Below are positions 1 to 64,000 of a DNA stretch of 64,000 nucleotides, piece by piece. Position 1 is the stretch's first letter, and each line of letters starts with the position of its first letter. The notes beneath the pieces were generated by a model, which worked only from the letters and a program-made list of their open reading frames with translations, had not been told where the DNA came from and searched no databases. The position numbers were made by a program, and so were the translations under genes. The DNA is taken from positions 1 through 64,000 of the forward strand of contig NZ_JAYGHP010000017.1 of assembly GCF_034932065.1 (NCBI RefSeq). The letters run 5' to 3'. This DNA is from Crocosphaera sp. UHCC 0190. GTDB taxonomy: Bacteria > Cyanobacteriota > Cyanobacteriia > Cyanobacteriales > Microcystaceae.

Positions 1-119
1 TAGTCAGCTATTTGGTTGAACGAGCTAAACTATTTGGTTTGGTTAAAGCTGAGCGAAAGCGACACCGAGAAAAAGTCGCTCTCACTCAACAAATTTGGGA
101 GGCTATACCGTTAAGTTGA
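1..119 (+). CDS. C-terminal end of an unidentified protein (partial)
   Basis: An open frame runs in from the window edge (first full codon at 3) and stops at TGA 117-119. About 38 residues are visible: basic, helical-looking, ending QQIWEAIPLS. I do not recognise the family and cannot see its start. The last codons overlap an 18-base sequence (111-128) found again at 5196-5213, so a repeat may have supplied or altered the natural C-terminus. It could also be a gene remnant. Confidence 0.35.
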   Translation, partial: VSYLVERAKLFGLVKAERKRHREKVALTQQIWEAIPLS

Positions 120-124
120 CACCA

Positions 125-166
125 ATGACCGCCGTTGACCCCTACATCGTCCGCATCTGTATAAAA
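125..166. repeat. Dispersed repeat of the CCGTTGACCCCTAC family, copy 1
   Basis: The stretch CCGTTGACCCCTACA followed by a CATCTGTA-type tail recurs at 5956-5987 with few differences. The second copy keeps the complementary AGGGGTTAAC arm and so forms a hairpin; this copy is a half element. It sits just past the partial gene that ends at 119. Confidence 0.5.
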
Positions 167-296
167 CGCCCTAACCCTAAAGGGTTGGGCTACAGGAACA
201 AAGCCCCCCTGCGCGGGCTATCAGACGAATTATTAATATTTGAGCCTGCGTAGACAGGCCTCGTTTCTATAGCTCCAGGCTTCAGCCTGCGAGCAT
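165..296. repeat. Modular multi-hairpin dispersed repeat, copy A
   Basis: Three to four short hairpins are strung together: ACCCTAAAGGGTTGGG, then a CCCCCCTGCGCGGGC hairpin after a GGCTACAGGAACAAAG linker, then GCCTGCGTAGACAGGC, then AGGCTTCAGCCTG. The same order of modules recurs at 5045-5135, 12832-12945 and 20030-20143 with different stem sequences that still pair. This copy lies between convergent genes (ends at 119 and 357). Confidence 0.6.
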
Positions 297-320
297 TTCA
301 AAAGAATGAAATAGCCCCGG

Positions 321-348
321 TAGAGACGTTTCCTGAAACGTCTCTACA
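321..348. repeat. Perfect hairpin, GTAGAGACGTTTC family, copy 1
   Basis: A 13-bp inverted repeat (GTAGAGACGTTTC and its complement) is separated by two bases. It lies 8 bp beyond the stop codon of the minus-strand glycosyltransferase at 357-1556. No T-run follows in that direction, so it is a stem-loop at the transcript end rather than a canonical terminator. A diverged copy is at 44746-44777, also just past a minus-strand stop. Confidence 0.6.
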
Positions 349-356
349 ATTATGGA

Positions 357-1556
357 TTAATTATTAATAGAATAAACCCTTCCTTTCCAACCGCCTCCTT
401 TACCGCGCCAATGTCGCCAAGCAGAATCTAAAGTCATTAAACTATATAAAAGACCAATAATAGGTAAACTAAATCCCCACAGTGGAGAACAGCGATATAA
501 TTTTAAGGTAGGCATATAAGAAATTGCCATCATTAACCAAGTAATTCCCCCCATAATTGCGATTAATTGATTTCCCATTAGTAACCCCAACATTAAACTA
601 AGTGGCGCAACTAAATATACTAAAATCATTCCTAACAACGTTCCTAACAATAAGAAAGGGGAATAATATAACTGAGTATAGGCAGTTCTGGCTACCATAT
701 TCCAAATAGAATCTAAGCTATCATAAGGTCGTAAACTTCGGGTTTTTTCACTTAATCCTAACCAAATTCCTTGGCTGGGATTTTTGGTATTTTCTTGTAA
801 TTTAGCTTTAACTGCAGCCGCTAAAGAGCAATCATCAATTAACGCTTTCCGAACGACTTCTATACCACCAATTTCTTCTAAAATATCCCGACGAATTAAA
901 ATACATCCCCCTGCTGCTGCTGCCATTTTATGACGAGGATTATTAACCCAAGAAAAGGGATAAAGTTTCTCAAAGAAAAAGACAAAAGCAGGAATTAAAA
1001 ATCGTTCCCAAAAACTCTGACACCGTAACCAAACCATCAAAGAAGTTAAAGCCAAATTTTCTTCTTCTGCTTTGGTAATTAATTCCCGTAAATTGCTAGA
1101 ATGATGCTCAATATCAGCATCTGTTAAAAGGAAATAATCTGGCTTATTTTCTTGTTGTCTGGCTTGACAAATTCCCTGTTCCATGGCCCATAATTTTCCT
1201 GACCAACCTGGGGCTAAAGGTTGTCCTGAAATAACCGTTAATCGCGCTGATTGTTGACAGTTTTGAGCGACTTCTTGGGCAATATTTCCCGTTCCATCAC
1301 TGCTTTGATCGTCTACTAAGATAATGGAAAAGTTGCCAGGATAATCTTGAACTAATAAAGATTTTAAACTAATGGGTAAGACATCCGCTTCATTACGAGC
1401 AGGAATCACAGCACAAACAGAAGGATAATGATTTAATGGCTTTAAATTAGGATTAATTCGTTGATTACTGAACCAAAATTCTCCCCTAAAGAGTAATAAA
1501 TATAGCCAAATAATCAAAGATAAAATTGCTATTGAAACGAATATATTCATCATCAT
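357..1556 (-). CDS. HpnB-like family 2 glycosyltransferase, membrane protein
   Basis: A 399-residue GT2 enzyme of the hopene-associated HpnB type. An N-terminal membrane helix (about 4-22) precedes a GT-A domain with VIPARNEADVLP (near 50), VDDQSSDGT (near 82) and the metal-binding DAD in LLTDADIEH (near 145). Two to three hydrophobic helices close the protein (about 300-385). The family is usually linked to hopanoid or carotenoid glycosylation; the acceptor cannot be read here. It lies 44 bp after the FetB-like gene on the same strand, so co-transcription is possible. The start may be any of three successive ATGs (1556, 1553, 1550); no clear ribosome site separates them. Confidence 0.8.
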   Translation of the reverse strand: MMMNIFVSIAILSLIIWLYLLLFRGEFWFSNQRINPNLKPLNHYPSVCAVIPARNEADVLPISLKSLLVQDYPGNFSIILVDDQSSDGTGNIAQEVAQNCQQSARLTVISGQPLAPGWSGKLWAMEQGICQARQQENKPDYFLLTDADIEHHSSNLRELITKAEEENLALTSLMVWLRCQSFWERFLIPAFVFFFEKLYPFSWVNNPRHKMAAAAGGCILIRRDILEEIGGIEVVRKALIDDCSLAAAVKAKLQENTKNPSQGIWLGLSEKTRSLRPYDSLDSIWNMVARTAYTQLYYSPFLLLGTLLGMILVYLVAPLSLMLGLLMGNQLIAIMGGITWLMMAISYMPTLKLYRCSPLWGFSLPIIGLLYSLMTLDSAWRHWRGKGGGWKGRVYSINN

Positions 1557-1600
1557 TGAAAATAACTAATAATTAATTATTGGCTGTTGAAAGTTCCCTT

Positions 1601-2377
1601 TTAAATAGTTAGCTGTGCTTGTTCATTAAAGCATTGACGATAAACTCCTTCTGTAACTAAAATAGCCGTCAGGATATTTGTTAACATAATCATAAAAAGG
1701 ATCAAAATTTGATAAGAAGCCGCATTTAAAGGATCACTTCCCCCCAAAACCTGTCCCGTAAACATTCCCGGTAAACTGACAATTCCCACCACCATCATTT
1801 GATTTAAAGTAGGAATTAAACTCACCCGAATGGCATCTTTTCGATAAGCAGCGATCGCCTGTTGCGGAGTCGCCCCGAAACATAAATAGGTTTCTACCTC
1901 CCGTTGATTATGATTAATAGAATTAACCAAACGTTCCCCCGACAATGATCCACTATTCATGGCATTTCCCAAAACCATACCAGTCAAAGGAATTAAATAT
2001 TGGGGAGAATACCAAGTTTCCGGCTGAATAATCAAAATTAGGGCATAACTGAGGGTTAAACCACTACTAACAAATAAAGACCCCCAAATCAACGCAAATA
2101 AGCCTCTACCCTTATGAGGAATGCGATTTCGGCTGACTTTGGCCGCAATAGTTAACATTACCCCTAAAATTGCTAAAACAGGGAGAGGATGATTTAATTC
2201 AAAGATGGCCGCGATCACATAACCTACCACTAATAGTTGTAGCACCGATCGCCCCGTCGCTAACAATAATTGTCCTTCTAAGCCTAATTTTTGCCAATTT
2301 GATAGAACAATAGCCATCGCCATAATGCCTAATGACCATCCTAAATCTACCGTATCTAATTCAATAACGCCTTTCAC
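1601..2377 (-). CDS. FetB/YbbM-type ABC permease (UPF0014)
   Basis: A 258-residue, very hydrophobic protein with about seven predicted membrane helices and the conserved core GMVLGNAMNSGSLSGERL (near 132-150) and SLIPTLNQMMVVGIVSLPGMFTGQ (near 186-210) typical of the UPF0014/FetB family. FetB is the membrane half of a putative iron exporter in Escherichia coli and normally works with the ATPase FetA. No FetA-like ATPase is adjacent, so the partner must be encoded elsewhere or the protein acts alone. The gene precedes the HpnB-like gene by 44 bp. Confidence 0.82.
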   Translation of the reverse strand: MKGVIELDTVDLGWSLGIMAMAIVLSNWQKLGLEGQLLLATGRSVLQLLVVGYVIAAIFELNHPLPVLAILGVMLTIAAKVSRNRIPHKGRGLFALIWGSLFVSSGLTLSYALILIIQPETWYSPQYLIPLTGMVLGNAMNSGSLSGERLVNSINHNQREVETYLCFGATPQQAIAAYRKDAIRVSLIPTLNQMMVVGIVSLPGMFTGQVLGGSDPLNAASYQILILFMIMLTNILTAILVTEGVYRQCFNEQAQLTI

Positions 2378-2402
2378 CCTATTTATCTCCTAAAACAATC
2401 CC

Positions 2403-2432
2403 TGTAGGGGTAATTCATGAATTACCCCTACA
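2403..2432. repeat. 30-bp perfect palindrome, AATTCATGAATT family, copy 1
   Basis: Each half reads TGTAGGGGTAATTCA and its exact complement, with no loop. It starts 19 bp past the stop codon of the minus-strand redoxin gene. Related palindromes lie at 7253-7272 and 55690-55717, also in the 3' flank of minus-strand genes, with paired substitutions in the arms. Confidence 0.7.
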
Positions 2433-2451
2433 ACATAAATTATTCTTATAC

Positions 2452-3033
2452 TTAACCAAAATAAGGGGGTTCATTGCCTGGTTTCCATTTGATATTACAG
2501 CCAATACTGGGTTTTTGCTCAGAATCAAGAGATTTATCCCCTAAAACCCCTTCAATCGCTGCCCGTAAATCTTTACCCGTCACAGGGAGATCATTTCCGG
2601 GCCGACTATCATCCAATTGTCCACGATAAACCAGGGTTTTCTTCTGATCAAATAGGAAAAAATCGGGAGTACAAGCGGCAGTATAAGCTTTAGCAATTTC
2701 TTGACTTTCATCATAACAAAATGGAAAGTTAAAACCTAATTTTTCTGCCATTAGCTTCATTTTTTCGGGAGCATCATCAGGGTGTTTTACAATATCATTA
2801 GAACTAATAGCGACAATCCCTAGACCTTTTTTAAGATAATCTTTTCCGAGTTTTGCTAATTCTTCTTGAATGTGCTTAACAAAGGGACAATGAACACAAA
2901 TAAACATCACTAACAGGGCTTTTTTGTCCCCAAAAGTATCTAAAGATATAGTCTTTTCTGATAGGGCATCAACTAAAGCAAAATTAGGGGCTTTTGTGCC
3001 AAGGGGTAACATAGTTGACAAAGTTCTTACCAT
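2452..3033 (-). CDS. Thioredoxin-fold redoxin (AhpC/TSA-like)
   Basis: A 193-residue cytosolic thioredoxin-fold protein of the AhpC/TSA-redoxin group. The active site is FICVHCPFVKH, giving a CxxC pair at Cys46 and Cys49. It is followed by the fold-typical GLGIVAISSND and a cis-proline region, TPDFFLFDQ, near 122. It has no signal peptide, so a cytoplasmic dithiol/peroxide role is likely, but the substrate is unknown. A 30-bp palindrome follows the stop codon. A standalone transcription unit is likely: the upstream TPR gene ends 85 bp away. Confidence 0.8.
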   Translation of the reverse strand: MVRTLSTMLPLGTKAPNFALVDALSEKTISLDTFGDKKALLVMFICVHCPFVKHIQEELAKLGKDYLKKGLGIVAISSNDIVKHPDDAPEKMKLMAEKLGFNFPFCYDESQEIAKAYTAACTPDFFLFDQKKTLVYRGQLDDSRPGNDLPVTGKDLRAAIEGVLGDKSLDSEQKPSIGCNIKWKPGNEPPYFG

Positions 3034-3117
3034 AATAATCGCTCCTTAAAAAAATCTCTTTTTAACTTAGTGTAATGATCAGGAAATCAACCTATTTTTG
3101 TTGTCCAAAATACATTT

Positions 3118-4239
3118 TTACAATTTCTTCAACAACTCATCGACTTTAGCAATTCCCTCCTTATTATCATATTGTTGATAAAGTTTACGAGCTTGATCTA
3201 AGGCTTTTCTCGCTTCTTTTTTTCTGCCTCTTTCTTTAAAAGCAACCCCTAAATAATAATAAGGTTCAGGATTTTGGGGAATAATTTCAATTAAATCTTT
3301 ATAAGTGACAATGGCACCTAAATAATCTTTTTGGGCCAATTGAATTCTTCCTACTCCTGCATGAGCTTCAGGAGATTTGCGCTTAACATAGGAAATTCTT
3401 CGATAAATTTTTAAGGCTTCATCTAAATTATTTTGAACTTCAAGAATACGAGCAATTTTCAATTGAACTTTATAATTACTTGGATCAATTCTTTCAGCCG
3501 ATTCTAACTGCTGTAATCCTAAATCTAATTGTCCTTGTTGTAAAAAAGCACTGGCTAATTGTAATCTTAATTCACTATTGCTCGGAAACCGATCCACCGC
3601 GTTACTTAAATATTGAATCGCCTGATCAACCTGTTTTTGTTGCAGTAAAGAAGACCCCATAATAGCAAAAGCTTCAGGATTATTGGGATTAAGCGCAATT
3701 ACTCGTTTATAGGCTTCTGCTGCCCCATCATAGTCTCCTTGACGCAGTAAAACCACCCCTAAACCGATATAATATTGCAGAGATTTTGGATCAAGTTGAA
3801 TAGCATAATAATAAGCTGAAGCAGCGTTCCTATTATCCCCAATATTGGCCAAGCTATATCCTAACGCATAGTAAAAATCAGCATTACTGGAATCCAATTT
3901 GAGAGCTTGTTGATAATATTTAACTGCCCCTTGATAATTACCTTGTTGTGCGTGTAAATAAGCTAATCCAGAAAAGATTTTCGCATTGTCCCCATCGAGG
4001 GTAGATGCTTTTTCATAAATAGCGATCGCTTGTCGATAATCTCCCGCATCCACCGCTTCCCTTCCGGCCCGTAGCAAATCATCAAGTTGTTGATTATTAA
4101 CCCGTTGAGCGAGCATTAAAGAGGGGTTAGGGTAGGCGAGGGCAGGTGAAATAGAACTACTCAGTAAAAGTGTTGCTATCCAGGGTAAGGTTGCTTTAGC
4201 AAACATGGCTTCAAACATTGGTAACTTCAACACCAGCAT
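3118..4239 (-). CDS. Secreted TPR-repeat protein
   Basis: A 373-residue protein: signal peptide (hydrophobic stretch ending SPALA, about residue 35) followed by roughly nine tetratricopeptide repeats (about 50-370), visible as repeating A..Y..A..LDP patterns such as YYQQALKLDSSNADFYYALG. TPR proteins act as scaffolds; no partner can be named. A start at 4206 (MFAKATLPW) would give a cleaner signal peptide than the longest frame. It follows the retropepsin-like gene by about 40 bp on the same strand, which suggests an operon of two envelope proteins. Confidence 0.8.
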   Translation of the reverse strand: MLVLKLPMFEAMFAKATLPWIATLLLSSSISPALAYPNPSLMLAQRVNNQQLDDLLRAGREAVDAGDYRQAIAIYEKASTLDGDNAKIFSGLAYLHAQQGNYQGAVKYYQQALKLDSSNADFYYALGYSLANIGDNRNAASAYYYAIQLDPKSLQYYIGLGVVLLRQGDYDGAAEAYKRVIALNPNNPEAFAIMGSSLLQQKQVDQAIQYLSNAVDRFPSNSELRLQLASAFLQQGQLDLGLQQLESAERIDPSNYKVQLKIARILEVQNNLDEALKIYRRISYVKRKSPEAHAGVGRIQLAQKDYLGAIVTYKDLIEIIPQNPEPYYYLGVAFKERGRKKEARKALDQARKLYQQYDNKEGIAKVDELLKKL

Positions 4240-4279
4240 AGTAACAGATGAACTTACCTTCTTACTTGTTCCTTTGCCC

Positions 4280-4831
4280 TTATCTTGCCCGTAACTCGAT
4301 AGTATTTTCCTTAATCATCACATCATAGTGGCCATAAAATGATTGTCCCAACAATCCAATGGGAAGGGCTGGATTAATGGCAATTTCTACACTGGATGAT
4401 ACCAGTTCCCCCGCCTTCACAGAAGCCACCTTACTAATACCAATGGGAACTACACCCCCGGCTGTCTGAGAGAAAGAGCCTCGTTCGGGTTTTAAGCCAA
4501 TTATTGATGCCATATCGGTACTAATGGTAATGCCACTGGCTCCTGTATCAAAGAGCATCTCAAAGGTATGTTTACCATTAAACGTCACATCAACCACCGG
4601 AATACCTGAATCTCGGCGTTTAATGGGAACGGTAAAAACAGTTTGGTTGGGTGAGATGTTAGACTTGGGTGGATTAGACGAACCTCCCCCACAGAGATGA
4701 CCTAAATCAATATTTTGCCCGTTGGCCCCTTGTAAAAAGCAAGCTTGTTGGGCTTGGGTGTGGGGAACCTGCGCCGTTAACGTGATGCTTGTAACCACAA
4801 CGAGAGTGCTGAGGATTCGTTGAATGACCAT
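4280..4831 (-). CDS. Retropepsin-like secreted aspartic protease (clan AA)
   Basis: A protein of about 183 residues with a signal peptide (MVIQRILSTLVVVTSITLTA) and one retroviral-type aspartic protease domain. The catalytic motif is LFDTGASG (Asp95 in this numbering), followed by the hydrophobic flap region and PIGLLGQSFYGHYDV, the second conserved element. Single-domain proteins of this type dimerise to make the active site. A longer reading frame begins at 4951, but its extra 40 residues would bury the signal peptide, so the ATG at 4831 is preferred. It is likely co-transcribed with the TPR gene downstream; the peptide substrate is unknown. Confidence 0.78.
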   Translation of the reverse strand: MVIQRILSTLVVVTSITLTAQVPHTQAQQACFLQGANGQNIDLGHLCGGGSSNPPKSNISPNQTVFTVPIKRRDSGIPVVDVTFNGKHTFEMLFDTGASGITISTDMASIIGLKPERGSFSQTAGGVVPIGISKVASVKAGELVSSSVEIAINPALPIGLLGQSFYGHYDVMIKENTIELRAR

Positions 4832-5044
4832 AACAGCTAATAAACTAATGAGTATGAAAGCTTCTTGTTTAATATTCCCAAGATGATCAAGAAAATTAAC
4901 AGCCCTCGGCAATCTAACTAAGTTGAGACAGTTTTCTGTGATAGGAGTCACATTTCAACTGTGATCAAAATCATCTCCTCAACTGAGATTTTTCAGAGAG
5001 ATTGGGGAACACTCAACAATATAGCAGTACATTCCCAAATGCCA

Positions 5045-5135
5045 ACAGGCTCAAGCCTGTGGCTATACAAACAAAGTCGGCCTTCGCGGACTTTCAGTAA
5101 CATTAGCCTGCGTAGGTAGGTTTTGTACCGTTAAC
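5045..5135. repeat. Modular multi-hairpin dispersed repeat, copy B
   Basis: Starts with the perfect hairpin ACAGGCTCAAGCCTGT (5046-5061). It continues with the linker GGCTATACAAACAAAG, the hairpin GTCGGCCTTCGCGGAC and the module AGCCTGCGTAGGTAGG. The module order matches copies A, C and D. It lies between divergent genes (4831 minus, 5279 plus), the only copy not in a tail-to-tail gap. The rest of this 447-bp gap holds a C-rich/G-rich hairpin near 5136-5163 and the 18-base repeat at 5196-5213; no other gene was seen. Confidence 0.6.
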
Positions 5136-5278
5136 CCCACCCCAGAAGGGTGGGGGTGGGATGCGGGGAAAGGCTTGCACCCATTGAGTTTCACCTTAAG
5201 TTGACACCAATGAATAATATTAAGCCCCCACTGACTACTGACTACTGCCATAAGCCCTATTGTGAGAGTCTATGACCC

Positions 5279-5875
5279 ATGAGAACAACCATTGCTTTTT
5301 GTGCTTCTTTGGTTTCTAGCAGCTTCATTTTGGCTGCCCCCGTAATGGCAGAAGAATTGTCCCGTAACAGCCCTTATAATATCAAAACTTGTGATTATGG
5401 CAATTATTTAATTACCAATAATGGACAGTGCGTCGATTTATCGGGAGATGGTTCCAGTCGCTATAATTTTTATGAAGGTAAATTTTTAACTGCCTTACAA
5501 AAAGCTGGGGTTTCTATTAGTTACGAAAGTTGTGAACCAGGTTTATTAGGTCATTATCAACCCGAACCTAACCGGATGACTATTTGTCAAAATAATCGAG
5601 AAGATTTTACCCTTTATATCGAAACCTTAGCCCATGAAAGCTGGCACGTAGTTCAAGACTGTGCCGCCGGATTTAATAATGGTAATGTTATCCCGATTAT
5701 GAAGACAGATTCATCTACCTATCGTTCCATTTTAGTCAGTTTAGGTTCGGCTGATTGGGAAAGTTTGAATCTTTATGATCCCCAAGATTTACCCTATGAA
5801 ATGGAAGCCTTTATGATGGAAAAACATCCTGATCAGGTTTTACAAGCGTTGAATGCTTGTGCTGCTCGTCGCTAA
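5279..5875 (+). CDS. Secreted cysteine-rich protein with HExxH zinc-protease motif
   Basis: A 198-residue exported protein. A signal peptide (to about residue 24, ending VMAEE) is followed by a mature part with six cysteines (about 38, 51, 85, 103, 128, 194), consistent with three disulfides. Residues 119-123 read HESWH, a canonical HExxH zinc motif inside ETLAHESWHVVQDC; acidic residues in PYEMEAFMMEK are candidates for a third ligand. I do not recognise a named family. A small extracellular or periplasmic metallopeptidase is the best inference. The gene stands alone, with a MITE-like element after it. Confidence 0.7.
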   Translation: MRTTIAFCASLVSSSFILAAPVMAEELSRNSPYNIKTCDYGNYLITNNGQCVDLSGDGSSRYNFYEGKFLTALQKAGVSISYESCEPGLLGHYQPEPNRMTICQNNREDFTLYIETLAHESWHVVQDCAAGFNNGNVIPIMKTDSSTYRSILVSLGSADWESLNLYDPQDLPYEMEAFMMEKHPDQVLQALNACAARR

Positions 5876-5907
5876 GTTGTGATTAACGAACTTGATCAAA
5901 TAATTCA

Positions 5908-6013
5908 CTTAATACCAATTTTCTATTCTAGCTAAACATTTTCTTAGGGGTTAACGGCCGTTGACCCCTACAACATCCACATCTGTAGTTCAAGTTGATG
6001 AAAATGGTATAAG
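5908..6013. mobile_element. MITE-like element with ATACCA/TGGTAT terminal inverted repeats
   Basis: About 106 bp bounded by CTTAATACCAATTTTC on the left and GAAAATGGTATAAG on the right, which are near-complementary. Inside is a 10-bp hairpin (AGGGGTTAAC/GTTGACCCCT) followed by a sequence shared with 125-166. It has no coding capacity. TA-flanked short elements of this kind are moved in trans by transposases in cyanobacteria; the transposase family is not identified here. Confidence 0.55.
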
Positions 6014-6023
6014 ATGATTGCCA

Positions 6024-6287
6024 TTATTTCCCCAAAAATTGCCCGATTTGCTTCTCGCTTAAAGGCCTCGGTTCTATCCGTTGAAAATGCTCAATTCCTC
6101 TTAATTGAGTTTGGGCCAATTTCAGATTACTGATTTGGATTAGTACCATATCTTTATACATGGGATCTGAAGGGGAGATGCTATCAAGAAATAATTCTCT
6201 TAGCTGATTTTTATCAATGGCAAAATCTAAATGCTTTAAGAATAAATCTCGCTTGTTGGGACGGACAGACACTAGATACCAGTTCAC
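6024..6287 (-). CDS. Small protein with possible NusG N-terminal-like fold
   Basis: An 87-residue protein from a GTG start at 6287. It begins NWYLVSVRPNKRD and later has MYKDMVLIQI, which resembles the W-Y-V...P-N-K and G-Y-V-L-V pattern of NusG N-terminal (NGN) domains; no KOW domain follows. The resemblance is by eye and weak. No ribosome binding site is evident, and the gene ends next to a MITE-like element. A cyanobacterial conserved protein of unknown role is the safe reading. Confidence 0.5.
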   Translation of the reverse strand: MNWYLVSVRPNKRDLFLKHLDFAIDKNQLRELFLDSISPSDPMYKDMVLIQISNLKLAQTQLRGIEHFQRIEPRPLSEKQIGQFLGK

Positions 6288-6379
6288 TAAATTTTCAGAA
6301 AATATGGGTTATTTAATGTTACTTCAAATCAATTCTATTAGCAATTGACGGCCCACATAGGGAGTTTAGTTAGGGTATT

Positions 6380-7168
6380 TCACTTTGTGACTGTTGTTTG
6401 TTCCCTTGATTTCAAGACTAATTCTACTGTTTCCCCAGGTTTAGGGGTCATTACTTCCGTACAAAGATGATGATCGTTTAATTGTTGACGGAACCCCTCT
6501 ATCGTTCCCTCTTGTCGCAAAATACTAGCAAGTATTCCTTGATATTCTGTCTCTTTTGCCTCTGCAGTAGGAAGAATAACTTGAGGTTTCAAGGTTTGAC
6601 ACAATTTAAGGGTGGTATTTTGCCCTTGTAAGACGGGAAGAAGATGCAAAATGCTAATTCCCACCACAGGGGTTAAAATCACATCAATGGGGGCTTCTTC
6701 CGTTAAGCTGGAGCTATGATAACCGTGGGGTTCATAGTAAAGTTTATGTTGTGTCATTAAATCAATGATGACATAAGCATTTTCCACTAATTGGGGGCCA
6801 ATGGGAGAACCTGGAAACGCCTTAATTTTTACCTGCTTATCTAAGCTGTAGCTTTCCCCATGAGCTAAGGATGTAACTTGGGTGTAACCTAATTCTTGAG
6901 CGACTTTTGCCCCATTGGGAGAAGCTACCACAGGAATATTATGATCTAATTCTTTTAGGGTAGGAATGTGAGCATGATCATCTAATCCTTGGGACAAGAG
7001 AATTAAGTCAATGGGTTGCTCAAAATTATAGGTTTTTGATTTAACCCCTTTAAACAACCATTCTAAATTACCAAATACTAAAGATCCTACTAACCAAGGA
7101 TCAAGAAGAATACGTTTTCCAGCGATTTCTATTAACCAGGAATTGTTATCAAGCCATGTCAACTGCAT
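6380..7168 (-). CDS. MBL-fold metal-dependent hydrolase
   Basis: A 262-residue protein of the metallo-beta-lactamase fold (UPF0173/YtnP-like branch). It starts MQLTWLDNNSWLIEIAGKRILLDPW, with the LDPW strand typical of this group, then LILLSQGLDDHAHIPTL (near 57), a version of the HxHxDH motif in which the first His is replaced (SQGLDDHAH). Later YYEPHGYH (near 144) and a C-terminal LPTAEAKE supply further candidate ligands. Cytoplasmic; substrate unknown. The altered first metal motif means activity should not be assumed. Confidence 0.72.
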   Translation of the reverse strand: MQLTWLDNNSWLIEIAGKRILLDPWLVGSLVFGNLEWLFKGVKSKTYNFEQPIDLILLSQGLDDHAHIPTLKELDHNIPVVASPNGAKVAQELGYTQVTSLAHGESYSLDKQVKIKAFPGSPIGPQLVENAYVIIDLMTQHKLYYEPHGYHSSSLTEEAPIDVILTPVVGISILHLLPVLQGQNTTLKLCQTLKPQVILPTAEAKETEYQGILASILRQEGTIEGFRQQLNDHHLCTEVMTPKPGETVELVLKSREQTTVTK

Positions 7169-7252
7169 AAATCGTTTGATTAATTACTTTACATCTTCTC
7201 TCTATTGTAAAGATTTATGATGAAGAGTGGAGGCAATATCTGTCTTTTCTAG

Positions 7253-7272
7253 GGGGAATTCATGAATTCCCC
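7253..7272. repeat. Perfect palindrome, AATTCATGAATT family, copy 2
   Basis: Two 10-bp half sites, GGGGAATTCA and its complement, meet without a loop; weaker pairing extends outward. It is 44 bp past the stop of the minus-strand FKBP gene and upstream of the MBL-fold gene. It shares its core with 2403-2432 and 55690-55717 but has G-C in the variable pair position. Confidence 0.6.
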
Positions 7273-7316
7273 TTACAGATAGGGTTATGCTTAAATAAAA
7301 TCCCTTTTGCCTTTTA

Positions 7317-7904
7317 TTATTTAACCCCTAATAATTCCACATCAAAAATCAGGGTGGCATTAGCAGGAATGACACCACCGGCCCCCCGCGCACCATAACC
7401 CAAGTCAGCAGGAATAATTAAAGTTCGTTGTCCTCCAACTTTCATGGAAGCAACCCCTTCATCCCAACCTTTGATGACTTGTCCTACGCCAATTTTAAAG
7501 GAAAAAGGCTGACCCCGATCACGGGAACTATCAAATTTCTTGCCATTTTCTAGGGTTCCGGTATAGTGAACTGTTACCGTTTGCCCTTTTGTGGGACTGG
7601 CTCCGTCTCCTTCTTTGACTTCAACATATTTGAGTCCAGAGGGAGTTTCTACTGCGTTTTCTAAGTCCATTTTGGTTAGTTCCTTATTCGTAATATTTAG
7701 GGATAAAAGGGTTTCTGGGGTAATTTGGCTGGTATTTTCCGTAAGTTCACCTTTTAGGGTGGCTGCGATCGCCGTTGGTTGTTTCGGGCTACTAAACACA
7801 GAACTCAGTAGCAATAGTAAACTACAGGTAGCAATAATGCCAAAACTAATCAAAATTTCTCGCATAGATTTTCTGTTTCCCTGGTTGGTTGTCTTTAACG
7901 CCAT
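7317..7904 (-). CDS. FKBP-type peptidyl-prolyl cis-trans isomerase
   Basis: A 195-residue exported or membrane-anchored prolyl isomerase. A hydrophobic N-terminal helix (about 15-38) is followed by a linker and one complete FKBP domain (about 88-195): [46 protein letters not shown]. It likely assists folding in the periplasm or thylakoid lumen. The ATG at 7904 overlaps the end of the phasin-like gene by 10 bp, so the two are probably translationally coupled; a start at 7865 (MREILISFG) is an alternative with a more typical signal anchor. Confidence 0.88.
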
Positions 7905-8218
7905 AACTTATTCTCTAAATCTCTCACTTGACGTTCTAAACGGTCAATACGTCCCCTTAATTCATCCATTTCTGACTGACGAGGTACGCCTAAATCTTGT
8001 AACATATTGCGGAGTTGACGTTCCATGTTACTCTCAAAGTTACCTTGTCCCGTTTTGATCTGTGTCATGAGATCATCCACAAAGTCTTGAGCTTGATCAG
8101 GATTAATTTTACCTTCTTTGACCCATTGTTCGCTGACTTCTTTTAATCTTTCTGCTACCAGTGACGTTGTTCCAATTCCCACTAGCAATAACTGTTTGAG
8201 CCAGTCATTATTGTCCAT
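7895..8218 (-). CDS. Phasin-family small coiled-coil protein
   Basis: A protein of about 107 residues starting MDNNDWLKQ at 8218, where AAGGAGAAGCC gives a good ribosome site; a longer frame begins at 8242. A short amphipathic segment ([16 protein letters not shown]) leads into a helical region and a C-terminal coiled coil ([20 protein letters not shown]). This is the layout of phasin-like proteins (polyhydroxyalkanoate granule associated regulator PhaF/PhaI type). No PHA synthase is nearby, so the granule link is family inference only. It overlaps the FKBP gene. Confidence 0.7.
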
Positions 8219-8303
8219 GGCTTCTCCTTGCCTCCCCAGCAAATTACAGGTGATGACACCTGTATTGATGACTTGACTATCTTATCGCAAGATATCATCA
8301 ACC

Positions 8304-8774
8304 ATGATTTATCTCACGGCAACTCAATTGCAGCAAATTCGTCTCCATGCTCAAACTACCTATCCCCAAGAGTGTTGTGGGTTACTTTTGGGAACCCTTG
8401 AAAATCAGCACAAATTTGTGTTAGAAGTGCGAGAAACTGAGAATAATTGGAGTTCTCAAACCGATGAAAGTTTACCTCATCTCCCAAGTTCTACTGGACA
8501 ACCGTTAAGTAAGAACAACCGTTTTAGTATTGCGCCAGAGATTCTTTTACAAGTACAAAAAGAAGTCCGCGATCGCCAAATTAATCTCATAGGAATTTAT
8601 CATTCTCATCCTGATTATCTGGCAATTCCTTCTGAGTTTGATCGCGTTATTGCTTGGCCAGAATATTCTTATTTGATTGTTTCTGTTGTTTTAGGAAAAG
8701 CCACTGAACTAAAAAGCTGGACAGTCAATGAGCATCAGCAGTTTCAATCAGAAATCATTAAATATGTTGCCTAA
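8304..8774 (+). CDS. JAMM/Mov34 metallopeptidase (M67 family)
   Basis: A 156-residue JAMM zinc peptidase. The conserved elements are all present: ECCGLLLG (near 23), then GIYHSHPDYLAIPSEFDR, which contains H-S-H-P with the following S and D of the H-x-H-x(n)-S-x-x-D motif. Family members remove C-terminal groups from ubiquitin-like sulfur carriers (for example Mec acting on CysO-cysteine in mycobacteria). The MoeB-rhodanese gene, the E1-like partner of such carriers, lies 2.2 kb downstream on the same strand; no ThiS/MoaD-like carrier is visible here. Confidence 0.85.
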   Translation: MIYLTATQLQQIRLHAQTTYPQECCGLLLGTLENQHKFVLEVRETENNWSSQTDESLPHLPSSTGQPLSKNNRFSIAPEILLQVQKEVRDRQINLIGIYHSHPDYLAIPSEFDRVIAWPEYSYLIVSVVLGKATELKSWTVNEHQQFQSEIIKYVA

Positions 8775-8826
8775 TTCCCATAGACTCTATACAATGTCAG
8801 TGATTGTTCTTTAACTGGATAAATTG

Positions 8827-9357
8827 ATGAAAAAGATCACAACATTTTTAGGGTTCTTTACTGGAACAACCTTGACTTTATTGATGGGTAATACAGCAGC
8901 ATCTGCGGCTTCCTTTAATTTGTCTTACACCACAGCAGGAGGGAGTATGTATACAGGAATGCTTGATGGTGATCTTCAATTAGATGAAAATACTATTAAT
9001 GTCACTTCTTTTATAATGAGTCAATTAAATGGAAGTTCTCTCCCTGAGACTCCTATTGTTCGTAGTAGTTCTGGTTCTTTAGGTTCTCTCGGAATTGTTT
9101 CTTTAAATGGTTCAATAATGAACTTAGGAGCTTGTACTAATACGACTTGTAACAGTGGAATTTTTATTGGTAATTTAGGATTTGAAGGTGGTGACTTATT
9201 TAGTGCAACTACCGCTTTTGGACCTAACTTTGAACCCTTTGAATCGAGTCGTTGGACGTTAACAGAAAAACCCCCTATACCTGAACCTTCTGTGACATTA
9301 GCATTAGTTAGTTTGGGTTTAGTTGCAGTTGCTAAGTCTTCTTTAAAGAAGCAATAA
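8827..9357 (+). CDS. PEP-CTERM exported protein
   Basis: A protein of about 176 residues with a signal peptide (MKKITTFLGFFTGTTLTLLM, ending ASA), a Ser/Gly/Asn-rich beta-type mature part, and a C-terminal sorting tail: PIPEPSVTLALVSLGLVAVAKSS then KKQ. The tail has the PEP-like motif, hydrophobic helix and basic end expected for exosortase processing. Function of the mature domain is unknown. ATG 8827 is preferred over the TTG just before it. A terminator follows the stop. No exosortase gene is in the window. Confidence 0.8.
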   Translation: MKKITTFLGFFTGTTLTLLMGNTAASAASFNLSYTTAGGSMYTGMLDGDLQLDENTINVTSFIMSQLNGSSLPETPIVRSSSGSLGSLGIVSLNGSIMNLGACTNTTCNSGIFIGNLGFEGGDLFSATTAFGPNFEPFESSRWTLTEKPPIPEPSVTLALVSLGLVAVAKSSLKKQ

Positions 9358-9388
9358 AAACATCAATAAAACAATATTTAAGTTTACT

Positions 9389-9416
9389 TCCCTCAGTGAT
9401 GGGGGATTTATTTTTT
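9389..9416 (+). terminator. Rho-independent terminator of the PEP-CTERM gene
   Basis: A 7-bp stem, TCCCTCA with TGGGGGA (one G-T wobble), closes a GTGA loop and is followed by TTTATTTTTT. It lies 31 bp beyond the PEP-CTERM stop and overlaps the end of the convergent transporter gene at 9408. Confidence 0.65.
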
Positions 9417-10796
9417 GTGATAAAGCTGTAATAAAATATCTTGGTGAACCTGTCGGGTAATAGGATAAAAGTAAGCTAAAACTAAACTAATTATTAATAA
9501 CAAGGTGGGTAAGGGGCCAATAATCATCCGAATGGCCCATAACGCTGTATCTGGTTGTTGTCCGGTACTTCCAGGAATATAACCAGCATTATCTAATAGT
9601 TTGCCAACCATAAATAAGGCTAAAGCGATGCCAATTTTTTGTAATTGTACCACTAAGGCAAAAAAGATTCCTTCTCGTCTTTCCCCTGTTTTTAATTGAT
9701 CTAAATCGACAACATCAGGTAACATTGACCAAGGAACAATATAAGCTGTTGCAATGCCAATTCCGGCCATAATAGCAATGACATACATTAAGATTACTTG
9801 CCCTGGTTGTAATAAAAATAAGCCAATTACTGCTATAATTGTGAAGGGAATACCCATTAAATAAATCGCTTTTTTTCCTAGACGATGGCTGAGAAAATTC
9901 CACACAATCATCATCATTAATGCTGTTCCTTGAACCGTAATTGCCATGCGGGTAAAATGTTCCTCTGTTAACTGCATACAATTAATCACAAAATAGGGCA
10001 AAATTGCCGCAATTGTTTGAACACTTAACCAAGAACAAAGATAAATTGCCATCACACATAAAAAAGGAAAATTTGTCAAGATTACTCGTAATTTTTGCCA
10101 AAGAGATAAGGGTGATGATTGAGGGTGATTACCTGGTTCTCTTTGTACATAATGATACCTTTTGTAAGTTCCCCAAACACTTATATAAATAGCAATTACG
10201 GCAATAATTCCTGCTAATAATCCTAAAATTAAATATTGTTGTTGTTTATTATCAACCCAGAAAAAAATTAGTTCAGCTAAAATCAAAGAAAAAATACTCC
10301 CCCCAATACTAAAAGCAGAGCGAAAACTAATTAAATTAGTCCGTTCATCATAATCTTGAGTGAGTTCAGCAGATAAGGCACTATAAGGAAGGAGAACTGC
10401 TGTAAATGCAGCATAAAAAATTAAAGCAATGATGGTATAATAAACCATGAGCAATGTTTGATTATTAGTTGGGGGAACTGTCCACAACAAAAAACAACTT
10501 AACCCCAAAGGAACTGCACCCAAAATCATCCAAGGATAGCGTCTACCAAAACGAGAACGAGTATGATCGCTTAACCAACCAATTAACGGATCATTAATAG
10601 CATCCCAAATTTTTCCCACCATGACAATAAGTCCTGCTAAACTGGGATTTAATCCGACAACATCCGTCAAAAAAAAGAGAAAAAAGAAAACTAAAATATT
10701 ACTGGGTAGAGAACCACTTAACTCTCCGATACCATAAGCTAACTTTGTTGAAAATTTTAGTTTTGCTTGGCATTCAAAGCTTTGAGAAGATGACAT
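9408..10796 (-). CDS. GPH-family sugar:cation symporter (MFS)
   Basis: A 462-residue, 12-helix major facilitator protein of the glycoside-pentoside-hexuronide (GPH) group, like MelB. The diagnostic loop WDAINDPLIGWLSDHTRS followed by FGRRYPWMILGA is present near 68-98, with the Asp residues that bind the coupling cation in MelB. IPWSMLPDVVD-like helix 10 signature appears as YIVPWSMLPDVVDLD near 355. It probably imports an unidentified sugar or glycoside with Na+ or H+ at the plasma membrane. It is transcribed toward the PEP-CTERM gene and stands alone. Confidence 0.85.
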   Translation of the reverse strand: MSSSQSFECQAKLKFSTKLAYGIGELSGSLPSNILVFFFLFFLTDVVGLNPSLAGLIVMVGKIWDAINDPLIGWLSDHTRSRFGRRYPWMILGAVPLGLSCFLLWTVPPTNNQTLLMVYYTIIALIFYAAFTAVLLPYSALSAELTQDYDERTNLISFRSAFSIGGSIFSLILAELIFFWVDNKQQQYLILGLLAGIIAVIAIYISVWGTYKRYHYVQREPGNHPQSSPLSLWQKLRVILTNFPFLCVMAIYLCSWLSVQTIAAILPYFVINCMQLTEEHFTRMAITVQGTALMMMIVWNFLSHRLGKKAIYLMGIPFTIIAVIGLFLLQPGQVILMYVIAIMAGIGIATAYIVPWSMLPDVVDLDQLKTGERREGIFFALVVQLQKIGIALALFMVGKLLDNAGYIPGSTGQQPDTALWAIRMIIGPLPTLLLIISLVLAYFYPITRQVHQDILLQLYHKK

Positions 10797-10935
10797 TTTT
10801 AATCTTTAAATAGTATTAAGTTTTGAGTGAATCGTAACCTTCAAAATCGCTCTATCATAGGAAATCGAAAGACATAATTAAGCAAAGGTTAATTAAAATT
10901 AACAGAATCAGGGTAAATAAACAGTCAAATAAATC

Positions 10936-10944
10936 TGCTACAAT
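10936..10944 (+). promoter_or_regulatory. Candidate extended -10 promoter for moeB
   Basis: TGCTACAAT matches an extended -10 element (TG-N-TANNNT), 53 bp upstream of the moeB ATG. No good -35 hexamer is seen at the normal spacing, which fits an extended -10 promoter. It is a sequence match only. Confidence 0.4.
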
Positions 10945-10997
10945 AAATAGTCCACGCCCCTCAAAAATCGTGCGTTTACTTAGGTAAAACAACACCT

Positions 10998-12170
10998 ATG
11001 CTAAATCCTAATTTGGAAACCATCGAACTCAATAGAGAGGAATTCCAAAGATACTCTCGTCACATTATTTTGCCAGAAGTGGGGCTAGACGGTCAAAAAC
11101 GCCTAAAAGCGGCCAGTGTTCTCTGTATTGGTACCGGAGGCCTCGGCTCACCCCTTCTACTGTACCTAACCGCCGCCGGAATTGGACGCATTGGCATTGT
11201 GGACTTTGACATTGTTGATAGTTCCAATTTACAGCGTCAGATCATTCATGGGACTTCCTGGGTAGGAAAACCGAAGATTGAGTCAGCTAAAGACCGAATT
11301 TTAGAGATAAATCCCTACTGTCAAGTAGATTTGTACGAAACTCGTATTTCTTCCGAAAATGCCCTAGAGATCATGAAACCCTATGACGTGATCATTGACG
11401 GGACAGATAATTTCCCCACCCGGTATCTTACCAATGATGCTTGTGTGTTGTTGAATAAACCCAACGTTTACGGGTCAATTTTCCGATTTGAAGGCCAAGC
11501 AACCGTCTTTAACTATCAAGGTGGCCCCAACTACCGTGACTTATATCCCGAACCCCCACCACCCGGAATGGTTCCCTCCTGTGCAGAAGGAGGTGTCTTA
11601 GGGGTGCTTCCTGGTATCATTGGCACCATTCAAGCCACGGAAACCATTAAAATCATTCTGGGGGCAAAAAATACCCTTAGCGGGCGTTTATTGCTCTATA
11701 ATGCCTGGGATATGGTGTTTCGGGAATTGAAGTTACGGCCCAACCCTGAACGGCCAGTAATTGATAAATTGATTGATTATGAGCAATTTTGCGGCATTCC
11801 CCAAGCACAAGCAGCAGAAGCACAGGAAAAGTCTGCTATTCCCGAAATTACCGTTAAGGACTTGAAGGAATTAATGGATCATGGAGCCGATGCTTTTGTA
11901 CTAATTGATGTTCGCAATGTCAATGAGTACGAAATTGCCCGCATTCCTGGTTCTGTGTTAGTTCCCTTACCAGACATTGAAGATGGGTCTGGCATTGAAA
12001 AAGTGCGAGAATTAGCCAAGGAACATCGTGTCATTGCCCATTGTAAGATGGGAGGGCGATCGGCCAAAGCTTTAGGCATTCTTAAAACTGCTGGCATTGA
12101 AGGAACTAATGTCAAAGGAGGTATTACCGCTTGGAGTCAAGAAATTGATCCCAATGTGCCTCAATATTAA
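10998..12170 (+). CDS. moeB: MoeB-rhodanese fusion: sulfur-carrier adenylyltransferase
   Basis: A 390-residue E1-like enzyme that adenylates the C-terminus of ThiS/MoaD-type carriers, fused to a sulfur-donating rhodanese domain. N-terminal ThiF domain: ATP loop GTGGLGSP (45-52), VDFDIVDSSNLQRQ and the catalytic region VPSCAEGGVLGVLPG. C-terminal rhodanese domain (about 280-388) with active-site loop HCKMGGRS. The two CxxC zinc pairs of E. coli MoeB are absent (NYRDLYP replaces the CYRC segment), as in MoeZ-like relatives. A strong terminator follows. It serves molybdopterin and possibly thiamine or cysteine sulfur transfer. Confidence 0.92.
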   Translation: MLNPNLETIELNREEFQRYSRHIILPEVGLDGQKRLKAASVLCIGTGGLGSPLLLYLTAAGIGRIGIVDFDIVDSSNLQRQIIHGTSWVGKPKIESAKDRILEINPYCQVDLYETRISSENALEIMKPYDVIIDGTDNFPTRYLTNDACVLLNKPNVYGSIFRFEGQATVFNYQGGPNYRDLYPEPPPPGMVPSCAEGGVLGVLPGIIGTIQATETIKIILGAKNTLSGRLLLYNAWDMVFRELKLRPNPERPVIDKLIDYEQFCGIPQAQAAEAQEKSAIPEITVKDLKELMDHGADAFVLIDVRNVNEYEIARIPGSVLVPLPDIEDGSGIEKVRELAKEHRVIAHCKMGGRSAKALGILKTAGIEGTNVKGGITAWSQEIDPNVPQY

Positions 12171-12178
12171 GGTTAGCT

Positions 12179-12214
12179 AGTCCACTTTTCCCTAGTAGAA
12201 AAGTGGACTTTTTT
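12179..12214 (+). terminator. Strong Rho-independent terminator of moeB
   Basis: An 11-bp perfect stem (AGTCCACTTTT and its complement, 12179-12189 and 12199-12209) with a 9-base loop runs into six T residues. It starts 9 bp after the moeB stop codon. Confidence 0.9.
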
Positions 12215-12300
12215 ACTCAATCTGTTGATATTTATAAAGTTTAACAATCTGTCAACCTTGTTCTTGGCTGACTTACAGAATTTTACCGATTTGAAAGCAA

Positions 12301-12341
12301 TCCCATTCTCAAAATCCTCTTTTAGAATGGGATGAGGAGGG
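12301..12341 (+). promoter_or_regulatory. Leader hairpin directly abutting the ribosome site
   Basis: TCCCATTCT (12301-12309) pairs perfectly with AGAATGGGA (12324-12332), and the Shine-Dalgarno sequence GAGGAGGG (12334-12341) begins right after the stem. The start codon is at 12350. The stem could position or occlude the ribosome site; no riboswitch class is recognised. Confidence 0.4.
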
Positions 12342-12349
12342 CAACCATT

Positions 12350-12790
12350 ATGAATACAATAACAAATTATCAAACCAAAATCAATACTCTTTGGGCAACT
12401 TTTCTCTTAGGAACTTTATTCCACACTCAACTAGGTTTAATGCCTCTGTTTCATGGACAAGACATTGCCCATTCTCATGATACCAGTGATATTAGTTGGG
12501 TTTTATGGCTAATGTTAGGCTTTTTCCTTTTACCTATGTTTGCCATGATTGGGGCAGTTTTTACCCAGTCTAAACCGTTCCGTGTTGGGCATTTTTGGTT
12601 AACATTAATTTACTCTGTCCTAAATTTTAGTCATATTACGGCTGATTTATTTGTGACTCCTATTGCTTGGTTTCAAATTACCTTAATGGCCATTCTTTTC
12701 TGCATTGGATTATTACTCAATATTGTCTCTTTCCAATGGATGAGATATTACCCAAACCGTAGACGTTTAGAAGTGCAGGAAGTTATGTGA
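12350..12790 (+). CDS. Small integral membrane protein, cyanobacterial
   Basis: A protein of about 146 residues with four predicted membrane helices (about 15-35, 50-72, 82-104, 112-134) and a basic C-terminus. A histidine-rich stretch, FHGQDIAHSHD, lies in the first outer loop. The start at 12350 is chosen because GAGGAGGG sits 8 bp upstream; an in-frame ATG at 12332 lacks this. I do not recognise the family. The His-rich loop could bind metal, but this is speculation. The gene has its own hairpin leader and stands alone. Confidence 0.6.
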   Translation: MNTITNYQTKINTLWATFLLGTLFHTQLGLMPLFHGQDIAHSHDTSDISWVLWLMLGFFLLPMFAMIGAVFTQSKPFRVGHFWLTLIYSVLNFSHITADLFVTPIAWFQITLMAILFCIGLLLNIVSFQWMRYYPNRRRLEVQEVM

Positions 12791-12831
12791 TCTTGGTCTA
12801 TCAAATTTGCCAAATAATTTAAAAGTAGATT

Positions 12832-12945
12832 TGAACCCTAAAGGTTCAAACTAGACAAACAAAACCTGCCTTTGCAGGTTGATATTTGGGCTGTGTAGAC
12901 AGTCTTTATTTTATAGAATCAGGTTTTAACCGGTATACAATTATC
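12832..12945. repeat. Modular multi-hairpin dispersed repeat, copy C
   Basis: Modules in order: AACCCTAAAGGTTC, linker ACTAGACAAACAAAACC, hairpin AACCTGCCTTTGCAGGTT, a GGGCTGTGTAGACAGTC module and a TTTATTTTATAG linker leading to ATCAGGTTTTAACC. The sequence differs from copies A, B and D, but the stems still pair. It lies between convergent genes (12790 plus, 13023 minus). Confidence 0.55.
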
Positions 12946-12971
12946 AATCATGAAAATAACACTTCTCGAAA

Positions 12972-13005
12972 ATAAAAAAATAGGATAGATTCTCAACCCA
13001 TCCTA
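12972..13005 (-). terminator. Rho-independent terminator of the GH57 gene
   Basis: On the minus strand TAGGAT and ATCCTA (13000-13005 and 12981-12986) form the stem and are followed by seven T residues, about 20 bp after the GH57 stop codon. Confidence 0.6.
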
Positions 13006-13022
13006 CCAAAATAAAAGATCAC

Positions 13023-15272
13023 TTAAGGAATTTGTAAGGACACTAAATTATTTTCTGGTAAATAGCTACGAAACTTACCATGATCTGCAAACACAGCAAT
13101 TAAATGTAACCAAGCGTCCGGTTCCCGATGTAAGTCTGCCCAAGGAACAGCTAATTCTAAACATTGATTAAAGGCAACCTCTACCCGACTATTTTTAGGA
13201 TGCCATTCATGATTATGCCAAGCTTGTTGTAACCACACTGACTGGGTAATTAAATTAATGCCCACATGATGATGAAAATGATAATTTAAAGGAGCTTGAT
13301 CAGGCAAATCAGCAATAGGGGCAGGACTATTATAAACAGGAGAATCCGCATAGTACCAAAGCAAATGTAACTCATTGGGTAAATCTTTCCCTGGTTTAAC
13401 CCCAGTTTTCAAATCAAACCGCAGATAAAAATTGAGGTGATCTAACCCATAAAATAACCGTTGCACCGTACTTGCTTTGTGCATAGTTCCCATGGCCCCA
13501 CCAATTTCAATTCGTCCTGCTTTTTCCCAGTCCTGTTCATCCCCATAACCATCAATAATCGGTTGAATAAACCCTTGAGGACGACGATCTCCTTTGCGTC
13601 TATGATCCTCTAAGGGTTGATAAAATGAGGGGGGAACGGGTTCATTGAGACTATGATAAACTCCCCGTAAATGTTCCCGAAATAATTCATCAAACAGGGC
13701 ATCATCATTAGAAGAATGACCTTCCCCAAACCACCAAAACCAGTCCGAACCTTCTGCTGCATATAACGCTTCCCAAGCATTGGGGTTCGTTTCTTCTGTT
13801 GCTTCAGGATGTTTGGCCATCATCTTACGGGTTTCGGTAAGCAAGTCCCAAGCTTTATTTTTAACAGGATCACCGATCCAAGTGCTAAAGCTTCCATCTA
13901 CCCATGATCCACTATGTAACTTCTCCGCAGGAATCGTTTCTGTGGGAGGAAATCTGTCTAAAAATTCGGAAACTGTTACCAGTTTGATGTCTTGATCTTG
14001 ACTTAATCGTTTATATAACTCTCTTAAGAAGGGTAAACCATCATCTTGATAGTATTCCCAACAATTCTCTCCATCTAAGGCAATGGTAACTAACCAAGGT
14101 TCTTGTAGACTGGTTTCTTCTCCTTTCTGTTGTTCAATTAAAGAACGGGAAATAGCTTCTAAATGACCCGCTAAATCAGAAACGGCATGATGGACATCCA
14201 TTCCTCCATAGGTAAACCCAATTAAGTCCGATAAACGGTGATCCCTAAATACAATCGAAATATCACCATAGAGGGTTTCTAGGCGATAGGGACGATAAAT
14301 TAATTTGGGTTCGTAGACGTTTCCGGTTTCATCTCGATGGAAAAAGTGTTTCAAACTCCATCCTAATACCGCTTCATCGGAACAAATCCACTTAAATTTG
14401 GCTTGGGCAATATATGGCAAAATGGCAGGACTCACGGACTGTTCTGAGGGCCAAAGTCCCCTCGCTTCTCGACCAAAACGGTCAGAATACATCTCTCTCG
14501 ATTTCCGCAGGTGACGAGGGATGTCCTGGGGATACTGAAACCGTTTTTCGGGTAATTCCATCTGAGGAATAGCCACGAGTCCAGCATTAGTATCCGCGAG
14601 TAAGGGTAAAATAGGATGAGTATAGGGGGTTGTCGTTACCTCTAATTGCCCCGCATCCTGCATCTTTTTATGTTGGGGAATGATTTGACTGATAATCTCC
14701 CGATGTTTGGCAATGATTCGCTGGCGATCGCCGAGGGTAAAGCCTTTTCCTTGTTCAAACCAAGCGGCAATATCGGGATCTTTTTCCCGGAAAACAGGAT
14801 CGATCCACGCTAAATTATGCCACGCTAATAAGTCACTATAATCTCGATCTGTCCAGTTTTCTAAACACCATCTGATGCCTTTTTCTTGTCTTTGTTCATA
14901 CAGTTTGGCATAACGAGGATGGGGATCAATTAAAGTACGATGGTGGGCATCAAAGAAGTGTTTAATAATGCCTTGTTTTTGGGTCTGGGTAAGTTGTTCT
15001 TCTGGGGTTAGGGTCAAGGCCATATAAGGATCAATGGCTTTTCCTTGACTATAATCCTCTAGTTGCAAAATTAAGGACGGGACTAAATTTACAGTCTGAT
15101 GTAATTGGGGATATTCTTCTAAAACGAGAACCAGATCTAAGTAGTCTTTTACACCATGTAACCGCGCCCAAGGCATCCGATATTGTCCATTGGGATCGGC
15201 AATGGCTTCACGGGATTTATATAAGGGTTGGTGTTGATGCCAAATAAATGCAACGTATAGGGGATGGGCCAT
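13023..15272 (-). CDS. Glycoside hydrolase family 57 protein
   Basis: A 749-residue cytosolic GH57 enzyme (alpha-amylase/amylopullulanase/branching-type family). It opens with the family hallmark MAHPLYVAFIWHQHQPLY, and the catalytic-domain segments GLWPSEQSVSP, YGGMDVHHAVSD and VTIALDGENCWEYY follow (about 265-405). The C-terminal half (about 560-749) is a beta-rich accessory domain. GH57 enzymes retain configuration and act on alpha-glucans; glycogen trimming or branching is likely but the exact bond is not decidable. The gene is monocistronic, with its own terminator, and lies 20 kb from glycogen phosphorylase. Confidence 0.88.
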   Translation of the reverse strand: MAHPLYVAFIWHQHQPLYKSREAIADPNGQYRMPWARLHGVKDYLDLVLVLEEYPQLHQTVNLVPSLILQLEDYSQGKAIDPYMALTLTPEEQLTQTQKQGIIKHFFDAHHRTLIDPHPRYAKLYEQRQEKGIRWCLENWTDRDYSDLLAWHNLAWIDPVFREKDPDIAAWFEQGKGFTLGDRQRIIAKHREIISQIIPQHKKMQDAGQLEVTTTPYTHPILPLLADTNAGLVAIPQMELPEKRFQYPQDIPRHLRKSREMYSDRFGREARGLWPSEQSVSPAILPYIAQAKFKWICSDEAVLGWSLKHFFHRDETGNVYEPKLIYRPYRLETLYGDISIVFRDHRLSDLIGFTYGGMDVHHAVSDLAGHLEAISRSLIEQQKGEETSLQEPWLVTIALDGENCWEYYQDDGLPFLRELYKRLSQDQDIKLVTVSEFLDRFPPTETIPAEKLHSGSWVDGSFSTWIGDPVKNKAWDLLTETRKMMAKHPEATEETNPNAWEALYAAEGSDWFWWFGEGHSSNDDALFDELFREHLRGVYHSLNEPVPPSFYQPLEDHRRKGDRRPQGFIQPIIDGYGDEQDWEKAGRIEIGGAMGTMHKASTVQRLFYGLDHLNFYLRFDLKTGVKPGKDLPNELHLLWYYADSPVYNSPAPIADLPDQAPLNYHFHHHVGINLITQSVWLQQAWHNHEWHPKNSRVEVAFNQCLELAVPWADLHREPDAWLHLIAVFADHGKFRSYLPENNLVSLQIP

Positions 15273-15920
15273 TATTAATCTTTAATCTCTTTGCTGAGGT
15301 CACTTACCTATTTAGATTAACGCGAAATTTCCCCTTATTTGTCCTTTAGTCCTTACTTGTTCACATTTTCTGCTCCACCTGTATACATAAAATGTCTTTC
15401 GTGTCAAGCTCACTTTATAAAACTTGATAATCTAGTAAACAAATCTTCATAAGGCTGTCCGCTCACCCCCTAATAGTTAGGGATTATTTGTCAAGAATAC
15501 TTAACAAAACTTGAATTCACTGGGTTATTTGCTTGTTTTATGAAATTTGCCTATAAAGCAAGCCTATCATATCATAATAGCACTTAAGTGTTAAAATCGC
15601 CAAAATCTGATTATGGAGCAAATTTTGGCAAAATCCGGCAAAATAGATCAATGATTTAGTTTTGTAAAGTTTCTGGATTGATTAAAAAGAATGATTATTT
15701 TTTTTACATATATAAATTAAATTAATTAATAAAGGTAATTTATCAATCTTGTAGAGATTTGTCTAAGTTTAGAACTCAAAATATTTGGTTTTAAGTTCAG
15801 CATAAATAAATGGGTTATGCCTATAAAAGAAATCACACAAGGTCAGTAATTCTTGTTCTTGATAAACTCAGCAAAATGTTCAAAACTAAAGAAAGTTGAG
15901 TTCAATATTTCGAGTTTTTT
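15273..15920. other. 650-bp intergenic region with no confident gene
   Basis: AT-rich, between the divergent GH57 gene and the DUF104 gene. A HIP1-free stretch with scattered A/T runs. A short unframed stretch near 15818-15899 reads like broken coding sequence (MPIKEITQGQ in one frame, then ILVLDKLSKMFKTKES in another), possibly a decayed small gene. The promoters of both flanking genes must lie here; none is clear enough to mark. Confidence 0.35.
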
Positions 15921-16154
15921 ATGTTACAAAAAATCAAAGCTGTTTATTGGCAGGGAGCTTTTATTCCCACCGAATATTATGAACTTCCTGATGACACAAA
16001 AGTGGAAATCACGATTAATTTACCTCAAACTTGCTCAGCACGAAGTCTTAATTATGAAATGAGAAAGAAATTTCGTCAAGAGCTTTTACAGCGAATGAGA
16101 AGCAAATCAATTAGGGATTATAGACAAAGGTTTGTCAAGGATAAAGAATCTTAA
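15921..16154 (+). CDS. Orphan DUF104 (AF2212-like) antitoxin-type protein
   Basis: A 77-residue protein beginning MLQKIKAVYWQGAFIPTEYYELPDDTKVEI, which matches the DUF104 pattern (short beta-hairpin, K-A-x-Y-x-x-G-x-F-x-P, then L-P-x-x-T-x-V-x-I). The C-terminal half is a basic helix. DUF104 proteins are usually antitoxins paired with a PIN-domain (VapC) toxin. No PIN gene follows; the next gene encodes a 431-residue unrelated protein. It is either an orphan antitoxin or a stand-alone regulator. Confidence 0.65.
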   Translation: MLQKIKAVYWQGAFIPTEYYELPDDTKVEITINLPQTCSARSLNYEMRKKFRQELLQRMRSKSIRDYRQRFVKDKES

Positions 16155-16192
16155 TAACACAAGTAAAAAACGACAGGCAGTTGAAAAGTTAG

Positions 16193-17488
16193 ATGATGAA
16201 TGCGATGGTAATAATGAATAAAGCTGATAAAGTATTAGAAAATAAAGGACAACAAACTTGTCAAGAGATTACTCTCCTTTATGAGCATTTCTTTAATTAT
16301 GTTCAAACCGAGTCATCTGCTAAGATTGTAGAACGTTTTGGTTGGCTATTGAATGAGTATGAAAAGTATCCTAATTCCAACATTCAGACAGTCTTAGAAA
16401 CCATGAACGACTCTTCAATTACCCAGAAAGATTGTTACTATTTTTTAAATCGTTGCTGTCAGTTGTTTATCAGTTATTGGTCAATACAATCAGAAAACAA
16501 GGCAGCTATTTTTAACTTATTAGCTCTATTTAAAAATTTACAATTGTCAGAAAAAAGTTCTTATAAACTATCGAAAACTTGGCAACAAAGCATCAAAAAG
16601 TTTCCTGAAACTCCTCAATATATTAAACTACAAAGACTGGCACGGATTCTTAATCCTCGTCTAGCATCGGATGCTCCTAAACCTGAATATTTAGGGGATT
16701 TACTAGGACGTTATCCATTTTTATATAAACATTGTTTACTCGATAATGATAATATCAAAGAATATCGTCGCTTACTGAGTCGCCTTAAACTACAACAACA
16801 AAAAGCCTTTGAACAAGGGTTGACTAAATCCGTAATTGATCATAAACAAAAGCTTCAGATAGAAAGAATTCGTCAATTATCCGGCCAGTCAAGTCAACTC
16901 TTTTCAATCGTTAAAAATCCAACTTTATTAAGTGGTAAAGCCTTCAGAATTGCCTTAGAATACTTTACTGAAATATGTCAGAAAAAGACCATTACTCTTT
17001 TCAGTAATGAAGGGGAGTCTCTCCAGTTCAGAGAATTCAAAATTTGGTTAGAAAACTATTTAGTACAAGACGTTGGAGAACAATCTGGCCAAAGACCATT
17101 AAAACAGCATCTTACTGCTAAAATTCCGCTACTTTTCTCGAATTGCGATGAACAACCTCTCAACGAATTTCTGATTCTACGGACTTGTACTCAGTTATTA
17201 AATGAGTTAGGAGTCGATCCGAATCAAAAGGCTAATCATCTTACCTTCATTAACTTAACCAATTGTTTAGGGGCAACCCAGATGGCTAGTTTACTGTTAA
17301 AATTAGTATTATTAGCCCCGAAACTTCAATCTTCCTTAAGACAAAGATTAGCACGACTCTTTGAATATTATGAGTCAACTTCCATTGAACAATCTCTTTG
17401 GTTAATTTATGTCCTAGAAAACTTTTTGCTTGCTTTTACTATGTGGGAAGAAAAAGGCAACCTTTTAACTCAGTCTAACCCTGATTAA
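16193..17488 (+). CDS. Unrecognised 431-residue helical protein
   Basis: A 431-residue soluble protein, almost wholly alpha-helical, rich in Leu, Gln and Lys, with no signal peptide, membrane helix or recognised catalytic motif. Conserved-looking blocks include LARILNPRLASDAPKPEYLG (near 150) and LGDLLGRYPFLYKHCLL. Three in-frame ATGs crowd the start (16193, 16205, 16214); none has a good ribosome site. It lies 38 bp after the DUF104 gene and 63 bp before mnmG, all on the plus strand. I would call it a cyanobacterial protein of unknown function, possibly a HEAT-like helical scaffold. Confidence 0.6.
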   Translation: MMNAMVIMNKADKVLENKGQQTCQEITLLYEHFFNYVQTESSAKIVERFGWLLNEYEKYPNSNIQTVLETMNDSSITQKDCYYFLNRCCQLFISYWSIQSENKAAIFNLLALFKNLQLSEKSSYKLSKTWQQSIKKFPETPQYIKLQRLARILNPRLASDAPKPEYLGDLLGRYPFLYKHCLLDNDNIKEYRRLLSRLKLQQQKAFEQGLTKSVIDHKQKLQIERIRQLSGQSSQLFSIVKNPTLLSGKAFRIALEYFTEICQKKTITLFSNEGESLQFREFKIWLENYLVQDVGEQSGQRPLKQHLTAKIPLLFSNCDEQPLNEFLILRTCTQLLNELGVDPNQKANHLTFINLTNCLGATQMASLLLKLVLLAPKLQSSLRQRLARLFEYYESTSIEQSLWLIYVLENFLLAFTMWEEKGNLLTQSNPD

Positions 17489-17551
17489 AAATTCAGCGAT
17501 CGCTCAAATCCATCCGCTAAAATAAAATAGTATTCCCCAGACTCAAGAATC

Positions 17552-19471
17552 ATGACCATTACCACTCCCGTTGACTTCCAAGATAGATTTGATGTCATTG
17601 TTGTGGGTGCGGGCCATTCGGGATGTGAAGCTGCCCTGGCGGCGGCTCGCTTAGGGTGTCGTACCCTGATGTTAACCCTCAACCTCGATCGCATTGCTTG
17701 GCAACCCTGTAACCCGGCTGTGGGTGGCCCCGCAAAGTCCCAATTAACCCACGAAGTGGACGCATTAGGGGGAGAAATCGGCAAAATGGCCGATCGCACC
17801 TATTTACAAAAACGGGTTCTCAATAGCTCACGGGGCCCCGCAGTTTGGGCATTACGGGCCCAGACAGATAAACGGGAATATTCGGCAGTGATGAAGGAAA
17901 TTGTCGAAAATCAAGACAATTTGAGCATTCGTGAAGGGATGGTCACAGATTTAGTTTTGGGGAACAATGATGAGGTCATAGGAATACAAACGTACTTTGG
18001 AACTTGTTTCGGGGCCAAAGCAATTATTTTGACCACTGGAACCTTTTTAGGGGGAAAGATTTGGATCGGTAATAAATCGATGGAAGCTGGCCGGGCCGGA
18101 GAATTTGCGGCTGTTGGGTTAACCGATACCCTCAATCAGTTGGGGTTTGAGACGGGACGACTGAAAACGGGGACTCCAGCGCGGGTAGACAGGCGATCAG
18201 TCGATTATACTAACCTGGAACCCCAACCCCCTGATGAGGAGGTGCGTTGGTTCAGTTTTGACCCCGATCTTTGGGTAGAACGAGAACAAATGAATTGTTA
18301 TCTGACCCATACTACTGCTCAAACTCATCAATTAATCAGAGATAATTTACATTTATCCCCAATTTATGGCGGGTTTATTGACTCAAAAGGGCCTCGTTAT
18401 TGTCCTTCTATTGAGGATAAAATTGTTCGGTTTTCTGATAAAGAAAGTCATCAAATTTTTATTGAACCGGAGGGGAGAAATATCCCTGAATTGTACATTC
18501 AAGGGTTTTCAACGGGTTTACCAGAAAATATTCAATTAGCCATGTTAAGAACCCTTCCTGGGTTAGAAAACTGTGTGATGTTGCGTCCTGCCTATGCGGT
18601 GGAATACGATTTTTTACCCGCAACCCAATGTTATCCTACCCTGATGACAAAAAAAATTGCCGGGTTATTTTGTGCTGGCCAAGTCAATGGAACGACGGGT
18701 TATGAAGAAGCAGCAGCACAGGGTATTGTGGCCGGAATTAATGCGGTTAAATATGTGAAAGATGAGGAGATGATTATATTTTCCAGAGAAGAAAGTTATC
18801 TGGGTACCTTAATGGATGATTTATGTACCAAAGATTTACGAGAACCCTATCGGATGTTAACTTCTCGCTCTGAATATCGTCTCATTTTACGGTCTGATAA
18901 TGCCGATCAAAGAATGACTCCTTTGGGTCGAAAAATTGGCTTAATTGATGATCGTCGCTGGGATCTATTTCAACAAAAACAGGCTAATATTATAGCAGAA
19001 AAAGAACGTCTCTACGAAACCAGAATTAAAGAACGAGATGAAGTCGGAATGATGATTGCTAAGGATACTCAACAAAAAATTAAAGGCTCAGTTACCTTAG
19101 CAGACTTGTTACGTCGTCCCCAATTTCATTACAGTAATTTAGAAGACTATGGCCTAGGAAATGACCAATTAACCCTCGTTGAAAAAGAAGGGGCAGAAAT
19201 TGATCTTAAATATTCTGGTTACTTAAAACGGCAACAAATTCAAATTGAACAAATTAGTCGTCATAGTAACCGAAATTTACCCGCAGATCTTGATTATATG
19301 ACCATTGAAACCCTCTCGATGGAAGCTAGGGAGAAATTAACGAAAATTCGTCCCTTAACTCTTGGCCAAGCGTCTCGTATTGGGGGAGTTAACCCCGCAG
19401 ATATTAACGCTTTATTAGTCTATTTAGAAATGCGATCGCGTTATCATTCCCTATCAGCTTTATCAGAATAA
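17552..19471 (+). CDS. mnmG: tRNA uridine-34 carboxymethylaminomethyl synthesis enzyme MnmG
   Basis: A 639-residue FAD enzyme that, with MnmE, makes (carboxymethyl)aminomethyluridine at tRNA wobble position 34. The FAD-binding loop is [22 protein letters not shown] (near 15-36). The family signatures [31 protein letters not shown] and [17 protein letters not shown] are intact. The C-terminal helical domain contains [18 protein letters not shown] and ends with [17 protein letters not shown], used for MnmE and tRNA binding. Full length. No mnmE in the window; the HicAB pair follows 48 bp later. Confidence 0.97.
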
Positions 19472-19519
19472 GGAGACTAGAGTGACATAGAAGATATAAC
19501 TTTTATCGTCTTTTAAATT

Positions 19520-19711
19520 ATGGCAACAAAGGTAAGGGATGTGATTAAATTACTAGAAAAAGATGGCTGGTTTCTGGTTAATACAGTAGGAAGTCATCGA
19601 CAATATGAACATCCCAGCAAAACAGGAAAAGTGACGGTTGCAGGAAAGTTAGGTGATGATGTAAGAAAAGGTACATTAGCTAGTATTCTTAGACAAGCAG
19701 GATTAAAATGA
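19520..19711 (+). CDS. hicA: HicA-type mRNA interferase toxin
   Basis: A 63-residue double-stranded-RNA-binding-fold protein. It has the HicA pattern KVRDVIKLLEKDGWFLVNTVGSHRQYEHP, with the catalytic His in GSHRQY (about residue 28), then GKVTVAGKLGDDVRKGTLASILRQAGL. HicA cleaves mRNA until neutralised by HicB. Its TGA overlaps the ATG of the next gene by four bases (ATGA), so the pair is translationally coupled in the usual toxin-first order of hic loci. Confidence 0.92.
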   Translation: MATKVRDVIKLLEKDGWFLVNTVGSHRQYEHPSKTGKVTVAGKLGDDVRKGTLASILRQAGLK

Positions 19712-19983
19712 TCAACAAATATTTGATTGTTCTCGAAAAAAGCGAAACCGGATTTTCTGCTTATTCACCTGATGTATTAGGGTGTATTGCTACAGGTGAA
19801 ACCTTGGAAGAAACCACTAAAGAAATGGAATCTGCTTTAGCATTACATTTATCAGATATGGAAGAATTACCTCAAGCACGAGGAATTGATTCTTATTTAG
19901 AAGCATTACAAGATTCAGAAGGAGAAGAATTTTATTTGACTTTTATTTCAATTCCAGTTTCCCGTCAACTATCACCAAGATAA
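19708..19983 (+). CDS. hicB: HicB-type antitoxin
   Basis: A 91-residue partner of HicA with the partial RNase H fold: YLIVLEKSETGFSAYSPDVLGCIATGETLEE, then a long helix. It ends soon after the fold and has no obvious C-terminal ribbon-helix-helix or HTH domain, unlike longer HicB proteins, so operator binding may be weak or depend on another protein. The start overlaps hicA by 4 bp. The pair looks intact. Confidence 0.88.
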   Translation: MINKYLIVLEKSETGFSAYSPDVLGCIATGETLEETTKEMESALALHLSDMEELPQARGIDSYLEALQDSEGEEFYLTFISIPVSRQLSPR

Positions 19984-20029
19984 AGAATTAAACTTAAAGA
20001 ACCATATTTTTCAGGAAATTAATAATTAT

Positions 20030-20143
20030 ATCCTCAAACCCTTAAGGGTTAAGCTATACAGACAAAACCCGCCTACGTGGGTTTAATTTAGCCTCCCTTC
20101 GGATGCTTAGTTTCTATATCAGGCTTCAGTCTGTCTGTCGGTA
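20030..20143. repeat. Modular multi-hairpin dispersed repeat, copy D
   Basis: Modules in order: AACCCTTAAGGGTT, linker GCTATACAGACAAA, hairpin ACCCGCCTACGTGGGT, AGCCTCCCTTCGGATGCT, linker AGTTTCTATA, and AGGCTTCAGTCTG. This is the clearest copy for defining the module order. It sits between the convergent hicB and 20181 gene ends. Otherwise the 197-bp gap holds nothing recognised. Confidence 0.6.
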
Positions 20144-20180
20144 TTGATTTAGCATAACAAGTTCGGTAGAACCAATTTCA

Positions 20181-20987
20181 TTAATCAATTCCCTCTGGCA
20201 CACGAATACTAACACGGCCTTCCGGAGTGACAATGATCTCTCCTCCTAATGCTTTAATTTCTGTTAGGGCCCTTTCTTGGGTTTTGGTATCAGCTGCCCC
20301 CGATAAAACCTGTGTCCAAGCACCAATTTGAGCAACTTTACTCTGGGGATTTTCCTCTAAAAATTTAACCGTTTCTCGCCTACGTTTGGCAGTATTTTGA
20401 CTGCCCTCATCAGGATAAGTTTCCGCCCAATTAGCTGCCATTGTATTTGAGTTTTTCGCAGCTTCAATATCCCCTAAAAATAATAACTCATCTATCCCTT
20501 TATAAATCCACAGATAATAGGGAGGATAAACAGGAGAGATGACTTTACTCGGTGTCTCTTTTAAACTTTTTTCTAGATAAGCCACAGTTTTGTCAGGTTG
20601 CCCTGCAAAAATAGAAGTAGACACCGCAATTTTAAGATTCGCATCAACAAACCGAGGATCGCGCTCAACCACTAATTCAAAATAATCAGGACTCAAAGAA
20701 TATCCTGTCTCACCACGAGCTTCTCCATCACCAAAATATTGAATAAAACGCAAATAAAACCAATCAGCTAATAAGTTATTAAACCCAATATTGGGAACCC
20801 CTTTATACACATCTAATTGAACTTTTTCCAGTTGTTCTTGTTTTTTATATTCGGCGGTAGTTAACTTTGCTTGGTTGGGGTTAAGGCGAGATTTTTGTAG
20901 CCAAATAACCCCCGTTAAACTTAAGGAAATAATAGCCAAGGTTCCTATCATTTTTCCTACCTGTTGTGGTGGCAATTGCAGCTTCAT
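20181..20987 (-). CDS. Membrane-anchored helical (TPR-like) protein
   Basis: A 268-residue protein with one N-terminal membrane helix (about 13-29, GTLAIISLSLTGVIWLQ) and a helical extracytoplasmic part. It contains TPR-like helix pairs (YFELVVERDPRFVDANLKIAVSTS; DKTVAYLEKSLKETPS). The opening KGVPNIGFNNLLADWFYLRFIQYFGD resembles conserved cyanobacterial proteins of unknown function. It is the last gene of a minus-strand run with two glycosyltransferases and a CPBP protease; the gap to the protease gene is about 100 bp. A scaffold role in envelope glycan processing is only inference. Confidence 0.62.
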   Translation of the reverse strand: MKLQLPPQQVGKMIGTLAIISLSLTGVIWLQKSRLNPNQAKLTTAEYKKQEQLEKVQLDVYKGVPNIGFNNLLADWFYLRFIQYFGDGEARGETGYSLSPDYFELVVERDPRFVDANLKIAVSTSIFAGQPDKTVAYLEKSLKETPSKVISPVYPPYYLWIYKGIDELLFLGDIEAAKNSNTMAANWAETYPDEGSQNTAKRRRETVKFLEENPQSKVAQIGAWTQVLSGAADTKTQERALTEIKALGGEIIVTPEGRVSIRVPEGID

Positions 20988-21088
20988 TGATAGTTTTTGG
21001 GAGTAAGACTAGAATTAAGAATATCAATTCTATCCTAGCTTAATCAATGCTTCATTGTCTGTGCTACTCAACAATTTGTTAATGTTTC

Positions 21089-22660
21089 TTAATGGCTGCC
21101 ACTCCCTAATAAAAATAGACTAATCAGCGTCCCACTATTCCAAAGACTATGAACTAACATTGAGGAAAGAAGATTCCGCGATCGCGTATAAACAACTCCT
21201 AACACAATTCCTAAGATGGCTAAAGGTAGCACCTCTGATAAATTTAAGTGAGCAACCGCAAAGATTAGACTACTCACAATAATTGCTCCCCATACGGGAA
21301 AATACCGGGTTAAGGAAGGTAATAAAAAGCCTCGAAACATGATTTCTTCGTAGACAGGGGCTGCGATCGCTGCGGTAACGTAGAAAATCCCTAAAACCAC
21401 ATTATCTTGTGCTTCTAAGGCTAGAGAAAGCAAGGGGTTACTGCCTCCTTGTCCCTGCCAAATTTGTTGATTAATTAAGGAGACAATTACCACTAATGGT
21501 AAGGCGACTAAATAGCCAGAAATTCCCCAAACTATCCAGTTACTAAATAACTTAAATTGAAACCAATCTTTCGGTAAGGGAAAAAAGGGTTTAATCGAAA
21601 AATATAGTACCCCAATTCCGCCTAATGCCATAGAAAGATAGCTTGCTAATACATAGATAGCTTTTCCCCTTAAGTCAGCATGAGTAAGATCAATGTTTAA
21701 AAAACTAAATAAAATGGGAAGGACAATTTGTCCCACAAAAAAGAAACCAACGACTAAAACTTGCCAAAAAGTTTCGGCTGTCCAAGGCGTTTGCCAATTG
21801 AATTGTTGATCAATGGCTAAAATAGCATTCCCTTTTTTAATAAATAACTGAATTAGGAGAAAGACCAATAATCCAAAGCCAATTAATCCCCCTAATATGG
21901 GAATAAATGCTACTAAAGTGAGTTTAATAATAGCTTGACTAGCGATTTTTTGCTGTTGAGTTTGTAAGCTCATTAAGTTAGCTTGACTATCTTGCAGTTG
22001 ATAAATTTTACTGAGGGCATAATCACGAAACCACCCTGTTAATTGATCTGTGATTATTGTTTCTGAATTTGCTAAGATTTGGGCATTAGAACTCCATAAA
22101 TTAATTAAGACATCAGCCAACATTTGAGAAGAAAAAATAGAGTTATTTCCCTTCTGGTTTGGGCCTATATTTTCCCAGGTTTCTAAGGCAAGTTGAACCT
22201 TTCCTTGATGAGCTTCAAGTAGACCTATTTTTAAGGCTAATTTATTGATTTCTTCAGCTTGTTTTTGAATTTCTAATTGTGATTTTTCTTGATCGGTAGA
22301 CAGAGAGAGAATAGGGTTTAAATTGCTGTTAACATCTTCTTCTAAAGTCACAGATGGAGAATTTAGACTGTTTAAATGAGCTTCTAATCTGCCTAAATTC
22401 TTTTGCGAAAGTTGACGAGCTTCTTGATATTGCCTCAATGCTAATTGATAAGTATTTTTGCCTAATATAGCTTCTCTAATTTGGGCAAAGTCAGCGAGAT
22501 TATCTCCAGAAAATTCTGACGCTTGAAGAACTAAATTAGTTTGATATAATTGTAAGTTTGATTGAATTTGTGGTTGATTAATACTCCCAATAATTGAGAA
22601 GAATAAAGGAATCACTGAAACAATAGTGATGACTATTAAGATTAATCGTTTTGTTGTCAT
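21089..22660 (-). CDS. CPBP-family intramembrane metalloprotease with large N-terminal domain
   Basis: A 523-residue protein. A signal-anchor helix is followed by a soluble, Gln-rich helical domain (about 30-240), then eight or so membrane helices. The CPBP (Rce1/Abi) core is complete: EEIMFRGFLLP (EExxxR, near 440), FAVAHLNL with a catalytic His (near 470) and MLVHSLWN (near 505). Such proteases are linked to processing of prenylated or bacteriocin-like peptides; the substrate is unknown. The gene lies 18 bp after a GT39-like gene, so they share a transcript. Confidence 0.85.
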   Translation of the reverse strand: MTTKRLILIVITIVSVIPLFFSIIGSINQPQIQSNLQLYQTNLVLQASEFSGDNLADFAQIREAILGKNTYQLALRQYQEARQLSQKNLGRLEAHLNSLNSPSVTLEEDVNSNLNPILSLSTDQEKSQLEIQKQAEEINKLALKIGLLEAHQGKVQLALETWENIGPNQKGNNSIFSSQMLADVLINLWSSNAQILANSETIITDQLTGWFRDYALSKIYQLQDSQANLMSLQTQQQKIASQAIIKLTLVAFIPILGGLIGFGLLVFLLIQLFIKKGNAILAIDQQFNWQTPWTAETFWQVLVVGFFFVGQIVLPILFSFLNIDLTHADLRGKAIYVLASYLSMALGGIGVLYFSIKPFFPLPKDWFQFKLFSNWIVWGISGYLVALPLVVIVSLINQQIWQGQGGSNPLLSLALEAQDNVVLGIFYVTAAIAAPVYEEIMFRGFLLPSLTRYFPVWGAIIVSSLIFAVAHLNLSEVLPLAILGIVLGVVYTRSRNLLSSMLVHSLWNSGTLISLFLLGSGSH

Positions 22661-22678
22661 TAAAAATCCTCGATTTTG

Positions 22679-24241
22679 TTAGTGATTTTCAGAGGTTGAA
22701 ACCAAAATAAATCCTTCTGCTTTCCCTAATATTTTAGCATTAGATAGTGGTAAATTTTTCAAGCTATTTTGATCGAGAAGAAGATAAGAAGAGCTTAAAG
22801 CTAATTTTTCTAATGCGCTTTGATCTTGAGCAAGCACTTGGCGATCACTATAAAAATCTAAACTAGGACGACTGTAAGCAAATGAGGTATAAATGATTGT
22901 ATTGGCTGGAGTATGCTGTTTAATTAAAGTAGCTACAGGTTTCACGGGAAATGCTTCATTTAATTCCCAAATCCACGACTGAGAGGTCATAAATATTCCC
23001 AGACTCATATATAAACCGATGATTAAAATTATAACAAAATCAGGAAAACTTTTGCGGATTTTTTGCCAAGATAATAAGAAAGTAAAGAAAACAATAAAAC
23101 CAGTGATGATTAAACTAATTTCTTTTCCTTCTATCAATAAGTAAATTGCCCCGAATAATGAAGCAATACTGGCAAGAAAAAAGCCAAATATTAAACCGCT
23201 AGGAGAGGATTTATGCTCTTGCCAAAACTGAGATAAATAAGCACCAATTCCTAGGGCAAGAAAGGGATAAATTGGCATAATATACCAAGGAAGTTTCGTT
23301 CCCATCAGGGTAATAATTGCCAGAAATAGACAAAATCCGGTTAATACTAATTTCGCCCAAGATTGTTGTTTTTGTCGCCAAGCTAATATTAAACTTCCAG
23401 GTAAAAAGAGTAACCAAGGAAAACTATATTTAATCAATTCAAGTCCATAATACCAAAAAGAACCGCTATTTCCTTCTACTGCAGTTGCAAGACGATCAAA
23501 ATTTTGTTGAAGAAAGTGAACTTGAATAAAGATATCTCCATAGTGATTAATTTGTATACAATACCAAATAAATACTGGCATAAATCCGAGGCATATTCCT
23601 AACCATAAAGCTGGATTTTTTAGATAGTTTGCAGGTTTATCTAGGAGTATATATACCCCTATAATAGCACCTAAAGCAATAACTAAAGTGCCTTTACTTA
23701 AGGCAATTAATCCTAAGCCAATACCATAACCAATGGCCCATCTAGGGTGTTTTCGAGATTTTACTAAACAGAGAATAGAAAAGATTAAAAAGGTGTTAAT
23801 TATTCCATCTATCATCCCTAAGCGTCCATGACGAATAACAGGTAACAATGTTAGATAAACTAAACTACTTAAAATGGCTGGTAGTTGCTGAGAAAAGATA
23901 TTTTTACCGACTAAATATAACAAAGGAACCCCAAATGCTGTTAGCAATGCACAGGGAAAACGAGTCGTAAATTCACTAATTCCTCCTAATTGATAGCTGA
24001 GGTTAATTAACCAAATAATTAAGGGGGGTTTTAAGAGAAAAGGTTGGCCATAATAAGTTAAATAAAGCCAATTTTCTGTTTTAAACATATCCTTAGCAAC
24101 TGTTCCATAGTAACCTTCATCCCAGTCTCTTAAGGGTAAATTGCCTAAGCCAATAAACCAGAGAAATAATGCTAAAATCAATAAGATAAAGAAACAGAAA
24201 TAGGTGCTTTTCAACGGATAACTTAAATCGAATTTATTCAT
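22679..24241 (-). CDS. GT39/ArnT-like polyprenyl-phosphate sugar transferase
   Basis: A 520-residue, multi-helix glycosyltransferase of the PMT/ArnT type (GT39/GT83). The first extracytoplasmic loop carries the catalytic acidic pair in LRDWDEGYYGTVAKDM (near 38-52). Further features are GMIDGIINTFLI and a C-terminal soluble part containing SFAYSRPSLDFYSDRQVLA, typical of the group. It transfers a sugar from a polyprenyl-phosphate donor to lipid or protein on the outer face of the membrane; acceptor unknown. Its ATG overlaps the stop of the upstream gene (TAATG), so translation is coupled. Confidence 0.85.
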   Translation of the reverse strand: MNKFDLSYPLKSTYFCFFILLILALFLWFIGLGNLPLRDWDEGYYGTVAKDMFKTENWLYLTYYGQPFLLKPPLIIWLINLSYQLGGISEFTTRFPCALLTAFGVPLLYLVGKNIFSQQLPAILSSLVYLTLLPVIRHGRLGMIDGIINTFLIFSILCLVKSRKHPRWAIGYGIGLGLIALSKGTLVIALGAIIGVYILLDKPANYLKNPALWLGICLGFMPVFIWYCIQINHYGDIFIQVHFLQQNFDRLATAVEGNSGSFWYYGLELIKYSFPWLLFLPGSLILAWRQKQQSWAKLVLTGFCLFLAIITLMGTKLPWYIMPIYPFLALGIGAYLSQFWQEHKSSPSGLIFGFFLASIASLFGAIYLLIEGKEISLIITGFIVFFTFLLSWQKIRKSFPDFVIILIIGLYMSLGIFMTSQSWIWELNEAFPVKPVATLIKQHTPANTIIYTSFAYSRPSLDFYSDRQVLAQDQSALEKLALSSSYLLLDQNSLKNLPLSNAKILGKAEGFILVSTSENH

Positions 24242-25815
24242 TATTTTTTGGGAGTAATGAAGTAAAGATAATATTTCTCATTGTAGATAAATGCTTTTCT
24301 AAAACTTGCTAATAATTTAATATTTAGCTCAAAAAGAGGTTGATGAAATTCTCTATTTATAATTAATAAAATAGGTTTGTTTTGTTGATTAATTAACTGA
24401 TTTATCTCTAGCATTAAATCAGAATCACTGATTAATTTTCTTTCTTGAGTAAATAAGACATAACTAGCTAAGCTTTGAGTTTCTGGATAGTAAATTTTTT
24501 GATTAAGATAACCACTAATGGGAGAGACAGCAAAATCTTCGGTTCCGATCATTAAATTGGTTGTTAAGTTGTTTTCTTGAATAAATTTTGCCGTTGCTTT
24601 ACTTGCTGAGTAAGGGGTAATTAAATCTCGACTAAAAGCCACAATTCCTGCGATGACTTGTAACCATAATATTATCATAATTAAAGTTTGTTTATGAAGT
24701 TCAACAAATTTAAACCATTTTAGCCACATTCTTGAAAATTGGGCAGGAAGTTTGGCTAAATATTTAACAATTACATCAGAGTCAGGATAATAATAAGCGA
24801 TCCACAGGGCGGTAATTAGGATAATATATAAATGCCCATAGTGTCTCTGAGAACCTAAAAACTTAAGATATGTAAAGAGAAGAATTTGTAAACTTCCCAT
24901 GAGATAAAAACATAAAGCAATTGGTTTTTTGATGAGAATAGTAATTGCAAATCCGAATAACCCTAAAGAAAGAAAAGAAAAAAGAATAAGATCAGTGGGT
25001 TTAGAATCACTCGGAATAAGCACTAAAATATAGCTTCTCCAAATTCTTGTAATCGTTTGAGTAAGTCGGTTAAAATCAAACTGAAATAACCATTGATCAG
25101 CCCCTCCTTGTAAGGTACTATCTCCAGGAGGTAATAACATAAATACAGATATAATGATACCTATACCCAATAATATCAAAGCGTAAACAAGATTATAAAT
25201 ATTAGCTTTAGTCTCATAATTTAGCTTGTTTTTAAAAGCATACTCAATCATTAATGTCAATGCTAATGCTAGTGAAATTAGCAAACAATAAGCATTCGTA
25301 TTCGCCATTAAAGCTAGAATCAAAGCTAAAAGCAAATAACTTTTATAACGACTGGGAAAAAAGACGCAAAAAAGAAATACAAATAAAATGCCAATAGAGT
25401 AATTACGACTAATCAAAGAATATTCATAGAGGGGAAGATAGCCAAAAAGAAACAAAATTTTTTGTAGTCTTTTAAAAGGAGCAAATAGCATAAATAAAGC
25501 GAAAGCCCCCGTTGCAATTAACCAATGAAAAATTTGCATAGCGAGGGGATTAGGAGTTAATTGATTAAGTATCCATAGACAAAGATACCAAAGCAAAGGA
25601 TGTCCTTCATACTTAATATTGTGAAAAAAATCAACAAAAGAAACACTATCTCTGGCAATTAACCAACCATTTAATTCATCACGCCACATGGCATGATTTA
25701 AAGTACCTATTAAGATAATAATAGCAAATAAAGCCAGAAAACTCAGCTCAAAAATTTTATTTTGTTTGAGTTTAAAATAAGACAACATAGAAAATTTTAG
25801 CTGTTGTAAAATCAT
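24241..25815 (-). CDS. GT39-like multi-spanning glycosyltransferase
   Basis: A 524-residue membrane protein with about ten helices and a periplasmic C-terminal part. The first loop has the motif MWRDELNGWLIARDSV (near 44-60), resembling the D-E catalytic loop of PMT-like enzymes, and EGHPLLWYLCLW follows. Sequence similarity to the next gene is low, so it is not a recent duplicate. Shared strand and the TAATG overlap show it starts the four-gene membrane operon. The divergent promoter region with the histidine phosphatase gene is only 110 bp. The sugar and acceptor are unknown. Confidence 0.75.
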   Translation of the reverse strand: MILQQLKFSMLSYFKLKQNKIFELSFLALFAIIILIGTLNHAMWRDELNGWLIARDSVSFVDFFHNIKYEGHPLLWYLCLWILNQLTPNPLAMQIFHWLIATGAFALFMLFAPFKRLQKILFLFGYLPLYEYSLISRNYSIGILFVFLFCVFFPSRYKSYLLLALILALMANTNAYCLLISLALALTLMIEYAFKNKLNYETKANIYNLVYALILLGIGIIISVFMLLPPGDSTLQGGADQWLFQFDFNRLTQTITRIWRSYILVLIPSDSKPTDLILFSFLSLGLFGFAITILIKKPIALCFYLMGSLQILLFTYLKFLGSQRHYGHLYIILITALWIAYYYPDSDVIVKYLAKLPAQFSRMWLKWFKFVELHKQTLIMIILWLQVIAGIVAFSRDLITPYSASKATAKFIQENNLTTNLMIGTEDFAVSPISGYLNQKIYYPETQSLASYVLFTQERKLISDSDLMLEINQLINQQNKPILLIINREFHQPLFELNIKLLASFRKAFIYNEKYYLYFITPKK

Positions 25816-25925
25816 TAATGTTTTAAAATATCAAGAAAAATCTAACAACTTAAAAAACAAGTGATGAGAAAGCTCCAATAGCCTGTAATCTAGAAATTAA
25901 ATAGAGCCTAGAGAGGATAGAAAGA

Positions 25926-27272
25926 TTGGCTACTCGCGTTATTATAGTGCGTCATGGACAAAGCAGCTACAATGCTCAAAAGAGAATCCAAGGTCGTAGT
26001 GACGAATCTGTTGTCACAGAACAAGGTCGTCAGGATGCTCAAAACGTTGGTCATACCCTCAGTTCCCTTCCCATTGATGCTATTTATTGTAGTCCCTTAC
26101 AACGGGCAAAAACCACTGCTGAGATTATCCAAAACTGCTTTATTAAAGCACCCAGTTTATCCCCCAGTGAGCAACTTAAAGAAATTGACCTTCCCCTTTG
26201 GGAAAATTTGCATAAACAGGAAGTCATTGCCAAATTTCCTACAGACTATCAATGCTGGAAAGAAAGACCTCATGAATTTAAAATGGTCATTGCCAGCCCT
26301 GAAGGACAAAAAGACCATTTTCCTGTCATTTCCTTATACAAACAAGCCCAAGAATTTTGGCAAAATCTCCTAGCTAAACATTCAGGAGAAACCATTTTAA
26401 TTGTGGCCCATAATGGCATTAACCGCTGTTTAATTATGAGTGCCATTGGTATTCCTCCCTCTCATTATCATCGGATTCAACAGTCTAATTGTTGTATTAA
26501 TGTGTTAAATTTTACGGGTAATTGGGGCGAAACCGTCCAACTGGAATCCCTCAATCAAACCTCCCATTTAGGCATTCCCATTCCTCCAACCCGTGCCGAA
26601 AATAATCGATTAAGGTTATTATTTATTCGTCATGGGGAAACCCAGTGGAACCGAGAATCTCGCTTTCAAGGAATCAGGGATATTCCCCTCAATGATAATG
26701 GCAAACAACAAGGGCAAAAAGCTGCTGATTTTCTCAAAGATGTGACTCTAAATTTTGGGGTGAGTAGTCCCTTATTACGTCCCAAAGAAACCGCAGAACT
26801 TATCTTACAATATCATCCTGACCTTACCTTAGATCTGCGTCCTCAATTAACAGAAATTTGTCATGGACTGTGGGAAGGGAAATTAGAAAGCGAAATCGAA
26901 ACCGAATTTCCTGGACTACTTCAGGAGTGGAAAGATGCCCCAGAAACGGTGCAAATGCCCGAAGGAGAAAACCTACAACAAGTGTGGGATAGGGCGGTTG
27001 CTTGTTGGCAAGAGATTGTCAAAGATTATAGCAATTCATCCCATCCTCAAACCGGAATTGTTGTAGCCCATGATGCCATTAATAAAGTAATTTTATGTGA
27101 TTTATTAGGGTTACAACCCGCTAATTTTTGGAATATCAAACAGGGCAATGGTGGAGTGAGTGTCATTGACTATCCCCAAGGAATAGAAGGGCCTCCCGTC
27201 TTACAAGCTATCAATTTAACCACCCATTTAGGGGCGGGAGTATTTGATAAAACAGCAGCCGGGGCCTTATAA
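25926..27272 (+). CDS. Tandem histidine phosphatase (two phosphoglycerate-mutase domains)
   Basis: A 448-residue cytosolic protein with two complete histidine-phosphatase domains: residues about 3-205, starting VIIVRHGQSSYNAQKRIQGR, and about 228-445, starting LLFIRHGETQWNRESRFQG. Each has its RHG phospho-His motif and a downstream second His (VAHNGINR and VAHDAINK). Cyanobacterial relatives include phosphoserine and sugar phosphatases; the substrate cannot be assigned. Translation begins at TTG 25926 after GAGAGGATAG. An internal +1-frame ORF is a shadow. Confidence 0.88.
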   Translation: MATRVIIVRHGQSSYNAQKRIQGRSDESVVTEQGRQDAQNVGHTLSSLPIDAIYCSPLQRAKTTAEIIQNCFIKAPSLSPSEQLKEIDLPLWENLHKQEVIAKFPTDYQCWKERPHEFKMVIASPEGQKDHFPVISLYKQAQEFWQNLLAKHSGETILIVAHNGINRCLIMSAIGIPPSHYHRIQQSNCCINVLNFTGNWGETVQLESLNQTSHLGIPIPPTRAENNRLRLLFIRHGETQWNRESRFQGIRDIPLNDNGKQQGQKAADFLKDVTLNFGVSSPLLRPKETAELILQYHPDLTLDLRPQLTEICHGLWEGKLESEIETEFPGLLQEWKDAPETVQMPEGENLQQVWDRAVACWQEIVKDYSNSSHPQTGIVVAHDAINKVILCDLLGLQPANFWNIKQGNGGVSVIDYPQGIEGPPVLQAINLTTHLGAGVFDKTAAGAL

Positions 27273-27348
27273 AATTTTCTTGAAAGGGGTGAGGGTTTTG
27301 ATACTGTCTTGAACCTCTTCTATTTAGCCAGAAAATTGATTTGCTTTT

Positions 27349-27442
27349 AGGGCTTGCTGAATAAAGCTATAAAGTATACAAAACAAGGGTTTTACGCTGT
27401 AGAAACTCTAAGTTACTTCGGTAAGCTTTATTCAGTAAACTC
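27349..27442. mobile_element. MITE-like remnant with CTGAATAAAGCT ends
   Basis: About 94 bp between GGCTTGCTGAATAAAGCTA on the left and AGCTTTATTCAGTAAACTC on the right; these are inverted repeats sharing CTGAATAAAGCT. The interior is noncoding. Ends of this type occur on cyanobacterial insertion sequences, so this may be a deleted IS or a MITE. It lies between the phosphatase stop and the EF-hand PEP-CTERM gene (convergent). Confidence 0.55.
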
Positions 27443-27508
27443 TGTTTATTTAATGCTCTAATAGAAAGGACTTTTGCGGTTAAAATTGAATAATTATTTA
27501 AGCCATGT

Positions 27509-28120
27509 TTATGATTTCCGATTCAGTTTTTTCCCCATTGAACTAATCCCTAAGCCACCTAAAATCAATAAAGCCAAGCTAGAATCACCCTCAGGAACAT
27601 TAGTCATATTATCAGTATCATCGGGTGTTAGTTCAACTATATCTGGTATTTCTGCAACTACTCCAGTCTGTTGAAAATCATCTGTTAAAAGAATAAAATC
27701 TCCGTTTCTAAATCCATCAAAATTCCTCGCAAAATTAACATTAAACTCAATGTTTGGATCAATGACAGGATTTTCCGTTGGTCTATCGGTTCTGACATTG
27801 AAAAATAAGTTATTGGTTCCTATTGCATAGCTAAATTGATTAACAACTTTTGGTTCTGATGCTTCTAAGCTCAAGCTGGATTGATTACCATAATTAAACG
27901 TAGCTTGAAAAGTGTTAAACTCAACTTCATCAGCCAAAATAAAGCCGTCATTATTGTTGTCAGTTGCTTTAAAAACCCCCTCAAGTAAAGCCTTATTTTT
28001 CATGGTTTCATTGGCAGCATATTCTCTCGAAAAAGAGAACGTTAAAGCCTTAGCTGAAGTCACCCATAATGAGTTAACCAAAACACCAAATCCCAGAATC
28101 AATAAACTTTTATAATTCAT
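27509..28120 (-). CDS. PEP-CTERM-like exported protein with an EF-hand loop
   Basis: A 203-residue exported protein with a signal peptide (MNYKSLLILGFGVLVNSLWV, ending AKA). Residues about 54-65 read DNNNDGFILADE, matching the 12-residue EF-hand Ca-binding loop (D1, N3, D5, G6, I8, E12). The tail is NVPEGDSSLALLILGGLGIS then KKLNRKS: a VPEG variant of the PEP motif, a hydrophobic helix and a basic end. A ribosome site TAGG lies just upstream. Function unknown; a calcium-dependent surface role is inferred. Confidence 0.72.
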   Translation of the reverse strand: MNYKSLLILGFGVLVNSLWVTSAKALTFSFSREYAANETMKNKALLEGVFKATDNNNDGFILADEVEFNTFQATFNYGNQSSLSLEASEPKVVNQFSYAIGTNNLFFNVRTDRPTENPVIDPNIEFNVNFARNFDGFRNGDFILLTDDFQQTGVVAEIPDIVELTPDDTDNMTNVPEGDSSLALLILGGLGISSMGKKLNRKS

Positions 28121-28271
28121 TTTTTTACCTACTATCGATTATTACGAGAGCAAATGTACTGCATTTACTTTCTCATTAACCAAGAAAATACTCAGGGTCT
28201 TGTGGCAGACAAATCAATTTAAGCATATATAATTTAATTTCTATGTATATTTTCTGAGTTTCTTTGTATAA

Positions 28272-28460
28272 CTTAATTCGATAACACTCCTTCAGGCTGA
28301 ACTCAGATTGACAGTCCCACGGCTAATTGAATCAGGCAATGTAGCGGGTTATAATTGTTTCGCAGACTCGCCATCAGCCAGCAGTATTGGCTTACCTGCC
28401 CCAGAAAAACTAGACAGTCATTGCCAAGATAGTACCAATTTGTGGAAAAAACGGCCATAA
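28272..28460 (+). pseudogene. Startless open frame, probable gene remnant
   Basis: Sixty-two codons without a stop, ending TAA 28458-28460, in the 528-bp gap before the PBP gene. The translation contains LRLTVPRLIESGNVAGYNCF and looks protein-like, but there is no ATG or GTG start; TTG 28308 is the only candidate. I do not recognise it. The rest of the gap holds a hairpin at 28488-28517 (CCCCTAG and CTAGGGG arms) and no other gene. Confidence 0.3.
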
Positions 28461-28648
28461 TAGGAGGCGTTAAACCCCTAGATTTAATTCTAGGGGCCAG
28501 ACAAAATCGTCAATCTCGAATTTTAAATGGCTTGACTCTCAGCCAAATTCTAGTAAGCTACTATATCAACATGAAAAAATCCTAAAATCATAAACCCCCG
28601 TTTATTGAAATCTCTATTAATCTTTCGGAGTGAGGAAGTAAAAACATC

Positions 28649-30580
28649 GTGTCGTTTAGCACTATTCGACAACTGGCCAAAGGGAAGAAGCCCTCTTCTT
28701 CTGAGCCTTCATTTCAAAAAGGCGTTCTCAGAGTTGCCGGAGGAACCGTCCTCAGTCTCAGTTTATTAGCGAGTTCTATCTTTGCCGGAGGACTTGTCGG
28801 ACTCGCCATCAGCTTTCGTAACCTTCCTGATGTACGGATGCTGAATACCTACGCCCCGACAGAAACCAGTTATATTTATGATGTCAAAGGGAGACTACTG
28901 TCCCGACTTCATGGAGAAGCTAACCGAGAGGTTGTCACCCTCGATCGCATTTCCCCTGAACTGAAACGGGCTGTAATGGCCATTGAAGACAGTCATTTTT
29001 ACTTACATCATGGCATCAACCCCACCAGTATTGGTCGGGCCATCTGGGTTAACTGGAAAAGTGGCGGTGTGGTAGAAGGGGCATCAACCCTCACCATGCA
29101 GTTAGTCAAAAATATCTTCCTCTCCAGTGAGCGCACCGTCAGTCGCAAACTCTCGGAAGCCGTTTTGGCCATTCGGGTTGAACAGGTTTTTGACAAAGAC
29201 GAAATTATGGAAATGTACCTCAATAACATCTATTGGGGTCACAACAATTATGGGGCCCAAACGGCTGCCCAAAGCTATTTTAATAAGCCAGCCTCTAAAT
29301 TGAACCTAGCGGAAGCTTCCATGATGGCGGGTTTAATTCAAGCCCCAGAAAACTATAGTCCCTTTACCGACTATCAAAAAGCCAAAGAACGCCAGGCGGT
29401 TGTTCTCAGCCGTATGGCGGATTTAGGCTGGATCACCCCCCAAGAAGCAGAAGCAGCCCGTAAAGCCCCCTTAGGCATCGGTAAACCGACCTCATGGCAA
29501 GGCAGTAAACTACCTTATGTCACAGATACCGTGATGCAGGAGTTAGGGGAAAAGTTTGGCAAAGAAGCAACCCTGAAAGGCGGGATGCGAATTCAAACTA
29601 CTGTTGATTACTTCATGCAAAAGCAGGCCCAAGAAGTAGTTCAGCGCGGCTATAAAAACCTACGGGGACGGGGAATTTATGCGAAAGATTTACAAGTCGC
29701 TTTAGTATCCGTTGATCCCCGTACCCACTTCATCAAGGCTATTGTTGGGGGTACTGATTATGATAAAAGTCAGTTAAATCGGGTGACTCAATCCCATCGT
29801 CAACCGGGATCATCTTTTAAACCCTTTGTTTACTATACTGCCTTTGCCAGTGGGAAATTTACCCCTGACTCTATCGTTAATGACAGTCCCGTTAGTTATC
29901 GTGATGGTAGTGGCCTTTATACCCCGAAAAACTACGGTGGTGGTTTTTCGGGGGCCATGCCTATCCGTACGGCTTTGATGCAGTCCCGTAATATTCCGGC
30001 GGTGGTCATTGGGCGCAAAGTGGGGGTTGATAAGGTGATTGAAGTTTGTCGCCGTATCGGCATTAAAAGTCCCTTACAACCCGTTACCTCCCTACCCTTG
30101 GGGGCGGGGGATATTACCCCGTTGGAAATGGCTAATGCCTATGCTACCTTTGCCAGTAACGGCTGGTATGCTGACCCGACCATTATTTTACAGGTCACGG
30201 ATAGTCGGGGGAATATTTTATTAGATAATACCCCGAAACCCCAATTAGTCCTTGATCCTTGGGCAACGGCCTCCTTAACCTCTGTCTTACAAGGGGTAAT
30301 TAGCGGGGGAACGGGAAGGGCCGCCAATCTTGGTCGTCCTGCTGCCGGAAAAACTGGGACTACTGATAATGAACGCAATGTCTGGTTTGTGGGCTATGTT
30401 CCTCAGTTGGCAACGGCTGTTTGGATCGGTGATGATACTAACCGCGCCCTAGGAAAAGGGGTGACAGGTGGGGGTAATGCTGCTCCTATTTGGCGAGAAT
30501 TTATGCAGGAGGCCCTGAAAGGTGAACCTGTTAAACAATTCCCTGCTGCCTCTAAATTTCCCCGTCCTAAAGCCAAATAA
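28649..30580 (+). CDS. Class A penicillin-binding protein (PBP1A type)
   Basis: A 643-residue bifunctional peptidoglycan synthase. N-terminal membrane helix (about 30-55), glycosyltransferase domain GT51 (about 75-250) with EDSHFYLHHGI and GASTLTMQLVKN, then the transpeptidase domain (about 335-610) with active-site SSFK (Ser near 387), QSRN and KTGTT (near 566). It builds glycan strands and cross-links at the plasma membrane. Start is GTG 28649 with GAGGAAG about 10 bp upstream. Only 9 bp separate it from the bestrophin gene, so the two are probably co-transcribed. Confidence 0.93.
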   Translation: MSFSTIRQLAKGKKPSSSEPSFQKGVLRVAGGTVLSLSLLASSIFAGGLVGLAISFRNLPDVRMLNTYAPTETSYIYDVKGRLLSRLHGEANREVVTLDRISPELKRAVMAIEDSHFYLHHGINPTSIGRAIWVNWKSGGVVEGASTLTMQLVKNIFLSSERTVSRKLSEAVLAIRVEQVFDKDEIMEMYLNNIYWGHNNYGAQTAAQSYFNKPASKLNLAEASMMAGLIQAPENYSPFTDYQKAKERQAVVLSRMADLGWITPQEAEAARKAPLGIGKPTSWQGSKLPYVTDTVMQELGEKFGKEATLKGGMRIQTTVDYFMQKQAQEVVQRGYKNLRGRGIYAKDLQVALVSVDPRTHFIKAIVGGTDYDKSQLNRVTQSHRQPGSSFKPFVYYTAFASGKFTPDSIVNDSPVSYRDGSGLYTPKNYGGGFSGAMPIRTALMQSRNIPAVVIGRKVGVDKVIEVCRRIGIKSPLQPVTSLPLGAGDITPLEMANAYATFASNGWYADPTIILQVTDSRGNILLDNTPKPQLVLDPWATASLTSVLQGVISGGTGRAANLGRPAAGKTGTTDNERNVWFVGYVPQLATAVWIGDDTNRALGKGVTGGGNAAPIWREFMQEALKGEPVKQFPAASKFPRPKAK

Positions 30581-30589
30581 TCAGTAATT

Positions 30590-31531
30590 ATGAAAAGGGG
30601 ACGATTATCAGCAGAAAATCTCGAAAGTAGACAGTGGTTTCGTCTCCTTTTGCAATGGCAAGGCTCAGTGATGCCTGCCATTTTACCCCGTGTTATGTTC
30701 TGTGCGGGTTTTAGTGTGGTGATCACAATTTTATATGAGTCTGGGATTAATTTGGACTTACCTATCGACAGTGGGTTAGTGCCTAGTATTGTTTTGGGTT
30801 TGTTGTTAGTGTTTCGGACTAATACTGCCTATGAAAGATATTGGGAAGGACGAAAACTCTGGGGAACTTTAATTAATACGGTGCGAAATATAGCCCGAAC
30901 AATTTGGGTGACAATTCGAGAAGATAGCGTTAAAGATCATCAAGAAAAGATTGCTATCCTCCGCCTTTTGGTTGCCTTTGCTATCGCTACTAAATTGCAT
31001 TTACGTTTAGAGCCACCTAACGAAGAATTAGTCAAATTCATGCCACGACAATGTTATGAAAAATTACAAACTATGAATAATCCTCCTCTAGAAATAGCTT
31101 TTTGGATTGGGGATTATTTACAACAACAATATGAAAAAAACTGTATTGATTCTTATCAACTGATGACCATGTTTAAACTATTAGATACTATGGTTGATGT
31201 CCTTGGGGCCTGTGAAAGAATCCTTAAAACCCCTATTCCTTTAGCCTATTCTATCCATTTAAAACAGTTATTATTATTATATTGTTTAACCCTTCCCTTT
31301 CAATTTGTAGATGATGTAAAATGGGTAACTCCACCCATTGTTGCTTTAATTAGTTTTACTGTGTTTGGCATTGAGGAAATAGGGATTGAAATTGAAAATC
31401 CTTTTGGCTATGATGCTAATGATTTACCCTTAGATAAAATTTGTCAAACCATGGAAAAGAATATTGAAGACTTGGTTACTCTAGCACCTTGTGTCAGACA
31501 TTGGAAAGATCGCATGAATGATTTTGTTTAA
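30590..31531 (+). CDS. Bestrophin-family (UPF0187) membrane channel protein
   Basis: A 313-residue protein of the bacterial bestrophin family. Four hydrophobic segments are seen; the family core is SIVLGLLLVFRTNTAYERYWEGRKLWG (near 58-84), with the R-T-N-x-A-Y-x-R-x-x-E pattern, and IEIENPFGYDANDLPLD near 268-284. Relatives form anion or cation channels; in cyanobacteria a role at the thylakoid or in bicarbonate supply is possible but not shown here. It follows the PBP gene by 9 bp. Confidence 0.88.
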   Translation: MKRGRLSAENLESRQWFRLLLQWQGSVMPAILPRVMFCAGFSVVITILYESGINLDLPIDSGLVPSIVLGLLLVFRTNTAYERYWEGRKLWGTLINTVRNIARTIWVTIREDSVKDHQEKIAILRLLVAFAIATKLHLRLEPPNEELVKFMPRQCYEKLQTMNNPPLEIAFWIGDYLQQQYEKNCIDSYQLMTMFKLLDTMVDVLGACERILKTPIPLAYSIHLKQLLLLYCLTLPFQFVDDVKWVTPPIVALISFTVFGIEEIGIEIENPFGYDANDLPLDKICQTMEKNIEDLVTLAPCVRHWKDRMNDFV

Positions 31532-31617
31532 TAGATATGATTGACTAAAATAAGTGACTATTTTAGAGAAAAAGCTTTAAACTAATAAATAGCTGTTAAT
31601 TACCACTTAAGTTTATT

Positions 31618-32145
31618 ATGAATTGGCACGTTCCTGACAATCTCTCCTTTGAAGATGCGCTTCAGTTAAGTGAAATTTTCCTTGAAGGTATGGAAAGCAA
31701 CAGCTTAAAAGAAACTGAAATTCAAGAAATTATTACCATATTAATCAGTAGTGAAAATGGAGCAAGAGGTTTTTTTGTCACCTATCTAACGAGCGATAAA
31801 TCTTTAGCTGATACCCCAACAGAAGAGGTAATTAATGCCTTAAAAACTTCCCCAGAAATTGTCAGCGAATTATTAGTTAAAAACTTAGCTATGTCCTCTG
31901 CAATGGCCATTACTCATCGTCGTAATAATGATGAAGAAATGGCCCAAGGTTCAGACAGAGTTTGTCAACGTACCACTCAATTAATTCAACAAGTTGATTT
32001 AGGTTTAATTACAGAAAAATTGCAACAATTACAAGAAACAATTGTCACAGGAGCAGGAAAATATACTCCTTTTTTGGAAAGATGGGGATATGATGAAGAA
32101 CAAAAGACAGTCATTAAACATCAAGTAGAGATGAATTTGAATTAA
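31618..32145 (+). CDS. Conserved cyanobacterial protein of unknown function
   Basis: A 175-residue soluble acidic protein, helical throughout, without signal peptide or known motif. Its opening MNWHVPDNLSFEDALQLSEIF and the segment SENGARGFFVTYLTSD suggest a conserved cyanobacterial family, but I cannot name it. It is transcribed toward pyrF-pyrE; the two stop codons share the palindrome TTAA, overlapping by four bases. Confidence 0.6.
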   Translation: MNWHVPDNLSFEDALQLSEIFLEGMESNSLKETEIQEIITILISSENGARGFFVTYLTSDKSLADTPTEEVINALKTSPEIVSELLVKNLAMSSAMAITHRRNNDEEMAQGSDRVCQRTTQLIQQVDLGLITEKLQQLQETIVTGAGKYTPFLERWGYDEEQKTVIKHQVEMNLN

Positions 32146-33587
32146 TGTTTTGCCAAGCCTTGATATTGCTTCTCATTAATTCTTCCAGCTTTGTATAAAG
32201 TTTCAGTAATTTCTGATATTTTTAACACAGAATAAGCATTATAACCCTGCTCTTTGAGTTTATCTTGAACTCCTTCCTCATGGTCAATAAATACCACAAT
32301 ATCTTCAACAATTAAACCCGAAGATTTTAATTTTTCGGCCCCTTGTCTGACACTTTTTCCGGTAATTAAAATATCATCAACCACAACAACTTTTTCCCCT
32401 GGATGAAAATTTCCTTCAATCAAACGACGGGTTCCATGGGCCTTAACTTCTTTGCGCGGATAAATCATCGGATGGTGTAACATTAAAGATAATCCCGTGG
32501 CTGTCGGTAAAGAACCATAAGGAATACCCGCAATGCGATCAAAATTTAAGCGTTTTAAAATGTCCGCATAAGCATTTAAAACTTGATGAAAAAGTTGGGG
32601 TTGAGAAATAATTTTCCTCAGATCAACATAATAAGAAAAAGTAGCTCCTGATGCTTGAACATACTCCCCAAACAATAAACAACCTATATCATAAAGTTGT
32701 AAAATCAAATCTTGATAAGGATGAGGACTTAATAAACAAACATTAGAACTCCAAAGCTCACAACTTTGAGCTTCTTGAATAATTTGTTCTCTCAATTGAT
32801 TAATTTCTGTCTTGAGATTCGTAACTTTTTCCCTTAAATTATTGCTTTGTAAAAAATCTTGAGGAACCGGAATTAAGACCCCTTCTCCTGCTTGATTTAA
32901 ACCTGCTTTTAAAATGCTAGTAATCTCATTTCCCTGGCTCCAAATACTCCGCAATAATAGAAATCTTTCAGACGCAACTGAGCGAATCTTGCGAATGACA
33001 TCTAAATTAGTTGTTCCCACTTCTAAAAATAATTGTTCTAGGGTTCCCCAGGTTTTTGCTTCCTTAATGACTTGTAAATAAAAAGGTGCTTCATCCGTCG
33101 GATATTCCTGTAAATTAACCGCCCCAGGATTAGAAGTATGACACAAAACAAAAACCCCCTTATCGGGATAAACTAAAAACGGTGCAACATGATCTTGTCC
33201 CGCATAAGGACTGACCGTTACAGCATCTACTTGCCACTTTTCAAAAATCGTCTGAGCAAAAATGGTACTGGTATTAATATCCCCATGTTTAGCATCCAAA
33301 ATAATCGGAATATCTTCAGGAATTGTCTTAATTACCCTCAATAATAAATCTAATCCTTGACCCCCAAACGCCTCATAAAAGCCTAAAGTTGGTTTGTAAG
33401 CACAGACTAACCCTGATGTCTGTTGAATCACGGATTTTAACCAATTTTCTAGGGAAATTATTAAACCTTCTTGTCCTTCCCCCGAATTTTCAGCTTGAGG
33501 CATCATTTCTGGGTTAGGATCAAGACCAATGATAAGTAAGGTTTGATAGGTGGCGATCGCTTGGGTTAATTTCTCAAAAAAGCTCAT
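32142..33587 (-). CDS. Bifunctional OMP decarboxylase / orotate phosphoribosyltransferase
   Basis: A 481-residue fusion for the last two steps of UMP synthesis. The N-terminal PyrF domain (about 1-270) has LLIIGLDPNPEMM and the catalytic ILDAKHGDIN. The C-terminal PyrE domain (about 290-481) has the PRPP motif VVVVDDILITGKS. The order decarboxylase-first is the reverse of animal UMP synthase and is known from cyanobacteria and kinetoplastids. It carries the HIP1 octamer near its start. Divergent from the SH3 gene by 80 bp. Confidence 0.94.
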   Translation of the reverse strand: MSFFEKLTQAIATYQTLLIIGLDPNPEMMPQAENSGEGQEGLIISLENWLKSVIQQTSGLVCAYKPTLGFYEAFGGQGLDLLLRVIKTIPEDIPIILDAKHGDINTSTIFAQTIFEKWQVDAVTVSPYAGQDHVAPFLVYPDKGVFVLCHTSNPGAVNLQEYPTDEAPFYLQVIKEAKTWGTLEQLFLEVGTTNLDVIRKIRSVASERFLLLRSIWSQGNEITSILKAGLNQAGEGVLIPVPQDFLQSNNLREKVTNLKTEINQLREQIIQEAQSCELWSSNVCLLSPHPYQDLILQLYDIGCLLFGEYVQASGATFSYYVDLRKIISQPQLFHQVLNAYADILKRLNFDRIAGIPYGSLPTATGLSLMLHHPMIYPRKEVKAHGTRRLIEGNFHPGEKVVVVDDILITGKSVRQGAEKLKSSGLIVEDIVVFIDHEEGVQDKLKEQGYNAYSVLKISEITETLYKAGRINEKQYQGLAKH

Positions 33588-33667
33588 AGAATAATGTTAC
33601 CTTCAAAATATGACCGATTGTAGCAGCAACCTCCCTCTAAATTGCCATTAGTTAGGATTCAACTGCC

Positions 33668-34240
33668 ATGAAAACGAAGAAAACAATTACGGAATTGTTG
33701 ACAATTGTGTTAAGTTCAGTCATCGTTTTTTCTCTACCCATAACGATGAGTTCTCAGGTCTTAGCTCAGACTAACATTGATAGTGCCATTCTCAGATCTA
33801 ATGATCCCAATTCCCGCATTAATTTACGTTCTGGCCCCAGCATTTCTACCAAGAATTTAGGTTATGGTTTACCTGGAGATCAAGTTACCCTGTTAGAGTT
33901 TGCTGTTGGATCTGATCAAGGGCCGCGGGTTCCTTGGATTAAAGTTAAATTTGTGAAATCAGGGGCTATTGGTTGGATAAGGGGCGATTTTGTGAAAACA
34001 GATATCACAATTTTAACCGCTACTGATCCCAAGTCTCCCATTAACTTACGGTCAGGGCCTAGTATTTCTGCCAATAATGTAGGCTATGGGTTATCAGGCG
34101 ATCGCGTTATCGTTTTAGGGTGTGAAACCGGGCCTGATACCGCCAACCGAACCCCTTGGATCAAAGTTCAATTTGTTAAGTCTAAAGCAACAGGTTGGAT
34201 CAGAGGTGACTTTGTAGTGGTTCCCTTAACCTTTTGTTAA
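33668..34240 (+). CDS. Secreted protein with two bacterial SH3 domains
   Basis: A 190-residue exported protein: signal peptide (to about residue 35, ending VLAQ) and two tandem SH3-like repeats, about 42-112 and 117-188. Each has INLRSGPSIS, then PWIKVKFVKS or PWIKVQFVKS and ending GWIRGDFV. Bacterial SH3 domains usually bind peptidoglycan or surface ligands. No catalytic domain is attached. A TCCCTTAA/TTAAGGGA hairpin (34222-34243) spans the stop codon but lacks a T-run. Confidence 0.8.
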   Translation: MKTKKTITELLTIVLSSVIVFSLPITMSSQVLAQTNIDSAILRSNDPNSRINLRSGPSISTKNLGYGLPGDQVTLLEFAVGSDQGPRVPWIKVKFVKSGAIGWIRGDFVKTDITILTATDPKSPINLRSGPSISANNVGYGLSGDRVIVLGCETGPDTANRTPWIKVQFVKSKATGWIRGDFVVVPLTFC

Positions 34241-34326
34241 GGGAGTAAGACGTTGCAGAAAGAAATAAGATAGATCTAGAAGCCAGACGATGACTTTACC
34301 TGAAATCACTAGAGACAGAACTCAAT

Positions 34327-35343
34327 ATGGATTTAATCAGCTTACAAAATTTCCTCGATAACAGTTCATTCTTAATCCTATTCCTGACCATGCTTATTTA
34401 TTGGTCAGGGGCAGCCTTTCCTCGTTTAACCTGGTTGCCTCCCCTGGGAACTGCTGGAGTAGCGATCGCTAATTTATCCATGGCCACCCTATTAGGGGCC
34501 CGTTGGATAGAAGGGGGCTATTTTCCCTTAAGTAACCTCTATGAGTCCCTATTTTTCTTGGCTTGGGGGATAACAGCCGTTCATCTCCTGGCCGAAAAAA
34601 TGAGTCGCAGTCCCTTAGTGGGTGTGGTCACAACCCCTGTAGCGATGGGAATTACGGCTTTTGCGGCCTTATCTTTGCCCACGGAAATGCAGCATTCTGA
34701 ACCCTTAGTTCCTGCCCTTAAGTCTAACTGGTTAATGATGCACGTTAGCGTGATGATGCTCAGTTATGCAACTTTGATGGTAGGGGCAGTATTAGCGATC
34801 GCTTTTTTGATCGTTACTCGTGGTCAAAATGTGGAACTCAAAGGGAGTTCCGTGGGAACGGGAGGTTATCGGGATAAATTAGGGCGACAACTGCTTAATA
34901 ATAACCACAAAAACCCCACTGTTACCGTAGCTGAAAGCAATGGCAGTGGCGGGACAGCCGTGTTAAATGCGGTTGCTGCTTCAACCTTGACCACTAATGA
35001 AGTTATTCTTTCGCCCCAACGTCTTAGTTTAGCTGATACCTTGGATAATATTAGTTATCGCATCATTGGGTTAGGGTTTCCCTTATTAACTATTGGTATC
35101 ATTGCGGGAGGAGTTTGGGCCAATGAAGCTTGGGGATCTTATTGGAGTTGGGACCCCAAAGAAACCTGGGCCTTAATTACTTGGTTAGTATTTGCTGCTT
35201 ATCTTCATGCCCGTATTACTAAAGGTTGGCAAGGAAGAAAACCTGCTATTTTAGCCGCGAGTGGGTTTATTGTGGTTTGGGTTTGTTATTTAGGAGTGAA
35301 TTTATTGGGTAAGGGTTTACATTCTTACGGGTGGTTTTTTTAG
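34327..35343 (+). CDS. ccsA: Cytochrome c biogenesis protein CcsA (Ycf5; also named CcsB in some annotations)
   Basis: A 338-residue System II cytochrome c assembly protein that moves and presents heme for ligation to apocytochromes at the lumenal side. About eight membrane helices. The heme-binding WWD domain is [18 protein letters not shown] (near 270-288), with flanking conserved histidines in [11 protein letters not shown] and AAYLHARI. A poorly conserved loop (about 165-235) links the halves. Its CcsB (Ccs1) partner is not in the window. A small palindrome follows 8 bp after the stop. Confidence 0.93.
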
Positions 35344-35351
35344 TTAAGTAG

Positions 35352-35368
35352 GGTGGGCATTGCCCACC
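35352..35368. repeat. Short hairpin GGTGGGCATTGCCCACC, copy 1
   Basis: Eight-bp arms around a single T. The same 17 bases recur at 52001-52017, and half of the element is at 62415-62426. This copy lies 8 bp past the ccsA stop codon. Confidence 0.6.
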
Positions 35369-35415
35369 TAATATATATGCTTTAAAATGAACCGATGACT
35401 AAAAATATAGCAGAA

Positions 35416-35436
35416 GGCAACGGGCAACAGGCAACA
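35416..35436. repeat. Heptanucleotide short tandem repeat (STRR-like)
   Basis: Three units of GGCAAC(G/A): GGCAACG then two GGCAACA. Heptanucleotide STRRs are known from cyanobacteria. It lies in the 496-bp gap before glgP. Confidence 0.6.
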
Positions 35437-35472
35437 GTAAAACCTTTGTCATTGCTGGGTTTGAGCTTTTAA

Positions 35473-35649
35473 AAATGTCCTAAATGTCTTGGCTACTGCT
35501 ATAAAAACTATCGTAAGAAGGACAACAGCTTGCGCTTGAAAAATATCTTAAATAAAATAGAAGAAGAACTTAAGAAACCGTTAGATATACAAGATCAAGG
35601 ATTAATTGCTGATTGGGAAAAACTGTTGCTAACTGTCGTCAATAAATGA
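35473..35649 (+). pseudogene. Possible short gene or remnant before glgP
   Basis: A 58-codon open frame ending TGA 35647-35649. It starts with a KCPKC zinc-ribbon-like pair and continues into an acidic helix, KNILNKIEEELKKPLDI. There is no ATG; TTG 35530 would give 39 residues. I do not recognise it, and the first part may be non-coding. The rest of the gap before glgP (35650-35839) shows no gene. Confidence 0.25.
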
Positions 35650-35839
35650 GTTAATTATCTATAAATGAGGATTATTGAGTTTCTGCTTGGTTTTTCTTAA
35701 ACTTGAATTAATCTTCCCTTTGTTTTATCTTGAATTATCTAACATTTAGAATACTTAAGATGGTGAAAAATTTTTTATATTCAAATAAAATAGCTTACAC
35801 TGAAAACATCTTGGCTTAAAAAGAAGGAGCAAGTCAGCG

Positions 35840-38371
35840 ATGAATATGATTAATACAACACCCGTTCAAATTGAAGATGATCGTACAGGTTTAGAAATTT
35901 CTACCTTACGACGTGCCTTATTAGATAATCTTTTTTATATTCAAGGGAAATTCCCGGAAATTGCCAGCAAAAATGACTTTTATATGGCTTTAGCTTATAC
36001 GGTGCGAGATCGTCTTTTACAACGGTGGTTAAATACGATTCAAACCGCCATGAAAAAAGAAGTCAAAAAGGTTTGTTATCTATCTGCTGAATTTTTAGTT
36101 GGCCCTCACTTAGAAAATAATTTAATCAATTTAGGCATTACAGAACAAGTTACTCAAGCTATTACAGAATCGGGTTTAAACCTGAAAGAATTGATTGAAA
36201 CCGAAGAAGAACCAGGATTAGGCAATGGTGGTTTAGGCCGTTTAGCTGCCTGTTATATGGACTCTTTATCGAGTTTAGAAGTCCCTGCCATTGGTTATGG
36301 AATTCGCTATGAATTTGGCATTTTTGACCAAGAAATTCGGGACGGTTGGCAAGTAGAAATTACCGATAAATGGTTACAATATGGAAACCCTTGGGAAATT
36401 GCCCGTCCTGAAGCTTCTGTTACGGTTAATTTTGGGGGTCAGACAGAACCTTATACTGATGATCAAGGAAATTATCGGGTGCGTTGGGTTCCTGGTTATG
36501 TCGTCAAAGGAATTCCCTATGATACTCCTATTGTTGGCTATAAAGTTAATACGGTCAATACCTTACGATTATGGCGTTCTGAAGCTTGTGAATCTTTTGA
36601 TTTTCAACGCTTTAATGTAGGAGACTATTATGGTGCAGTAGATGATAAAGTTCTCTCGGAAAATATCAGTAAAGTTCTTTATCCCAATGATGAACCGATT
36701 CAAGGGAAAAAATTGCGACTTGAACAACAATATTTCTTCGTTTCTTGTTCTCTTCAAGATATGATTCGGATTCATCTTAATGATAATCCTAATTTAGATA
36801 ATTTCCAGGAACAATGGGCAGTCCAACTCAATGATACTCATCCTTCTATTGGGGTAGCTGAGTTAATGCGTTTATTGGTGGATGTTTATCATTATGAATG
36901 GGAAAAAGCTTGGAGTATTACACAAAATACTTTTGGTTATACCAATCATACATTATTACCTGAAGCTTTAGAAAAATGGTCCCTCGCTCTTTTTGGTAAT
37001 TTGTTACCTCGTCTTTTAGAAATTATCTATGAAATTAATCAGCGTTTCTTAGAGCGAGTTCGCATTAAATTCCCCAATGATGATTACAAACTTTCTAGCC
37101 TTTCTATTATTGATGAAAGTGGGAATAAATATGTGAGAATGGCTAACTTAGCTTGTGTGGGTTCCCATCATATTAATGGGGTAGCTGAGTTACATTCAGA
37201 ATTACTCAAAGAAACAGTTTTACATGACTTTTATCAACTGTTTCCCGAAAAATTTACGAATGTTACTAATGGCGTAACCCCTCGTCGTTGGATTGTCCAA
37301 AGTAACCCTCGGTTGACTGAATTAATTAACTCAAAAATTGGGGAGAATTGGATTAAGAATTTACAAGAATTACGTTACTTAGAAGGGTGTGCTGATGATG
37401 GGGGTTTTCGTTGGGCGTGGCACGAAGCTAAACACGCTATTAAACAAGATTTAGCCAATTATATTCACCAAAAATTGGGCATAATTGTTAACCCAGCTTC
37501 CTTATTTGATGTGCAAGTTAAGCGCATTCATGAATATAAACGGCAGCATCTCAATGTGTTACATATTATTACCCTTTATAACCGTCTCAAACAAAATCCC
37601 AGTTTAGATATTCCTCCCCGTACCTTTATTTTTGGTGGAAAAGCTGCCCCTGGATATTTCATGGCCAAGCGCATTATTAAGTTAATTACAGCAGTGGGAG
37701 ATGTGGTAAATAATGATCCCGATATCGGCGATCGCTTGAAGGTTATTTTCTTGCCTGATTACAATGTAACCTTTGGTCAAAGAGTTTATCCAGCGGCGGA
37801 TTTATCGGAACAAATTTCCACTGCAGGTAAGGAAGCATCAGGCACCGGAAACATGAAATTTTCCCTTAATGGTGCCTTGACTATCGGTACTTTAGATGGG
37901 GCGAATGTAGAAATTCGTCAGGAAGTGGGAGAAGAAAATTTCTTCTTATTTGGGTTAACAACCCCAGAGGTTTTAGAAACTAAAGCCCAAGGTTATTATC
38001 CTCGCGGTTATTATGATTCTAATCCCGAACTAAAAGGAGTTTTGGACTTAATTAGTTCTGGTTTCTTTTCTCGTGGTGATACAGAATTATTTAAGCCCAT
38101 TGTGGATAATTTACTCTACGATGATCCCTATCTTTTGTTAGCTGACTATCAATCTTATGTTGAATGTCAAGAAAAGGTATCTCAAGCTTACAAAGATTCT
38201 GAATATTGGAGTCGGATGTCCATTTTAAATGTGGCAAGAATGGGTAAATTTTCCAGCGATCGCTCGATTCAAGAATATTGTGAACGTATTTGGAATGTCA
38301 AAGCTGTTCCCGTTGAATTGAAAAATTATGTGCAAGCTGAAGCCCAATTAAATCTGAGTAATGGGTTTTAA
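35840..38371 (+). CDS. glgP: Glycogen phosphorylase
   Basis: An 843-residue GT35 enzyme that releases glucose-1-phosphate from glycogen. The pyridoxal-phosphate signature EASGTGNMKFSLNGALTIGT holds the PLP lysine (about residue 673). Other conserved blocks are GNGGLGRLAACYMDSLSSLE (near 130) and VAELMRLLVDVYHYEWEKAW (near 340). Full family length. AGAAGGAGC provides a ribosome site. Monocistronic; a GGGAAG/CTTCCC stem follows about 20 bp past the stop. GH57 upstream in the window may act on the same polymer. Confidence 0.96.
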   Translation: MNMINTTPVQIEDDRTGLEISTLRRALLDNLFYIQGKFPEIASKNDFYMALAYTVRDRLLQRWLNTIQTAMKKEVKKVCYLSAEFLVGPHLENNLINLGITEQVTQAITESGLNLKELIETEEEPGLGNGGLGRLAACYMDSLSSLEVPAIGYGIRYEFGIFDQEIRDGWQVEITDKWLQYGNPWEIARPEASVTVNFGGQTEPYTDDQGNYRVRWVPGYVVKGIPYDTPIVGYKVNTVNTLRLWRSEACESFDFQRFNVGDYYGAVDDKVLSENISKVLYPNDEPIQGKKLRLEQQYFFVSCSLQDMIRIHLNDNPNLDNFQEQWAVQLNDTHPSIGVAELMRLLVDVYHYEWEKAWSITQNTFGYTNHTLLPEALEKWSLALFGNLLPRLLEIIYEINQRFLERVRIKFPNDDYKLSSLSIIDESGNKYVRMANLACVGSHHINGVAELHSELLKETVLHDFYQLFPEKFTNVTNGVTPRRWIVQSNPRLTELINSKIGENWIKNLQELRYLEGCADDGGFRWAWHEAKHAIKQDLANYIHQKLGIIVNPASLFDVQVKRIHEYKRQHLNVLHIITLYNRLKQNPSLDIPPRTFIFGGKAAPGYFMAKRIIKLITAVGDVVNNDPDIGDRLKVIFLPDYNVTFGQRVYPAADLSEQISTAGKEASGTGNMKFSLNGALTIGTLDGANVEIRQEVGEENFFLFGLTTPEVLETKAQGYYPRGYYDSNPELKGVLDLISSGFFSRGDTELFKPIVDNLLYDDPYLLLADYQSYVECQEKVSQAYKDSEYWSRMSILNVARMGKFSSDRSIQEYCERIWNVKAVPVELKNYVQAEAQLNLSNGF

Positions 38372-38486
38372 GCTTAGTAATAAAAGGGAAGCTTAGTCTT
38401 CCCTACCAATAACAACAATACACTTAAATTGATTTAGATAGGCCCCAAGATTATGAAAAGTTGCTGATACTGTAACAGTTTTTCTA

Positions 38487-38984
38487 TTAAAGTAACCATT
38501 TAGGAGCGGTTAATAAAAACAATTCTCCCTGACCAATTGGTGATGTTTGATCGGGTAAATTAATCCCAATAATTCCCGCTTTTTTAAGCAATAATTTCCC
38601 ATAATTATCGCCCCAAACTAAGATCTCTGCCCAATCTCCTAAATCGGGTTGATGCCCGACTAAAGCGAGACAACTTTCAGGTTTATTATAATAGGAATTT
38701 GTCCACCAATTGGTCCAAGAATCAATGTTTCCCCCAGGTGCAAGAAAGCTAAATTCTTCTAATTTGTCACTTAAACCCATCGTTTGTAAAATTTCAGCCG
38801 TTTGACGCGCTCTGACCAAAGGACTTGTTAAAATAAGATCAAAATTAATTCCCATTGCTCGTAACCGTTGAGCAACTTTTAGGGTCTTTTCCCGCCCAAT
38901 TTCCGTTAAAGGACGGGTTTTATCATCCATATCGTTTTCTCGTTCAACCGCAATGCCATGACGAATTAAATAAAGTTGTGTCAT
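38487..38984 (-). CDS. sixA: Phosphohistidine phosphatase SixA
   Basis: A 165-residue single-domain histidine phosphatase. It has the active-site LIRHGIAVERE at the N-terminus, the SixA-type ILTSPLVRARQTAEIL, and the second His in LVGHQPDLGDW. SixA removes phosphate from histidine in HPt domains or PTS proteins; which phosphorelay it serves here is unknown. It is divergent from the next gene, with 34 bp between start codons, so their promoters overlap. Confidence 0.88.
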   Translation of the reverse strand: MTQLYLIRHGIAVERENDMDDKTRPLTEIGREKTLKVAQRLRAMGINFDLILTSPLVRARQTAEILQTMGLSDKLEEFSFLAPGGNIDSWTNWWTNSYYNKPESCLALVGHQPDLGDWAEILVWGDNYGKLLLKKAGIIGINLPDQTSPIGQGELFLLTAPKWLL

Positions 38985-39018
38985 TAATTTATTTTCATCC
39001 TAACTAGAGGTAACTATT

Positions 39019-39906
39019 GTGAGTAAACCAATTTATGAATTAGTGAACGAATTACCAACCGATAATATGACGGTGAAGGTATTACGAACCCTTGATTTTG
39101 TTGTTCCTGGAGAATGGGATAATGTCGTCGGTTTTGAAAATACTATCCGTAAAGTAACGGGAGAAACTGATGAGGAAATGATACAACAAATCGGCGATCG
39201 CGCTGTTCATTTATTCAATGATAAATCCCAAGGGTATCAACGGGCATTATGGTTATATCAAACCGTTGATCGTAGTGATAGCGCGTTAGGAGCGGCCGCT
39301 TTAGCCAATAAAATTGGAGAAAAAGTTTCTTTTCTGGGATTTTTAAACAATATTACTCCTAACCCAGATAAAGCCCAATCTCTCGATTTATCCTTAAAAT
39401 TAGTGGTGGAATTGGTGGCTTTTTGTCAAATCAATGGCATTCCAGGGGACAGTATTGGGGATTTTGTGGCATCTTTAGGAGAATATAGTGGAGAATCTTT
39501 AATGCGGATGGCTGCCTTAGTTTGTTTAGATGGTTTAATTCCCTTGGGGCCTGATTTTATCTTAAAAGTTCAATCAAGTTTAAACAATCTTTCTCCCAAA
39601 GAATTAGATAACAATGGAACCTTTGGCAATATCAAAAAGCTGATTCCTGGGAATGACACCAGTAGTCAACTAGATTTTATTGGCAATAGTTTTGATTCCG
39701 TAAAAGGTTGGATGTCAGGGTTTGTCAGTGACCGAGATTTAACCCCTCAACAACTCTTTAAGAAGTTAGGGAGTTTTATTGAGTATTCAGAGGACAAATT
39801 AGATTATTTAGCCGCGTTTCTCGACATGAGTACAAATTATTATGAACATACAGGTACGCAAACTTTGGCCCGACGGTTAATTGAAAGGGCAGTCGCAGAA
39901 ATTTAA
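39019..39906 (+). CDS. Conserved cyanobacterial protein of unknown function
   Basis: A 295-residue soluble, mostly helical protein starting at GTG 39019, with TAGAGG nearby as ribosome site. It has no signal peptide or known motif. Recognisable blocks are FVVPGEWDNVVGFENTIRKV and SALGAAALANKIGEKVSFLGFL. It contains the HIP1 octamer near residue 59. I cannot name the family. A Rieske protein gene follows 70 bp later on the same strand. Confidence 0.6.
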   Translation: MSKPIYELVNELPTDNMTVKVLRTLDFVVPGEWDNVVGFENTIRKVTGETDEEMIQQIGDRAVHLFNDKSQGYQRALWLYQTVDRSDSALGAAALANKIGEKVSFLGFLNNITPNPDKAQSLDLSLKLVVELVAFCQINGIPGDSIGDFVASLGEYSGESLMRMAALVCLDGLIPLGPDFILKVQSSLNNLSPKELDNNGTFGNIKKLIPGNDTSSQLDFIGNSFDSVKGWMSGFVSDRDLTPQQLFKKLGSFIEYSEDKLDYLAAFLDMSTNYYEHTGTQTLARRLIERAVAEI

Positions 39907-39976
39907 TACTTGATTGTGTGGGCATGATTTTGTTTATGCCCCGAACTTTACAATTATGTAAGAGGTTATTTTTGTA

Positions 39977-40393
39977 ATGATGAACCGTCGTGAATTTATC
40001 AATTGGGTTGGAGTGGGAGCTATTGCCAGTTTTCTCCCTGTGGCGATCGCGGCCTGTTCTTCTAAAACAAAATCCTCTGGAAAAAGCGAATTTCAAGCGG
40101 TTGGGACTGTGACCGAATTAAAAGAAAAAGGTCAAATTCTCAACGAAAAATTGCCTGGTGGTGCCGTTTTGGTTGTGGAGAATGGGACTGGACTAATGGC
40201 AGTTAATCCCACCTGTACTCATGGGGGATGTACAGTAAATTGGGAAGCTGATAACAAAATTTTTGCTTGTCCCTGTCATGGGTCTAAATTTGCGGCAGAT
40301 GGTCAGGTACTCCACGGGCCGGCGAAAGATCCCCTTAGTACCTATGAGTCTAAGCTAGAAGGGGATCAGATTTTAATTAAAGCCAAGGCTTAA
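39977..40393 (+). CDS. Rieske [2Fe-2S] protein, PetC3-like
   Basis: A 138-residue Rieske protein. The N-terminus [17 protein letters not shown] is a twin-arginine-type export signal, followed by a lipobox-like AIAACSS. The cluster ligands are CTHGGC and CPCHGS (Cys-X-His and Cys-X-X-His, near 85 and 104). It is short compared with PetC of the cytochrome b6f complex (about 180 residues), and it resembles the small PetC3 type, which is thought to sit at the plasma membrane. No other cytochrome b6f subunit is nearby. It converges on cysH with a shared TTAA at the stops. Confidence 0.85.
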
Positions 40394-41220
40394 AGGGTAC
40401 TAGAATCAAGACTTTGGGCTGCTTCTGGGGTGAGGGGTAAATGCAAGCCACATTCTTGTTTAAGACCATGAAAACGGCTATCCCGTTCATTTTCATCTCC
40501 GGCCATCACGGGACGACTCGAATGCCAATCACCCACTGACACATAACCTTTGTCAAAATAAGGATGATAGGGAAGGTCATAAGCCGTTAAATAATGGTAA
40601 ATATCGCGGGAATTCCAGGTTAAAATTGGATGAACCTTGTAGTATTCTCCCTGTTGAGCGACTTTATCCAAGGATTTTCGATGATTGGTTTGGTCACTGC
40701 GGAGGCCCGCTAACCAAGCAGTTGCCTTGAGTTCTTTTAAGGCCCGTTGCATCGGTTCTACTTTACGAATCAAATCATAGCGGTTAAGTGACTCAACATC
40801 TTGTTGACTCCAGAGTTTACCATGAAGGGCCTCCATCCGTGCGGGGGTGAGGGAAGATTGATAAACTTTTAAATTGAGGTTGAGGCGTTCGGTTAATTCT
40901 TGAGCAAACTGATAGGTTTCAGCAGGAAGATAGCCCGTATCCACCCAAATTACGGGAATATTAGGAATCACTTGGGTAACTAAATGAAGCATAACGGCGG
41001 CCTGAATACCAAAACTGGTACTCATCACCAATCCTTCCCCAAAGGTGTCTGCTGCCCATTCTACCAACTGTTGAGCATTAGCATTTTTTAGGGTTTGGTT
41101 GACTTCTTCTAAGGATAAATCGGGTTTCTGGGGTTGATAAAAATTTGTATTGTGGCGATGCTCAGAAACCGGATGGTTATCTACATGGGAGTTGACGAGA
41201 TGTAGATTGGATTGGGGCAT
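40390..41220 (-). CDS. cysH: Phosphoadenylyl-sulfate (PAPS) reductase
   Basis: A 276-residue enzyme reducing PAPS to sulfite with thioredoxin. It has the nucleotide-binding [28 protein letters not shown], and the C-terminal catalytic Cys in KQECGLHLP. The four iron-sulfur cysteines of APS reductases are missing: [15 protein letters not shown] replaces the CCRIRKVEPL segment. It is therefore PAPS specific by family rule. Assimilatory sulfate reduction in the cytoplasm. Divergent from the Uma2 gene. Confidence 0.93.
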
Positions 41221-41347
41221 ACTGTAACTTTTCCCTTACGTTCAGTAATCTGGATAATAATATTGACTATCAGTAATCCTATGTTGATTGTATCGCGGTT
41301 CACTCGAAGAAATCGTATCAATTAAGGGATTTTTATGGCAAAATCAC

Positions 41348-41353
41348 TATAAT
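41348..41353 (+). promoter_or_regulatory. Candidate -10 box for the Uma2 gene
   Basis: A consensus TATAAT 57 bp upstream of the ATG at 41410. No convincing -35 hexamer lies at 16-18 bp, so the assignment rests on the -10 alone. Confidence 0.3.
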
Positions 41354-41409
41354 ACATGAACGACGATATTAACATCCTTTGAGCTAAGCAAACGGGAAGA
41401 AATAATAAA

Positions 41410-42057
41410 ATGTTATTAGAGTTAAAACGGTTGGATATTCCCCCAGGACAAAAAATCTGGTTAAGGGATGTAAATTGGGAAGAATTTGAACAAATTCTCG
41501 AAGAATTAGGAGAACATCGAGGGTCAAGAATTGCTTATCATTATCATATTTTAGAAATTATGACTCCTTTACCAGAACATGAAAGCAATAAAGAAATTAT
41601 TGGAGATTTAATTAAAGCCCTTTTAGAACAGTTAGAAATTGAGTTTTATCCCCTCGGTTCAACAACATTTAAAAATCAACAGATGCAGCAAGGAATTGAG
41701 CCAGATAATTGTTTTTATATTGCAAATGAAGCTCAAGTTAGAGGAAAAAATAGGCTTGATTTAACAGTAGATCCGCCTCCTGATTTAGCATTAGAAATTG
41801 ATATCACCTCTCGCACTCATCAAGATATTTATGCAACATTAGGGGTTCCTGAATTATGGAGGTTTGAATCAGGAAAGTTAGAGATTAATGTCTTAGATAA
41901 GGGCAGTTATCAACAAGTTGAATTTAGTCCTACTTTTCCCAATTTAGCTATCAGAGAAATAATCCCACAATATTTAAAACAAGTGAAAATAGAGGGACGC
42001 AATAAAACAATGAAAGCCTTTAGAAACTGGCTCAAGGAAGAATTAATAAAGCTCTGA
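41410..42057 (+). CDS. Uma2-family (DUF820) PD-(D/E)XK nuclease-like protein
   Basis: A 215-residue protein of the Uma2 family, abundant in cyanobacteria. It has the family pattern MTPLPEHESNKEIIGDL, then GIEPDNCFYI (the PD of PD-DXK), followed by DLTVDPPPDLALEIDITSRT, which supplies the E-x-K-like core (EID..). GVPELWRFESGKLEI follows. Although the fold is that of restriction-type nucleases, biological role and partner are unknown. It stands alone with its own upstream region of 189 bp. Confidence 0.85.
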   Translation: MLLELKRLDIPPGQKIWLRDVNWEEFEQILEELGEHRGSRIAYHYHILEIMTPLPEHESNKEIIGDLIKALLEQLEIEFYPLGSTTFKNQQMQQGIEPDNCFYIANEAQVRGKNRLDLTVDPPPDLALEIDITSRTHQDIYATLGVPELWRFESGKLEINVLDKGSYQQVEFSPTFPNLAIREIIPQYLKQVKIEGRNKTMKAFRNWLKEELIKL

Positions 42058-42125
42058 CCCCCTTGAATGTTCTGCAAAAGTATTTCAAAATAAAGATTAA
42101 ATAAGTCCCCTTATCTCCATTGCCC

Positions 42126-42689
42126 ATGAGCGTATTTGATGATTTTAGTCAATTTCTAGAAACCAGACTCGAAGAATTTCTTCGCAATAATCCCCATCTG
42201 GAGTTACAAGCACTCTTAGAACAACTCAGAGAGCAGGAACAAGAGGCCATTAAACTCATTTTAGACAAAGAAGGGCAAAAAAAACGCCTAGAAAGTGAAA
42301 TTCTGGCCTTAGCTGAGGAGATTCAAACCTGGCATAAAAGAATTGCTAAGGCCAAAGCTGCTAACCGCTTAGATTTAGCCCAGGCAGCCCAAGAGAGAGA
42401 AGCAGCATTGTTACGTCAGGGAAATCAACTTTGGGGACAGATGGAAGGGGCTAAACAGCAAATTGCCCAAACCCAAACCCTATTAACTCAAATTAGACAA
42501 CGGAAACAAGAAGTTCAAACCCAAGGGACACAAACAAAAACCAGCCAAGCTAGCACAAATTGGGATACGACTGGTTGGAATCAGGGGATGAATTATCAAA
42601 CTTATCGTAAAGCGGGTGATCCCTTAGAAGCTGAATTTCAACGGTGGGAATTAGATGATGAATTAGAACAATTAAAACGGGATTTATAA
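42126..42689 (+). CDS. TIGR04376-type coiled-coil protein, cyanobacterial
   Basis: A protein of about 187 residues. It begins MSVFDDFSQFLETRLEEFLRNNPHLELQ and continues as a long coiled coil (about 30-135), similar in layout to PspA/IM30-like proteins but shorter, with a C-terminal tail holding PLEAEFQRWELDDELEQLK. This matches the cyanobacterial family TIGR04376; function unknown. ATG 42126 is preferred over TTG 42120. A convergent regulator gene ends 21 bp away. Confidence 0.78.
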   Translation: MSVFDDFSQFLETRLEEFLRNNPHLELQALLEQLREQEQEAIKLILDKEGQKKRLESEILALAEEIQTWHKRIAKAKAANRLDLAQAAQEREAALLRQGNQLWGQMEGAKQQIAQTQTLLTQIRQRKQEVQTQGTQTKTSQASTNWDTTGWNQGMNYQTYRKAGDPLEAEFQRWELDDELEQLKRDL

Positions 42690-42710
42690 GAGTAAGATTG
42701 CTCTCTTTTC

Positions 42711-43406
42711 TTATTCAGTTAGTCCATGTTTCAGTGCAAAACGAACTAATTCAGTGCGGCTATTCGTTCCAGTTTTACTAAACAAACGACTAACATATTT
42801 TTCAACATTTCTGACGCTTGTATTTAACCGGGCAGCAATTTCTTTATTCATTAACCCTTCTGCCACCAAATCTAACACACTTTGTTCCCTCGGAGTTAAA
42901 TCAATTTTCATCGGGGGTGGGGTTGTAATTAAGTGAGGTTGTTGTCCAAGTTTTTCCTTTAATTCTCGGATTTCTTGGGCGATTTCTTCTAATTTTGCTG
43001 ACTCACTATTAGCTTGAATATTGACTTTACGGCGTTCTAATAAATTTTTAACAATTGCTTCTAATTCTTCGGGATCAAAGGGTTTTGATAAATAGGCATC
43101 ACATCCGGTATGATAACCTTGAATACGATCTGATGTCATGCCCCTTGCTGTTAGAAAAACCACAGGAATTGCTTGAAAACGGAGATCATTTCGCAGTTTT
43201 TCTAAAAATTGATAGCCGTTTATTTGGGGCATCATAACATCAGAAATAATTAAATCAGGAATTGCTTTTTCAAGCTGTTCCCATGCTTCCGTTGCATTAC
43301 TTGCTACGTCAACCTTTAAGTCTCCACTGTACTCTAAATAAGCTTGTACAGATTCACGCACCCCAGGTTCATCATCAACCAGTAAAATTGTAGCAGTCTC
43401 AGACAT
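42711..43406 (-). CDS. NarL/LuxR-type response regulator
   Basis: A 231-residue regulator. Receiver domain (about 5-120): acidic pocket LVDDEPGVR, phospho-acceptor Asp in LIISDVMMPQINGYQ, and LTARG and LSKPFDP for the conserved Thr and Lys. A short coiled linker leads to the LuxR HTH (about 168-229), LTPREQSVLDLVAEGLMNKEIA. A paralog with the same layout is at 54602-55303. No histidine kinase is nearby, so it is an orphan; target genes unknown. Confidence 0.9.
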   Translation of the reverse strand: MSETATILLVDDEPGVRESVQAYLEYSGDLKVDVASNATEAWEQLEKAIPDLIISDVMMPQINGYQFLEKLRNDLRFQAIPVVFLTARGMTSDRIQGYHTGCDAYLSKPFDPEELEAIVKNLLERRKVNIQANSESAKLEEIAQEIRELKEKLGQQPHLITTPPPMKIDLTPREQSVLDLVAEGLMNKEIAARLNTSVRNVEKYVSRLFSKTGTNSRTELVRFALKHGLTE

Positions 43407-43436
43407 AATTTTTACTTGATATAATTAGTTTAATGC

Positions 43437-43733
43437 TTAGGATTCATCAATAGAAACTGCTTTAACTTCTATTGTTTCTCCTTCAGGAGATTCTTCCACG
43501 GTTATTTCAGGATTGTTTTGAAATCGTTCAATAATCATTTGAAAAATTTCAGTCATCAATAGAGTAACGAGAACAAAATCATCAAGTTGTCCCGCGATAG
43601 GAAAGATATCAGGAGAAATATCAAGGGGACTAATAAAGTAAACTAATGTGCCTAAAATTACCCACCAGCGATATTGAGGGTGACGAATTGCACCACGATA
43701 CCAATCATAAATAAATTGTAGCGGAAATTTCAT
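43437..43733 (-). CDS. YkvA-family (DUF1232) small membrane protein
   Basis: A 98-residue protein with two hydrophobic helices around the DUF1232 signature GTLVYFISPLDISPDIFPI, followed by GQLDDFVLVTLLMTEIF. The acidic tail is about 25 residues. Family function unknown. It lies 30 bp upstream of the response regulator on the same strand, so the two may be co-transcribed. Confidence 0.82.
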   Translation of the reverse strand: MKFPLQFIYDWYRGAIRHPQYRWWVILGTLVYFISPLDISPDIFPIAGQLDDFVLVTLLMTEIFQMIIERFQNNPEITVEESPEGETIEVKAVSIDES

Positions 43734-43850
43734 TGAGTAGCTTTTCCTTGATGATTTGATGATTATTTATATTTTACCTTAGATGATTTAGAATTCGTGA
43801 GGTACGGATAACCGATAAACTTTTTTTTTAATGTTTAAAACTGATTTTTT

Positions 43851-44240
43851 TTATTGTTCCGTTGCGCGTTGAATCATCAGTGTATCTGTAAATTGCTGAA
43901 ATTTATAAATTTTCAAGTCTTTTAACCAATAAACATGGGCAAAATCTGCTTTCATTAATTTACCTGTTTTTTTGTGAATTCCTTCATAATATCCCAGGCA
44001 AATAATCGCATGACCTGAATCAAACCACTCTTTAACTACAGCATTCCATTGCTTCCAATCTTTCTTAAAATTAGTAAGAACTCCACTCAAAACTTCCTCA
44101 ATGCCATAATGAATACTCCCCCCAGGAAAACCTTCATTTTGAATCCATTCAATATCTGAACTTAAAATAGTGCGAATTTGGTCAAATTGTTTTTGACTAA
44201 ACCATTGATATAATTGTTGAACGACTTCTAAATTATTCAT
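43851..44240 (-). CDS. SnoaL/NTF2-like protein
   Basis: A 129-residue single-domain protein of the SnoaL-like (NTF2 fold, ketosteroid-isomerase-like) group, recognisable from MNNLEVVQQLYQWFSQKQFDQIRTILSSDIEW, GSIHYGIEEVLSG and FAHVYWLKDLKIYKFQQFTDT. Most such proteins are small-molecule binding; no ligand is inferred. It lies 17 bp after the DUF29 gene on the same strand, likely a two-gene unit. Confidence 0.8.
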   Translation of the reverse strand: MNNLEVVQQLYQWFSQKQFDQIRTILSSDIEWIQNEGFPGGSIHYGIEEVLSGVLTNFKKDWKQWNAVVKEWFDSGHAIICLGYYEGIHKKTGKLMKADFAHVYWLKDLKIYKFQQFTDTLMIQRATEQ

Positions 44241-44257
44241 AAATTCTCCTAACTATT

Positions 44258-44710
44258 TTATTCTGGTAAATAATCTGAATTTAATATTTGTTCAGAGGTA
44301 AAGGGACAAGTAACAGGAAAAGTATCTAAAGATAATCCAGTTTCTTTTGCTGCTAATTTTATCGCTTTTTCATAACATTCATCGAGAGATTCTAAAAAAT
44401 AAGGTTTAAGACTAGGACTGGTTTTGAAATCATCTTCAAGACGGTTTCGATGTTCAGCAATGGTAAAATCCCAGCTATTAGTTCGTTTAGATGGTTGATA
44501 TTTCCATTTGAGAAGGTGCATTAATAAAATTCTTAAATTGCTCAATAGAGCTTTTTTTTCACTCCTTCCCATGGCCGTTAATTCTTCAATTAAATTAGCC
44601 CAATCAATCCCTTCTATTTGTCTTATTTTGAGTTTTTCAATTGTTGTCTGAATCCATTTACAATAATCTTGCTCATACAAAATTTTGGTTGAAGTGATAG
44701 GTATAGTCAT
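44258..44710 (-). CDS. DUF29-family protein
   Basis: A 150-residue cytosolic protein matching DUF29: YEQDYCKWIQTTIEKLKIRQIEGIDWANLIEEL, then LLMHLLKWKYQPSKR and SWDFTIAEHRN. DUF29 proteins are frequent in cyanobacterial genomes and have no known function. It starts a short unit with the SnoaL-like gene 17 bp downstream. Confidence 0.85.
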   Translation of the reverse strand: MTIPITSTKILYEQDYCKWIQTTIEKLKIRQIEGIDWANLIEELTAMGRSEKKALLSNLRILLMHLLKWKYQPSKRTNSWDFTIAEHRNRLEDDFKTSPSLKPYFLESLDECYEKAIKLAAKETGLSLDTFPVTCPFTSEQILNSDYLPE

Positions 44711-44745
44711 CTTGATTTTCCTATTATTACTAATTCTTGAATTAG

Positions 44746-44777
44746 CTGTAGAGACGCTTTTAAAACTGTCTCTACAG
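44746..44777. repeat. Hairpin, GTAGAGAC family, copy 2
   Basis: CTGTAGAGAC and its complement GTCTCTACAG (10-bp arms) flank a 12-base interior that has diverged from the copy at 321-348. It lies 10 bp past the stop of the minus-strand adenosine-deaminase-like gene. Confidence 0.55.
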
Positions 44778-44787
44778 TCAGACTAAT

Positions 44788-45831
44788 TTACACAGATAAT
44801 AATGCTTCTTCAGGGGAATTATCTTTAAGTAATCCCATTAATAAAGAAGCAGGTGGTTCTTTATAAGGCCAAGCAAACGCATGGCGAAATGCCGCATCCT
44901 GACAAGCTTGTAACTGATGAAAATCAATCACATCTTTGGTCAAAAGGTTTTCGTATTCAAAGGGTAAACGGACATTATGTAACCCCGCATTATCGGTACA
45001 AATTGCAATATCAACCCCTGCCTCAAAACAGCGATCAAAAACCACTTTTAATGCTGATAAATCCTCTAAAGTTCCTGTCTTCAAATAAGTGGTCGGGCAA
45101 ACTTCTAAACACTGTTTAGCTTGGGCAATTTCTGGCAATAGTTCAGGATATTTCAAAGGAATTTGAATGCCGTGACCAATTCGCATTAAATAGGGGAGTA
45201 ATTCAGGATAGCAACCATCAGGGGTTTCATAGAGATGGCCCGTTGTTTTTAGTCCGAGCGATCGCGCGTATTTATACAGACCAATAAACTCCTCTAACCG
45301 TTCCCGATAATGGGAGTCACCCCCCGCAACATCAATGGCGCAAACATAGTCTTTCCTATCAGCAGCTAAGTCTACAATTGCCTTATTTACTTCATAGGGT
45401 AAACGGGAATGAGTACAAAGAATTTGACTAATAATGATCGGATATTCTGAGACTTGACTCGCTTTTCCCACAATTTCAACAATATTAGTCATGGCCTCAA
45501 TTCTTTGGGATTGATCGAGGTGTTCTGGGGTGCGAAGATAGGGAGTATAACGCAATTCTAAATAGGCCAAATTCTCGAAAATATAGGCCCCTCGAATTAA
45601 GCGATAAATGAAATAGGGAAGGGTGTCTTCCGTTTGCACACTTTCCACTAAGGTGTGTAATTCTAAATACTCATCTAGGGTGTTCCGTTTGCGGGTGTAA
45701 AATTCCTCAAACCCAAGATATTTGGGGAACCGTTGCGCCATTTCTTCGTTATGACGCTTAAAATACCGCCAGAGAACGCGGGGAACCACAGATCCCCCTA
45801 AATGGCGATGTAAGTCCGCATATAGTGCCAC
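44788..45831 (-). CDS. Adenosine-deaminase-like amidohydrolase
   Basis: A 347-residue TIM-barrel amidohydrolase of the adenosine deaminase group. The metal-site HxH is DLHRHLGGS, and RIGHG and LEVCPTTYL are conserved. Two key positions differ from classical adenosine deaminase: HLYE replaces HAGE, and CTDNAG replaces the SDDP-type Asp pair. It is therefore an ADA-like protein whose substrate may not be adenosine. It contains a HIP1 octamer near its middle. Monocistronic; a hairpin follows the stop. Confidence 0.75.
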   Translation of the reverse strand: MALYADLHRHLGGSVVPRVLWRYFKRHNEEMAQRFPKYLGFEEFYTRKRNTLDEYLELHTLVESVQTEDTLPYFIYRLIRGAYIFENLAYLELRYTPYLRTPEHLDQSQRIEAMTNIVEIVGKASQVSEYPIIISQILCTHSRLPYEVNKAIVDLAADRKDYVCAIDVAGGDSHYRERLEEFIGLYKYARSLGLKTTGHLYETPDGCYPELLPYLMRIGHGIQIPLKYPELLPEIAQAKQCLEVCPTTYLKTGTLEDLSALKVVFDRCFEAGVDIAICTDNAGLHNVRLPFEYENLLTKDVIDFHQLQACQDAAFRHAFAWPYKEPPASLLMGLLKDNSPEEALLSV

Positions 45832-45915
45832 AGAAACCTCCTGATGCTGTCTGTTAAGTTTTATTTTAGAAGGTATTGGAAAGTGTGGGGAAAATTAATC
45901 CTAATCTTGAGGATT

Positions 45916-47841
45916 CTATGGTTGCTCAGGAATTGCTACCCCCGTTGTTCCTAATGCTTCGATAAACTGTGCCTCTGATAGCTGAGAAATGCCTAATTTT
46001 TGCGCTTTTTTAAATTTATCCCCTGGCTCTTTTCCAACTACGATATAGTTAGTTTTTGAACTGAGGGAACTGGTAATTGTTCCCCCTACTTGTTGAACTA
46101 AAATCCTTGCTTCTTCCCGATTTAAGTGAGTAAGACTACCAGCAATTACTATTTTTTTGCCTGATAAAATATTCTCAGGTTTTATTTTTTCTTTGCTTTC
46201 TTCTTCTTTTTTTTTCTCTTCGTTGGGAGAACTTTTTTTCTGAGTTAATTCTGTTTTTTCTTCAGCTTTCGATTCAGTATTTTTGAGATCGGTTAGTTGT
46301 TTTGTTAGCTGTTCCTTTTCTTGAGTTAAGGCAGTTATTTTTTGCTGTAGCTGACTTTCTAATGTGGTTTTTTCCTGTTCTACTGTTTGCAGTTGCTTTT
46401 CTAAGGTTGAAACTTTTTCTTGTTGTTTTTCTAATTGTTTATCTAGAGTTTCTTTCCCTTTGGTGACTTTTTTCGCTTCCTTGAGTTCGGTTTCTAGACT
46501 TTCTTTTTCTGTTGCGATCGCTTGGATTTGCTTTTCTATCGTTTCTTTTTGCTGAATGACTGTGGTTATTTGCTTTTGCAATTCACTTTCTAATTTTAGT
46601 TTTTCTTGTTCAATGGTCTGTAATTGCTGGGTTACAGATGATGCCTGTTTTTGTTGTTTTTCAAGATTTTTTTCTAATTCATCTTTTTCTTTTGTGATGG
46701 TTATAATTTGCTGTTGCCACTGAGTTTCTAAGGTTTCTCTTTGTTTCTCTAGGGTTTGCAATTGTTTTTCTAATCCATCTTTTTGCTTTAATTGACTTTC
46801 TAAACTGACTTTTTCTTGTTCAATGGTTTGTAATTGTTCTTCTAAGGAACTCACTTGTGATTGTTGTTTTTTCAGACTTACTTCTAAAGCTTCTTTTTGT
46901 TGCTTAACTGTCGTAATTTGCTCTTGTAATTGACTTTCTAAACTGACTTTTTCTTGTTCAATAGTCTGTAATTGTTCTTCTAAGGAAGTCACTTGTGATT
47001 GTTGCTGTTTCAGACTTGCTTCTAAGGCTTCTTTTTGTTGCTTAACTGTTGTAACTTGCTCTTGTAATTGACTTTCTAAACTGACTTTTTCTTGTTCAAT
47101 AGTCTGTAATTGTTCTTCTAAGGAACTCACTTGTGATTGTTGTTTTTTCAGACTTACTTCTAAAGCTTCTTTTTGTTGCTTAACTGTTGTAACTTGCTTT
47201 TGTAATTGACTTTCTAAGCTGACTTTTTCTTGTTCAATGGTCTGTAATTGTTCTTCTAAGGAAATCACTTGTGATTGTTGCTGTTTCAGACTTGCTTCTA
47301 AGGCTTCTTTTTGTTGCTTAACTGTCGTTAATTCTCGCTGTACAGAAGCTGCCTTTTGTGTTTCCTGTTGTAATTGAGTTGCAGTATTTTCCTTTTCTCG
47401 ACGTAAACTATCGCGTTGTTTCTCAAGAGAGGATAAATCTTGTTTATATTTTGCGTCTAACTGTTCTTTTTCTCTCGTTAAATCTTGAGCCGTTTTTTGC
47501 AAAGAATTTAACTTATCTTGCTCTTGCTCTAATTCATCAGATAAACGAATTTTTTCCTGATCTAATTCAGTAATGGTTGTTTGCAACTTGTTAATTTGCT
47601 GGGTTGCGTTACTAACATCTTGAGTTAGTTGCTGATTATTTTTGAGCAGAGAGGAATTCGTGACGGCTAAATCATTTAGTTTCGCTTCTAAAGTTGCCTT
47701 TTCTTGAGTAAGATCTTGTTGTTGTGCGAATAATTTCGCCTCTTTTTTCAGACGACTGTTACGAAGCTGCCGATAGTTGACACTAGAAGCACCCAAAACA
47801 AGCATTAAAGTGGCAATTTCGTAAACGATTTCATTAGTCAT
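45916..47841 (-). CDS. Membrane-anchored coiled-coil protein with C-terminal BRCT domain
   Basis: A protein of about 641 residues, starting at 47841, where AGGAG lies about 9 bp upstream; the longer frame from 47868 lacks this. One N-terminal membrane helix (about 5-22) leads into about 530 residues of Gln/Glu/Lys/Leu coiled coil. In it, a 46-residue unit TTVKQQKEALE...LESQLQ repeats four times nearly exactly (DNA 46777-47328). A Lys/Glu-rich linker precedes a BRCT domain (about 560-632), GKKIVIAGSLTHLNREEARIL and TSSLSSKTNYIVVG. BRCT domains are typical of NAD-dependent ligase; here it is attached to a membrane coil. Function unknown. Confidence 0.8.
   Translation of the reverse strand: MTNEIVYEIATLMLVLGASSVNYRQLRNSRLKKEAKLFAQQQDLTQEKATLEAKLNDLAVTNSSLLKNNQQLTQDVSNATQQINKLQTTITELDQEKIRLSDELEQEQDKLNSLQKTAQDLTREKEQLDAKYKQDLSSLEKQRDSLRREKENTATQLQQETQKAASVQRELTTVKQQKEALEASLKQQQSQVISLEEQLQTIEQEKVSLESQLQKQVTTVKQQKEALEVSLKKQQSQVSSLEEQLQTIEQEKVSLESQLQEQVTTVKQQKEALEASLKQQQSQVTSLEEQLQTIEQEKVSLESQLQEQITTVKQQKEALEVSLKKQQSQVSSLEEQLQTIEQEKVSLESQLKQKDGLEKQLQTLEKQRETLETQWQQQIITITKEKDELEKNLEKQQKQASSVTQQLQTIEQEKLKLESELQKQITTVIQQKETIEKQIQAIATEKESLETELKEAKKVTKGKETLDKQLEKQQEKVSTLEKQLQTVEQEKTTLESQLQQKITALTQEKEQLTKQLTDLKNTESKAEEKTELTQKKSSPNEEKKKEEESKEKIKPENILSGKKIVIAGSLTHLNREEARILVQQVGGTITSSLSSKTNYIVVGKEPGDKFKKAQKLGISQLSEAQFIEALGTTGVAIPEQP
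46777..47328. repeat. Four tandem 138-bp coding repeats
   Basis: Matching landmarks (the AAGGA...TCACTTGTGAT segment) fall at 46844, 46982, 47120 and 47258, exactly 138 bp apart. The four units alternate: units 1 and 3 share ASLKQQQSQV, units 2 and 4 share VSLKKQQSQVSS. This points to duplication of a 276-bp pair. It encodes part of the coiled coil described at 45916-47841. Confidence 0.85.
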
Positions 47842-47995
47842 CTTTCTTACTCCTGATAAAAGCAGCAACTACCAAATTCTTATGTAGAGCTTATGTAGCG
47901 TCCAAACTGATAAGATTGTTCTATGATGTCTATCTTACCATTAAGGGGAATTTTTGTTTTAGGGTAGGCACGGGGACATTGTCCCGACGGGAAAT

Positions 47996-48532
47996 CTAGG
48001 TAAATCCTAAATCTGTGCCTTTTCCTGCATGAACTAGGGCTAATTTTTCGTAACGTCGGGCGTGTTCTATAATTTTTTCAGCTTCTTTATCTGATAAATC
48101 TCTAACCTTGCGGGCCGGAACTCCGACAACGAGCGATCGCGGGGGAACATCCTTATTAACAATAGCACCCGCACCGATTAAACTGCCACTGCCCACCCGA
48201 ACCCCTTCTAAAATAACAGCCCCAATACCAATCAGACAACCTTTTTCAATATGGGCCCCATGAATGACGGCCCGATGGCCAATCGTGACATAATCTTCTA
48301 AACAGGTCATTTTTCCGGGATCACCATGTAAAATGGCTCCATCTTGGATATTCGTATGGGCTCCAATGGCGATTTTTTCCACATCACCCCGCAGCACAGC
48401 ACCATACCAGACACTTGATCCGGTAGCGAGGGATACTTCTCCCACAATTACCGCATTGGGGGCAATAAAGGAAGCTAGAGACAGATCGGGAGGGGGCCAA
48501 TAAGTAGGAAGGGAAAATAACTTGTCTTGCAT
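47996..48532 (-). CDS. Gamma-carbonic-anhydrase-like left-handed beta-helix protein
   Basis: A 178-residue trimeric left-handed beta-helix protein with hexapeptide repeats. The zinc histidines of gamma carbonic anhydrases are in place: DGAILHGDPG and TIGHRAVIHGAHI. It lacks the long acidic loop of the Cam enzyme and the RbcS-like domains of CcmM, so it is the short YrdA-type. Carbonic anhydrase activity is uncertain for that type. Cytosolic; the divergent neighbour is the TIGR02652 gene. Confidence 0.88.
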   Translation of the reverse strand: MQDKLFSLPTYWPPPDLSLASFIAPNAVIVGEVSLATGSSVWYGAVLRGDVEKIAIGAHTNIQDGAILHGDPGKMTCLEDYVTIGHRAVIHGAHIEKGCLIGIGAVILEGVRVGSGSLIGAGAIVNKDVPPRSLVVGVPARKVRDLSDKEAEKIIEHARRYEKLALVHAGKGTDLGFT

Positions 48533-48650
48533 AAATCTAAGCCAAATCTAAAATCTCACGGTAGCATCTGGGCCCCAAGGATTTAGTCGATATAATATCT
48601 ACTAGCAACTGGTCTAGACCACCAAATGCCCTATAGACAACTTAAAACAG

Positions 48651-49154
48651 ATGACTCTAAGTTTACAATACCCTATTTATGGCCCAGACATCCAATGTCC
48701 TCATTGTCGTCAAGTGATTCCTGCGTTGACTTTGACGGATACTTATCTCTGTCCGCGTCATGGGGCTTTTGAGGCCGATCCCCATACCAATGAATTAGTT
48801 CATTTACAATCGGGTAGGCATTGGCGACGCTGGGAAGGAGAATGGTATCGACAACATACCCATCCTGACGGAATTCGCTTTGAAATTCATGAGGCGTTAG
48901 ATCGTCTTTATACCCAAGGATATCGTGCCACTAAGGTGGTTATTGCTAGTCGTTATAAGGATTTAGTCAGTACCTATTTGGAGCGTAACACTTCTTGGCG
49001 GGGCAATTCTGAATTGGTTCCTCGGTTGTATGGCCTTCCGGTGGAATTTAGTGCGGATTTTCAGCCAGATTCTTGTTGGAATGTCATTAATTTTGACTTA
49101 GAAAAGGAACCCGGAGTTCCCAAACGTTATCCCTATTTTCGTTTGTTTGAATAA
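48651..49154 (+). CDS. TIGR02652-type cyanobacterial zinc-ribbon protein
   Basis: A 167-residue protein that opens with a CPHC...CPRHG ribbon (Cys19, Cys22, Cys36-type cluster: IQCPHCRQVIPALTL then YLCPRHGAF). It continues with HWRRWEGEWYRQHTHPDGIRFE. This is the conserved cyanobacterial family TIGR02652, function unknown. The ribbon probably binds zinc; a nucleic-acid role is inferred only. It lies 22 bp upstream of the VOC gene, same strand. Confidence 0.82.
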   Translation: MTLSLQYPIYGPDIQCPHCRQVIPALTLTDTYLCPRHGAFEADPHTNELVHLQSGRHWRRWEGEWYRQHTHPDGIRFEIHEALDRLYTQGYRATKVVIASRYKDLVSTYLERNTSWRGNSELVPRLYGLPVEFSADFQPDSCWNVINFDLEKEPGVPKRYPYFRLFE

Positions 49155-49176
49155 CTGGTTAAACTGAGTTAAATTC

Positions 49177-49614
49177 ATGCACCATGCTTCCATTCGCACG
49201 GCTAATATTCATCACGCGATCGCCTTTTATGAATTGTTAGGATTTACGGTTCAGGAACGCTTTACGACGGGTTATACTTTAGCCTGTTGGATGGAAGGGT
49301 TAGGGGGAAGAATTGAGTTAATCCAAATTCCTGAACCCAAACCGGCCCCTGATGCTTTTGGAGATGAGCATTATGTGGGGTATTATCATCTCTCTTTTGA
49401 TTTAAGCGATCGCGTTTCGGATCTTTCTGGTTGGTTAGGCCAACTTAAACTTAAGTTGCTTGAACTTTCTCAAGAAGATCCGACCCAATTTAGTCCTTTG
49501 ACCATTTTACTGGAACCTCATCAACAAATGATTGGCGATCAAGTTTATGAGGTGGCTTTTATTGCTGATACTGATGGGTTGCCCTTAGAATTTATTCGGG
49601 TGATGAAATCCTAA
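49177..49614 (+). CDS. VOC-family (glyoxalase-like) protein
   Basis: A 145-residue vicinal-oxygen-chelate protein with the opening MHHASIRTANIHHAIAFYELLGFTVQERF, FDLSDRVSDL and the C-terminal YEVAFIADTDGLPLEFIRV. Metal-binding candidates are His3 and Glu in the last strand. Substrate unknown; a glyoxalase or dioxygenase-like role is family inference. It follows the TIGR02652 gene by 22 bp and converges on marC. Confidence 0.85.
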   Translation: MHHASIRTANIHHAIAFYELLGFTVQERFTTGYTLACWMEGLGGRIELIQIPEPKPAPDAFGDEHYVGYYHLSFDLSDRVSDLSGWLGQLKLKLLELSQEDPTQFSPLTILLEPHQQMIGDQVYEVAFIADTDGLPLEFIRVMKS

Positions 49615-49624
49615 TACTGGCCAA

Positions 49625-50257
49625 TTATTTCCAGCCAGGAAACAAAGAACTTAAGCCATCGGCCATAAATTCAACTGCGATCGCCATTGTAATTAATCCC
49701 ATGATCCTAGTGACGATATTCATCCCTGTTTTACCAAGTAATTGACCAATAGCAGGTGCGAAACTATAAGAGATAAAAATCAAACCAGCTAAGACTAAAA
49801 TTACGATTGCTAATCCTATCTTTTCACCCCATGATTGGGTGTTATGAGCAAAAACAATCACGGAACTAATTGTACCAGGGCCAGCTAATAAAGGAATAGC
49901 CAAGGGAACAACAGCAATAGAAGACGCTGTTTGTGCCTCTTCGTTTTCTTCTTTTGTATGAGCAATTTGACTTGTTTTTGCTTGAAGCATATGAAATCCC
50001 ATCAAAAAAATGAGAAATCCTCCCGCTACTCTGAAAGAAGCGATACTAATGCCAAAAGCTGCCAAAATGGCTTGTCCCATGACTAAAGAAATCAGTAAAA
50101 TAATGACAAATGCTAAGGAAGCAGTTCTAATAGTTTGTTTTTGTTCTTTTACACTTTTTGCAGCAGTTAAACCCAAATAGATAGGTAAATTGCCAATAGG
50201 ATTAGAAACGGCAAATAAGGCAATAAAGGTATTAAGATACTGGGAAAGTTCTGTCAT
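49625..50257 (-). CDS. MarC-family (UPF0056) integral membrane protein
   Basis: A 210-residue protein with six membrane helices. It has the MarC signatures FIALFAVSNPIGNLPIYLGLTA, ILMGFHMLQAKTS, and VPLAIPLLAGPGTISSVIVFA. The family (MarC/YchE/YhgN) has no settled function; early links to multiple-antibiotic resistance were not confirmed. Stand-alone gene, convergent with the VOC gene with a 10-bp gap. Confidence 0.9.
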   Translation of the reverse strand: MTELSQYLNTFIALFAVSNPIGNLPIYLGLTAAKSVKEQKQTIRTASLAFVIILLISLVMGQAILAAFGISIASFRVAGGFLIFLMGFHMLQAKTSQIAHTKEENEEAQTASSIAVVPLAIPLLAGPGTISSVIVFAHNTQSWGEKIGLAIVILVLAGLIFISYSFAPAIGQLLGKTGMNIVTRIMGLITMAIAVEFMADGLSSLFPGWK

Positions 50258-50376
50258 GATTTTATTTCTTTTTTATCAAATTAAAAATTTTATAAACACG
50301 GGATTTTGTCTGTAAGCTGTTGTGCATTTAAACTGGGTATTATGTCAACCAAATAAAAAAGATGTATCCCAGTTCC

Positions 50377-50406
50377 CTTTTGCTTTTTACCTTTTGCCTT
50401 TTGCCT
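50377..50406. repeat. Heptanucleotide short tandem repeat (STRR-like)
   Basis: Four seven-base units, CTTTTGC, TTTTTAC, CTTTTGC, CTTTTGC, then a partial unit. This is the same heptanucleotide size as 35416-35436. It lies directly beside the palindrome at 50408-50436. Confidence 0.65.
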
Positions 50407-50407
50407 T

Positions 50408-50436
50408 GCTAATACGCATTTTAAATGCGTATTAGC
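50408..50436. repeat. Near-perfect palindrome between dapL and marC
   Basis: GCTAATACGCATTT and its exact complement (14-bp arms) flank a single base. It is 24 bp past the dapL stop codon on the minus strand; no T-run follows. It could act as a stem-loop transcript end or be another dispersed repeat. Confidence 0.6.
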
Positions 50437-50460
50437 TTATCCCGTGCTGGTTAATAGAGA

Positions 50461-51696
50461 TTAAGCCTTAAACTGATCTGTAATGCGTTTCATGGCTTCT
50501 TCTACGTTGGCCCGACTATTAAAGGCAGAAATGCGAAAATAGCCTTCTCCTGCGGCCCCAAACCCTGATCCTGGGGTTCCCACAACATTCGTAGTCTGTA
50601 ACAATTTATCGAAGAAATCCCAACTTGACAGATTATTCGGGGTTTTTAGCCAAATGTAGGGGGCATTTACCCCACCATATACCTCAAATCCGGCTGCTGT
50701 GAGTTGATTGCAGATAATTTTGGCATTTTCGAGGTAAAAGCTGACTAAAGCCTTAACTTGGGCTTTTCCTGCCTCAGAATAGACGGCTTCTGCTCCTCGC
50801 TGCACTAGGTAGGAAACCCCGTTAAATTTGGTAGATTGGCGACGGTTCCACAATTTCCATAATTCTACCTCAGAGCCGTCTGATGCTTGGGCTTTCAAGG
50901 TTTTGGGAACCACAGTTAAGGCGCAACGAGTCCCTGTAAACCCGGCATTTTTGGAAAAAGAGCGAAATTCGATGGCGCACTCTCTGGCCCCTTCAATTTC
51001 ATAGATAGAATGGGGTAAACTAGGATCGGTGATAAAGGCTTCGTAAGCGGCATCAAAGAAGATAATTGACCCGTTCGCCTTGGCATAGTCTACCCAAGCT
51101 GTAAGGTACTCTTTTGTTGCGGTGGCCCCGGTGGGGTTGTTGGGGAAACAGAGATAAATGAGGTCAACTTTTTGACTGGGAATGACTGCGGTAAAGTTGT
51201 TTTCGGTGGTGATGGGTAAGTAGACTAAACCGTCATATTCTCCTTTTTCGTTGATGTCTCCCGTATGGCCGGCCATGACATTGGTATCAACATAAACGGG
51301 GTATACGGGGTCTGTTACCGCAATTTTGTTATTTTTGCCAAAAATATCGAGAATGTTGCCTGTATCGCATTTAGAGCCGTCTGAGATGAATATTTCTGAA
51401 GCATCTATATTACATCCTCTGGCTTGGAAGTCGTTGGCAGCAATTTTTTCCCGTAACCACCCGTAACCTTGTTCGGGGCCATAGCCTTTGAAGGTGCTGC
51501 GATCGCCCATTTCTTCTACCGCTTTAATCATAGCGATACGGCAAGCTTCGGGCAAGGGTTCGGTTACGTCGCCTATGCCTAGTTTAATGATTTTAGCATT
51601 GGGGTTTGCTTCCACAAAGGCGTTTACCCGTCTTGCTATTTCGGGAAAGAGGTATCCTGCTTTGAGTTTGAGATAGTTATCGTTGATGGTTGCCAT
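50461..51696 (-). CDS. dapL: LL-diaminopimelate aminotransferase
   Basis: A 411-residue PLP class I aminotransferase of the DapL pathway used by cyanobacteria, plants and Chlamydia. It makes LL-diaminopimelate from tetrahydrodipicolinate in one step. Family hallmarks: [18 protein letters not shown], the substrate region [35 protein letters not shown] and the PLP lysine in [15 protein letters not shown] (near 245). Full length. It provides lysine and peptidoglycan precursor. Stand-alone gene. Confidence 0.96.
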
Positions 51697-51815
51697 ATTT
51701 TAATCGTTACAAATGCCTTTACTTAGCTTACTGCTAATGATTACCCCTTATCTACATTGGGGTTAAAATTTAATCAGTAATAAGTAAGACAATAAGCAAA
51801 GACATTGAATCAATT

Positions 51816-51976
51816 ATGGCTTTACCCCAAGAAAAAATCATCAATATATTCCTGGGAAGAAAATAGCGGGAGTGGGAGATATTTTAACCTATAAATATGA
51901 TCAAATTAATTTAGAAATTGTTGAAGATGTAATGAGAAATCCTCTTCCTGAATTTTCAGCAATGATTGAACCCTGA
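51816..51976 (+). pseudogene. Frameshifted short ORF
   Basis: ATG 51816 begins MALPQEK but meets a stop after 16 codons. One frame over, coding continues smoothly as IPGKKIAGVGDILTYKYDQ to a TGA at 51974. Adding a single A to the six-A run near 51832 would join the two into about 53 residues. I do not recognise the family; a decayed small gene is likely. Confidence 0.4.
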
Positions 51977-52000
51977 TTGCCGACAGAAGAATCATAACAT

Positions 52001-52017
52001 GGTGGGCATTGCCCACC
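52001..52017. repeat. Short hairpin GGTGGGCATTGCCCACC, copy 2
   Basis: Identical over 17 bases to 35352-35368. It lies in the 386-bp gap between dapL and the M41-like gene, 25 bp after the frameshifted ORF. No other feature was seen in that gap. Confidence 0.6.
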
Positions 52018-52082
52018 CTACTGGCAAATTTTTGTTAAGAACTGTAACATAAAGATTAAAGCCCTTAGCCTCAGTTGTAATT

Positions 52083-52772
52083 ATGGAACAGACTTCATTA
52101 AATTTAGTGGCGATCGCAGTCTTTCTGATGACTTTATCTGCGTTACTTAGTCCCGTTTTGCATATATCTCCCTTCATTCCCGCCGGAACTACCTTGGGCA
52201 TTTTAACACTAGCAACCTTGGATAGTGTCAGTTGGGGAGGGAGAGGGTTAAACATCTTCTTAGACTTCTTTGCTTCTTCACAACAACGTCAGCGGGTCAT
52301 TCATCATGAAGCAGGACACTTTTTAGCTGCTTATTGTTTAGGAATTCCCATCACTGGCTATACTTTATCAGCTTGGGAAGCCTTTAAGCAAGGACAACCA
52401 GGGTTAGGAGGAGTACAATTTGATCTTACCCTTTTATCTGATACTAAAACCATTCAAAAAACCCCTTTAATTCTTGAGAGAACTTTAACAGTTTTAATGG
52501 CAGGAATAGCGGCAGAAATGATGATTTATGATAACGTAGAAGGAGGAGAAGAAGATAAGAAAAATTTGCGATATATTATGAGAATTATGGGCATTCCTAA
52601 CTCCCTTTATCAACAAAAAGAAAGTTGGGCGTTATTACAAGCCAAAAATTTAATTACTCGTAATCAAACTGCTTATGATGCTTTAATTGAAATGATGGAA
52701 AAACGGGCTTCTCTTGAAGCTTGTCAGTCCTTAATTCATGAAAAGCTCAATCAAATAGAAGTGATAACATGA
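52083..52772 (+). CDS. M41-like membrane zinc peptidase without AAA domain
   Basis: A 229-residue protein. Two membrane helices (about 8-28 and 34-52) precede a domain with RQRVIHHEAGHFLAAYCLGIPITGYTLS. HEAGH (near 78-82) is the FtsH-type HExxH, and AGIAAEMMIYDNVEGGEEDKK supplies the C-terminal helix with an acidic third-ligand candidate. The AAA ATPase part of FtsH is absent. It could be a solo peptidase, a regulatory pseudo-FtsH, or an FtsH-interacting protein. It is followed by the ABC exporter gene, 76 bp away, same strand. Confidence 0.72.
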   Translation: MEQTSLNLVAIAVFLMTLSALLSPVLHISPFIPAGTTLGILTLATLDSVSWGGRGLNIFLDFFASSQQRQRVIHHEAGHFLAAYCLGIPITGYTLSAWEAFKQGQPGLGGVQFDLTLLSDTKTIQKTPLILERTLTVLMAGIAAEMMIYDNVEGGEEDKKNLRYIMRIMGIPNSLYQQKESWALLQAKNLITRNQTAYDALIEMMEKRASLEACQSLIHEKLNQIEVIT

Positions 52773-52848
52773 CTGCGATCGCTAACTCTGATTAGAGATT
52801 ATTGTATAATTATAACCAAGGGTTTTAAATAATATTTAACTTCATTTT

Positions 52849-54609
52849 ATGGCAACTGCAAGACTCCGACAACTGGCCGCTTATCTTCGTCCCCATTGGC
52901 GAATCGTTACCCTAGGAATGGTGTCCCTTTTAGTTGCTAATGGGTTAGGGGTTTATATTCCTTTATTAATTCGAGATAGTATTGATGATTTACGGGAAAT
53001 TTTGAGTTTTAATTTTAATCAAGTTTTACGATCTGTTATCCTCATGTTTATTCTAGCTTCAATTATGTGGGGAATTCGGATGTTATCTCGTCTCTTTATT
53101 TTTGGCATTGGACGAGATGTAGAATTTGCTTTAAAACAACGAATTTTTGAGCATTTATTGACCCTAGAACCCGCCTATTTTGCCACGAATACCTCTGGAG
53201 ATTTAATCAACCGCGCGACCAGTGATGTAGACAATATTCGCCGTTTGGTGGGGTTTGCTTTACTAAGTCTAGCAAATACAATTTTTGCCTATGCTTTGAC
53301 ACTTCCCGTCATGTTATCTATTAATGTACGCTTAAGTTTATTAGCGGTTGCTGTTTATCCTTTAATGTTAATTACGGTACAAGTATTTAGTGGGAAACTG
53401 CAAGAACAACAATTGAGAGTACAACAAAAACTTTCCGATCTCAGTGAATTAATTCAAGAAGATATGAGTGGCATTGCTTTAATTAAAATTTATGCCCAAG
53501 AAGAGAATGAAAGACGGGCTTTTGCTCAGAAAAATAGCCAGTTACTCACGGCTAATTTAACCCTAGCTAAAACCCGAAATTTTTTGTTTCCTTTAATTGA
53601 AGGATTGTCCTACATTAGTTTATTATTATTGTTAATTTTTGGCACATCAGCCATTAATCAAGGTATAATTAGCATTGGGGATTTTGTCGCTTTAATTATC
53701 TTAGTAGAAAGATTAGTTTTTCCCACAGCTTTATTAGGATTTACCATTACAGCTTATCAACGAGGAGAGGTTAGTGTTGATCGGGTAGAGGCTATTTTTG
53801 AGGCAGAATCAAAGATTAAAAATACAAAAGAAAGTCAAAATTTATCAAAACAAAAAGTTCAAGGAGAAATCAAGTCCCGGCATTTAAGTTATACTTATCC
53901 TGGCAGTAACACCCCGGCATTAAACAATATTAATTTTACCATTCATCCAGGGGAAACCGTAGCAATTGTCGGAGAAATTGGGTCAGGGAAATCAACGTTA
54001 GCCAATAGTTTACCCCGTTTGTTAGAAATCGAAAAAGGACAAATTTTTCTCGATGGTTATGACATTACTGAGTTAGAATTAGAAGGGTTACGAGAAGCGA
54101 TCGCCTATGTTCCCCAAGACAGCTTTTTATTCAGCACAACTATTCTTAATAATCTTCGTTATGGCGATCCTTTAAAAGAACAATTTGAAGTAGAATATGC
54201 GGCTAAACAAGCCCAAATTCATGAAGAAATTATCAACTTTCCTCAACAATATGAAACCCTAGTGGGAGAGAGAGGAATTACTTTGTCAGGGGGACAAAGA
54301 CAACGGACAGCATTAGGCAGAGCTTTGTTAATGAATGCTCCTGTTTTAATCTTAGATGATGCCCTTTCTAGTGTTGATAATAAAACTGCAACACAGATTT
54401 TAGAGAGTTTGTCAGGGGAGAAGAAAAAAACGGTTATTTTTATCTCTCATCAACTATCTGCTGCTGCCCAAGCTGATAGAATTTTAGTAATGGATCAAGG
54501 TAAAATTGTTCAAATAGGAACCCATGCAACCCTATTAAATGAACCAGGAATCTATCAATCTTTATGGAAACAACATCAGTTAGAAGAGAGTTTATCTGAT
54601 GCTATTTAA
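52849..54609 (+). CDS. ABC exporter half-transporter (fused membrane and ATPase domains)
   Basis: A 586-residue exporter: six-helix membrane domain (about 15-305) then ATPase (about 340-575) with Walker A GEIGSGKST, signature LSGGQRQR and Walker B ILDDALSSVD. The residue after Walker B is Asp, where active sites usually have Glu; this occurs in heterodimeric exporters with one degenerate site. No partner half-transporter is next to it. Substrate unknown. It converges with the second LuxR regulator, overlapping by 8 bp at the stops. Confidence 0.88.
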   Translation: MATARLRQLAAYLRPHWRIVTLGMVSLLVANGLGVYIPLLIRDSIDDLREILSFNFNQVLRSVILMFILASIMWGIRMLSRLFIFGIGRDVEFALKQRIFEHLLTLEPAYFATNTSGDLINRATSDVDNIRRLVGFALLSLANTIFAYALTLPVMLSINVRLSLLAVAVYPLMLITVQVFSGKLQEQQLRVQQKLSDLSELIQEDMSGIALIKIYAQEENERRAFAQKNSQLLTANLTLAKTRNFLFPLIEGLSYISLLLLLIFGTSAINQGIISIGDFVALIILVERLVFPTALLGFTITAYQRGEVSVDRVEAIFEAESKIKNTKESQNLSKQKVQGEIKSRHLSYTYPGSNTPALNNINFTIHPGETVAIVGEIGSGKSTLANSLPRLLEIEKGQIFLDGYDITELELEGLREAIAYVPQDSFLFSTTILNNLRYGDPLKEQFEVEYAAKQAQIHEEIINFPQQYETLVGERGITLSGGQRQRTALGRALLMNAPVLILDDALSSVDNKTATQILESLSGEKKKTVIFISHQLSAAAQADRILVMDQGKIVQIGTHATLLNEPGIYQSLWKQHQLEESLSDAI

Positions 54610-55303
54610 TAAGATTATGATCCAAGGCAAACCTCACTAATTCAGCGCGGTTGCTGGTTTCTGTTTTTCGTAATAAACTACTTACATATTTCTCGATAGT
54701 TCGGGGACTCAGATGAAGTTTTTGACCAATTTCTCCGTTAGAAAGTCCGGTAGTTAATAAGTCGAGAACTTCTGTTTCCCGTGTGGTTAATTGTAAAAAA
54801 TCGAGTTCTGCTTGAATTGAAATTTTAGCAGCTTCTTCTCGCGCTAAATCTTTTTGATTTTGGGCATTTTTTTCAGAAAAACGCCATTCAGATTGAACAA
54901 TTTGCGATCGCTCTAATAAATTGCGAATAACTGCCTTTAATTCCTCCATTTCAAAGGGTTTAGGCAAATAGAGATCACATCCCACCTGATATCCCTGAAT
55001 TCTTTCGTCTGTGGTACTACATTCCGTTAAAAAAATCACAGGTAACAGACGAAATTCAGGCCGTTGTCGCAATTCTCTGACTAAGGTATAACCGTCCTTT
55101 TGGGGCATTTTGATATCAGACACCAACAAGTGAGGACGATAAGTTTGGACAAGGGAGAGAGCCTCTTGTCCATTTTGGGCAGAAATCACCGCATAACCCT
55201 GGAGTTCTAGGTAATCTTTGACAGCAACGCGAATTCCTAGGTCATCATCAGCAATTAAAATCAATAAAGGCATAGGTTGAGTCTGTCTCATTACCCCTAA
55301 CAT
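54602..55303 (-). CDS. NarL/LuxR-type response regulator (paralog of 42711-43406)
   Basis: A 233-residue orphan response regulator. Receiver: LIADDDLGIR, phospho-Asp in LLVSDIKMPQKDGYT, and LPKPFEME with the conserved Lys. A coiled linker follows, then LuxR HTH LTTRETEVLDLLTTGLSNGEIG (near 170-232). Linker and HTH align well with the protein at 42711-43406, so the two are paralogs. The true start may be 55273 (MPLLILIADDD), as the first residues are unusual. No kinase nearby. Confidence 0.88.
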   Translation of the reverse strand: MLGVMRQTQPMPLLILIADDDLGIRVAVKDYLELQGYAVISAQNGQEALSLVQTYRPHLLVSDIKMPQKDGYTLVRELRQRPEFRLLPVIFLTECSTTDERIQGYQVGCDLYLPKPFEMEELKAVIRNLLERSQIVQSEWRFSEKNAQNQKDLAREEAAKISIQAELDFLQLTTRETEVLDLLTTGLSNGEIGQKLHLSPRTIEKYVSSLLRKTETSNRAELVRFALDHNLIK

Positions 55304-55368
55304 ATCATTTTTTTGTCTTGCCTGGAGACTGTGAGGTGTTTAATCGCAATTATTATTAATTATAGAAG

Positions 55369-55590
55369 TCATTTAATATCAATAAAACTAAAAATTTTAT
55401 CGGCATCCGATGATGATAAACGGATTACCTGTTGCTGTTTAATCACTGCTTGTGCTTCTTTAACTGCCGCAGATATTAGAAATTGGTTTAAGGTTGCCCC
55501 TGTCAAGTCTGCCGCCTTTTGTAAGGTTTCTTTGACTGATACAGGAACCCTAGTGGTGACACGGACATTATTAGGCAAGGGACTTGACAT
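55369..55590 (-). CDS. DUF1778 (TacA-like) ribbon-helix-helix antitoxin-type protein, C-terminally short
   Basis: A protein of about 73 residues from ATG 55590 (a longer frame starts 55602). The ribbon-helix-helix part reads NVRVTTRVPVSVKETLQKAADLTGATLNQFLISAAVKEA. TacA/DUF1778 antitoxins then carry a toxin-binding C-terminal tail ending in a PPEPN-type motif; here the protein stops at DKIFSFIDIK. No GNAT toxin gene follows. It is an orphan or degraded antitoxin, or a repressor reused for other purposes. Confidence 0.7.
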   Translation of the reverse strand: MSSPLPNNVRVTTRVPVSVKETLQKAADLTGATLNQFLISAAVKEAQAVIKQQQVIRLSSSDADKIFSFIDIK

Positions 55591-55689
55591 TTTAGTTATC
55601 ACAAAGCTCGTTTTATCTTAACACTCACGGTGTCATTTTGTCACCAAATTTCCTTATTAGAACTAATCCAAATCAGATATTTTCATTTT

Positions 55690-55717
55690 GTAGGGGCAAT
55701 TCATGAATTGCCCCTAC
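55690..55717. repeat. 28-bp perfect palindrome, AATTCATGAATT family, copy 3
   Basis: Half site GTAGGGGCAATTCA and its exact complement. Relative to 2403-2432, T-to-C in one arm is matched by A-to-G in the other, so the pairing is preserved. It lies 5 bp past the YlqD gene stop on the minus strand. Confidence 0.7.
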
Positions 55718-55722
55718 TGATC

Positions 55723-56172
55723 TTAAATATCGCCGCGAATTTCTTCTACAACCCCATCCCGAAGGACAATTTCAACATTCAATTTTTTGACTAAATTATC
55801 TCCTTGTTCGAGACGGAAAAAGCTTTCCATTTGTGCTTGTACAACCTCTTGATCCAATTCTAATAATTGAACTTGCTGCATTTGTTGCAAAAATTGGTTT
55901 TTCCGTTCTAGAAACTCACTTTTTTTCTGGTTAACTTGAATTTGAATATTGTCAATTTGTTGGGAAACTTCGGGCCCTGGGGGAGAAATACTTTGTTTTT
56001 GAATTTCAGAGATCGCCCGTTGTCCTTGCATTTCTAATTGTTGCATTTGGCCATCAATTTGGGTAATCTGTGCTTGCAGTTGTTGCTGCATTTCTTCTTT
56101 CCAGCGAGTCGTAACAATTACCTTGACATTGATTGGCCGTTTTAGCATTAAGCTGGTGTTTGCTTCATCCAT
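55723..56172 (-). CDS. YlqD-family protein
   Basis: A 149-residue cytosolic protein of the YlqD family. It starts LMLKRPINVKVIVTTRWKEEMQQQL, has a long coiled coil (about 25-115) and a small C-terminal beta domain, NLVKKLNVEIVLRDGVVEEI. The family occurs in Firmicutes and cyanobacteria, with no known role. It follows aas by 60 bp on the minus strand. Confidence 0.85.
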   Translation of the reverse strand: MDEANTSLMLKRPINVKVIVTTRWKEEMQQQLQAQITQIDGQMQQLEMQGQRAISEIQKQSISPPGPEVSQQIDNIQIQVNQKKSEFLERKNQFLQQMQQVQLLELDQEVVQAQMESFFRLEQGDNLVKKLNVEIVLRDGVVEEIRGDI

Positions 56173-56232
56173 AATTCGTCTATCCTTTAGTTAACTTCGT
56201 TATTTTCTAATGATTTTGGCCAGTTTAGTCAT

Positions 56233-58149
56233 CTAAGAATTAAACATCCCGTCAATCATACCCTGATACCGTTCCGTCACCACAGGACGTTTAACTTTTA
56301 AAGTTTGAGTCATCATGCCATTTTCAGAAGTAAAAGGTTCTAAAATTAATTCAAATACCTTTATTTGGTCATCAGCGCGGTATCCTGGGCGATTTTTAAC
56401 CTCTCGGTTTAATTCTTGACGGAATAAGTCTTGAACAGGTTTCCCATAAAGATCACTGTTAACAACCTCTTCCTTGGATGCTTCTTGAGCAGGTAAATTG
56501 AGGGTAATTTGTTGGGTTTTTCCCCAAGTTTGCAATGCGTCTAAATTGGGTACAATTAAAGCCCCTAATGCTTTTTGATCCTGTCCCACCAACATGATTT
56601 GATCGATATAGGGACTCCTGATACAAGCGTCTTCAATGGGTTGGGGTTCGATATTTTCCCCATTACTTAAGACAATGGTATCTTTGGCCCGTCCGGTAAT
56701 TACTAAATCATTCAGGGGAGTGATCCATCCCAAGTCCCCACTATCAAACCATCCTTGGGGATCGATCGCTTTGGCCGTTGCTTCGGGTTTTTTATAGTAT
56801 CCTTGCATTACTTGGGGGCCACGAATCAAAACAAGTCCGGTTTTCCCTTGGGGTAAGGGTTCGCGGGTATCAGGGTTAACAATGCTTATTTCTGTACCAG
56901 GAATGGGTTGACCAGAAGATCCCCGTAGGTTATGACTATGGGTGCGGGCATTGGTGACGGGAGAGGTTTCTGTCAGGCCATATCCCACTAAAACCGGAAG
57001 GTTGACAATTTCGTAAAAGTTATCAAGATGTTTGGCCAGGGAACCTCCCCCACTAACCAAGGTTTCCATATTGCCTCCTAAACCATCCCGAATTTTCTGA
57101 TAGACTAATTTATCCCCCAAGCCGTGTAATGGGGCGAGGAAAGCGGCTTTAAGTTGCGCTGTGAACCGTTCTAGGGCAGAGGCATCAAAGTGATCTAAGC
57201 TTAAATTATTAGCAATGCGTCGTGACAGGATGAAGGTTTCTGAGATATTTAAGAAAAATTGCACAATTTTTTGTTGGGTGGGACTTTGATCCCTGAATTG
57301 CTTCTGAATACCTTCATAAAGAGAATCCCAAAGACGGGGAACTCCCACCATGTGATGGGGTTTAAAACGTTTTAAATCTGTCTTAAAGTTGCGGATATTG
57401 GTATAAATGAGGGTGCATCCTTGGGACAATAGAAAATATTCGCCACTGCGTTCGTAGGAATGCCAAGAGGGTAAAATACTGAGGGCGCGATCGCCTGTTT
57501 TGGGTTCAATAACTGCATCTAAATTCTTGACTTGATGTAATAAGTTACCATGGGATAGCATCACCCCTTTGGGTTGTCCGGTGGTTCCAGAGGTATAAAT
57601 TAAAGTTGCTAAATCTTGGCTATTTTTGGAGACAGATTGTAAGCTATTTTCTGCCCCTAATTCCATCAATTGGCTATAGTTTAAGGTTTTGATGCTGTCT
57701 TCTGGGTTGGGTTTTTCATCACTCAAGAGGATGATTAATTGTAGGGGAATTTCGTCACAAAAACCGCGAATTTTGGCTAAGGTTTTCAGGTTTTCAATAA
57801 TCAGAATACGACTATCACTATCTCTGATAATATAGGCGATTTCATTGTGATCGGCTTGTGACGACCTGACGGCATTGGCTGCACCCGCTAACATTGAGCC
57901 TTGATCGGCAATAAACCAACGGGGACTATTATCAGCAATCAAACTTATTTTATCATCTGGAGTGACTCCCAGTGCCTGTAATCCGGCGGCAAATTTTTCT
58001 AGTTGTTGATATAACTGACTGTATGTAAGTTTAACTTCGGGCTTACTATGGGGGTCATGGAGAGCGACAATATCGGGGAACTTTTTAGCGGCGATCGCCC
58101 AGACTTCTGATAAAGCGTTAATGGCAGAATATTCAGGTATTGATGTCAT
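56233..58149 (-). CDS. aas: Long-chain acyl-ACP synthetase / acyl-CoA ligase type
   Basis: A 638-residue AMP-forming ligase. P-loop-like motif TLIYTSGTTGQPKGVMLSHG (near 185), LVGYGLTETSPVTNART (near 388) and the C-terminal GDLGWITPLNDLVITGRAKDTIVLSNGENIEP. In cyanobacteria this type (Synechocystis slr1609) acts as acyl-ACP synthetase that recycles free fatty acids at membranes; the ACP versus CoA specificity cannot be read directly. A HIP1 octamer lies within. It follows the OmpR regulator gene by 87 bp. Confidence 0.88.
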   Translation of the reverse strand: MTSIPEYSAINALSEVWAIAAKKFPDIVALHDPHSKPEVKLTYSQLYQQLEKFAAGLQALGVTPDDKISLIADNSPRWFIADQGSMLAGAANAVRSSQADHNEIAYIIRDSDSRILIIENLKTLAKIRGFCDEIPLQLIILLSDEKPNPEDSIKTLNYSQLMELGAENSLQSVSKNSQDLATLIYTSGTTGQPKGVMLSHGNLLHQVKNLDAVIEPKTGDRALSILPSWHSYERSGEYFLLSQGCTLIYTNIRNFKTDLKRFKPHHMVGVPRLWDSLYEGIQKQFRDQSPTQQKIVQFFLNISETFILSRRIANNLSLDHFDASALERFTAQLKAAFLAPLHGLGDKLVYQKIRDGLGGNMETLVSGGGSLAKHLDNFYEIVNLPVLVGYGLTETSPVTNARTHSHNLRGSSGQPIPGTEISIVNPDTREPLPQGKTGLVLIRGPQVMQGYYKKPEATAKAIDPQGWFDSGDLGWITPLNDLVITGRAKDTIVLSNGENIEPQPIEDACIRSPYIDQIMLVGQDQKALGALIVPNLDALQTWGKTQQITLNLPAQEASKEEVVNSDLYGKPVQDLFRQELNREVKNRPGYRADDQIKVFELILEPFTSENGMMTQTLKVKRPVVTERYQGMIDGMFNS

Positions 58150-58236
58150 AGGATTTAAGCTAGTAATCTTTTCCTCTATAGACTAGGGAATGATGGGGTT
58201 AATGTTCCCATGTTATCCTAAATTTTACTTATTCTC

Positions 58237-58941
58237 TTACTCATCTTCAAACTTATAACCCACCCCAACAACAGTTTTAATAAAGGTAGGATTTGCGGTA
58301 TCAGGTTCAATTTTTTTGCGTAATCTTCTCACATGAGTATCGACAACTCTTTCATCGCCAAAGAAGTCATTTCCCCAGAGTTTATCGATTAATTGAGTAC
58401 GATTCCATACCCTTCCAGGATAACTCATAAAGGTTGATAATAAATTAAATTCTAAGGTCGTTAATTCTAAGGTTTCTTCTCGGTTATTTTCTAATTTTCT
58501 GGTCGCAACATGACGATCTAAATCTACAATAAAGTGAGTAGTTTCATACACATTGTTTTGAGTTCCTCCATGACGTAAACTACGTCTTAATAAAGCGCGA
58601 ACTCTTGCGACTAATTCAATGGGACTAAAAGGTTTAACTAAATAATCATCGGCCCCGGTTGATAGTCCAATAACCCGATCAATTTCTTCTCCTTTTGCCG
58701 TTAACATTAAAATATAAGGATCTTTAGCCGTTAATTTTTGACGAATACGGGTACAAACTTCTAAACCATCTAATTTTGGTAACATTAAATCTAAGATAAT
58801 TAGTTCTGGTTCTTGTCTCTGAAATAATTCTAAAGCAGTTAACCCATCGTGAGCAACTTCACAAGAAAAAGATTCTCTTTCTAAGGTTTCTTTAATCAAT
58901 TTAGAAATTTCTATGTCATCTTCAACGATCAAAATTTTCAT
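58237..58941 (-). CDS. OmpR/PhoB-type response regulator
   Basis: A 234-residue regulator with a receiver (phospho-Asp in LIILDLMLPKLDGLE, about 51; conserved Thr and Lys in MLTAKG and YLVKPFSP) and an OmpR winged helix (about 130-232), LELTTLEFNLLSTF and ERVVDTHVRRLRKKI. It is neither RpaA nor RpaB by its N-terminus. No kinase is adjacent. Only 5 bp separate it from the PEP-mutase-like gene, an operon arrangement of unrelated functions. Confidence 0.88.
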   Translation of the reverse strand: MKILIVEDDIEISKLIKETLERESFSCEVAHDGLTALELFQRQEPELIILDLMLPKLDGLEVCTRIRQKLTAKDPYILMLTAKGEEIDRVIGLSTGADDYLVKPFSPIELVARVRALLRRSLRHGGTQNNVYETTHFIVDLDRHVATRKLENNREETLELTTLEFNLLSTFMSYPGRVWNRTQLIDKLWGNDFFGDERVVDTHVRRLRKKIEPDTANPTFIKTVVGVGYKFEDE

Positions 58942-58946
58942 GTACT

Positions 58947-59795
58947 TTACATCTCTAACTCCCTATATTTATCAACTTCGATTAAGTTTTTAAAGTCCTG
59001 AAATTGAAAATTATTATTCAAATTAACTGAACCTGTCACCTTCAACTGTTCAAAATATTGAGAAACTGCATGATTGGCACTTAATAATCCTGATAGGGCA
59101 AAAGCAACTAACTTAAATTCCATCTTTTCGAGTTCATTTACAGTCAAACAAGGGGTTTTTCCTCCTTCAATAATATTAGCTAATAAAGGAACATCAGGAA
59201 AATAGTTGACAATTTTTTCTAATTCTTCAATTGATTGAGGGGCTTCAATAAAAATAATATCTGCCCCTGCTTCTTGATATTGTTTACCTCGATTTAAGGC
59301 TTCATCAAGTCCATAAATTGCCCTGGCATCTGTTCTCCCAATAATCACTAAATTACTTTTATTTCTGGCTTTAACAGCAGCTTTAATCTTCTTGACCATT
59401 TCGACCGTAGGAATGACTCTTTTGCCTTCAAAATGCCCACATTTCTTGGGCCATTCCTGATCTTCTAAAATGATTCCTGCTGCCCCAAATTGCACCACAT
59501 CTTCAACAGTTCGTCTGACATTTAAGACATTACCATATCCTGTATCAAGGTCACAAATAACCGGAATATTAACAGATTTAATAATATTTCTGACCTGATT
59601 TAACATTTCTGTTGCTGTTAAAAACCCCATGTCAGGAAGACCAAGCAGGGAAGCAGAAATTCCAAATCCACTGGTAAAAATAAGAGGAAAACCTGCTTTT
59701 TGTGCTAACTTAGCCCCGATACAATCATAAACTGCTGGTGCAGCCAAAATTCCTGGTTTATCTAATAATTGACGTAACTGATTTGATGCAGTCAT
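58947..59795 (-). CDS. Isocitrate lyase / PEP-mutase superfamily enzyme
   Basis: A 282-residue beta/alpha barrel of the isocitrate lyase/PEP mutase superfamily (oxaloacetate decarboxylase or 2-methylisocitrate lyase-like). Conserved metal and loop elements: ICDLDTGYGN, GIILEDQEWPKKCGHFEGK (the KKCGH catalytic loop) and GRTDARAIYGLDEAL. Which C-C bond is cut is uncertain; in this group many members are oxaloacetate decarboxylases. It lies between rfbC (8 bp) and the OmpR regulator (5 bp) on the minus strand. Confidence 0.85.
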   Translation of the reverse strand: MTASNQLRQLLDKPGILAAPAVYDCIGAKLAQKAGFPLIFTSGFGISASLLGLPDMGFLTATEMLNQVRNIIKSVNIPVICDLDTGYGNVLNVRRTVEDVVQFGAAGIILEDQEWPKKCGHFEGKRVIPTVEMVKKIKAAVKARNKSNLVIIGRTDARAIYGLDEALNRGKQYQEAGADIIFIEAPQSIEELEKIVNYFPDVPLLANIIEGGKTPCLTVNELEKMEFKLVAFALSGLLSANHAVSQYFEQLKVTGSVNLNNNFQFQDFKNLIEVDKYRELEM

Positions 59796-59803
59796 AGGGA
59801 ATT

Positions 59804-60349
59804 TTAATCAAATAATTCTGCTTGTTTAAACGGTGTACCAACTTGATCTTTTTTGGATAAAATTGGTTCTTCTTTTAACTGCCAATCTATCCCAATATCC
59901 GGGTCATTCCAAAGCATTGATCTTTCATATTGTGGGGCATAATAATCGGTGGTTTTGTATAAAAATTCTGCGACATCAGATAAGACTAAAAAACCGTGAG
60001 CAAACCCTTCAGGAACCCAAAATTGTCGTTTATTTTCTGCACTGAGAAGACATCCCACCCATTGACCAAAGGTAGGGGAATTTTTGCGAATATCAACCGC
60101 AATATCTAATACTTCTCCTACCACAACTCTCACTAATTTGCCTTGGGGTTGTTGAATCTGATAATGTAATCCTCGGAGGACATTTTTTAAGGAACGGGAA
60201 TGATTATCTTGAACAAAATTGACTTCATATCCTGTTGCTTCCGTAAAGGCTTTATGATTATAACTTTCATAAAAAAAGCCCCTTTCATCACCAAAAACAC
60301 GCGGTTCAATAATTAGGACATCAGGAATTTTAGTCGGTGTTACGTTCAT
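59804..60349 (-). CDS. rfbC: dTDP-4-dehydrorhamnose 3,5-epimerase
   Basis: A 181-residue cupin epimerase making dTDP-4-keto-L-rhamnose. The active-site His is in LRGLHYQIQQPQGKLVRVV, with AVDIRKNSPTFGQW and the catalytic Tyr region LYKTTDYYAP following. Full family length. The other rhamnose genes (rfbA, rfbB, rfbD) are not nearby, so it is separated from its pathway. It is the first gene of a tight minus-strand run. A composite palindromic repeat lies 38 bp upstream of its start. Confidence 0.92.
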   Translation of the reverse strand: MNVTPTKIPDVLIIEPRVFGDERGFFYESYNHKAFTEATGYEVNFVQDNHSRSLKNVLRGLHYQIQQPQGKLVRVVVGEVLDIAVDIRKNSPTFGQWVGCLLSAENKRQFWVPEGFAHGFLVLSDVAEFLYKTTDYYAPQYERSMLWNDPDIGIDWQLKEEPILSKKDQVGTPFKQAELFD

Positions 60350-60386
60350 TGTGAGATCTGATTAAAGTAGTAAGTAAGTAAGTCAA

Positions 60387-60447
60387 TCAGTTTGTAGTAG
60401 GCTTTTAAAAGCTTACTATGAGGGCTAAAGCCCCCACTACAAACTGA
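60387..60447. repeat. Composite palindromic repeat with two inner hairpins
   Basis: Outer arms TCAGTTTGTAGTAGG and its near-complement CCCACTACAAACTGA (one mismatch) enclose two smaller palindromes, GCTTTTAAAAGC and GGGCTAAAGCCC. It lies between the YrdC-like gene end and the rfbC start (both minus), so it follows a stop codon like several other repeats here. Confidence 0.65.
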
Positions 60448-60451
60448 TATA

Positions 60452-61105
60452 TTAAACAGAAACAGTTACCCAATTTTGCAATTCTTCCCATCCTAACCCT
60501 TGTCGAATAATAGCAGGAGGATTGGAAGTCATATCAACAATGGTTGAAACTTCAAAACCCGGTTCTAAGTCATTATCAATAATCAGATCAACCTGATTTT
60601 CAAAAATGTCAAATAGTTTGGCTTTTTCTAAGTCAAGGGTAGGAAATTCTCCATCTTCATCAGGTAAATGGGCAGAAGTAGAAATAATAGGATTACCTAA
60701 CTCTTTTAAAATTACCTGACAAATTGGATGATCAGGAACTCGAATTCCTGTAGTTTTCCGTTTAGGACTCATCACCAATTTTGGCACAAGTTTAGTCGTG
60801 GGAAGCAAAAAAGTGTAAGGGCCAGGAACCACCCTTTTCATAATACGATAAGCTTCATCTGTAACTGCCGCATATTCGGCAATATTTGAGAGAGAAGAAC
60901 ACAAAAATGTCAGGGGTTTATCATTAGATAATTGCTTTAATTGCCGAACCCGTTGCACTCCCGATTTACTATTGAGATCGCAACCAATCGCGTAAACTGT
61001 ATCTGTAGGATAAAGCATGATCGCCCCTTTTCTGAGGGCATCACAAATTTCCTCAATGCGACGAGGTTGGGGATTATGGGGATGAAGATCGTAGAGGATA
61101 GCCAT
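60452..61105 (-). CDS. YrdC/Sua5/YciO-family L-threonylcarbamoyladenylate synthase-like protein
   Basis: A 217-residue protein of the YrdC family. It has the ATP/threonine site pattern MLYPTDTVYAIGCDLNSKSGVQRVRQLKQLSNDKPLTFLCSS and GPYTFLLPTTK, and ISTSAHLPDEDGE in the third conserved block. Members make threonylcarbamoyl-AMP for t6A tRNA modification; this one looks closer to YciO, for which the activity is less certain. Its start codon lies five bases from that of the divergent larC, so each promoter must lie inside the other gene. Confidence 0.85.
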   Translation of the reverse strand: MAILYDLHPHNPQPRRIEEICDALRKGAIMLYPTDTVYAIGCDLNSKSGVQRVRQLKQLSNDKPLTFLCSSLSNIAEYAAVTDEAYRIMKRVVPGPYTFLLPTTKLVPKLVMSPKRKTTGIRVPDHPICQVILKELGNPIISTSAHLPDEDGEFPTLDLEKAKLFDIFENQVDLIIDNDLEPGFEVSTIVDMTSNPPAIIRQGLGWEELQNWVTVSV

Positions 61106-61110
61106 AGTTT

Positions 61111-61914
61111 ATGACAAAGATAGCTTATTTTGACTGTGCAACGGGAATCGCTGGGGATATGTGTTTAGGCGCATTGGTTGATAGTGGTGTTCCTTTAGAA
61201 TACTTGATTGAGCAACTCAAAGGGTTAAAAATTGACCAAGAATATGAGTTAAGTCAAGAAAAAGTTCACCGTCAAGGACAGATGGCCACCAAGGTTCATG
61301 TTAATTTATTGTTAGATCAAACACCAGCCAGGGAATCCCAGGAAACCCACCATCACCATCATAGTCATCATCCCTCTGCTCGTCATTTACCAGAAATTGA
61401 ACTGATGATTCAACAGGCAAATTTACCGCCACGGGTGACAGAATGGAGTCGGGATATTTTTCGTCAGTTAGCCATAGCAGAAGGGGCTGTACACGGCGTT
61501 GAACCCCAAAATGTTCATTTTCATGAAGTGGGGGCAACCGATGCCCTTGTAGACATTATAGGGACGTGCTTAGGGTTAGATTGGTTAGGGGTTGAGGTGT
61601 TATACTGTTCGGCGATGCCGACGGGTGGGGGGACAGTTTGGGCGGCCCATGGTCGTTTACCTGTTCCGGTTCCCGCCGTGTTAAAGTTATGGGAATCCCG
61701 TCAAGTTCCGATTTATAGTAATAATATTGACCAAGAATTAGTGACACCAACTGGGGCAGCTATTGCGGTTACTTTGGTGAAAAGTTTTGGGGAACCACCG
61801 CAGATGAAACTGGAAAAGGTGGGTTTAGGGGCGGGTTCAAAAGAGTTACCTATTCCTAATATTTTGCGTTTGTGGATTGGGGAAAGTAGTTCAGAAAAAA
61901 AAACAGTAATCTAG
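61111..61914 (+). CDS. larC: LarC, N-terminal part before the frameshift
   Basis: A 267-residue frame encoding the N-terminal half of LarC, the nickel insertase that finishes the nickel-pincer cofactor of lactate racemase-like enzymes. It begins [26 protein letters not shown] and contains [17 protein letters not shown] and [11 protein letters not shown] His-rich stretch, THHHHHSHH (near 90), is usual in the family. The frame ends at TAG 61912 after a nine-A run (61895-61903). A -1 slip there at codons AAA AAA would read on into the next ORF. In Lactobacillus plantarum larC1/larC2 are also joined by frameshifting. Confidence 0.85.
61895..61903 (+). promoter_or_regulatory. Nine-A slippery run joining the two larC frames
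   Basis: Frame-zero reading is GAA AAA AAA ACA, which contains the A AAA AAA slippery heptamer, then ends at TAG 61912. A -1 slip gives AAC AGT AAT and continues open through 62369. The join yields about 419 residues, the usual LarC length. Ribosomal slippage, transcriptional slippage or an indel are all possible. Confidence 0.6.
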
Positions 61915-61925
61915 ATATAGTTGCT

Positions 61926-62369
61926 GTGTTAGAGACTCAAATTGATGATTTAAGCCCGCAAGTTATTGGCTATGTTTTTGATACTTTATTGAAGGCGGGG
62001 GCCTTAGATGTATTTACCCAGTCGGTTAATATGAAAAAGTCTCGCCCTGGTATTTTATTAACTGTCATTTGTCCCTTAGATAAAGTTTCGTCGTGTGAGG
62101 AAATTATTTTTAAGGAAACCACAACATTAGGCATTCGTCAATTAATTCAAAAACGGTCTATTTTAGAGCGAGAAATTAAGATCGTTGAGATAAAATATGG
62201 TCAAGTAAGGGTTAAGATAGCGAGTCAAGGAAAGGGGGAAGAAAAAACAATTATTAATGTACAACCTGAATATGAAGATTGTGCTGCCTTAGCGAAAAAG
62301 TTTAATCAACCATTACGAAGCATTCAACAAATGGCATTGGAGGCTTTTTCTCCCAATATTTTAGGATAA
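61926..62369 (+). CDS. larC: LarC, C-terminal part after the frameshift
   Basis: A 147-residue frame if counted from GTG 61926, but the frame is open from 61890 and joins the upstream part by a -1 shift. It carries the LarC C-terminal block VAVLETQIDDLSPQVIGYVF and LDVFTQSVNMKKSRPGILLTVIC, with MKKSRPG the strongest signature. Independent translation is possible but no ribosome site is seen. Whether a functional full-length LarC is made depends on frameshifting. No larB, larE or larA is in the window. Confidence 0.85.
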   Translation: MLETQIDDLSPQVIGYVFDTLLKAGALDVFTQSVNMKKSRPGILLTVICPLDKVSSCEEIIFKETTTLGIRQLIQKRSILEREIKIVEIKYGQVRVKIASQGKGEEKTIINVQPEYEDCAALAKKFNQPLRSIQQMALEAFSPNILG

Positions 62370-62414
62370 AAGCATTACAATTAATTATGATAAAACATCA
62401 CACGGTTTTTTTTT

Positions 62415-62426
62415 GCAATGCCCACC
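62415..62426. repeat. Half copy of the GGTGGGCATTGCCCACC hairpin
   Basis: GCAATGCCCACC matches one arm and loop of the hairpins at 35352 and 52001. It lies 46 bp after the larC stop and may be a decayed copy. Confidence 0.35.
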
Positions 62427-62472
62427 ATAAGGTTTTTATCCAATTAATTATGCCCCTACTTAGCTAATAATC

Positions 62473-63402
62473 ATGTCATTAATTAAAGCTTATGTAAAAT
62501 GGATTATTGTCGGATTTACTTTGTTTTTTATTATAATAACCTTTAAAAAGCATTGGCAATCTGTGACAGAAATCAGCTTAAATTATCAAGGATGGTTATT
62601 TTTATTCTTGGCCTTAATAATTACTTTGATTGCTCATATTTGGTCAGCATGGGTTTGGTTATGGATACTCAAATTATTTAAACAATCTTTTAGTAATCAA
62701 TGGGGTTTAAAGGTTTATTTGATTACCAACATTTATAAATATTTGCCTGGTAATGTGGGGCATTTTTATGGGCGTATTTCTGCAATTTCTCAACAAGGAG
62801 GTTCTGTCACTGTTGCCAGTTTAAGTGTTTTGCTAGAACCTTTATTAATGGCTGCTGCTGCTTTATTAATTGCTTTATCTAGTCATTCTCTTGGGTTAAT
62901 TAAGACTACCAATAATCTAGGAATTTTATGGTTACAAGGATTGGCTTTAATTAGTGTTCTCATTGGTATTCATCCCTTAATTCTTAATCGAGTTATTGGT
63001 TTTTTCCAAAAATTGAATTCAAAGAAAAATCTCAAAAACTCATCTGTTTATTTAGATCGTTATCCTGGCAATATTTTATTAGGAGAGTTAGGATTTGTCT
63101 TGTTAAGAGGATTAGGGTTTATTCTGGTTTTTATGGCATTTATGCCCGTCACTATGTCACAAATCCCTATTTTACTTAGTGCCTTTAGTTTTGCTTGGTT
63201 ACTAGGTTTAATTATTCCTGGTGCGCCTGGAGGAATGGGGGTGTTTGAAGCAACAATTATCGCCTTATTTCAATCATCAAATTTGCCAATTAGTATTGTT
63301 TTAAGTGCTATTGCTATTTTTAGAATTATTAGTATTTTAGCTGAATTAATTGGGGCAGGTTTAGGATATTTATTCGGTAATTTATCTAGTAGACATTATT
63401 GA
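62473..63402 (+). CDS. Flippase-like (UPF0104, LPG-synthase TM) membrane protein
   Basis: A 309-residue protein with eight or nine membrane helices. It resembles the membrane part of lysylphosphatidylglycerol synthase and AglD-type proteins: the N-terminal IWSAWVWLWILKLF, YKYLPGNVGHFYGRISAI and the family block WLLGLIIPGAPGGMGVFEATIIA. No aminoacyltransferase domain is attached. It may translocate or transfer a lipid-linked intermediate; substrate unknown. Its end overlaps the convergent MNT gene by 17 bp. Confidence 0.8.
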   Translation: MSLIKAYVKWIIVGFTLFFIIITFKKHWQSVTEISLNYQGWLFLFLALIITLIAHIWSAWVWLWILKLFKQSFSNQWGLKVYLITNIYKYLPGNVGHFYGRISAISQQGGSVTVASLSVLLEPLLMAAAALLIALSSHSLGLIKTTNNLGILWLQGLALISVLIGIHPLILNRVIGFFQKLNSKKNLKNSSVYLDRYPGNILLGELGFVLLRGLGFILVFMAFMPVTMSQIPILLSAFSFAWLLGLIIPGAPGGMGVFEATIIALFQSSNLPISIVLSAIAIFRIISILAELIGAGLGYLFGNLSSRHY

Positions 63403-63685
63403 ATGTTAAATTAACTATCCCAGAACTTCTGAGAAAATGAAGGCTTTTTTCCGTAACTACATCAACTTTACACCCTAATAAATCCTCTAAATCTACTAAT
63501 AAACCCCCTGGAAACCAAGGAGAAGTTTTAGACAAATCATAATCAATTAAAAAATCAATGTCACTATTTTCTGTTTCTTCCCCTCTGGCAACCGAACCAA
63601 ACACCCTAACATTAAATGCCCCATGTTTTGCAGCCAAAGCTAATATAGCTTCTCGTTTTTCTTGTAATCTTTCCTTAAGTTTCAT
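63386..63685 (-). CDS. Orphan MNT-type minimal nucleotidyltransferase
   Basis: A 99-residue protein of the minimal nucleotidyltransferase (MntA) group. VFGSVARGEETENSDIDFLID holds the G-S-x(n)-D-x-D active site (near 30-47), and VDVVTEKSLH the third acidic residue. MntA adenylylates a HEPN toxin (usually the next gene). Here no HEPN gene follows: the flippase gene converges on it and overlaps by 17 bp. The C-terminus (FLRSSGIVNLTFNNVY) departs from the family's usual RDxVLxEA-type tail, so it looks truncated or repaired. It could be inactive. Confidence 0.75.
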   Translation of the reverse strand: MKLKERLQEKREAILALAAKHGAFNVRVFGSVARGEETENSDIDFLIDYDLSKTSPWFPGGLLVDLEDLLGCKVDVVTEKSLHFLRSSGIVNLTFNNVY

Positions 63686-63882
63686 TGTTCTATTTCCTCC
63701 AAAAGTAACTTAATTTGAGATTTTAAAATTTGTATTAATCTATTTTTTTTATACTACATTTTGAAATGCGGAATGTGGGTTGTAAACTAATTTAAAAAAT
63801 AGTTTAAATTTTCCTTAAATTTCTTGTCCATTTGAAAAAATAGAGGTAAGACAGAAGTAAAATATAGAAAAGAGGCAAAACA

Positions 63883-63978
63883 ATGATAACCCTATTAATT
63901 GTATGCACCATCACTTTAATTAGTTTAACCCTTGTTTTTGAAGCCATTTTTTACAACGAAGAACATCAATCTATGTAA
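63883..63978 (+). CDS. 31-residue single-helix membrane peptide
   Basis: A small ORF, MITLLIVCTITLISLTLVFE then AIFYNEEHQSM, with one membrane helix and a charged C-terminus. AGAGG lies about 8 bp upstream. Size and layout recall small subunits of photosynthetic complexes, but no known one (PetL, PetM, PetN, PsbM, PsbT) matches. Function unknown; it may be a genuine short gene because start, ribosome site and helix all agree. The gap before it (63686-63882) is AT-rich without a clear promoter. Confidence 0.5.
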   Translation: MITLLIVCTITLISLTLVFEAIFYNEEHQSM

Positions 63979-64000
63979 CGGGAGAAAAAGTAGGGGCATA

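Follow-up and report, generated by a model that had tools for sequence, protein, structure and literature searches.

Is the larC gene of Crocosphaera sp. UHCC 0190 broken, or is it one gene read in two frames? The DNA analysed, called the window below, is a stretch of 64,000 nucleotides of contig 17 of a genome of 4.43 Mb in 38 contigs (G000; other genomes carry labels of the same kind), and near its end the two domains of LarC are encoded in overlapping frames that meet at a run of nine A residues (A9). Comparison with related genomes makes it very likely that larC works, that its full-length protein depends on -1 recoding at A9, and that this arrangement has a single origin and has been kept since. 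Papers given by PMC number are cited from excerpts of their text.

The two frames of larC and their join

Table 1. Features of the larC locus (positions in the window)
Feature	Positions	Strand	Remark
larC 5' frame, LarC1 domain, 267 aa + TAG	61111..61914	+	unshifted product
larC 3' frame, LarC2 domain, open -1 frame	61890..62369	+	used from base 61902 after the shift
A9 run, putative slip site	61895..61903	+	unchanged in 9/9 complete split copies
A_AAA_AAA heptamer in 0-frame phase	61896..61902	+	would-be tandem ribosomal -1 slip site
GAAAAAAAAACA, invariant 12-mer	61894..61905	+	alignment of the 9 split copies
0-frame TAG stop ending LarC1	61912..61914	+	read from sequence
Interdomain linker, 47 nt, flanked by the conserved LarC1 and LarC2 cores	61879..61925	+	length and sequence vary in unbroken relatives

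The LarC1 frame ends with GAA AAA AAA ACA GTA ATC TAG, its stop beginning at 61912, the ninth base past the run; in the Crocosphaera copies the 0-frame stop lies farther downstream than in larC of the window. A -1 shift after the second AAA joins 264 residues to 155, giving 419 by count. In profile searches the 5' frame matches nickel_LarC1 (TIGR00299; 3.3e-63, 212.3 bits, cut-off 90) and the 3' frame nickel_LarC2 (NF052512; 1.4e-43, 147.7 bits, cut-off 50), and the two cover consecutive stretches of PF01969, positions 1-243 and 239-374, with Pfam scores of 314.9 and 176 (cut-off 22.1). DUF111 is an older name for the PF01969 LarC family. The 5' frame also matches residues 20-257 of the solved LarC chain 12bi and the 3' frame its residues 267-407, as well as chain 6bwo, so the join falls in a short interdomain linker. 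The initial annotation, which had named the gene larC and joined its frames by a -1 shift on nine A's into a protein of about 419 residues, is thus borne out in identity, coordinates and length by the profiles and by direct reading of the frames.

The gene tsaC lies on the minus strand, divergent from larC on the plus strand (60452-61111), with 5 nt between the two start codons, so that each promoter is presumably inside the other's gene.

Distribution and history of the split

LarC was found in 46 of the 50 family genomes; no match was obtained in the other four, which include both genomes of genus g8 (1.4-1.5 Mb). Nine of the 46 are split at the linker (G000, G002, G017, G029, G033, G058, G059, G061, and G062), one (G024) runs into a contig end, and the remaining 36 are in one frame. 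The split set spans three genera including Crocosphaera, represented by the window, by G002 from a second genus, and by seven genomes of genus g14. All nine complete split copies keep both the G-A9-CA motif with its -1 offset and two frames open over their full length. At the level of loci with both halves, 107 of 121 are one frame and 14 are out of frame, the latter coming from the same nine genomes, several of which were retrieved repeatedly.

A wider survey gave PF01969 matches in 235 of the 242 order genomes, in which G000 is the sole member of the split group; 14 genomes with two or weak PF01969 matches, among the matches listed, were searched anew. The gene is broken away from the linker in G216, G270, and G043, and at the linker in G096, where no A-run exceeds 7; none of these four breaks has an A-run of 9. 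A long in-frame insert occupies the linker in G189, and in G265 the two halves sit on different contigs, each at an end.

The nine split copies and the single-frame copy of G060 form one clade in a tree of 33 rows (support 99/96), with three unbroken rows of genus g13 as sister (group support 93/83), while branching inside g14 is mostly unresolved. Five sequences (G046, G042, G025, G040, and G039) had been dropped from this tree, and 9 of the 47 extracted loci were missed by the linker motif. An earlier tree of 36 rows gave the split clade 91/96, with the long-branch outgroup G046 placed inside the Crocosphaera group. On the main tree two changes suffice to explain the distribution, which may be read as one gain and one loss, the latter in G060, whose linker is 45 nt long instead of 47 and otherwise resembles those of the split copies. 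G060 suggests that the split is dispensable.

The initial annotation had proposed that larC of close cyanobacteria be aligned and had taken a continuous frame among them as evidence against its reading. In the alignment the run and the -1 layout are kept in 9/9 split copies; continuous frames do occur close by, in the sister clade and in G060, so that the refuting condition holds in part, but nine copies alike in run and offset, with selection on both halves, argue against error or decay.

Conservation of the run and selection on the two halves

Among unbroken relatives the linker differs in both length and sequence, and across 90 loci (86 different sequences, G060 among them) the A-run reaches at most 7, except for G060 with 9; a further relative, G021, has A8 within an unbroken linker. 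In the split copies, despite its position in the linker, GAAAAAAAAACA ranks second in length among the fully invariant stretches of larC, and the codons upstream of the run differ. A9 occurs 4 times on the two strands of the window, where 100 shuffles of it average 18.4, and gives 111 overlapping matches in the whole 4.43 Mb genome. The split is more than chance, run and layout being kept in all nine copies although A9 is scarce in the genome. Among the nine copies the codon is kept in 3 of 8 invariant Lys columns and in 10 of 16 invariant Glu columns, which makes conservation of the run through codon freedom alone only mildly unlikely. The argument from conservation therefore relies on the retained frame offset and on invariance within a linker that is otherwise free to change.

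Both halves of larC are under purifying selection. In eight pairs of split copies, chosen from 36 possible, omega is 0.083-0.187 for LarC1 and 0.119-0.303 for LarC2, with dS up to 1.18 (about 1.2) and the run unaltered. Five unbroken pairs gave 0.091-0.171 and 0.089-0.183, respectively, and two pairs with G060 0.083-0.092 in LarC1 and 0.131-0.225 in LarC2; constraint on LarC2 of the split copies is thus possibly slightly relaxed compared with the unbroken ones. Constraint on LarC2 implies that it is translated. The claim that the arrangement is conserved and not decaying therefore holds, on the run and offset of nine copies and on selection in both halves.

Mechanism of the shift

In the phase of the 0 frame the run holds a slippery heptamer of the X_XXY_YYZ type, A_AAA_AAA (61896-61902). 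The conserved downstream stem-loop of dnaX-type signals was not found: in folding without pseudoknot modelling, no conserved RNA structure appeared downstream of the run in the nine split copies, their consensus energies ranging from 0 to -4.3 in windows 50 to 120 columns wide, with 67-87% of equal-sized windows elsewhere in larC more stable than those after the run. Single sequences fold at -6.4 to -14.0, each differently. As a candidate SD-like stimulator, a GGGG lies upstream of the run, and some unbroken copies, e.g., G012, have it too. With no conserved structure downstream, the homopolymer run itself is probably the signal.

The slipping agent would be RNA polymerase, whose slippage the initial annotation had listed as a rival, or the ribosome, with about even chances. 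The feature expected for poly-A transcriptional slippage, an uninterrupted run of at least 9 A's that is scarce elsewhere, is present. Polymerase would be favoured by the split copies never having fewer than nine A's, though seven would serve the ribosome, and by the scarcity of A9 in the window together with the Nostoc IS elements that carry 8-10 A's (PMC1088944). The ribosome would be favoured by the phase of A_AAA_AAA and by the -1 direction found alike in larC, in the second split gene described below, and in Lactobacillus. The phase of the run has no power to tell the two apart, because every A9 holds an in-phase A_AAA_AAA.

A second split gene and other A-runs in the genome

At least 85 distinct runs of nine or more A's or T's were read in the genome of the window, 40 of which fall at least partly within an ORF of 100 aa or more. 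The gene for a META/DUF4377/Lipoprotein_21 protein (the META gene below) is likewise broken by -1 at an A9 (L225:766-2087; G000:C14, about 122,895). Its second half has relatives in 25 of the 50 family genomes. It is split by -1 at the run in seven genomes, at A9 in G000, G012, and G071 and at A10 in G024, G029, G058, and G060, and is unbroken with A11 in G059. G070 and eleven g7 genomes have an unbroken gene, the junctions displayed lacking such a run, and the other five genomes have one frame with a different junction. The two splits do not coincide in distribution: G012 and G071 belong to g13, where larC is unbroken, yet their META gene is split, as it is in G060, in which larC is not. The existence of a second gene split at an A-run makes slippage tolerated or exploited by the lineage more plausible than a nickel switch specific to larC. 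A bolder proposal is that A9-A10 runs are a recoding device common to several chromosomal genes of Crocosphaera and its relatives, larC and the META gene needing a -1 slip of the polymerase, and so a lineage-wide dial of expression; we regard it as possible and somewhat doubtful.

Other candidates fared less well. An ISL3-family transposase is split by -1 at an A10 (L192:574-1850; G000:C4, about 201,364) with both halves on one Pfam model; recoding was rejected for it, since G000 has a single match above the limit and its relatives have many longer frames, so that the split is probably decay. The A9 of L202:25-2624 (G000:C6, about 150,075) was likewise discarded as a frameshift site, the locus looking by eye like two adjacent genes. 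This A9 lies at the join of an apparent restriction-modification gene pair, also judged by eye. At L231:1122-1663 (G000:C16, about 40,180) an ORF stops 7 nt past an A9 and the -1 frame continues without a stop for 177 nt; the Pfam search assigned this ORF to no family above cut-off.

Alternative explanations

A fault of sequencing or assembly, which the initial annotation had listed as a rival and for which homopolymers are the usual site, has a practically negligible chance here: the same A9 and -1 offset recur in nine genomes with different flanking codons, and both halves are under selection. Decay of a pseudogene killed by one indel is barely credible, since both halves have low omega throughout the three genera, with dS reaching 1.18, and full-length open frames in all nine copies; larC is broken in the annotation sense, and further breaks occur in the order (G043, G096, G216, G270), but those have no A-run of 9. 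Phase variation, in which replication slippage would toggle larC, fits the varying run length of the META gene in relatives (A9, A10, A11) and the Lactobacillus plasmids, split with A10 and unbroken with A11; it is highly improbable for larC, where run length is identical in 9/9 split copies and the clade's single unbroken copy has a linker 2 nt shorter. Two separate proteins, with LarC2 started on its own, have a precedent in plasmid larC of Niallia and Paenibacillus (L131, L132), where LarC1 ends and LarC2 restarts at an ATG; judged by eye, an SD-like sequence precedes this ATG in Paenibacillus, and a stretch of the AGGAG type does so in Niallia. LarC2 of these plasmids appears to be started independently. 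For the split cyanobacteria the same reading is quite improbable. In six of the nine copies the LarC2 frame contains a GTG or TTG located 18 codons ahead of its core, upstream of the run, but G000, G017, and G029 have none there, the alignment holds no start codon before the core common to the nine, and no SD-like stretch was seen by eye ahead of these codons in the bases displayed. A GTG stands at the core itself in G000 and G059. Independent initiation of LarC2 in the split cyanobacteria is unlikely.

A further reading is programmed regulation, which the initial annotation had suggested for nickel cofactor synthesis and in which the ratio of LarC1 to LarC set by slippage would itself be used, e.g., through a separate role of LarC1 or control by nickel. 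The run length of exactly nine in all nine copies, the recurrence of a like layout in Lactobacillus, and such signals in other metal-insertion genes, chlD (PMC9227772) and the magnesium chelatase and DUF111 clusters (PMC3711429), as far as the excerpts go, speak for it. We consider it fairly unlikely, since the downstream region shows no conserved structure, G060 has a single frame with both halves still under selection, an unrelated gene is split in a similar way, and no observation made here links the split to nickel. That slippage was first tolerated and then depended upon would be the simpler reading.

Proposed function and significance

Dependence on recoding at A9 would work as follows. 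Without a slip, transcript and ribosome would yield LarC1 alone, of 267 aa; a fraction slipping by one on the run would give the complete LarC of 419 aa, the predicted nickel-insertion enzyme for the nickel-pincer nucleotide cofactor. The split would have a single origin, in the ancestor shared by Crocosphaera and the two nearest genera sampled, and the run would have been retained because its loss would abolish LarC2. We infer that slippage occurs, without need for added RNA structure, and likewise the function of its product. The genome of the window also encodes LarE (326 bits, cut-off 150; G000:C12), and a profile search of it for LarA (PF09861) gave no match. LarA is missing from most cyanobacteria, and which cyanobacterial protein uses the cofactor is not yet known, according to the excerpt of a study in which Synechocystis LarC replaced that of L. 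plantarum in E. coli and lactate racemase activity was obtained (PMC11796402).

The split raises the question whether making some LarC1 without LarC2 benefits the cell or is no more than an accident that it tolerates. In these genomes LarC will be divided by gene callers, so surveys of the pathway may miscount it.

Comparison with known systems

A protein search found relatives of LarC1 in 97 plasmid records, 14 of them from Lacticaseibacillus or Lactiplantibacillus, and four of these 14 make up the Lactobacillus comparison. The larC1 and larC2 frames of L. plantarum are reportedly joined by programmed frameshifting (said to be the work of Desguin et al. in 2014). In two of the four records, L. 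paracasei pBD-II and L. plantarum Heal19, larC is split at the same linker and requires -1, the junction reading GAA AAA AAA AAC TAA; in L. paracasei TCS larC is unbroken, with A11, and in L. plantarum TS12 it is unbroken and lacks such a run. The parallel with Lactobacillus drawn in the initial annotation thus proves apt for half of the copies compared, which share with the window the enzyme, the LarC1/LarC2 linker, the -1 layout, and an unbroken A-run that starts from a GAA codon and has the 0-frame stop straight behind it. The runs differ in length, A10 in the split Lactobacillus copies and A9 in the Crocosphaera group. The surroundings differ as well: larC of Lactobacillus lies between larB and larE, with larA alongside in the Heal19 record, whereas in the window it is divergent from tsaC in a genome in which, unlike Heal19, LarA (PF09861) was not found. 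Among the cyanobacterial rows the split is confined to one clade with an unbroken sister, with 107 of the 121 loci in one frame, and these unbroken relatives suggest that the cyanobacterial and Lactobacillus frameshifts arose separately.

Searches of the literature for Crocosphaera with frameshift and slippage returned nothing, and those for larC frameshifting mostly unrelated work; the excerpts of PMC7702098, PMC3496567, and PMC7583248 hold no text on frameshifting, and that of PMC5009743 no mention of larC. Among the nearest published cases is the GeneTack DUF111 cluster, whose genes are annotated in two pieces, as larC of the window is, with frameshifting that reached 39% when assayed by a reporter in E. 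coli, according to the excerpt (PMC3711429). In the same excerpt, A-runs of magnesium chelatase genes gave 10%, 40%, and 63% frameshifting in E. coli with 7, 9, and 11 A's. Magnesium chelatase and its chlD gene resemble larC in coding for a metal-insertion enzyme and in using -1 on A-runs, in a different protein; chlD yields both the small and the medium subunit from a single gene in the excerpted account, whereas LarC1 alone has no known role here (PMC9227772, PMC3711429). The IS elements of Nostoc, with transcriptional poly-A slippage at 8-10 A's, offer a comparable run in a cyanobacterial host, in the part of the paper available, the scarcity of long A-runs in the genome of the window being a further point of likeness, and differ in that larC is a cofactor gene (PMC1088944). 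To these systems the Crocosphaera group would add a conserved recoding site within a cofactor gene on the cyanobacterial chromosome, at the very linker that is shifted in some Lactobacillus copies.
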